Below are positions 1 through 26,173 of a stretch of 26,173 nt of DNA, in pieces. Positions within the stretch are counted from its first letter, which is position 1. Each line of letters begins with the position of its first letter. Both the position numbers and the translations under genes were made by a program. The DNA lies in the IMG/VR virus record IMGVR_UViG_3300045136_000889, positions 1 to 26,173 of that record; one strand, 5' to 3'. Under the pieces are notes generated by a model. It was not told where the DNA came from. It ran no database searches and saw only the letters and a program-made list of their open reading frames with translations. This stretch comes from a virus.

Positions 1-240
1 GTTTGCGTAACTCAGGTTCGCGTTACTCAGGTTTGCGTTACTCAGGTTTGCGCAACTCAGGTTTGCGTAACTCAGGTCTGCGTCACTCAGGTTTGCGTAA
101 CTCAGGTCCGCGTCTCTCAGGTCCGCGCCTCTCAGGTTCGCGTCTCTCAGGTTCGCGTCTCTCAGGTCCGCGCCTCTCAGGTTCGCGTCTCTCAGGTTCG
201 CGTTACTCAGGTTTGCGTCACTCAGGTTTGCGCAAACCAA
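1..240. repeat. 15-bp tandem repeat array inside the pentapeptide gene
   Basis: About fifteen direct copies of a 15-bp unit (consensus on plus strand GTTTGCGTAACTCAG, with variation mainly at positions 4 to 5 and 9 to 11) lie head to tail. Each unit encodes one pentapeptide on the minus strand. The unit length, absence of spacers and coding explanation rule out CRISPR. Nearly identical neighbouring units suggest expansion by slippage or unequal recombination. Confidence 0.9.
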
Positions 241-300
241 AGAATCCGCACTAACCGTTTTTATCACTTCTCCTGTGTATCGGTTTTTTATTTCGATCAT
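1..300 (-). CDS. Pentapeptide-repeat protein, partial (C-terminus beyond window)
   Basis: Reading the minus strand from the ATG at 300 gives an open frame to the window edge (100 codons, no stop). It starts MIEIKNRYTGEVIKTV and from about residue 24 becomes A(N/D)Lxx pentapeptide repeats (ANLSD, ANLSN, ANLRD, ADLRG and so on), about 15 copies. Such repeats fold into a right-handed quadrilateral beta-helix. Known members include DNA-mimicking gyrase protectors, but the function of short phage versions is mostly unknown. AGGAG lies 5 nt before the ATG. The gene is 16 bp downstream of the 182-residue gene and probably in its operon. The plus-strand reading of the same DNA gives a low-complexity RxSGx peptide without a start signal and is a shadow. 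The pentapeptide identity is seen directly; the biochemical role is not assignable. Confidence 0.9.
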   Translation of the reverse strand, partial: MIEIKNRYTGEVIKTVSADSLVCANLSDANLSNANLRDANLRGADLRDANLRDANLRGADLRDADLSYANLSDADLSYANLSCANLSNANLSNANLSYAN

Positions 301-316
301 TTTTTCTCCTATTTTG

Positions 317-865
317 TTACCGCGAAAAATGTTTCGCTTGCATGAGCTCGCCGGCATGTTTCCGCGCGCCGTCCGGGTTATTCCAAAACCGCGCGCCGTC
401 CGAACAATACCATGCTTGATAACACTGGGAAACGGATCCGTCCTCATTCTCCCACTTGGACGCGATAGCGAATTCCGGGTAAGACGGTAAAAATAATTCA
501 TACGTCACGTCTTTCCGCAAAGCATAGTCAAACGTTTGGGCGAGGTATTCCTTAACATCGTTGCGATTCGGACCAGTGATCCGAAGAGTGAAATCGAATT
601 GTAGGGACGGTTTGACAATGATCGTGTGGTCTGTATAACCGTCCCAAAAGCCGTTTTCGTTCATGTGATGGAAAGAGGTATACAGAATTAATTTGTCGGC
701 ATGGGACACAGATAGATCAATTTTTGCATCGGGGATTAGACTCACCAAACGATTAATTGTTTCTGTATGTTTGACGAACCATTCGGAATTACCCGATTTT
801 TCGCAGTTTAGCCTAGCGCACACTAGGCCGGCGAGCTCTTTGTAAAGGATTCGAGGGTAATACAT
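317..865 (-). CDS. Hypothetical protein, 182 aa
   Basis: No family is recognised. The protein is soluble in appearance, with no signal peptide or membrane segment, and has an aromatic-rich C-terminal half (SQCYQAWYCSDGARFW). AGAGG precedes the ATG by about 7 nt. The ATG shares one base with the stop of the upstream 62-residue gene (TAATG), which indicates translational coupling. It is the middle gene of a three-gene minus-strand operon driven by the promoter at 1099-1127. An early or accessory phage role is inferred from position only. Confidence 0.75.
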   Translation of the reverse strand: MYYPRILYKELAGLVCARLNCEKSGNSEWFVKHTETINRLVSLIPDAKIDLSVSHADKLILYTSFHHMNENGFWDGYTDHTIIVKPSLQFDFTLRITGPNRNDVKEYLAQTFDYALRKDVTYELFLPSYPEFAIASKWENEDGSVSQCYQAWYCSDGARFWNNPDGARKHAGELMQAKHFSR

Positions 866-1053
866 TAGCGCACCTCTTCTTTGAAAGAAGCGAGGCAGTT
901 ATTGATTGTCTGTAGGGTTTCGTCGAACAGTTTTTCAGGAGACCAAACCCAACAAACATTCCCATTAATTACGTGTTCGCGCATGTGGAGCAGGATCCGT
1001 TCTCCGTCCGCGCGAGTTAATTTTCTTTTGGGAAACCTAGGTGTGTATGTCAT
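865..1053 (-). CDS. Hypothetical protein, 62 aa
   Basis: First gene of the minus-strand operon. GGGAGG lies just upstream of the ATG at 1053, and a good promoter lies about 45 to 75 bp further upstream, so the start is well supported. The N-terminus is basic (PRFPKRKLTRADGERILLHM). The rest (NGNVCWVWSPEKLFDETLQTI) has no motif I recognise. Its stop overlaps the next gene's ATG by one base. Function unknown. Confidence 0.7.
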   Translation of the reverse strand: MTYTPRFPKRKLTRADGERILLHMREHVINGNVCWVWSPEKLFDETLQTINNCLASFKEEVR

Positions 1054-1098
1054 TTTTCCTCCCGCTATTAGGGTAGCGTGCCCGTAAGAGATAGCTAG

Positions 1099-1127
1099 AG
1101 TATGCGCGTGCTAATAATAAGTGTCAA
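1099..1127 (-). promoter_or_regulatory. Sigma70-type promoter for the minus-strand operon
   Basis: On the minus strand TTGACA (plus coordinates 1122-1127) is followed after exactly 17 bp by CATACT (1099-1104), matching four of six -10 positions. It points at the 62-residue gene starting at 1053 and is divergent from the promoter at 1170-1198. Confidence 0.65.
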
Positions 1128-1169
1128 GAATAAAATCCGCACGGGACAAAAATAAAACACACAAAAAGA

Positions 1170-1198
1170 TTGACAAACGGCACGATACGTGCTAGGCT
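1170..1198 (+). promoter_or_regulatory. Sigma70-type promoter driving rightward genes
   Basis: TTGACA at 1170-1175, a 17-bp spacer and TAGGCT at 1193-1198 preceded by TGC (an extended -10 TGn). The -35 box is perfect and the -10 box weaker. It would drive the 67-residue gene at 1284 and possibly the HNH region beyond. A short inverted repeat (CAGTT caca AACTG, 1227-1240) lies in the leader and could be an operator or hairpin. Confidence 0.6.
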
Positions 1199-1283
1199 TA
1201 AATCAGGTAAAAAGTACAGAGAAAACCAGTTCACAAACTGAACAGGATACGCGGCACAAAAAACCGCACGAGACAAACCAACA

Positions 1284-1487
1284 ATGAAGAATGAAAGCGG
1301 AGCAGGATACGGGAAGAGAAACTTAAGAGCCATACTCGCAAGGGAAGTATGTAAGGAATTGACGGACCCCACGCTAAACCTGACCCCTGAACAGAAAATG
1401 GAGCGAATGAAACTGCTAGAGACATTGACCAGGGGGAAAGGGAATAAGCCTAGACAGCGGAAGGTTAAGAGCTTGTTTGGAGTCTGA
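1284..1487 (+). CDS. Small basic hypothetical protein, 67 aa
   Basis: Begins MKNESGAGYGKRNLRA, has a helical middle (LTPEQKMERMKLLETL) and a basic tail (GNKPRQRKVKSLFGV). It is the first gene downstream of the promoter at 1170. No clear Shine-Dalgarno precedes the ATG, which lowers confidence. Hydrophobic minus-strand frames over the same bases lack start signals. The basic character would fit a small nucleic-acid-binding protein, but no domain is recognised. Confidence 0.55.
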   Translation: MKNESGAGYGKRNLRAILAREVCKELTDPTLNLTPEQKMERMKLLETLTRGKGNKPRQRKVKSLFGV

Positions 1488-1931
1488 GATTTGATCCGAG
1501 ACATTGGCCGAAACGAAACAGATTGTAAGTTATTGAAAATAGGGAAAGGCGAAAGAGGACACGCGGCGAATGCCTTTCTAAGCGCCGGCTTTTTCGTTGT
1601 TTCTGATGTTTCAGTCATAGGTTGCTATCTTGCCCTATCTTGCCCAAAACAGAGCTAAGTCTTGTGTTATCATAGCAAGTGGGAATCCTGGAAAGATAAC
1701 ACATCGGCAAAGATCCCGAACCCCATCGAATAGCGTACCAGCCCGTACACGCACGGGAAAACGTGATAAGTCTTTCTTTGTCTGCAGGATAGCGGCACAT
1801 AGCAAGAGACCAGGCAGAAAATATTCCGAGTAGGGGACCCTATTTCAGCCCAGCCGAGCCGAGGGGTGGGACCCCAAAGACGAGGCTCAGCATGAGAGTA
1901 AGGTTCACCCTCCTCTCTCCCTTTCCGAACA
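1488..1931 (+). other. Gene-free, hairpin-rich interval upstream of the HNH nuclease
   Basis: No convincing gene lies here. The following can be seen in order. A CGGCG/CGCCG stem followed by TTTTT (about 1563-1600) could be a weak terminator. TATCTTGCCC occurs twice in tandem (around 1626-1646). TGTGTTATC pairs perfectly with GATAACACA across about 25 nt (around 1663-1705). CATAGCAAG occurs twice (near 1673 and 1797). There are hairpins CCCGT/ACGGG (near 1743-1759), TCTGC/GCAGA (near 1782-1820), TAGG/CCTA (near 1832-1843) and GGGGT/ACCCC nested inside GAGCC/GGCTC (near 1855-1887). The density of pairings suggests a structured leader or non-coding RNA. No known family was recognised. Confidence 0.45.
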
Positions 1932-1939
1932 ATGAGTGA
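1892..1939 (+). CDS. Possible leader peptide (15 aa) overlapping the HNH gene
   Basis: An ATG at 1892 preceded by GAGG with a 6-nt gap encodes MRVRFTLLSPFPNNE and stops with TGA at 1937-1939, overlapping the HNH start ATG (1932) in another frame. The HNH gene has no Shine-Dalgarno of its own, so ribosomes ending this peptide could restart there. This is inference from spacing only; the peptide is too short to test by composition. Confidence 0.3.
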   Translation: MRVRFTLLSPFPNNE

Positions 1940-2219
1940 ACTGAACAGGTATCTGAACAAAACATACGCCCTATCGGAAAAAGAATACGAACTCATGCTT
2001 GATGAGCAGGCCGGAGTTTGCGCGATTTGCAAACGCGAGAATCCCTCCGGGGAGCGTCTTTCGGTGGATCACGACCACACGACAAATGATGTTCGTGGGC
2101 TGCTTTGCCGGAAGTGCAATGCCGCGCTGGGGCAGGTGGATGATAGCGTGGAGATCCTTATGGAGATGGCCGCGTATTTGAAACGGTTTGGCCGCACTGA
2201 GCGGGGTAATACAGGATAA
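1932..2219 (+). CDS. HNH endonuclease, recombination endonuclease VII-like
   Basis: A 95-residue protein with the endonuclease VII pattern: CAIC (Cys30, Cys33), DHDH (46-49), then a second zinc pair CRKC (Cys59, Cys62) followed by NAALG. In this family the four cysteines bind structural zinc and the His/Asp cluster binds the catalytic metal. T4 endonuclease VII resolves branched DNA before packaging, but many small relatives are free-standing homing or nicking enzymes. The length fits a minimal single-domain member. It follows the structured non-coding interval and may be translationally coupled to a leader peptide. Family is confident from the motif; substrate is unknown. Confidence 0.88.
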   Translation: MSELNRYLNKTYALSEKEYELMLDEQAGVCAICKRENPSGERLSVDHDHTTNDVRGLLCRKCNAALGQVDDSVEILMEMAAYLKRFGRTERGNTG

Positions 2220-2222
2220 GAA

Positions 2223-2242
2223 GTGAACAGGTGGTTGTTCAC
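2223..2242. promoter_or_regulatory. Inverted repeat GTGAACA-6-TGTTCAC, possible operator
   Basis: GTGAACA (2223-2229) and TGTTCAC (2236-2242) form a perfect 7-bp inverted repeat with a 6-bp centre at the start of the 103-residue gene. The same half-sites recur as TGTTCAC tct GTGAACA at 20646-20662. The related word TGAACAG is concentrated at 1239-2270. A repressor site or RNA hairpin are both possible. Confidence 0.35.
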
Positions 2243-2534
2243 ACGAGCAACTGAACAGGGAGTGAACAGAACGATGCTTCAAGAGATCTATCAACCAGTC
2301 AGAACGCCAAGTCTTCATCGGTTTACTTGCCTAGCCAGTGGTGCGCGAGTGGAGGTTGCTTTTGGGGTGATGGAGCCTACCTGTACGCTCCTCAACCGAA
2401 GTCGCAAGTTGGTTCGGGTTACGCATCGCGGACAGGTTTATTTTTTGGAGCCGCAGAAGTCTGTGACGTTCGGTTGGGACTGGAATGAGCCTTATCCCGA
2501 GATCGATTCTCTGAACAACGGGGTGCCGGCATGA
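2223..2534 (+). CDS. Hypothetical protein, up to 103 aa
   Basis: Three in-frame starts are possible: GTG 2223 (AGGA 6 nt upstream), GTG 2262 and ATG 2274 (AGGGAG 11 nt upstream). The first extends the protein across an inverted repeat GTGAACA/TGTTCAC at 2223-2242; if ATG 2274 is used, that repeat lies in the leader. The body (HRFTCLASGARVEVAFGV, VRVTHRGQVYFLEPQKSVTF) looks beta-rich and soluble. The stop overlaps the next ATG by 4 bp (ATGA). No family recognised. Confidence 0.65.
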   Translation: MNRWLFTRATEQGVNRTMLQEIYQPVRTPSLHRFTCLASGARVEVAFGVMEPTCTLLNRSRKLVRVTHRGQVYFLEPQKSVTFGWDWNEPYPEIDSLNNGVPA

Positions 2535-2806
2535 AGCCGACGAATCGGATGATTCATTTCAAGGATGGCCAGTCCCGACTAGGGTTCCAGGTCATGCTGG
2601 ATGACGAGGGAGTGGAGTTTGTGCATTGGCGCGGAGCGTGGACACATCCTTCCGAAGTTCCCCTGCCGCGTTCTCACGAGGATATGATCGGAGCGGAGGC
2701 AGCGCCTCGGCGGATTCCGACAACACATGTCCAGCCGAATGCCCTGGACGGGGTAGCGGCGTTTATTCCCACTACCGCGAAACAGCGCGAGGTTCCAGTC
2801 GCATAA
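2531..2806 (+). CDS. Hypothetical protein, 91 aa
   Basis: Starts MKPTNRMIHFKDGQSRLGFQ and overlaps the preceding gene by 4 bp, indicating coupling. The N-terminal half (HFKDGQSRLGFQVMLDDEGVEFVHWRG) could be a small beta-sheet domain. The C-terminal part is proline-rich and probably disordered. No cysteine clusters, signal peptide or membrane segment. Function unknown. Confidence 0.65.
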   Translation: MKPTNRMIHFKDGQSRLGFQVMLDDEGVEFVHWRGAWTHPSEVPLPRSHEDMIGAEAAPRRIPTTHVQPNALDGVAAFIPTTAKQREVPVA

Positions 2807-2889
2807 AAAATTATAAAAAGCGAGCACAGGGACCCTATCCGAGTTTCTTTTTAGTTGGGCCGAGGCGGACCCCGAGAGGAGCAAAAGTA

Positions 2890-3390
2890 GTGTGGGATTA
2901 CAGCAAGTGTGAGCAATTTCGATACGGCGGGGATGATGTTACCTATCGTAAAGCCTCGGATTTTTTGGGGGATTGCGCTGTAGAGGACTGGGGTTGCGGA
3001 ACCGCATGGGCGCGTCAGTTTTTCAAGAATTACAAGGGTGTCGATTGGGCACCGGGGTTTGCCGATATAGTGGCGGACCTGAGAACGCACAAAACGCAGA
3101 CGGACGGGATCCTGCTTCGTCACGTCCTCGAACATAATTATGATTGGGAGAAAATTCTCCAGAACGCTCTGCAGTCCTCCAAGAAACTCTGTCTGATTAT
3201 TTTCACGCCTTTTCAAGAAACGACCCGTGAGATTGTATTTAATCACGGAGTCGATGTGCCGGATATCGGTTTCAAGAAGGAAGACCTCACTCGATTTTTT
3301 CCGAACTGGACCGAAGAAACCTTACAGACCGCCACTCAGTACAATACCGAAACTATTTTTTATATCAACACCGATGGCATCACAAATTAA
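2890..3390 (+). CDS. SAM-dependent methyltransferase-like protein, 166 aa
   Basis: The most likely start is GTG 2890, with AGAGGAG 8 nt upstream; the frame is open further 5' but that part overlaps the previous gene and reads as nonsense. The protein begins MWDYSKCEQF. It contains VEDWGCGTAWA, a class I SAM-binding motif I (E/DxGCGxG-like), followed by GVDWAP and later DGILLRHVLEHNYDWEKIL, which resembles the LxHVLEH segment of Methyltransf_11/25-type enzymes. The fold assignment is reasonable; the substrate is unknown. The protein is short compared with usual 200 to 250 residue enzymes. The 83-bp gap upstream holds an AT-rich stretch and a GC-rich element resembling one near 1830-1890. Confidence 0.75.
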   Translation: MWDYSKCEQFRYGGDDVTYRKASDFLGDCAVEDWGCGTAWARQFFKNYKGVDWAPGFADIVADLRTHKTQTDGILLRHVLEHNYDWEKILQNALQSSKKLCLIIFTPFQETTREIVFNHGVDVPDIGFKKEDLTRFFPNWTEETLQTATQYNTETIFYINTDGITN

Positions 3391-3622
3391 ATACGGAACA
3401 CCGAGCGCGGATTATTGCGTTGTCGATAACAGCGCCGCCCCGACCTACCCCAGTTTGTCTGCAGGCACCAGTCTTGGTTACGACACTACCTGGCCGGGGT
3501 CCCAGACTCAGGATTCCAACCCTTTTTCGAACGGTACGATTCCCGACGCTGTGAACTCCAGCACCGTCATTCTGAATAACTCATATCAATCGACGCGGCT
3601 CCTTTACAAGAACCCGGCGTAA
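3374..3622 (+). CDS. Small hypothetical protein, 82 aa
   Basis: Starts MASQIKYGTPSADYCVV and ends LLYKNPA. It overlaps the methyltransferase-like gene by 17 bp and has no clear Shine-Dalgarno. Composition is rich in Ser, Thr, Asn and Pro with almost no charge, like the other small proteins at 3639, 4633 and 23644-24680, and unlike cytoplasmic enzymes. A virion-associated role is possible but unproven. Confidence 0.65.
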   Translation: MASQIKYGTPSADYCVVDNSAAPTYPSLSAGTSLGYDTTWPGSQTQDSNPFSNGTIPDAVNSSTVILNNSYQSTRLLYKNPA

Positions 3623-3638
3623 AACAGGAGAAATATAA

Positions 3639-3860
3639 ATGGCTCAGTACAATATTTCTGTCGCCGGAACCGTTATCGGTGTGGTGGACAGTCAGGGTCA
3701 GAACCAGCCTTTCAGTTCGGCGCACAAACCGTATCCAATTTCTCAGTCGGTTTCTCCGATGGGGAACGGAAGCGGATCGGGTGCGGGTGTGCCTGGTTCC
3801 GGTTCGGACGTTTCCAATACGAACTCCACGACTCAGTCTGTGAGCTCCAACAGGGCATAA
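3639..3860 (+). CDS. Small Ser/Gly-rich hypothetical protein, 73 aa
   Basis: AGGAG lies 8 to 9 nt before the ATG. The N-terminus (MAQYNISVAGTVIGVVDSQG) is a likely beta hairpin, and from about residue 44 the protein is a low-complexity Gly/Ser/Asn tail (GNGSGSGAGVPGSGS). Few charged residues. Ends 8 bp before the 180-residue gene, so probably co-transcribed. No family recognised. Confidence 0.7.
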   Translation: MAQYNISVAGTVIGVVDSQGQNQPFSSAHKPYPISQSVSPMGNGSGSGAGVPGSGSDVSNTNSTTQSVSSNRA

Positions 3861-3868
3861 GGAGCAAC

Positions 3869-4411
3869 ATGGCGAAACTCAGCACCGAGAAACGAAAGAA
3901 ACTGAAATCCAGTTCGTTTGTTTTCCCAGAAGACCGCTCCTACCCGATCAACGACATCGAGCATGGCCGGAAAGCCCTGCAACTTGGGAAGAAAGCTCAG
4001 AACGCCGGAAATCTTTCCGCTTCGGACTATGCGACGATCAAGCGCAAGGTTCACGCCAAATACCCGACTATAGGGTCGATGAAAACGGGCGGGGTCATTC
4101 CCGAAACTGGAAATTATTTAATGCATGAAGGGGAGCAGGTGATTCCTGCTCCAAAAACAAGAACTGCGAGTCGAGACATGAACGGAAACAATTGTCCGGT
4201 GCTGGGTACCGGGGAAAAAGAATCGGATCACGCTCACGTGTCAAAAAGCACTCCGATGGATCTTAAACGGAAAGAACTCCAGAACGATCCGATGTATCAA
4301 ACCAAATCCGAGTCTGATCTGAACGCTAAGAGAGAAGAAAACACGCGCAAAGCTCGGCAGGAAGGCCACGTTCGTCCTCTTGGCGGCGGTGTGGCGAAGA
4401 AGGCTATGTAG
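3869..4411 (+). CDS. Phage protein with DUF6582-like N-terminus and GSMKxGG module, 180 aa
   Basis: Residues 5 to 65 (LSTEKRKKLKSSSFVFPEDR, SYPINDIEHGRKAL, HAKYP) match the short 'L...FAFPe.R.YPI.d..HaR.Al...KYP' pattern seen in many phage proteins and grouped as DUF6582. Residues 69 to 93 carry GSMKTGG, then TGNYLMHEGE and QVIPA, a module repeated with identical spacing in the 203-residue protein at 9548. The C-terminal half is charged, rich in Lys/Glu and probably disordered. GGAG sits 5 to 6 nt before the ATG. Function unknown; the module similarity is seen directly, the DUF name is from memory. Confidence 0.8.
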   Translation: MAKLSTEKRKKLKSSSFVFPEDRSYPINDIEHGRKALQLGKKAQNAGNLSASDYATIKRKVHAKYPTIGSMKTGGVIPETGNYLMHEGEQVIPAPKTRTASRDMNGNNCPVLGTGEKESDHAHVSKSTPMDLKRKELQNDPMYQTKSESDLNAKREENTRKARQEGHVRPLGGGVAKKAM

Positions 4412-4412
4412 C

Positions 4413-4604
4413 ATGGCGGTTTCGGACAAACTCGTTTTGGTTCCCGACCGATGCGACGGCTGTGTCTATTTTTTATCACAGGTGTCTTCGGAAGAACCGG
4501 AGAAAGGGCTGTGTCGCAGATACCCACCGGTCGGGCAGTGGCCGTATAACCACTTCCCCACAGTCCAGACTACTGAGTGGTGCGGAGAATACAAGAAAGC
4601 GTAG
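4413..4604 (+). CDS. Four-cysteine small protein, 63 aa
   Basis: The start ATG 4413 lies one base after the previous stop, giving MAVSDKLVLV; a longer in-frame start would overlap the upstream gene. Cys14, Cys17 (CDGC), Cys34 (GLCRRYPP) and Cys57 (EWCGEYK) form the pattern CxxC-x16-C-x22-C. This is a recurrent small phage or prophage protein that could bind zinc or an iron-sulphur cluster. No enzymatic residues are evident. Probably coupled to the upstream gene. Confidence 0.75.
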   Translation: MAVSDKLVLVPDRCDGCVYFLSQVSSEEPEKGLCRRYPPVGQWPYNHFPTVQTTEWCGEYKKA

Positions 4605-4632
4605 AAATATAGGGCGCAAATAAGGTGCGAAT

Positions 4633-4818
4633 ATGTCAGACGTGCATGTGAATATTTCAAGTGACAAGAGTCGAAATCAGGTGGTTTTCAATAATCCAGG
4701 GGCGCATTTGCTCCCATCGGGAACGGGTGTGGCGATTTCGCAGAACAAGAATGCGGCGGGGAAGGTCATCAGTACGAGCGGCACAATTAACGGTGTTGTG
4801 CACGTGAATCCAGCTTAG
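4633..4818 (+). CDS. Small hypothetical protein, 61 aa
   Basis: Preceded by AAGG 7 nt before the ATG. Sequence MSDVHVNISSDKSRNQVVFN then GAHLLPSGTGVAISQNKNAA and a beta-like C-terminus ending VVHVNPA. The MSD/MAD start, Asn/Gly/Ser-rich composition and NPx ending resemble the proteins at 23644, 23889 and 24231. No family recognised. Confidence 0.7.
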   Translation: MSDVHVNISSDKSRNQVVFNNPGAHLLPSGTGVAISQNKNAAGKVISTSGTINGVVHVNPA

Positions 4819-4854
4819 AAGAAACGTCAGTTTCCAAAGAAAAGGTGAAGAAAA

Positions 4855-5028
4855 ATGCTCCATTTTGCGTTGAAGTATCTGGCAGTGTTGTTCGCAGGCG
4901 GTGTCGCGACGAGTTATGCAGAGTACCGTTTTAAGTATAATCTGTACGAAGACATCAAAGCGATCCCTGCGAAGGTCAAGGGATTGTTCTCCAGAATCAA
5001 GAGTCTATTTCACGGTAAGAAACAGTAG
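4855..5028 (+). CDS. Small membrane protein, 57 aa
   Basis: AAAGGTGAAG precedes ATG 4855. The product begins MLHFALKYLAVLFAGGVATS, a single probable transmembrane helix, followed by a charged cytoplasm-like tail (KAIPAKVKGLFSRIKSLFHG KKQ) that could form an amphipathic helix. Too short for many gene finders but with good start and stop context. It could be a holin-like or membrane-anchoring peptide; that is speculative. It ends directly at the promoter at 5029. Confidence 0.7.
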   Translation: MLHFALKYLAVLFAGGVATSYAEYRFKYNLYEDIKAIPAKVKGLFSRIKSLFHGKKQ

Positions 5029-5057
5029 TTGACAAGAGATACGAACTGTGGTACGAT
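5029..5057 (+). promoter_or_regulatory. Sigma70-type promoter upstream of a gene-free transcript
   Basis: TTGACA at 5029-5034 begins right after a stop codon, followed by a 17-bp spacer and TACGAT at 5052-5057 (four of six). A TATAAT at 5058-5063 overlaps but gives a 23-bp spacer. Transcription would begin near 5064-5070, more than 150 bp before the next reading frame. Confidence 0.65.
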
Positions 5058-5063
5058 TATAAT

Positions 5064-5215
5064 ATCAAATAGGCGAGATGCCGGTGGTTGTGCACAACTT
5101 AAGCCTCTTTGATATCGGCTGATGGTAACCGCCGTAGAGCGACTACCACCATAGCGTGGCGGCTGCTGGAGAAGGGCATCCGGTCTAGAACGCTTCTTCA
5201 GTAATTACTTTTTTT
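5064..5215 (+). ncRNA. Candidate structured small RNA
   Basis: About 150 nt without a reading frame, directly downstream of a good promoter and ending in seven Ts (5209-5215). Pairings visible: GATGCC (5077-5082) with GGCATC (5175-5180) as an outer stem; GGTGGT (5083-5088) with ACCACC (5145-5150); GTTG TGCA CAAC near 5087-5098; CCGCC (5129-5133) with GGCGG (5158-5162). ATGGT (5122-5126) can compete for ACCAT (5147-5151), so alternative folds exist. A GAGAAG/CTTCTT stem (near 5170-5197) precedes the T run by about 11 nt, so the terminator is imperfect. It does not match tRNA, tmRNA, hammerhead or riboswitch consensus that I know. It could also be a long 5' leader for the gene at 5225. Confidence 0.5.
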
Positions 5216-5224
5216 GGGGGGGTC

Positions 5225-5524
5225 TTGCGAACAATTCATCGATCTCACGTGATTGATATAAATACGCAACCGAACGGACAGATTTTGTTTGATATCAGCA
5301 CGAGATTCAATCAACCCCTGCTGTCTGGGTTTTCCCAGCAAAATATTGGTGAACAAGCTGTTTTGGAAGTGATGAGGGCGAGAGTCGATCAATTTATGAA
5401 CGAACCGCCTGTTTTTTACGATCCCGCATATGCGGCATCAGGAGACCCTAATGGAAGAAGCATTGTTGATCGGCGGGGACGCCCCCAAACAAGACGCCAA
5501 ATCCGCGATAGCTACGCCGGTTGA
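5225..5524 (+). CDS. Hypothetical protein, 99 aa
   Basis: The likely start is TTG 5225, two bases after a run of G; a GTG at 5249 is the alternative. The product has a beta-like N-terminal half (HVIDINTQPNGQILFDISTR) and an Arg-rich C-terminus that overlaps the next gene by 74 bp in another frame. The overlap and weak start lower confidence. No family recognised. Confidence 0.5.
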   Translation: MRTIHRSHVIDINTQPNGQILFDISTRFNQPLLSGFSQQNIGEQAVLEVMRARVDQFMNEPPVFYDPAYAASGDPNGRSIVDRRGRPQTRRQIRDSYAG

Positions 5525-5789
5525 AATAGTCCGTCTCTCGGTGTTCGGTGAGTTTCCCGACAACACCGCTGTTGAACAAACGCTGAGTTTGCGTCTGCCT
5601 CGGAATGTTCCCGAAGAACAGGCTGTGCTGTTTGTTTGGGATCAAATCTCCAAGCTCGGCGGCCTTACGATCAAGGGTCAACAGGGTGAATATAATTTTT
5701 ATCCACTCGCGGTGTTCAAGCGCCTGACGCTGAAGTTCAACCAGGTGGTTGGTGTCTCCTTGGATCCGTCCGCCACTAGACCGGCATGA
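5451..5789 (+). CDS. Hypothetical protein, 112 aa
   Basis: Start ATG 5451 is chosen over an upstream in-frame ATG because AGGAG lies 6 nt before it. The protein begins MEEALLIGGDAPKQDAKS and has a predicted alpha/beta body (VEIVRLSVFGEFPDN, EEQAVLFVWDQISKLGG). No signal peptide or cysteines. Its stop overlaps the cupin start by 4 bp (ATGA). Unknown role, possibly linked to the downstream sugar cassette by coupling. Confidence 0.7.
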   Translation: MEEALLIGGDAPKQDAKSAIATPVEIVRLSVFGEFPDNTAVEQTLSLRLPRNVPEEQAVLFVWDQISKLGGLTIKGQQGEYNFYPLAVFKRLTLKFNQVVGVSLDPSATRPA

Positions 5790-6169
5790 TTCGATTCGTT
5801 CAAAAAGTATGGGGGTCCGAATCTTGGATCGTGAACGATGAGTATTGCGCCAAGATTCTGGAGATCAATCCCGGTTTCCAGTGCTCGCTTCACTATCACC
5901 CGATTAAGCGGGAAACCTTTCACGTTCTGTCCGGTTACGTGCGCCTAGAACAGAGGGATGTTCGCGGATATCCTTTCGAAGAGTTTCTTGGTCCGGGAGA
6001 TACTCGCACTATCGAGCGGCAAACCCCCCACCGTTTTGGAAGTTATGTAGGCGCGAGAATACTGGAAATTTCCACCCACCATTCAGATGACGATGTAGTA
6101 CGTATCGTAGAATCAGGAAAGATCGGATGTTCTCCCGAAAACCCGGTGCACTCTTCGAACAATTCTTAA
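5786..6169 (+). CDS. Cupin-fold protein (sugar-phosphate isomerase-like), 127 aa
   Basis: A single small cupin: KVWGSESWIVND at the N-terminus, then SLHYHPIKRETFHVLSGYVR (cupin motif 1, HxHx..E..xVL.G) and PGDTRTIERQTPHRFGS (cupin motif 2, PG...PH). The His pair, Glu and distal His are the expected metal ligands. The layout resembles the C-terminal domain of mannose-6-phosphate isomerase/mannose-1-phosphate guanylyltransferase and related sugar cupins. It overlaps the next methyltransferase gene by 43 bp and heads a cassette with two glycosyltransferases, supporting a role in sugar metabolism. Exact reaction unassigned. Confidence 0.85.
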   Translation: MIRFVQKVWGSESWIVNDEYCAKILEINPGFQCSLHYHPIKRETFHVLSGYVRLEQRDVRGYPFEEFLGPGDTRTIERQTPHRFGSYVGARILEISTHHSDDDVVRIVESGKIGCSPENPVHSSNNS

Positions 6170-6639
6170 ACTCGGTTTACACCGGACAGCCTATAAAAAT
6201 CGTTGAAACTGGATGCATGAGAGACCTCGCCCTGTCCGCTGAGTGGGGAGATGGGTGGAGTACGCTGTACATTGCGCGATGGGTTTCGAGGCATCCTGAA
6301 TGCACTTTCCATTCCGTTGATCTGAATCCAAACAGTATTGAACTGGCGCATCGGGTGTTGGAGGCGGAAGGTTTAGCAAAGTACTGTACATTTCACCTTC
6401 AAGATTCGATAAAGTTTTTGACTCAGCAAACCTGGATGGATTTCGCGTTCTTGGATTCGTGCGATGGTTTGCAACACGGTCTTGATGAATTTCGCCTCGC
6501 TGTGTCAGCAGGCGCTTCTTTGATCGTAATGGATGACATGCAAACGAAAGCGGCTTGGGCCGTCAAAGAGGCCCGAGACCTCGGCTGGTCCGTATCTTTT
6601 GAGGATCGTTATTCGGTAATACGCAGACCCAATGATTGA
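6127..6639 (+). CDS. Class I SAM-dependent methyltransferase-like protein, 170 aa
   Basis: IVETGCMRD plus GDGWSTLYIARWV (residues about 25-52) is motif I and helix A in the style of Methyltransf_24 enzymes, then FHSVDLNPNSIELAHRVL with the acidic Asp of motif II, and MDFAFLDSCD and LIVMDDM for motifs IV to V. It overlaps the cupin gene by 43 bp and the next gene by 8 bp, so the genes are translationally linked. Methylation of a sugar is plausible from context but not shown; small phage Methyltransf_24 proteins usually have unknown substrates. Confidence 0.8.
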   Translation: MFSRKPGALFEQFLNSVYTGQPIKIVETGCMRDLALSAEWGDGWSTLYIARWVSRHPECTFHSVDLNPNSIELAHRVLEAEGLAKYCTFHLQDSIKFLTQQTWMDFAFLDSCDGLQHGLDEFRLAVSAGASLIVMDDMQTKAAWAVKEARDLGWSVSFEDRYSVIRRPND

Positions 6640-7846
6640 GATGATGACGAAGGAATACGCGAGAAAGCGTATTACCGAAGCCGAAAAAATCTGCCAAGTT
6701 CGTCCTACTCCTGCCGCTCTCGGAGACCTGGCAGCGTGCTATTTCACACTCGACAACCCAGAGAAAGCGGAGCCGCTGGCCAGACTAGCGTGGGACTTGC
6801 AACGGGATCCTGCGATTGGCACGAATCTTGCGATTATTTTGAAGGATCTGGGAAAGCATGAAGAATCCGCTCGTGTGATCGAACAAGCCTACTGGATGAA
6901 TCCTGATGACTTTTATACCAGGCTGGCGTATGCCGAATCATTGTTAAAAGCGGGTTTCTGGACACAGGCATGGGCCGCGTATGATAACGCTCGCCCGACC
7001 CAGCAAGGGGCGGCGGCAGATTTAGGGATAACCTTTTCTATCCCAGAGTGGGACGGACAGCTTTTATCTCCAGATCAGCAACTACTGGTCATCAACGAAG
7101 GCGGAACGGGAGACAGGATTTCCTATGCTCGATGGATTCCTGAACTGGATCGTCTGGGCGTCAACTGGATATTTTTTCCCTACCAGGAACTCTACTCTTT
7201 CTTTGAACGGATTTTTCCATCTCAACGTCTCATCAAAGACGGGGATGACGTGAATCCGACATATTGGACCACCACCTTTTCTCTGCCCGCTAAAATGAGA
7301 GCGGTTCCTACAAAAATCCCCAAACCTCTGCCGTTTACTGCTTCGACTGAGAAGATCGAGAAATACAAATTCAACAGAACGGATACCCTTCCAATCGTTG
7401 GTTTGTGTTATTCAGCGGCGGAAAAGTTTCAAGGAGATCGCAAAGTACGATCGCTGTCTGAAGGACAAGCAATGCGTTTGGTTTGTCAGACCGGAGATAA
7501 AGTGCATTGGGTGAATCTTCAGTATGGAGAAACACTGCCTTATCCAGTGACGAACATTCCGTTTCAAACTTGGGAGGACACGGCTGGATTGATTCACAAT
7601 CTCGATGCCGTGGTGAGCGTTGATACCGGAACAATGCACTTAGCCGGAGCCATGAATAAACCGATGGCGGTTCTTCTCTCCGGCAATTCTTGTTGGAAAT
7701 TTCTTCGCGAGGGGAGAAAACTCGGTTGGTATCCATCAGCCACATTTTACCGAAATAATACCCGTGGGTTCGAAGACGCCATCAACGAACTAATCGTTGC
7801 TATTAGAAACGGAACGGCATGGGAGAACAAAATTCTCGCGTCCTGA
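6632..7846 (+). CDS. TPR-glycosyltransferase (GT9/heptosyltransferase-like), 404 aa
   Basis: Residues about 25 to 120 are TPR-like helices (ALGDLAACYFTLDNPEKAEP, GTNLAIILKDLGKHEESARV). Residues about 140 to 390 resemble the GT-B fold of GT9 transferases: VINEGGTGDRISYARWIPEL near 150, and a C-terminal donor-binding half with LDAVVSVDTGTMHLAGAMNK (324-343) and the following VLLSGNSCWKF, the hallmark of heptosyltransferase-like enzymes (SVDTgxMHlAgA). TPR fused to a GT9-like domain is common in bacterial and phage genomes. A paralogue lies at 20820. It sits between a methyltransferase (8-bp overlap) and a second glycosyltransferase (28-bp overlap). Sugar and acceptor are unknown. Confidence 0.88.
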   Translation: MIEMMTKEYARKRITEAEKICQVRPTPAALGDLAACYFTLDNPEKAEPLARLAWDLQRDPAIGTNLAIILKDLGKHEESARVIEQAYWMNPDDFYTRLAYAESLLKAGFWTQAWAAYDNARPTQQGAAADLGITFSIPEWDGQLLSPDQQLLVINEGGTGDRISYARWIPELDRLGVNWIFFPYQELYSFFERIFPSQRLIKDGDDVNPTYWTTTFSLPAKMRAVPTKIPKPLPFTASTEKIEKYKFNRTDTLPIVGLCYSAAEKFQGDRKVRSLSEGQAMRLVCQTGDKVHWVNLQYGETLPYPVTNIPFQTWEDTAGLIHNLDAVVSVDTGTMHLAGAMNKPMAVLLSGNSCWKFLREGRKLGWYPSATFYRNNTRGFEDAINELIVAIRNGTAWENKILAS

Positions 7847-8640
7847 TCGCTATTCTTACCTGTCATAAAAACCGGCACCGTGCCGATGCCCAGAGAAGAA
7901 CTTGGATTCAGGATATTCATGGAGCCGATTATCGTTTCTTTCTGGGGCGGGGGGACGGATCTCCACAATCCGATGAAGTCTGGCTCGATTGTGAGGATGA
8001 TTACTGGAATTTGCCGGACAAAACAAAAAAGATGTGTTCTTGGGCTCTCGCCCATCGCTATGACTTCATCTTCAAATGTGACGATGATGTGCTGGTGTTT
8101 CCCGACCGTTTGTTGAAAAGCGGATTCGAGAAATACGATTACTCAGGATGGTTGTCTCGTACTTTTCTTCGGGAAGATGCTAAGGCATACTACGATAAAC
8201 CTCGTCCCTGTGCGGGAGGGTTTAGTTACTGGTTGAGTGCCAAAGCAGCCAGAATTGTCAGTCTGGAAGAATGGCATGTCAGTTTGGATTTCGCGGAAGA
8301 TCGTTTTGTTGGCAACACCCTAGCGCAGCACGGCATCCTCGGTCACCACGATGACCGGTATCACGTTACAAACCATCCAATGACTCATAATCAGCATTGG
8401 GCGGCGGCATTTGAAGAGATCAACAAGCCGTTTGAAAATATGATTAGTCTTTGTTCGGGGGATAACCAGTATCCGGTCGAACACGCCTATAAGCAGTATA
8501 AAGTTTGGAAAGAGACAGGACAGCTTCCCAAAGAGGTCTGGGATTTTTCTCACACCGTGGGGAACAATGTTGCTGTTATTTCATCCGAATCCTCGGTCGG
8601 CTCATTATCTGATGAACCGCCAGAGTGCCTACCTCTGTAG
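7819..8640 (+). CDS. Glycosyltransferase, GT31/galactosyltransferase-like, 273 aa
   Basis: Begins MGEQNSRVLIAILTCHKNRH. The motif RRTWI (26-30) followed by ADYRFFLGRG (36-45) and DYWNLPDKTKKMCSWAL (61-77), then DFIFKCDDDVLVF (82-94), is the GT31 pattern with a DDD metal/donor site at 88-90. CAGGFSYWLSAKAARIV (near 132-148) matches the acceptor-side glycine-rich region, and EDRFVG the later ED motif. No signal peptide or membrane anchor, so it acts in the cytoplasm. It overlaps the TPR-glycosyltransferase by 28 bp. Family assignment is good; the sugar is unknown. Confidence 0.85.
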   Translation: MGEQNSRVLIAILTCHKNRHRADAQRRTWIQDIHGADYRFFLGRGDGSPQSDEVWLDCEDDYWNLPDKTKKMCSWALAHRYDFIFKCDDDVLVFPDRLLKSGFEKYDYSGWLSRTFLREDAKAYYDKPRPCAGGFSYWLSAKAARIVSLEEWHVSLDFAEDRFVGNTLAQHGILGHHDDRYHVTNHPMTHNQHWAAAFEEINKPFENMISLCSGDNQYPVEHAYKQYKVWKETGQLPKEVWDFSHTVGNNVAVISSESSVGSLSDEPPECLPL

Positions 8641-8683
8641 CCACATTTTGTAAGTAGAAACTAGAAACATACAAGGAAAAAAC

Positions 8684-9268
8684 ATGGTTGTTATTTCTCA
8701 AGCTCCTGCTGCTGCCCCTATCACCAATGCAGCGGCAGCTACATCTGTTACCTCGCAGGCCGCGATCTTCAACGTTATTGCTGGAGAGCCAGGTGCGGGT
8801 TCACAGCTTTCTCTCAATGCTCCTGGATCGAATCGCCTGAACGGTCAACCGTTCCGTGTTCGGGCTGCGGGCCTGATTAAGTTCAGCGCAGGCACGTACA
8901 CCGCCACGGTTCAGCCGTTGATTTATGCATCGACTACGGCAGGCTTTACGGCGGCTGCATCCAACGCGATTTTGTCGGCTGCGGCTGTCAACGTCGTGGT
9001 TTCGGCGGCGGTAGCTAAGTACGCTCCGTGGTATGGTGTAGTGGATCTTTCTGGAGATAGTTCTTCGGGAACTGTCGCAGGGCAGATGCAAGGCGCTGTC
9101 AATGCGAACGGTACGAACACGGCCATTTCACTGGCAGCCTCAACTAACCCTCCAACCAGCGTCAACTTCGCATCTGAACCTCCGCTTCAGTTCGCAGCGG
9201 GCGTCACGATTGTCGGCGGCACTCAGGGATCAGTTGTGTCGCTCAGCCAGTTCCAGTTGGAAGCGTAG
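8684..9268 (+). CDS. Probable virion structural protein, 194 aa
   Basis: AAGGA lies about 7 nt before the ATG. The product is Ala/Ser/Thr/Val-rich with very few charged residues (VVISQAPAAAPITNAAAATS), and beta-rich repeats (FSAGTYTATVQPLIYAS). It resembles decoration or other surface proteins of tailed phages in composition, but no family is recognised. It is followed by a strong hairpin terminator at 9307-9347. High alanine could also suggest a secreted protein, but no signal peptide is present. Confidence 0.75.
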   Translation: MVVISQAPAAAPITNAAAATSVTSQAAIFNVIAGEPGAGSQLSLNAPGSNRLNGQPFRVRAAGLIKFSAGTYTATVQPLIYASTTAGFTAAASNAILSAAAVNVVVSAAVAKYAPWYGVVDLSGDSSSGTVAGQMQGAVNANGTNTAISLAASTNPPTSVNFASEPPLQFAAGVTIVGGTQGSVVSLSQFQLEA

Positions 9269-9306
9269 CCCACTCGTTTTCAGTAACAAGAACAATAATC
9301 TGAACA

Positions 9307-9347
9307 GGATGCTCCTCGGCCTCAATACCGAGGAGCATCTTCCTTTT
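9307..9347 (+). terminator. Strong intrinsic terminator-like hairpin
   Basis: GATGCTCCTCGG (9308-9319) pairs perfectly over 12 bp with CCGAGGAGCATC (9328-9339), 8-nt loop, then TTCCTTTT. It lies 39 bp after the stop of the 194-residue gene. The T tract is interrupted by CC, so termination may be partial. The stem contains the ATG at 9309 of the next reading frame. Confidence 0.7.
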
Positions 9348-9542
9348 ACTCCCGTGCCTGAAACCAAAGAATTTTTGAACAAAGTAGTTCGGTCTTTGCC
9401 TGCAAGTTCGCGCACGAATGCAAAGATCACCTTAAAACGAAACAAGAAAAAAGGACATGCGCAACTCACTATCGAGTCTGCGGGTCCGCAAGAAAGCTAC
9501 ACCCCGCTTCGCGAAGCCGATTTTCGCTCCAAGAACAGATAA
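9309..9542 (+). CDS. Small basic hypothetical protein, 77 aa or shorter
   Basis: The first ATG (9309) lies inside the terminator hairpin and has no proper Shine-Dalgarno spacing. GTG 9354, after the hairpin and with GAGGAG about 16 nt upstream, is an alternative start giving 62 residues. The body (NKVVRSLPASSRTNAKITLK, then RNKKKGHAQLTIESAGPQES) has balanced, protein-like composition. It ends 5 bp before the next gene. No family recognised; start uncertain. Confidence 0.55.
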   Translation: MLLGLNTEEHLPFTPVPETKEFLNKVVRSLPASSRTNAKITLKRNKKKGHAQLTIESAGPQESYTPLREADFRSKNR

Positions 9543-9547
9543 CAGTC

Positions 9548-10159
9548 ATGCCCGACACCATTGCTCGCGCTCTCGCTAACGCTAAACAAGCCCTAGCCAG
9601 CGCAAAAAAGTTTACTCGATCCACCGGGGATACCGACCCCAGTATGTTTGCTCCTAAGCCTGGGGCACCAAAACCCGCTCCAGCAATCAAGCCGGCCAGT
9701 ACATTGTCGGATGAAGCGCGTTCCGCAGGGGAGGGTATTCGCGCTCGTATGCTCAACGAAGACGCTGCGTTGAAGGCTCTTGGCAGCATGAAGAGCGGTG
9801 GAACGGTACCTAAGACCGGGCCGTACATTTTGCACGAAGGCGAGAAAGTTGTTCCTAAGAAACAGGCGAATGGTATGAAAAACGAAAAAAGTGGTAAACC
9901 GAAAGAAGACGCGAAGAAAGAAGTGATGAAGAAAGCAACGGCAGGCCTCGGTGGGGACAAGAAGAAAAAGCATCGTCTCCATATGCACATTCGGCCCGTG
10001 GAAGATGGCCGCTTCACTGTAGATCACGAATATCGCGGCGGGCAAGAACCGATGCCGGAGAGTACCACTCACGCTCCGCAAGATATTCAGGAACTTCTCG
10101 ACCACGTAAAAAGGCACTACAGCGAAGAAATGGACGAAGCAAAAAACGACGAGGAGTAG
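9548..10159 (+). CDS. Charged phage protein with GSMKxGG module, 203 aa
   Basis: Residues 1 to 60 are Ala/Lys/Pro-rich; residues 79 to 103 carry GSMKSGG, TGPYILHEGEKVVPK, identical in spacing to the module in the 180-residue protein at 3869. Then a Lys-rich linker and a C-terminal segment (RLHMHIRPVEDGRFTVDHEY, then THAPQDIQELLDHVKRHYSE) that may be a small folded domain. It ends 3 bp before the terminase start, in the position where small terminase subunits often lie, but no HTH or TerS signature is seen. Function unknown. Confidence 0.75.
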   Translation: MPDTIARALANAKQALASAKKFTRSTGDTDPSMFAPKPGAPKPAPAIKPASTLSDEARSAGEGIRARMLNEDAALKALGSMKSGGTVPKTGPYILHEGEKVVPKKQANGMKNEKSGKPKEDAKKEVMKKATAGLGGDKKKKHRLHMHIRPVEDGRFTVDHEYRGGQEPMPESTTHAPQDIQELLDHVKRHYSEEMDEAKNDEE

Positions 10160-10162
10160 AGA

Positions 10163-12007
10163 GTGTACGTTCCGTTTGATTTCGAGGCGTTATACAAAGA
10201 AGCGGAAGTTGCGGTCGAGGCAACGAAATCAAACAAAGCGTGGGAAAAGCACGGATACGCTGATTTTCAAGTCTGGAAAGACGATTTCAAGCGTGGGCAG
10301 ACCGATCTGTATTGGCTGTGTACAGAACTTTTGGGTTTAGCACTAGTTGAGAAAACCCACCGGCCTATCACAGATGACTTTTTTGTGCGGAAAAACCCGT
10401 ACATAGAAGCTAATACGTGGAAAGAAGCGGTTGCTAAACAAAGTACGATTAAAGACCGGTTGCTTTTGTACCCTCGCGGCTCATTCAAAAGTACCATAGA
10501 CCGCGTGGATGCGATCCAGTGGATTCTGTGCTTTCCAGATATCCGCATTGTCTATATGACGGCGGAAGATACCCTCGCCACAGAGTTCGTGGCTTTGAGC
10601 CGCGAGCCGTTTGAGATCCGAGAAAACGAAAAGCTCACGCGGTTTCAAATGCTGTATTGTTCGCACTGCATTCCCGCAAAAAAACGGGAAGATGCGAGCG
10701 AGTTCACCAGTCGTGCAAAAAAAGAAAAACCATCCGAAGCAAGTATTGTCGCTTTGTCTTTGGGGGCGAGTACTGCTGGTAAACACGCGCAAGTAGGCAA
10801 GTTTGACGACTGTGTTTCCAATAAAAACTCAGGGCCTATGTCGAATTCCGAGTCGCGGAAAAAGGTGACTCAGGAAGTTAAGCTGGCCAGAAATATTATT
10901 GATGGGTTCGGCTACAAAGATTATGTAGGCACCTACTACAATGAGGACGATGCTTATACATCGCTCGAAGCGGGCATTTCTAAGCTGAAGAAATTGTGCT
11001 GTCCTGCTTGGACTATCCTTCCGCACGCGCTCAAAAAGCAAATACCCGAACTGCTGCCCGAAGACGTAGAACTTCTGTTCCCTGAAGACGGGGCCGGCGT
11101 TCCTCGCCTCACCTTCGAAGCTATTATGACGGAGTACAACTCCGATCCATACATCTGTTCCTGCCAGCTTCTTTTGAACCCGCAGGCGATGAAGACGGCT
11201 AAGTTTACCGAGCCGATGATTCGCAAGCAAATAATTCCTTTTGAGCAGTTTCCTCAGGCGGGAACCTATTTCACAGCAACGGCGTGGGATTTTGCAAAAA
11301 CAGATGGATCCGGAAGCGACCGGTCTGTGGGTATGGCTGGATTTTTTACCACCTCCGGCCCACTGGCGGGGCGAATGTACGTTGTAGATATTGTCCGAGG
11401 ACGGTTCAGCCGCTCTGAACTTCCCTATCAACTTGCGAATCAAGCAAATCGTTGGAAGCCTCTTCAACATCTGGGAATTGAGAAATCCCCAGGCGCGGAT
11501 TTTTTAACAAACGACATTCTCCGAGCCCTCGCCGCTGTCGGATACCACGACGCCCCAAGCATTGACTGGATTCCGGTCGATAACCAGAAAGGGGCAAAGA
11601 ACGCCCGTGCGTTAACACTGGAAAGTCTGTTCGTGATGAACCGAATTTTCTTTTCGGACCAAATTCCCGAAGAGGTGATGAAAGAAGTTATTCGGGAGTT
11701 CGTGAACTTCAAGGGCGATTCAAACCGCAAAAACGATTCAGTGGATGCCTGTGCATTTCTCGCACGATACATCTCTAACGACATAGAAATTCCTCAAACC
11801 GAAAAAGAGAAAATTTCGGCGGCATGGGATGTATTGGTTCAGAAACAGGAACACGAAAAAATGTTTCCATTCAATGAAGACAGGGATTCGGAAAACTGGA
11901 AGCGAGATGGTTACGACACTCCCAAGCCGGTATTTGTTCCTCCACCAACACATTGGGAGGGCATTCCGATCTATAAAAATCCCGAAGACCAAATCTATGG
12001 AACATGA
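10163..12007 (+). CDS. terL: Terminase large subunit
   Basis: Starts at GTG with GAGGAG 6 nt upstream. The 614-residue protein has an ATPase domain with Walker A LYPRGSFKST (102-111), a following VYMTAED strand (130-136) and a probable Walker B GKFDDCVS (212-219). The C-terminal RNase H-like nuclease has TAWDFAKTDGSGSDRS (373-388, Asp376), an acidic residue at IEKSPGAD (Glu440) and KNDSVDACAF (523-532, Asp525/Asp528). It cuts and packages the genome into the prohead with the portal. Length is at the long end for the family. The portal and capsid genes follow. A TerS partner is not identified. Confidence 0.93.
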   Translation: MYVPFDFEALYKEAEVAVEATKSNKAWEKHGYADFQVWKDDFKRGQTDLYWLCTELLGLALVEKTHRPITDDFFVRKNPYIEANTWKEAVAKQSTIKDRLLLYPRGSFKSTIDRVDAIQWILCFPDIRIVYMTAEDTLATEFVALSREPFEIRENEKLTRFQMLYCSHCIPAKKREDASEFTSRAKKEKPSEASIVALSLGASTAGKHAQVGKFDDCVSNKNSGPMSNSESRKKVTQEVKLARNIIDGFGYKDYVGTYYNEDDAYTSLEAGISKLKKLCCPAWTILPHALKKQIPELLPEDVELLFPEDGAGVPRLTFEAIMTEYNSDPYICSCQLLLNPQAMKTAKFTEPMIRKQIIPFEQFPQAGTYFTATAWDFAKTDGSGSDRSVGMAGFFTTSGPLAGRMYVVDIVRGRFSRSELPYQLANQANRWKPLQHLGIEKSPGADFLTNDILRALAAVGYHDAPSIDWIPVDNQKGAKNARALTLESLFVMNRIFFSDQIPEEVMKEVIREFVNFKGDSNRKNDSVDACAFLARYISNDIEIPQTEKEKISAAWDVLVQKQEHEKMFPFNEDRDSENWKRDGYDTPKPVFVPPPTHWEGIPIYKNPEDQIYGT

Positions 12008-12025
12008 AAGGAGTAAACACGTGGA

Positions 12026-12634
12026 ATGATGAAACGATGTATGAAACGATATCTGCTTTTACTCTCCGCGTTGGTCCTGTTGTTTTGCGCTAAGCCTGTT
12101 TATTCGCAAACCAATGGTGTGCTGACGCTGAATGTGACTAGCAGTCCCATAAACATTACAACGGATACGGTAGCAGATCATGTGGTGGTACGAGAGGACT
12201 CATCGTCTCCAACTGCCGCGTTTGTTATCACCATTGCAGGAACCAACACCAGTCTTACTTATGCGGCGGGTTCAACATTCACGTTTGTTGCCCAAAACGG
12301 AGCTCCGTGGAAAAGTGGAACCGTGATTGGAACGATTGCGACGGTTACGGGATCCGCGACGTTTAAGGGGATTGAAAGTATTGGACCTCCGTCAACACAA
12401 GCGTTTACAAGTACGGGAAGTTCTAGCTCCAGCAGCGGCGGCGCTTGCAGCGGGCCAGGGTGCATTGCAGCCACAACCTACGGTGTGAAAGCCGATGCAC
12501 ATTGGGTACAGGACGCCACCGTGACCAATGCGAGCGGAGTCGTCACCTGCCTATCGGGGGAGTGCAATTTCACCACCACGGCTGCGGTAGGGCAACGCTC
12601 GGACTTTACAACACCGGCCCCAATGTCACGCTGA
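12026..12634 (+). pseudogene. Tailspike/fibre-like exported protein, N-terminal fragment
   Basis: The frame starts MMKRCMKRYLLLLSALVLLF and has a signal peptide ending near VYSQ, then a beta-rich domain (LTLNVTSSPINITTDTVADH), a Ser-rich linker and a segment starting TYGVKADAHWVQDATVTNAS, which resembles the start of pectate-lyase/tailspike beta-helix domains. Protein-like sequence stops near TTTAAVGQ (about 12595) and the frame ends at 12634 in unrelated residues. The -1 frame continues sensibly to 12927. A frameshift, or an out-of-frame deletion of the beta-helix, is likely. A signal peptide is unusual for a tail fibre, so a secreted enzyme is an alternative. Confidence 0.6.
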
Positions 12635-12927
12635 CCACTTGCACCAGCACCACCATCGGCGCGGGCATCGTGATGCGAAAGGCTGGCACGCTCAAGGCGT
12701 TGATCGTAAATGCAGGCACGGGCGGAGTAAATGCATCATCGGGCGTCGTAACCGTGCTCAAGAATGGCGGCGCAACCACGATGACCTGCACGCTCGGGAC
12801 GGGAACCAGTTGCACGGACGTGACCCACACGCAGGCTTATGCGATTGGCGACCTAATTTCGATTCAATTTACTACGCAGGCTGCGGAAACCTTGGCGAAC
12901 GTGCGAGCGAGCGTAGTAGCGCAATGA
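12590..12927 (+). pseudogene. C-terminal continuation of the tailspike-like gene in the -1 frame
   Basis: In the frame -1 to the upstream fragment, sensible sequence begins at LGLYNTGPNVTLTTC and continues GAGIVMRKAGTLKALIVNAG, NASSGVVTVLKNGGATTMTC to VRASVVAQ, with a stop at 12927. This looks like the beta-sandwich C-terminal domain found at the ends of some phage receptor-binding proteins. It has no start of its own: the frame before about 12590 reads as Cys/His/Arg-rich nonsense. Joining both parts by one -1 shift would give about 300 residues. No obvious slippery heptamer is seen. Confidence 0.55.
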
Positions 12928-13388
12928 AACTAGCCGCCCTGCTTCTCCTGCTTCTGCCTTCGCTCGCGCTGGCGCAACTTCCAGACGCGCCCAAGCCCAA
13001 GCCTGACGCGCAGACCACTCTTGTTGCGAAGCCGTCTTTTGTCTCGTATGGGGAAAAATCTTGGTACAAACAGAAAAAATTCTGGGCTGGAACCGCTGTG
13101 ATTTGCGCGTGCATGGCCGCCGATGCGTACACCACTGTTAATCGCAGACGTGGTTTAGTCGAGAGCAATGGGCTGCTTGGTCCTAATCCTGACACCGGCT
13201 CGGTTGTTGCCGTTAGTGCTGCAGGTTTCGCTGTAGAGTTCACCCTTCACGCTTTGAGCTATCACGTTGTATCCCACGATCCGAGCAGAGTTTGGCGCGA
13301 TATCGGTCATTGGTGGAGTCCTGTTGCTGCCACTGCAATCCCGTGTAGAAGTGCGATTCAGAACATTCGATTAAGTAGTCACCCCTAA
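12924..13388 (+). CDS. Exported protein with signal peptide, 154 aa
   Basis: ATG 12924 overlaps the preceding stop (ATGA). The N-terminus MKLAALLLLLLPSLALAQ is a clear signal peptide with an ALA-Q cleavage site, followed by LPDAPKPKPD. Two hydrophobic stretches (FWAGTAVICACMAADAY and SVVAVSAAGFAVEFTLHAL) may be membrane helices. The LPDAP sequence after a signal peptide is typical of exported Acidobacteriota proteins, and the whole resembles host proteins rather than phage ones, so this may be a captured host gene. It could also be a lysis-related envelope protein; nothing proves that. Confidence 0.75.
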   Translation: MKLAALLLLLLPSLALAQLPDAPKPKPDAQTTLVAKPSFVSYGEKSWYKQKKFWAGTAVICACMAADAYTTVNRRRGLVESNGLLGPNPDTGSVVAVSAAGFAVEFTLHALSYHVVSHDPSRVWRDIGHWWSPVAATAIPCRSAIQNIRLSSHP

Positions 13389-13390
13389 CC

Positions 13391-13711
13391 ATGCGTCAAT
13401 TTATTGTAAAAGTCCTATCTGAACCAAATGGCCAGCCGAGTTTCAGCCGCACGGCTGGCGCGATCGCACTATCGTTTGTGTGCGGGTGCCTATTAGCCAT
13501 ACTGGGATTCCTCGGATACCTTCTTCACCACTATCATGTGGTTTCCAATTCTTCCGATTTGATCGCCATTGTGAACGGTTTTTCTACCAGTCTGGCTGAG
13601 ATGTTCAAATCGGCGGCGGAATTCATGTTGGCCGTAACAAGCGCATATGGCGTGAACAAAGTCAGTACATTGTTTGGACGAAATCCGCTTGATAAACCTG
13701 ATGGGCAATAA
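13391..13711 (+). CDS. Membrane protein, holin-like candidate, 106 aa
   Basis: Starts 2 bp after the previous stop, so translation is probably coupled. Residues about 22 to 48 (AGAIALSFVCGCLLAILGFL) form a strong transmembrane helix, and residues about 60 to 95 (LAEMFKSAAEFMLAVTSAYG) are a weaker amphipathic or second helix. The C-terminus is hydrophilic. Size and topology fit a small phage inner-membrane protein such as a holin, but no lysin lies in the window to support this. Function inferred only from topology. Confidence 0.7.
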   Translation: MRQFIVKVLSEPNGQPSFSRTAGAIALSFVCGCLLAILGFLGYLLHHYHVVSNSSDLIAIVNGFSTSLAEMFKSAAEFMLAVTSAYGVNKVSTLFGRNPLDKPDGQ

Positions 13712-13735
13712 AAGAGAAAAATAGACTGAAAAGAT

Positions 13736-15862
13736 ATGGCCAGAATCACTCCCGATCCTGTAAATCCGCACGGTGAAGTTGATATTAATAAAATCCACTC
13801 GGCTGCGGATGTAGAAGACTCCGAAGCGTTAAAGATAGTTGTTCAAGATGCAATAAATTCGGAGACCTGGCTTCAAAATAATTACTGGTCCTTGCGTTGG
13901 CGGGAAGCCGATGCCCTTTATCAGAGTCCTCCCGGTGTGATTATGTGGGAAGGGACCACGATGCCTCGTGCGAATGTGAACAGGTTCGTGGTAGCCGAGA
14001 CGGTTAACTCTATACATCCGCAAATTATGAATGGGTTGTTTTATGAAAACCCCCCGTTCGTGCTGCGGCCCCGTCCGAATCAAAACGCCAACACGGTGCG
14101 AGCTATTTCGTCCCTTATTTCGTCCGAACTGGATGAAATGGAGATCCGCCAAGAGGTGGATTGGGGTATTTTTTCTGCGCTGAATTTTGGTACGGGTATT
14201 TGGAAGTGGGGCTTCAAAAGCTACACCAAGACCGAGATTGAGTACGAACCTGTTGAACCGCCTGTTTCGGTTCCATCGAGTCTTCCTGGCGCAGAACCCA
14301 CGATTATTGAAACGCCCGAGTCAGATACCTATAAAAAAGTCGCGCAAGAGATACAGGTTTTTATGCCGACTTTTGAATATAAAGACCTTCGATACGTCCT
14401 GCCGGATCCGGGTCTAAAGGTACCCGATATACGCAAGTCTAAGTTTGTGGTCGATAAGATGTATCTGACCTACAAAGACCTCATACGTCTCAAGGATGAA
14501 GAGTATGTGGATGAAGACCCTATCACCCACAAACAAACGCTCAAGAAGCGTTACATGCTGCCGAGTGAGGATGAGATAAAGTCTTGGTTTGAGCCGCCTA
14601 AAGACGAAGCCGAACAAGGATCGAATAACGAGACCTTGTATGCTCAGGGCACGGCTTATGTTCATCACGCGAAACCGCAATTCAAGAAAACGACAGTCGA
14701 TCCGCTGGATGAACCGCTGGAAGTTTTGGAACGGTGGGACAAAGATAAAGTCATCACAGTTATTCAACGCTGCAAAGTAATCAGAAACGAACCGAATGAG
14801 TTCGGCTGCATCCCATTTTTGTCCGTCAATTGGTGGAACATTCCTGACGCCTTTTGGGGGCTTGGTTTGGGTCGCATTATCGGTGTGGAACAGCGAGTTC
14901 AGGCGGGTTTGATAAACGCCTGCTTGGATTTGGCAAACCTCATTGTGAACCCGATGTTTGTCCGCGTAAAGGGCGCAAACGCTCAAGAGCAACAGATTCG
15001 TCAGCGTATTGGTGGAATCATCACGGTTGAAGGTATGGACGCAAATAAGGCGATTTCCATGCTTCAGCAACCAAACATCCCTGCCGAAGTTGTGAACCAG
15101 ATTGGTTTGTCCCAGCAACGAGTAGAAATAACTGCTGGCGCAAATCAGCAAGTTGTGATGGGCGCATCCAGCGGAAAACAAGGACCGATGCGTACCGGAA
15201 CCGGGGCTGCGGGTGTAATACAAGCGACGATGAGTCGAATCGGTGGATTTGCCGAAATGTTTGTTCGGCAGGTGTACGAACCGCTGCTGTATAAAATCCA
15301 TGAGATGAACAAAACCAAGATGCCCATGAAATATATTCGGGCACGGATTGGTGAGCAGCTAGGCAAAGAGTTCAAATTCGATCCACAAGATTTTCTGAAT
15401 GCCCGCGCTGAATTTGAGGTGCTGGCCGGGTCCCATTTGGCTGCGAAATCCCAAATGGCCCAGTCACTCTTTATGATGATCCAGTTGTTTGAAAATCAGC
15501 CTTTAATGAACCAACTGAACAACATCAACCACAAGAAGGTCAATATCGAAGAGTTGTTCCACATGGTCCACGATATTTCCGGTTGGAAGAATTATTACGA
15601 CATTATCCAAGACATGACCCCAGAAGAAATCCAGCAGGCACAAGCCTCAAGTCCGGCAGCCCTTCAGCAAATGAAGATACAGGCTGCCAGCGCCCAGCAG
15701 GATAAGAAATTCGCTCAGGATCAATCTATCATTGACCAAGAGAACGAGGCTCGGGCGGTTCGTGACGTGTTCCGTGTTATCGCGGAAAAATCGGCTGAAC
15801 CCCAAGCCTTGTTGGGTGCCATGTCTCCGCCTGTTGGAGTAGGCAGTCAAGAATCGGCGTAG
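13736..15862 (+). CDS. Portal protein
   Basis: The 708-residue protein follows the terminase module and precedes the scaffold and capsid genes, the standard portal position. Features of portal proteins are NRFVVAETVNSIHPQIMNGLFYENPPFVLRPR (split here by reading: residues about 82-113), a SALNFGTGIWKWGF segment, and a long central region with GCIPFLSVNWWNIPDAFW and GRIIGVEQRVQAGLINACLD, typical of the portal stem/wing. The C-terminus is Gln/Ala-rich (EEIQQAQASSPAALQQM) as in long portals. It forms the 12-fold ring at the capsid vertex through which DNA is packaged. Shine-Dalgarno is weak. Assigned by context and sequence resemblance. Confidence 0.85.
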   Translation: MARITPDPVNPHGEVDINKIHSAADVEDSEALKIVVQDAINSETWLQNNYWSLRWREADALYQSPPGVIMWEGTTMPRANVNRFVVAETVNSIHPQIMNGLFYENPPFVLRPRPNQNANTVRAISSLISSELDEMEIRQEVDWGIFSALNFGTGIWKWGFKSYTKTEIEYEPVEPPVSVPSSLPGAEPTIIETPESDTYKKVAQEIQVFMPTFEYKDLRYVLPDPGLKVPDIRKSKFVVDKMYLTYKDLIRLKDEEYVDEDPITHKQTLKKRYMLPSEDEIKSWFEPPKDEAEQGSNNETLYAQGTAYVHHAKPQFKKTTVDPLDEPLEVLERWDKDKVITVIQRCKVIRNEPNEFGCIPFLSVNWWNIPDAFWGLGLGRIIGVEQRVQAGLINACLDLANLIVNPMFVRVKGANAQEQQIRQRIGGIITVEGMDANKAISMLQQPNIPAEVVNQIGLSQQRVEITAGANQQVVMGASSGKQGPMRTGTGAAGVIQATMSRIGGFAEMFVRQVYEPLLYKIHEMNKTKMPMKYIRARIGEQLGKEFKFDPQDFLNARAEFEVLAGSHLAAKSQMAQSLFMMIQLFENQPLMNQLNNINHKKVNIEELFHMVHDISGWKNYYDIIQDMTPEEIQQAQASSPAALQQMKIQAASAQQDKKFAQDQSIIDQENEARAVRDVFRVIAEKSAEPQALLGAMSPPVGVGSQESA

Positions 15863-15901
15863 TTCTGAGGTTTCACCTCACACAAAGGAGTTGTTTACAA
15901 A

Positions 15902-16294
15902 GTGAACGGAGAAGAAGTACTGGTTCGTCCTTATTTGGCCCAACCAAAACTGTCCTATGCAGATGCCGCCGATCTGTCCGAATCTGAAAAGATGGATTTG
16001 ATTGCCGGAAGCTCCACCCCTTTCGCCCAAGCTCTGTTTAAGTTGATGGAGACGGAGATAGTACGAGCGCGAAATGAGGCAATGGAGTGCCCTCCAGAAG
16101 AAGTTGCGAAACAAAGAACTCTGATGACTATCGCGCACGCGATGGACAAATTCTATAAAAATCTTCGTAGCCGGATGGAGTACACCACTACCGAGCACAT
16201 CCTGAATGTCCGTCAGAAGGTACAAGAAGCGGATTTGCAGGATCAAGCCAAAATGGAAGAAATTATTCTGGCTAATACACGCGGCGAGATTTAG
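15902..16294 (+). CDS. Hypothetical protein between portal and scaffold genes, 130 aa
   Basis: GTG start with AAAGGAG 11 nt upstream; no ATG fits better. The sequence (VRPYLAQPKLSYADAADLSE, FAQALFKLMETEIVRARNEA) is strongly alpha-helical and charged. It sits exactly where small head-morphogenesis or portal-associated proteins occur. No family recognised. A short TGAGGT/ACCTCA hairpin lies between the portal stop and this gene (15866-15880). Confidence 0.8.
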   Translation: MNGEEVLVRPYLAQPKLSYADAADLSESEKMDLIAGSSTPFAQALFKLMETEIVRARNEAMECPPEEVAKQRTLMTIAHAMDKFYKNLRSRMEYTTTEHILNVRQKVQEADLQDQAKMEEIILANTRGEI

Positions 16295-16359
16295 ATGAGA
16301 AGTTGAAATCCCGAAAAAAACACAGACCTACAACCGTAATTAGCGGTCAGGAGAATAGA

Positions 16360-17295
16360 ATGTCAGAACCCGTAGTTGCTACACCGACTGTTCCGAAGTC
16401 CAAATATTGGAACGAAGACAAAAAGAAGTTCGTAATCACCACGCAACTGAAAGATGAAGAGGGGAACGTGGTTGGTCCGCTTCAGTATTTCGAAGCCGAT
16501 ACCCTAGAAGAGTTGCTTGAGAAGAAAGATGCGGCGCACCAAAACGCCGCTGTGAAATTATACGAGACTCGAAAGAAAGTCAAACTTGGCGTGATGTTGG
16601 AGCCGGATAAAGAAGAACAACCGATCCAGACATTCGAGGAGCGCCCGCTAACCGCCGAAGAACGTGTAAAAGTTACGAATGCGCTCAAGGATCCGACCAC
16701 TGCTCCTGAAGCCCTTCGAGTGCTTCTTGAGGCACAGTTCGGTGCGCCAGTGGAGGATGTTCGTGCCGCGTTGCGACAGATTGAAATCGACCGCCACGTG
16801 AGACGAATTCAATACGAGATTGATTTATTTACGGAAGCTCACCCCGAATACGTGAAGTGCGCAGAAAACAAAGATAATTTGTTGAAGTATCTGGACAAGC
16901 ATCAGCTTCCTGTTACCAAGAAAAACCTAGAGATTGCTTTCAATGATCTGCTTGAGGATGAACTCATCCTTGTCAGAAAACCGAAAGCCCAAGAACCTAC
17001 GCCTGCTCCGGCACCCCCGGTAGCAGCCGCACCCGCTCCTGCTCCGACGATCTCGGCGCAGGCGACAAATCCGGCCCCGGCGATCCCGAGCGAGCCTACG
17101 GACGTGCGACCCAAGCAATCGTCTTCTGGATTGGGACGGAACGATTCCAGTGTAGCACCTGGAGTTGCCGCCGCTCCCAAGACCGTAGGGATTACTATCA
17201 GGGACGTTAACAAAATGAGCTCAAAGGAGTACGCCGAACGCTTGAAGGATCCAGAATTCCGCAAGCAGGTGGACAGTTTGTACGCTCAGAAGTGA
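16360..17295 (+). CDS. Probable capsid scaffolding protein, 311 aa
   Basis: ATG 16360 is preceded by AGGAG 6 nt upstream, so it is chosen over an earlier in-frame start. The protein has a charged N-terminal half (YWNEDKKKFVITTQLKDEEG; ADTLEELLEKKDAAHQNAAV), helical middle, a Pro/Ala linker (PTPAPAPPVAAAPAPAPTIS, about 210-250) and a conserved-looking charged C-terminus (SSKEYAERLKDPEFRKQVDS). Such acidic, helical, flexible proteins immediately before the major capsid gene are usually scaffolds, with the C-terminus binding the coat protein. The call rests on position and composition; no protease motif is seen. Confidence 0.72.
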   Translation: MSEPVVATPTVPKSKYWNEDKKKFVITTQLKDEEGNVVGPLQYFEADTLEELLEKKDAAHQNAAVKLYETRKKVKLGVMLEPDKEEQPIQTFEERPLTAEERVKVTNALKDPTTAPEALRVLLEAQFGAPVEDVRAALRQIEIDRHVRRIQYEIDLFTEAHPEYVKCAENKDNLLKYLDKHQLPVTKKNLEIAFNDLLEDELILVRKPKAQEPTPAPAPPVAAAPAPAPTISAQATNPAPAIPSEPTDVRPKQSSSGLGRNDSSVAPGVAAAPKTVGITIRDVNKMSSKEYAERLKDPEFRKQVDSLYAQK

Positions 17296-17333
17296 ATGTC
17301 TCAAACAACATCGCATTTTAGGAAGTAAGAACA

Positions 17334-17888
17334 ATGGCTGGATACAACCCGGCTTCAAACACTACTTCCAACTTGCCTCAGAGCCGCGTGATCTATTATG
17401 ACAAGCGGTTCATTGAGAACTTGAAGGCTCAGACCCCGTTCGTGCGTTGCGCCGAGCGGCGTGAACTCCCTCTCAATAGCGGTAATCAGCTCGAACTGTT
17501 TATGTACAACACGTTCGGTGCGAATACCGCGCAGGTTGCTGAAGGTACGGTGCCTACAGGCATCTCCGCTTCGGTCGGGACTACGACCGCAACCATCGGA
17601 GAATACGCGGACTACGCTAACTTCTCCTCCCTCTCCCTTGCTACCGCAATCGACCCCGTGGTCGAGAACGTTGGCCGCGAACTTTCGTATCGCCTCGGAC
17701 AATCTTTGTCCGCAATCACCCGTGCGGTTGCTGACGGTGCAAACAGCATCGACAGTTCCGTTGCGGTTGCGATTGCTGGCGGCACGAGTATCGCGCTCTC
17801 TAACATCCGCGCTCAGGTCCAGTCCTTGGCTGGTCGAGCGGTTCAGCCTTTCAATGAGGCCGAGGCTCTTTTTGCGGGCGTCATCCAT
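17334..17888 (+). CDS. Major capsid protein, exon 1 (residues 1-185)
   Basis: AGGAAG precedes the ATG by 8 nt. The exon encodes MAGYNPASNTTSNLPQSRVI, then PFVRCAERRELPLNSGNQLE and ATIGEYADYANFSSLSLATA, the pattern of HK97-fold coat proteins with a P22/T7-unlike N-arm and an E-loop-like segment. It ends GVIH (codon CAT, 17886-17888), immediately before an intron whose first bases create a TAA stop. Spliced to 18543-19025 the gene encodes 345 residues. Without splicing a 185-residue truncated product would result. The role is inferred from the position after the scaffold gene and the match of exon 2 in frame. Confidence 0.85.
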
Positions 17889-18542
17889 TAACATAAGGGT
17901 GGATGTAAAATCTAACTAAATCGGTGGACATCTCATAGAAGTTATGAGACAATACCGAGGTAAGATTCCCAAAAGATATGTACAACGAAGACAAAACAAA
18001 ATGGTCGTATTTGGCCGGTATGGTTGATGGTGAAGGTTGTATAAGTATTTGGAGAACCGAGGCCCGAGCTCATGATTTTGAAACCTCGGGAAAAACCTAT
18101 GGGTCTTTCAATCTCCGAATACAGATTTACAACACCAGCATTGAATTAATGAAGTGGCTAGTAGCAAACTTTGGTGGTTCCTACAATACCCGAGAACACG
18201 CAAGCGATAAGCACAAGAACTCTTATAACTGGCGTCCAAAAGGGGAAAACAACACCAAGCAAATGTTACTCGGCATTTTGCCGTATCTCGTAATCAAACG
18301 AGACCAAGCGAAGCTGGCTCTTAGATATATCGAAATCCCGCGCAACTCTCCAAGAGAGCGGGAAATCATATACAAAAGAATGAGAATCCTCAATCAAAAG
18401 GGAAAAACCGTAACGACTAATACGTTAGAAGGACAGATTGATGGTTGGGTTTCGTATCCCGAACACGCAACCGCAACTCTTCCTAAGATAGAGTCTGAAC
18501 TCCCGAGTGATCGGGAGAGTGCCCCTACAGTGATGTAGGACG
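17889..18542 (+). mobile_element. Group I intron in the major capsid gene
   Basis: All core elements can be read. P1: exon CATCCAT (17882-17888) pairs with guide GTGGATG (17899-17905), ending in the required U-G pair at the 5' splice site. P10: AGG (17896-17898) with the 3' exon CCT. P3: TCTAAC (17911-17916)/GTTAGA (18424-18429). P4: CGGT (17922-17925)/ACCG (17954-17957). P5: TCTCATA/TATGAGA (17931-17949). P6: GGT/ACC and TTCCC (17966-17970)/GGGAA (18400-18404). P7: GACT (18415-18418)/AGTC (18492-18495), with the S element AAGATAGAGTC. P8: AGGA/TCCT (18430-18433, 18481-18484). P9: CTCCCGA gtga TCGGGAG. P9.2: CCTACA gtga TGTAGG. It ends in G (18542). The homing endonuclease gene sits in the P6 loop. 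Confidence 0.93.
17978..18538 (+). CDS. LAGLIDADG homing endonuclease, 186 aa, intron-encoded
   Basis: YLAGMVDGEG (residues 11-20) is a LAGLIDADG motif with the conserved acidic residues, followed by an alpha/beta body (FNLRIQIYNTSIELMKWLVA) and a LLGILPYLVIKRDQAKLALR helix typical of the LAGLIDADG_1 group. A single motif means it acts as a homodimer. Such enzymes cut the intronless allele so that the intron copies itself by repair; some also help splicing. It starts just after P6a and reads through P3', P7, P8 and P9, with its stop (18536-18538) in P9.2. No good Shine-Dalgarno is seen. Confidence 0.9.
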   Translation: MYNEDKTKWSYLAGMVDGEGCISIWRTEARAHDFETSGKTYGSFNLRIQIYNTSIELMKWLVANFGGSYNTREHASDKHKNSYNWRPKGENNTKQMLLGILPYLVIKRDQAKLALRYIEIPRNSPREREIIYKRMRILNQKGKTVTTNTLEGQIDGWVSYPEHATATLPKIESELPSDRESAPTVM

Positions 18543-19025
18543 CCTAAAACACACTTACCTTTTGCTGTCGGTGATTTGCTCAACGACAGTTCCAACAACT
18601 CCGCAATTGACGTTCTGAAGCACACCGTTCCCGGTTTGCAGAGAATGGACGACTTGGTTTCCGTTGATTTGGCGGATACCTTGGAGTTCCCTGCTTCCGG
18701 TGTGGCGTTCTTCCAGTCCAACCTTGTTACGTTGACCACCGCGTATCAGGGTTCGGCAGCCAGCATCGTTGCGTATCGCACGTACATTTTCGGTAAAGAC
18801 GGTGTTATCGCGGTTCGTCTCGGCGGACGCGGTGACAACGCTATCGAAGATGGTAACTGGCGAAATATCGACGTGAACGTGGTTCAGAATGCACCGATCT
18901 CCGTAGCCGATCCTTCCGGGTTGATTCCGGGATGGTGCAGTTACCGAGTGCACTATACCGCATCTCTGCCTCCTGACACGACCATGCGTCTCCGCTATAT
19001 CGACGCGACCAGCGCGATTAGCTAG
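18543..19025 (+). CDS. Major capsid protein, exon 2 (residues 186-345)
   Basis: Exon 2 begins CCT AAA ACA, in phase with exon 1, and encodes PKTHLPFAVGDLLNDSSNNS, then AIDVLKHTVPGLQRMDDLVS and a C-terminal beta-rich part (VAFFQSNLVTLTTAYQGSAA, RTYIFGKDGVIAVRLGGRGD) to ATSAIS. The joined VIH-PKTHLPFAVGDLL reads smoothly. The frame from TTG 18576 alone would make a headless protein with no start signal, so it is an exon, not a separate gene. It carries most of the P- and A-domain of an HK97-like coat protein (inference). Confidence 0.87.
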   Translation, partial: PKTHLPFAVGDLLNDSSNNSAIDVLKHTVPGLQRMDDLVSVDLADTLEFPASGVAFFQSNLVTLTTAYQGSAASIVAYRTYIFGKDGVIAVRLGGRGDNAIEDGNWRNIDVNVVQNAPISVADPSGLIPGWCSYRVHYTASLPPDTTMRLRYIDATSAIS

Positions 19026-19052
19026 TCGCATTTTTCTAGGGGATTCAGTCCC

Positions 19053-19116
19053 TGTTTGTCCGTGAAATCCGGGCAGCGTACTCCCGGTCCCTGGATCAAA
19101 AGGGACAAACATTTTT
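19053..19116 (+). terminator. Terminator after the major capsid gene
   Basis: TGTTTGTCC (19053-19061) pairs over 9 bp with GGACAAACA (19103-19111), followed by TTTTT. Inside, ATCC/GGAT and CCGGG/CCCGG extend the fold. A second perfect stem, GGGAGCGG (19136-19143)/CCGCTCCC (19153-19160), follows. Highly expressed capsid genes often end in such structures. Confidence 0.8.
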
Positions 19117-19195
19117 GTCGCGACAACCCTTGAATGGGAGCGGTTTCTAGGGCCGCTCCCAGACAAGGCATTTTTGGGAGCCTCGAAGGAGCCTC

Positions 19196-19897
19196 ATGTC
19201 TCAGTACAGATGTATTTATTGCGGCGTTTCCATTCCTCCCGATGTTGGTTTATCGTGCGCCGCGTGTTCAAAAAAAGGAAGTAATTACAAGAATTACGAT
19301 AAAGAGTTTGCCTACGCGGATGAGATAGAACCGCAAGTATCACAAATTTTGTCTGAAGCTGAGATCCGCGATGAGAGCCAATCTTCTACTCAGGCAAAAG
19401 AAGAGTTTCAAAGATTGTTTGAGGCGAACGTTGAATCAAGAAAGCCGTATCGTTTTCCCGATCAAGAAGAATTGAAAACTAAGCGTGAAGGAAAAATCCT
19501 TCATATGAATGAGTTTTTGCGTCTTCTCCGCGCCGCTCTGCCAGCCGGATACACTGCCTGGTTTACTGAGAAAGGCGGAATGAGAGGCACACTGGGCCTT
19601 TACGTTGGACACCCGGTTGGGTCCACTCTTCCTGAAACCTGTACCCATGAATTCGGCCAGCCTCACTATGTGGGGTTTGTTCAGGTTCCGTACATGCAAG
19701 AGTTTGAGGAACTTCACTTTGATCGTTACAACGTGCCGCTCGGATCGAAGCGTCGAGGTTGGCGCACAATCGGCCTCAAGCTGATCGAACAAAAAATCTT
19801 GTCCGAACAGGATTTTCATCAAGCGTTCGGAGAACCCCCAACAGGAGAAGTAAGCCGCCGTTATCGGGCCTACTTGCAGTTTTTGAGAAGTCGTTAG
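19196..19897 (+). CDS. Zinc-ribbon hypothetical protein, 233 aa
   Basis: AAGGAG 4 nt before the ATG supports this start. Cys6, Cys9 (CIYC) and Cys21, Cys24 (CAAC) form a zinc ribbon in MSQYRCIYCG...SCAACSKK. The middle is charged and helical, and residues about 100 to 170 contain a separate domain (MNEFLRLLRAALPAGYTAWF, GGMRGTLGLYVGHPVGSTLP). C-terminal ERRYRAYLQFLRSR-like helix. No family recognised, but the arrangement suggests a nucleic-acid- or virion-binding adaptor. It lies after the capsid terminator and before a second zinc-binding protein. Confidence 0.8.
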   Translation: MSQYRCIYCGVSIPPDVGLSCAACSKKGSNYKNYDKEFAYADEIEPQVSQILSEAEIRDESQSSTQAKEEFQRLFEANVESRKPYRFPDQEELKTKREGKILHMNEFLRLLRAALPAGYTAWFTEKGGMRGTLGLYVGHPVGSTLPETCTHEFGQPHYVGFVQVPYMQEFEELHFDRYNVPLGSKRRGWRTIGLKLIEQKILSEQDFHQAFGEPPTGEVSRRYRAYLQFLRSR

Positions 19898-19930
19898 CCA
19901 TCGCTGTAATTAGCAGCCACAGGAGAAAAA

Positions 19931-20446
19931 ATGTCTAAGGATAATAGTAAGAAAACCGAGTTCGATACAACAGAACTCGAAAATCAGACCGCTTCCAGTA
20001 TTCAGGCCGAATTGGATGCCCTGGCGTTGGAAGAAAGACAGTTAGATTTGGAAATTAAGCGTGAAACGGTTGCCAAGATTCGTGCGCAGAGAAACGCCAA
20101 GCTGGAAGAAGTGCGTTCAAAGCAGCGGGCGATTATGCAGTTTCTTGCGCAACGCGAAGCCCAGCAAAACGCCTGCAACCATCGCAAAGGTGGGATCGGG
20201 GTGGATTCGGTCATGCGCGGCCAAGGAACATCCGCCATGTATTCGATCATCAAGCACAAGCTCCCCGATGGCCGATACTTTATTCTTTGCACCCGTTGTC
20301 TGAAGGAGTGGCATTCTCCGCACCCCCTTGTTGCCTCGGTTACGGGCGAGAAGGAGACGCCAGGGTATCGAGAGATGCTGAACGCTCCTACTGACAACTC
20401 TCCAAGCGGATCCTCCACATTCCTGTTCGAAAAGACTGTGGCGTAA
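19931..20446 (+). CDS. Coiled-coil protein with C-terminal zinc-binding segment, 171 aa
   Basis: AGGAG lies 5 nt before the ATG. Residues about 20 to 80 form a coiled coil (IQAELDALALEERQLDLEIK, RAQRNAKLEEVRSKQRAIMQ). Cys82/His84 (ACNHRKGG) and Cys120/Cys123 (LCTRCLKEW) then make a plausible zinc site around a short beta segment (SIIKHKLPDGRYFI). The C-terminus is Ser/Pro-rich. Probably co-transcribed with the zinc-ribbon gene upstream. Function unknown. Confidence 0.8.
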   Translation: MSKDNSKKTEFDTTELENQTASSIQAELDALALEERQLDLEIKRETVAKIRAQRNAKLEEVRSKQRAIMQFLAQREAQQNACNHRKGGIGVDSVMRGQGTSAMYSIIKHKLPDGRYFILCTRCLKEWHSPHPLVASVTGEKETPGYREMLNAPTDNSPSGSSTFLFEKTVA

Positions 20447-20456
20447 GGAGAATGGC

Positions 20457-20639
20457 ATGGCCAAAACCATAGCGGAAATGACAGCCAGCGAATATGCGGC
20501 TTGGCTACGGAACGCGACACCGGAAGAGATCAAACAAGTAGATGAATCGGCTCCGCCAAAGGGAACGATTCCTACGAGGTTGTGGAGAAACGGTGTGTGG
20601 GTTCCGGCTACTTCAGATCAGATCGAAAAACCACAGTAA
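20457..20639 (+). CDS. Small hypothetical protein, 60 aa
   Basis: GGAG is 6 nt before the ATG, 10 bp after the previous stop. The product MAKTIAEMTASEYAAWLRNA has a helical N-terminus and a Pro/Trp-containing tail (PTRLWRNGVWVPATSDQIEK). The SASEYAxWL-like start recalls the C-terminal EYAERL helix of the scaffold-like protein, though too short to be sure. No function assignable. Confidence 0.7.
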   Translation: MAKTIAEMTASEYAAWLRNATPEEIKQVDESAPPKGTIPTRLWRNGVWVPATSDQIEKPQ

Positions 20640-20645
20640 CAAGAC

Positions 20646-20662
20646 TGTTCACTCTGTGAACA
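20646..20662. promoter_or_regulatory. Inverted repeat TGTTCAC-tct-GTGAACA, possible operator
   Basis: A perfect 7-bp inverted repeat with a 3-bp centre in the 180-bp gap before the second TPR-glycosyltransferase. It has the same half-sites as 2223-2242 in the opposite arrangement. No T run follows, so it is not a terminator. A second palindrome ATCGTTC a GAACGAT lies around 20732-20747. No convincing promoter or tRNA was found in the gap. Confidence 0.35.
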
Positions 20663-20819
20663 TGATACCGTGAAAATCGGGACGAGCGGGCGTGACAGTC
20701 GCTACGCTATTCTCTATGAATCACTCATCTAATCGTTCAGAACGATGCGCGTGTAACTCTGTCAAAATACTCGAAAAAACCAAAAGATGTAGAGCTTTGA
20801 AAGTAGCCGAATAAAATCT

Positions 20820-22169
20820 ATGCCCTCTATTCAGACGGCCTATCACATTCAGAATCGAGCCCGAGTCGGTACCCGCACAGCCCAGTGGATCAACCCCAAA
20901 CAGGGCGAGTTATTGATTTCCAGTCGAGAACAGGCTTATCAATTGATAGAGCAGCTTGAAGATCGGCTTAAAGAGTCTCTTCCAAGGCACAAAAAAGCCG
21001 AAATTTTGGTTGCCAGAAGCATGATCTACGAGGCTACTGGCGATCAAAAAATGATGGATGCGGCTCGGGATGCATGGAGATATACAAAAACATCCACGAC
21101 CGCCCACATGATGGCTGTAGCCTATCATCATTTTGGAGACCTCGAAAACGCGGTTCGGTTTTACGAACAGGCATATCGTTATCCCCACGAAGCCGGATTC
21201 AATGTGGATTTGGCCTATACGCAGGCTCTTCTTTTTAAGGGTGATTGGACTGAGGCGCATAAACAAACGCTTAAACTAAAAAAGAGAATGGTGTACGCCG
21301 CATACCTTCCTGAGTGGGATCGAAAACCATGTAAAGAATTGTCCTTGATCTCAGAGGGTGGTTTCGGAGACATCATCCACACCGGACGATGGATTCCTAC
21401 TCTCCGGCAAATGGTGGATAAACTCACGATTTACCTGCCTCCGTACTTTTTTGAGCACGGATTCGCGGATTTGATGCAAAAACAGAACTGGTGTCCAGAA
21501 ATAAAGCTGTTGACCGAAACACCCATGAAAGTGCCAGCGGTCGGGTTTTTTGACCTACCTGCCGTCTTTAACGTTCAGCCGGATACCATCCCCGATCCTC
21601 TACCGTTTCAGGCCGATTGTACAAAATCGTACAAATTTCGAGATTTGTACGGAAGTGTACAACTCCCCAAAATAGGGTTTTGCTGGGCCGCTCGGCAACA
21701 GGAAACTCCTATAGTTCCTGATGGGATATACCGTTCCCTAACCTCCACTCAGATGTGGAGAATCGTACAAGCCAGTCTGCATCCGAACGGTGAAGCGCAA
21801 TTCAGATTGTTCAAACTTCAGAAAGAATACTGTGATGAAGCGGCACTGATGTCCCATCCCAAGATTGAAAGCTGGGAGGATACCGCCGCAATCATAGAAA
21901 ATCTTGACGCAGTTATCACTGTAGATACGGCTGTCATGCACTTGGCTGCATCTATGGGTAAGCCTACTTTTGCGCTCCTCTCTGGAGCTTCAGATTGGAA
22001 GTTCGGGATGTCTGGCGACAAATGTCTCTGGTATCCCTCTATTAAGTTGTTTAGGAACGAAGCATTCGGCTTCGACCACGCTGTGAATAAATTCATTGAG
22101 TTTGTAAAAAATGGCCAATTCCACCACTACCTTGGCGAGCATCGTCGCCTATGCGAAAACGTTTCCTGA
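20820..22169 (+). CDS. TPR-glycosyltransferase, paralogue of 6632 gene, 449 aa
   Basis: Residues about 35 to 155 are TPR-like helices (AEILVARSMIYEATGDQKMM, MAVAYHHFGDLENAVRFYEQ), longer than in the first copy. The GT9-like domain has SEGGFGDIIHTGRWIPTLRQ near 180 and LDAVITVDTAVMHLAASMGK (362-381) followed by ALLSGASDWKF and LWYPSIKLFRN, closely parallel to the 6632 protein (VVSVDTGTMHLAGAMNKP, VLLSGNSCWKF, LGWYPSATFYRN). The two are diverged paralogues. It overlaps the next gene by 59 bp. Its place among structural genes suggests use in late infection, for example on a virion protein; this is inference. Confidence 0.87.
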   Translation: MPSIQTAYHIQNRARVGTRTAQWINPKQGELLISSREQAYQLIEQLEDRLKESLPRHKKAEILVARSMIYEATGDQKMMDAARDAWRYTKTSTTAHMMAVAYHHFGDLENAVRFYEQAYRYPHEAGFNVDLAYTQALLFKGDWTEAHKQTLKLKKRMVYAAYLPEWDRKPCKELSLISEGGFGDIIHTGRWIPTLRQMVDKLTIYLPPYFFEHGFADLMQKQNWCPEIKLLTETPMKVPAVGFFDLPAVFNVQPDTIPDPLPFQADCTKSYKFRDLYGSVQLPKIGFCWAARQQETPIVPDGIYRSLTSTQMWRIVQASLHPNGEAQFRLFKLQKEYCDEAALMSHPKIESWEDTAAIIENLDAVITVDTAVMHLAASMGKPTFALLSGASDWKFGMSGDKCLWYPSIKLFRNEAFGFDHAVNKFIEFVKNGQFHHYLGEHRRLCENVS

Positions 22170-23211
22170 TTTAGCCGACATCCTTCAATCCCCGTCTGCC
22201 GGTCAATCGCTACAACCCGCGCTCACTATCGCAAACGATGTGATGATCGAGATGATCCAGCAGAACTTTAACTGGAAATGGAACAGGATGGCGGCAGGGA
22301 CACAGTTTCCTGCGTTTTATACGAATGGGTTTCAGCAAGATTATGCTATTCCTGGTCTGGTAAATCTTGGTTGGATCGAGCACGGTGAACTGATCGATAT
22401 CAATAATACCGCTATACCGAAACCGATCTGGCCCCTTGAGGTAGTTCGCGACCTTCCCTTCACATCCACCATGTTCGGACGACCGGGACAGGTGTGCTGG
22501 CTTCCTAACGATCAGCTTTACTATGCAACTTGGGGCGCAACGAATACAGGTAATGCGACTATTGGCTTGAATCCTGGTCCCAATATGGTTATTGGACCGC
22601 TCTTGGGTGTGTATGCTGCGCCCATCAACCCCATCCTTCAGGTTCAGGATTCGTTTGGAAATTTGTGGGTCGTCACTACCTTCGGAACCACCGGTTCCAG
22701 TAATCCCTTCTCTACTAACCTCAATCCTGTCTATCCCACCGCGCAAAATCCCACTCAAACTGCAACGACCGTGACAGACGGCACTGTTGTCTGGACTGCG
22801 GTAAATCCCAAAGGTATGGGGATTCGCTGCAATCCTATTCCGCCTCAAACCGGCATTGTGTATCAGTTCTTTTTGACGGGGCAGTATCGAGCTTTCTCGT
22901 TTACGAATCAAGGAACGTTTCAAGGTGGTCCGTTCACCTCTCTGAATCAGACTATCGAGCCGATTCCTGACGATTTTGCAAAATATTTTCGCGATGGATT
23001 TATCGCACTGGCATACGCGCACTCGCCTGATGCTCGGAAGCGGGCGAAATATCTGGATATGTACAACAACTGGATGAAGTCTCTGACCAACTCCCGCCAA
23101 CAGGTGGATCGCGAGAGGGAGAATGCAGGATTCTATCCAGCCACAAGCATCATTCAGCAGCCGTATTCTGTTTACCCAGGGCCTGCCTATCCCTTCCCTC
23201 TGCCGTACTAA
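22111..23211 (+). CDS. Probable neck/tail structural protein, 366 aa
   Basis: Begins MANSTTTLASIVAYAKTFPD, with a helical N-terminal region (ALTIANDVMIEMIQQNFNWK WNRM) and then a beta-rich body and a C-terminal helix (DARKRAKYLDMYNNWMKSLT). The N-terminal pattern resembles phage head-tail joining and tail-tube-associated proteins, but I cannot name the family. It is preceded by a weak Shine-Dalgarno, overlaps the glycosyltransferase by 59 bp and is followed by a terminator at 23207. Structural role inferred from composition and late position. Confidence 0.75.
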   Translation: MANSTTTLASIVAYAKTFPDLADILQSPSAGQSLQPALTIANDVMIEMIQQNFNWKWNRMAAGTQFPAFYTNGFQQDYAIPGLVNLGWIEHGELIDINNTAIPKPIWPLEVVRDLPFTSTMFGRPGQVCWLPNDQLYYATWGATNTGNATIGLNPGPNMVIGPLLGVYAAPINPILQVQDSFGNLWVVTTFGTTGSSNPFSTNLNPVYPTAQNPTQTATTVTDGTVVWTAVNPKGMGIRCNPIPPQTGIVYQFFLTGQYRAFSFTNQGTFQGGPFTSLNQTIEPIPDDFAKYFRDGFIALAYAHSPDARKRAKYLDMYNNWMKSLTNSRQQVDRERENAGFYPATSIIQQPYSVYPGPAYPFPLPY

Positions 23212-23632
23212 ACCGCCTAGTCGAGTTTAGTCGATTTTTTTTGGCGCTGAGGATTTCAAAAACAGCGGTTCTGTTTTTCTTTCCGTCCCAAAAAGCGACT
23301 TCAAAACCTTTTTTAACGCGACGGCTGGGATACGTTCCGATACTGAGATGGTACTTTTTGTTCCACAAAACGTACTCTATTTTTGTCGAGTCGGTGTTTA
23401 GGATCGCGGTATTCACAACAGCGGTAAGGGGGACTTGTGTGGATCCAAACGAGATTACGGAATTTTCCACGATTGCGTGGGTCTCAGCGGATATCGCGTA
23501 CCCCGCATTAATCGTGCCGAAGGCGGTAACTTCTAGGGTGAGAGAAAACCCGTCGATTTTCTTTTGCGCCTCGGCGCTGTTCGGAAAGTGAATAGCCATG
23601 AACAATAGTGGAAGCAGAGCGGATTTTCGCAT
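23150..23632 (-). CDS. Exported hypothetical protein, 160 aa, minus strand
   Basis: ATG at 23632 is preceded by GGAGG 5 nt upstream on the minus strand, giving MRKSALLPLLFMAIHFPNSA, a signal peptide with likely cleavage after AEA. The mature part (FSLTLEVTAFGTINAGYAIS, VLWNKKYHLSIGTYPSRRVK) is beta-rich. The C-terminal part overlaps the end of the 366-residue plus-strand gene tail-to-tail by 62 bp and is Arg-rich, so the true functional end may be earlier. The signal peptide and opposite orientation suggest an accessory (moron-type) gene acting in the envelope. No family recognised. Confidence 0.7.
   Translation of the reverse strand: MRKSALLPLLFMAIHFPNSAEAQKKIDGFSLTLEVTAFGTINAGYAISAETHAIVENSVISFGSTQVPLTAVVNTAILNTDSTKIEYVLWNKKYHLSIGTYPSRRVKKGFEVAFWDGKKNRTAVFEILSAKKNRLNSTRRFSTAEGRDRQALGKQNTAAE
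23207..23242 (+). terminator. Intrinsic terminator after the 366-aa gene
   Basis: ACTAAAC (23207-23213) pairs with GTTTAGT (23225-23231) across an 11-nt loop, followed after three bases by eight Ts (23235-23242). The stem includes the stop codon of the upstream gene. It lies inside the minus-strand exported protein's frame. Confidence 0.65.
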
Positions 23633-23643
23633 GGGAGCCTCCG

Positions 23644-23892
23644 ATGGCTGATCTTCACACATCCCTAACCGCCGTGCAAGTCACTTTTGTCCAGCCGCCG
23701 CCAAACGGTTCACAGGCAATCCCTAATCAACAGCTTCAAAATATTCAAACCGTGGTCTCCTCGCTGATTGATAATCCCGGCTCCAATCCCTCAGCAACGG
23801 CCAGTTCTTACCCGTACGGGATTCAAGACGTGTACTCGGTGAATCCAAATCTTACGCAGTTTTACCCTGTAAACAAGCCTCCTTCTCCATGA
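23644..23892 (+). CDS. Small hypothetical protein, 82 aa, VVSSxxDNPG family
   Basis: ATG 23644 has GGGAG 6 nt upstream. The product MADLHTSLTAVQVTFVQPPP ends in QTVVSSLIDNPGSNPSATAS and NKPPSP. The DLHTxxxAxQ start and VVSSxxDNPG motif recur in the 149-residue protein at 24231. Proline/asparagine-rich with almost no charge, probably a virion or structural component. Overlaps the next gene by 4 bp. Confidence 0.72.
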   Translation: MADLHTSLTAVQVTFVQPPPNGSQAIPNQQLQNIQTVVSSLIDNPGSNPSATASSYPYGIQDVYSVNPNLTQFYPVNKPPSP

Positions 23893-24062
23893 GTGAACTG
23901 ACCACCACTATTAATTTCACCGAAGCTACGGCTCCCGAAAGTCCAACCCCAGGCAAAGGATATCACTGGGACCAGTTTTACGGCGTGCCCGCACAACTAA
24001 TCACGGTCACGTCTTCGGTTCTCGTAAATCCAAACCCTAGCCCGTATCCGCCAAAACAATGA
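23889..24062 (+). CDS. Small hypothetical protein, 57 aa
   Basis: ATG 23889 overlaps the previous stop (ATGA) and the stop overlaps the next ATG the same way. The product MSELTTTINFTEATAPESPT continues GKGYHWDQFYGVPAQLITVT to SSVLVNPNPSPYPPKQ. The 'VTSSVLVNP' segment parallels VVSSxxDNP in its neighbours, suggesting a shared origin. Too short for many gene finders but supported by the coupled ATGA chain. Confidence 0.65.
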   Translation: MSELTTTINFTEATAPESPTPGKGYHWDQFYGVPAQLITVTSSVLVNPNPSPYPPKQ

Positions 24063-24229
24063 GCGCATGGATTCCAGTTCCGATCAATCAAACTCCTGAA
24101 AATAATGCGGGCGCGAAACAAAAGACTGTCGTGTTTGAGTCACCCCAAAACGGGTCGAGTTTCACTGTCGAGAATCCGGGCCGAAAAGACTATCCGAATC
24201 AAAACGTGCTGAATCCGTACCCAGATTGA
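24059..24229 (+). CDS. Small hypothetical protein, 56 aa
   Basis: Begins MSAWIPVPINQTPENNAGAK at an ATGA overlap and ends GRKDYPNQNVLNPYPD, one base before the next ATG region. Asn/Pro-rich, low in hydrophobics, similar in style to its neighbours, ending in the NPxP-type tail. Function unknown; supported mainly by tight packing in the small-gene chain. Confidence 0.62.
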   Translation: MSAWIPVPINQTPENNAGAKQKTVVFESPQNGSSFTVENPGRKDYPNQNVLNPYPD

Positions 24230-24230
24230 G

Positions 24231-24680
24231 ATGAGCGACCTACACACCACAATAAATGCAGAGCAACTGAACAGTCAGTCAAATCCAACCCCGGTTCCCG
24301 CTACTTTGGAAGAGCGCAATGCTACGGAAAACACAAGCAACGCTACATGGAACACTTTTGTGGCTCCTGTGGGGAGTCCTAAGTCTGTTGTTTCTTCTGT
24401 GCTCGATAATCCCGGTACGGTTGCGGGTCCGCCGAGTGGTTCTCCAGATGTTGCTCCCAAAACCAGCGATCCGGCGCTAATCATCACGACAGCGGACGCG
24501 AGAAAAACATATCAATGGCCAGATGGGTCGTGGCGACAATATCCCGTAAACCTGACGGCGGAAAATCTAGCCTACGGAACCGGACATCTCTACCAAAATG
24601 CAGGCGGATTTGGTGGTCCCGTGAACAATCCAGGAACTTACCCGCCTAGTCCGTTCAACCCACCTGTGGCGCAACACTAA
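24231..24680 (+). CDS. Hypothetical protein, 149 aa, VVSSxxDNPG family
   Basis: Starts MSDLHTTINAEQLNSQSNPT one base after the previous stop. Residues about 52 to 61 read VVSSVLDNPG, matching the 82-residue protein at 23644, and the N-terminal DLHTxxxAxQ also matches. The C-terminal half (YQWPDGSWRQYPVNLTAENL, NPGTYPPSPFNPPVAQH) is specific to this copy. Stop overlaps the stop of the convergent DNA methyltransferase. Probable structural or accessory virion protein (inference). Confidence 0.75.
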   Translation: MSDLHTTINAEQLNSQSNPTPVPATLEERNATENTSNATWNTFVAPVGSPKSVVSSVLDNPGTVAGPPSGSPDVAPKTSDPALIITTADARKTYQWPDGSWRQYPVNLTAENLAYGTGHLYQNAGGFGGPVNNPGTYPPSPFNPPVAQH

Positions 24681-25759
24681 TCGAGGTCGCTGACTAGGAC
24701 TTGTTCTTGTTCCGTTTGTTGTGGACTAACTCTTAAAATTCGCTCATTAATGAGAGATTCATAGGCGGGATTGAGCTCGCAACCTAAATACTGTCTGCCG
24801 TGTTGACGCGCAACTTGGGCAGTTGTGCCCGATCCCATAAACGGGTCAAAAACGATATCTCCGGGTCGGGACCCTGCTAAAACACATGGTTCAATAAGAT
24901 CCGGTGGAAAGGTTGCGAAATGAGCGCCACGATAGGGTTTTGTACTAACAAACCAAACAGAGCGTTTGTTGGCCCTACGTTCAAGATAGCTTCCTGTATC
25001 CTCATTACCCGAATGGATTCGCGTCCCATAGCTAGAATGTTTGTTGCGGCCCCCGAAACACGCCTTCATCGGGCCGTTAGTTTTTCCAGGTACTCGGTTA
25101 CTACCCACCTGATTGGGTAAGTTTGTTTGGGCAACTCTGGCCAGAGTTGATGGTTTACACGGCTCCGCAATCGCATCTCCGTCAAAATAGTATTTTGGTG
25201 ATTTGCTCAACAAAAACAAATACTCATGCGATTTCGTGCACCGATCTTTGACTGATTCCGGCATCGGGTTCGGCTTGGCCCAAATAATGTCCTGACGTAG
25301 ATACCAGCCATCGGCGCGAAGCGCGAAAGCGAGCATCCAAGGAATTCCGATGAGATCCTTATATTTTATTTCGGAGTGCTTAAAAGCAGAGGCAGGTCGC
25401 TCTTGGCGGTTATCCCACCCCCTTCGCGGCAAATAATCGCAATTTTTTTCTCGTTGATTGTTTGTTTTGTTGCTCAATTCAGGTCTGTTTCCATAATTTC
25501 CCCAAGACCCCCAGTAACTATCCCCAATATTCAACCATAGCGTCCCATCATCCTTGAGCATCTCTCGCACCAATCGAAACGCATCCACCATTGTTTTAAT
25601 ATATTCTTCGGGAGTCTTTTCTAATCCTATCTGGCCATCAACACCGTAGTCCCGTAAGCCGAAATAGGGTGGGGATGTGACGCACATTTGGATTTTCACG
25701 CCATCAGAAATCAACTGCCTCATAGAGTCTTGGCAGTCTCCGAAAATAATCTTATTCAT
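24677..25759 (-). CDS. DNA methyltransferase, N4-cytosine/N6-adenine (beta-type), 360 aa
   Basis: From ATG 25759 the protein begins MNKIIFGDCQDSMRQLISDG. Motif IV TSPPYFGLRDYG lies at 28-39 and motif I FDPFMGSGTT at 304-313, so the order IV then I is the beta class. SPPY rather than DPPY favours N4-methylcytosine. CELNPAYESLINERI near the end is motif II-like. It methylates DNA using SAM, probably protecting the phage from restriction; no endonuclease partner is nearby. A GTG 18 bp further upstream would lie inside the promoter, so ATG 25759 is chosen. It interrupts a run of plus-strand small genes. Confidence 0.93.
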   Translation of the reverse strand: MNKIIFGDCQDSMRQLISDGVKIQMCVTSPPYFGLRDYGVDGQIGLEKTPEEYIKTMVDAFRLVREMLKDDGTLWLNIGDSYWGSWGNYGNRPELSNKTNNQREKNCDYLPRRGWDNRQERPASAFKHSEIKYKDLIGIPWMLAFALRADGWYLRQDIIWAKPNPMPESVKDRCTKSHEYLFLLSKSPKYYFDGDAIAEPCKPSTLARVAQTNLPNQVGSNRVPGKTNGPMKACFGGRNKHSSYGTRIHSGNEDTGSYLERRANKRSVWFVSTKPYRGAHFATFPPDLIEPCVLAGSRPGDIVFDPFMGSGTTAQVARQHGRQYLGCELNPAYESLINERILRVSPQQTEQEQVLVSDLD

Positions 25760-25767
25760 ATCATCTA

Positions 25768-25796
25768 ATAATACCACAATTTGTAGCTTTTGTCAA
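25768..25796 (-). promoter_or_regulatory. Near-consensus sigma70 promoter of the DNA methyltransferase
   Basis: On the minus strand TTGACA (plus 25791-25796), 17 bp, then TATTAT (25768-25773). It is the best promoter in the window. Transcription would start around 25761, only a few bases before the ATG at 25759. It overlaps the start region of the divergent gene at 25799. Confidence 0.75.
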
Positions 25797-25798
25797 AC

Positions 25799-26173
25799 AT
25801 GGGAAATCCAACGGTTTTAACAGTTACGCAGCGCAATCTTCAAAGTGATGAAGAGATTGGTCCGAAATCCGCAGTCGGTCCTACAGTTCAGTTGTATTCG
25901 GTGGGTACAACAGTAACAGATTTGAGCACAGTTACCGCCTCTACTATTTACACATCGGACTCCCAATCGGTCACCAGTGGAACTACGGCGGATCCAAACG
26001 CCACATATATTGGAAAAATAGCCGGAACCGCGATGTTCGCGATTAAAAATCCGAACGGCCCTGTGCCGCCTGTTCTGAACGATCCGCTGGCCGCTCCACC
26101 GATTCCTGGCGGCACCGGTTACGGATTCAACGATAAAGGAACCATCAAACAAGGAACTCTTGGAAATTTGTAA
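25799..26173 (+). CDS. Hypothetical protein, 124 aa
   Basis: ATG 25799 gives MGNPTVLTVTQRNLQSDEEI; a TTG 9 bp earlier is possible. No Shine-Dalgarno is seen and the start lies against the divergent methyltransferase promoter. The sequence is Thr/Val/Pro-rich and beta-like (GPTVQLYSVGTTVTDLSTVT), ending GTIKQGTLGNL, with the stop at the last three bases of the window. It resembles the small structural-type proteins upstream in composition. Function unknown. Confidence 0.65.
   Translation: MGNPTVLTVTQRNLQSDEEIGPKSAVGPTVQLYSVGTTVTDLSTVTASTIYTSDSQSVTSGTTADPNATYIGKIAGTAMFAIKNPNGPVPPVLNDPLAAPPIPGGTGYGFNDKGTIKQGTLGNL

Follow-up and report, generated by a model that had tools for sequence, protein, structure and literature searches.

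Introns in the capsid genes of phages, intron-rich capsid genes of giant viruses and intron-rich phages are already known (PMC3706429, PMC6247863, PMC12363816). In LittleE, a mycobacteriophage of cluster J, RT-PCR and protein sequencing of the capsid have proven that the capsid intron is spliced out. Like the intron described here, it is a probable group I intron in a phage major capsid gene and has a putative LAGLIDADG endonuclease, but it ends in G, is a single intron and has its endonuclease gene on the opposite strand, whereas the intron in the window (the whole stretch of 26,173 bases that was analysed) ends in A and relatives contain several introns in the gene (PMC3706429). Faustovirus E12 has a capsid gene with 12 introns, five of them group I, of 396-3256 bp. 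The major capsid gene in the clade of the window is likewise filled with introns; Faustovirus, however, infects a eukaryote, and short inserts consisting only of a guide were not reported for it (PMC6247863). The Jug phages contain 18.5 group I introns per genome, with splicing backed by metatranscriptome reads. They resemble the window clade in being rich in group I introns but differ in that the introns are distributed over many genes and average about 206 nt (PMC12363816).

Two further systems bear on the unusual features of the locus. The 23S rRNA of Coxiella burnetii contains a self-splicing group I intron that, as far as the citing paper relates, lacks the canonical terminal G, as does the window intron (Raghavan 2007, cited in PMC3006202). 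As described there, it is a single case in a bacterial rRNA, whereas in the present phage gene the terminal G is missing from 20 of the 52 introns of a single family. An engineered group I spliceozyme, made from the Tetrahymena ribozyme, removes a separate intron that has no core of its own, which is the task proposed below for the neighbours of short inserts in relatives of the window; the spliceozyme is man-made, whereas the case of the relatives is natural and the core lies just downstream in the same gene (PMC4094466). These short inserts are more surprising than the window intron itself.

Genomic setting

The window is a virus record with genes for a terminase, an SU10-type portal and a major head protein. 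The closest cultured relative found is the Tunturiibacter phage Tunturi_3, a podovirus with an Acidobacteriota host; its capsid protein is 63% identical to that of the window and its capsid gene has no intron. The source of the window is a soil phage, kin of a phage that infects Acidobacteriota. A scan of genome contigs yielded one relative only, inside a metagenome bin, which has little bearing on the host. Elsewhere in the window are a gene for an HNH-type recombination endonuclease VII (1932-2219; PF02945, E=1.8e-24) and a DNA methylase gene on the minus strand, opposed to the flanking genes (24677-25777; N6_N4_Mtase, E=6.9e-51). The left end of the record (1-345) is a short-period repeat whose minus strand reads as pentapeptide-type repeats (ANLSDANL...).

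Table 1 Capsid locus of the window: exons, intron, structural elements and endonuclease gene
Feature	Position	Strand	Evidence or partner
Major capsid protein exon 1, 185 codons	17334..17888	+	phrog_1357 major head protein, E=2.7e-16; spliced alignment
Group I intron, 669 nt, last base A	17889..18557	+	spliced alignment to intronless relatives; sibling covariation; model hit
P1 exon strand CATCCAT, final U	17882..17888	+	pairs with 17899-17905, last pair U.G
P10 strand AAGG	17895..17898	+	pairs with exon 2 CCTT, 18558-18561
P1 guide strand GTGGATG	17899..17905	+	pairs with exon strand, 7 bp
P3 5' strand CTAAC	17912..17916	+	pairs with GTTAG 18424-18428; covaries across siblings
P4 5' strand TCGGT	17921..17925	+	pairs with ACCGA 17954-17958; ten-sibling alignment
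P5 hairpin TCTCATA/TATGAGA	17931..17949	+	ten-sibling alignment
P6a 5' strand TTCCC	17966..17970	+	pairs with GGGAA 18400-18404; start of endonuclease gene in loop
LAGLIDADG homing endonuclease gene, 186 aa	17978..18538	+	PF00961, 23.5 bits (cut-off 23.1); phrog_5046, E=1.6e-21; PDB I-CvuI, I-CreI
P7 5' strand GACT (guanosine-binding helix)	18415..18418	+	pairs with AGTC 18492-18495; invariant in siblings; model hit
P9 hairpin CTCCCGA/TCGGGAG	18500..18517	+	ten-sibling alignment
Second P9 hairpin (previously P9.2) CCTACA/TGTAGG	18524..18539	+	ten-sibling alignment
Intron 3' tail CCTAAAACACACTTA, previously read as exon	18543..18557	+	CTAAAC motif common to siblings at other sites
Major capsid protein exon 2, 155 codons + stop	18558..19025	+	spliced alignment; 323 of 340 residues identical with L001

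Intron boundaries

The capsid reading frame is closed by a stop where exon 1 ends and opens again further downstream. Capsid homologues without an intron exist (at most 94% identical to the window protein) and were used to place the ends of the insertion by a purpose-written spliced protein-to-DNA alignment in which the 3' base was given no weight. With both of two references the intron comprised 17889-18557. Its removal yields a capsid that aligns with the product of the intronless relative L001 without a single gap, which was obtained only with the end at 18557. A previous reading of the window, made from the sequence only, had placed the end at 18542, giving an intron of 654 nt with a terminal G and a capsid of 345 residues. 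That removal restores an open capsid frame is correct, but the intron is longer and the protein shorter. The homologues do continue across the junction, as that reading expected, except that the intronless relatives compared read VIHPFAV there and not VIHPKTHLPFAV.

An intron ending at G18542 would retain the terminal G and an open frame, with five additional capsid residues (PKTHL). We consider this end very unlikely. PKTHL is missing from the intronless relatives compared, and CTAAAC, which would then be exon, is conserved within the introns of siblings at other sites. If sibling introns ended at the upstream G, a stop would arise in L007, L061 and L082, the last of which occupies the same site as the window intron, and a frameshift in L071. 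P10, whose existence had been noted correctly, would be shorter, with 3 bp to the exon 2 previously claimed (CCTA) instead of 4 bp. Because the intronless relatives, the CTAAAC motif and P10 agree, the 3' site is 18557/18558. The final base of the intron is thus, by homology, A18557. To our knowledge, a terminal G is nearly universal among group I introns. Its absence does not disqualify the window intron, since another group I intron that lacks it is recorded as self-splicing. As the unspliced frame contains a stop, it follows that the supply of capsid protein would depend on splicing.

Group I fold

The fold was examined in an alignment of ten sibling introns. Paired positions were occupied by complementary bases in 97.8% of cells; shuffles gave 75.6% and slid controls 35-43%. 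Because the structure was taken from the window before the pairs were counted, the share of paired cells leans towards it; not subject to this bias are the changes on both sides of a pair, seen in 24 of the 36 pairs. No shuffle reached the observed values. P3 alone occurs in at least six compensated forms (CTAAC/GTTAG, CTAGC/GCTAG, CTTGC/GCAAG, TTGAC/GTCAA, TCGAC/GTCGA and TCGGC/GCCGA). The window intron contains the P3-P7 pseudoknot together with P4, P5, P6 and P9; P7 does not vary. The helices P3, P4, P5, P6 (as P6a), P7, P9 and P9.2 of the sequence-only reading are confirmed by the alignment and its perfect 7-bp P1 with a final U-G pair stands, while for its P8 a candidate helix was found.

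At the gathering threshold Rfam identified nothing in the window. Under relaxed conditions its group I model (Intron_gpI, RF00028), which had been named as a check, gave a weak match of 22.9 bits (gathering threshold 50; E=0.0017) that, owing to the endonuclease gene within the core, was misplaced at the 5' end. One sibling intron, with 55 bits, passes the RF00028 threshold. Since Rfam performed weakly on the window intron, a family-specific covariance model was built. The model of the 3' domain, constructed without the window, matched positions 18406-18539 with 72.8 bits (E=3.5e-16). This match and the covarying fold bear out the assignment of a group I intron to the major capsid gene; neither of the findings named beforehand as telling against it was made, as covariance-model support is present and homologues are continuous across the junction.

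P10 and the terminal A

Of 52 capsid-gene introns of the window type, 32 have a G at the corresponding last position and the remaining 20 an A. L082, L124 and L239, siblings inserted where the window intron is, likewise end in A, and P10 of L239 extends over 8 bp at the guide, G.U pairs included. A P10 of at least 3 bp adjoining the guide was found in all 16 distinct introns that end in A, as against about half of 30 that end in G (p=0.0009, by site p=0.013; only contiguous P10 was scored and the introns are not independent of each other). The window intron, with AAGG opposite CCTT, conforms to this pattern, which suggests that P10 may fix the 3' site where the terminal G is missing. A missing terminal G goes together with a strong P10 in this family, and the role of the G can be examined by mutation.

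Introns in the capsid gene of related phages

A DNA pattern for the window intron type retrieved 21 contigs, nearly all of which contain such an intron in this capsid gene. When the scan was queried with a piece of exon only, introns were present in 36 of 70 full-length capsid genes. The spliced frame was free of stops and the unspliced frame stopped prematurely in all 86 intron-bearing locus entries, some of which represent the same contig. A second intron type, compact and often about 200 nt long, is more broadly spread and is also frequent in this gene; 50 of 54 show U at the 5' site and a terminal G. Its pattern (TCTGATTGACTTG...GAGACTAAG...GATAGTC; L103-L215) matched 113 stretches in IMG/VR, and 31 of these loci also contain this capsid gene. 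Within this clade, the capsid gene acts as an intron magnet. In relatives, complete mobile introns, introns free of an endonuclease and inserts without a core share sites within a single essential gene.

Short inserts without a catalytic core

The capsid genes of relatives contain 38 inserts of 33-98 nt, of which the window has none. Examples are those of L080 (3910-3944), L068 (2803-2838) and L090 (8834-8874); others occur in L250, L259 and further relatives. They are too short for a catalytic core, but they possess a P1 with U.G, a P10 and a terminal G, the U and G ends being present in 22 of the 23 first examined. At the splice sites they thus resemble group I introns, without being complete ones. 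In these 23 inserts P1 averages 7.35 bp, compared with 3.27 bp in shuffles, and contiguous P10 averages 6.3 bp, compared with 0.95 bp. U was favoured when the 5' boundary was chosen; without this preference the same boundaries were obtained, up to sliding within identical bases. A core-bearing intron follows 20-112 nt downstream of 37 of the 38 inserts (58 distinct genes), and at the last the contig ends (permutation p<5e-5, uncorrected for relatedness). In the scan with exon only, each of the 18 genes with a short insert had a core-bearing intron as well; one of these genes is an artefact of a contig edge. A 30-nt insert in L098/L237 was discarded as the remnant of a longer intron, truncated to its tail where the contig stops. 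Insert and core are jointly absent in near relatives, in the comparisons of L035 with L259 and of L044 with L250.

These observations could be accommodated if the inserts are satellite introns that consist only of a guide (P1 and P10) and splice-site bases, each of which would be removed by the ribozyme of its downstream neighbour. We regard this as fairly probable. The window intron would then be the complete, endonuclease-bearing form. Since inserts share some of their sites with complete introns of other phages, the comparison suggests that they may have decayed from complete introns. The tails of the inserts paired no better with the downstream intron than shuffles did, and no recognition sequence was found.

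Instead of being spliced, the inserts might be skipped by ribosomes, as in gene 60-type bypass. The gaps bypassed in known examples have lengths that overlap 33-98 nt. Bypass is nevertheless rejected as highly improbable because conserved codons, for Met (AT/G) and Trp (T/GG), are interrupted by the inserts at residues 54 and 314; nor does it agree with guides to both exons far above the level of shuffles, with the U and G at the splice sites or with the group I core that closely follows nearly every insert.

If neighbouring ribozymes do remove the inserts, intron and catalyst would be separate in a natural group I system. Such a system would be nature's equivalent of the engineered spliceozyme, and it would parallel, among group I introns, the proposal that spliceosomal introns originated when introns lost their cores. 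In the open-access literature searched, no description of core-less group I satellites was found.

Proposed splicing and homing

Homology fixes the ends of the intron, its fold covaries, the pairings are present, the spliced frame is open, the endonuclease belongs to a known family, and relatives have near-identical alleles with and without introns. The locus very probably represents a mobile group I intron at 17889-18557 that is spliced to give the 340-residue capsid protein and spreads by LAGLIDADG-driven homing. After transcription, exon 1 would pair with the guide of the intron to form P1, with U.G at the 5' site. Guanosine bound to P7 would attack after U17888, and the freed exon 1 would attack at A18557/C18558. 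As the usual G is missing from the last position, we infer that the 3' site is positioned mainly by P10, AAGG with CCTT. The joined exons would encode the capsid protein, and the 186-residue enzyme would cut capsid alleles that lack the intron, into which the latter would spread by homing.

That the capsid gene is instead broken, or makes two proteins from unspliced RNA, through a dead or free-standing endonuclease insertion is extremely unlikely: splicing is predicted from sequence, and translation of an endonuclease frame that overlaps the core could hinder folding, but the ribozyme fold covaries, removal gives an exact 340-residue frame, the same intron type occurs with intact spliced frames at many sites of the capsid gene in many phages, and the 12 related records with short inserts showed no further full-length capsid copy.

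The endonuclease gene, absent from the sequence-only reading, starts in the P6 loop, crosses the 3' half of the ribozyme core and reaches the P9 region. Its product is a LAGLIDADG protein with a single motif whose nearest solved structures are I-CvuI (E=2.6e-4) and I-CreI. No close relatives of it were found in IMG/VR, and a DNA pattern search, with a pattern that was too narrow, gave no matches. Among the relatives of the window, near-identical capsid alleles (97-99.6%) occur with and without introns, as expected of homing. A capsid intron of 1202 nt in L071 (1799-3000) encodes two LAGLIDADG motifs in one long frame across the core.
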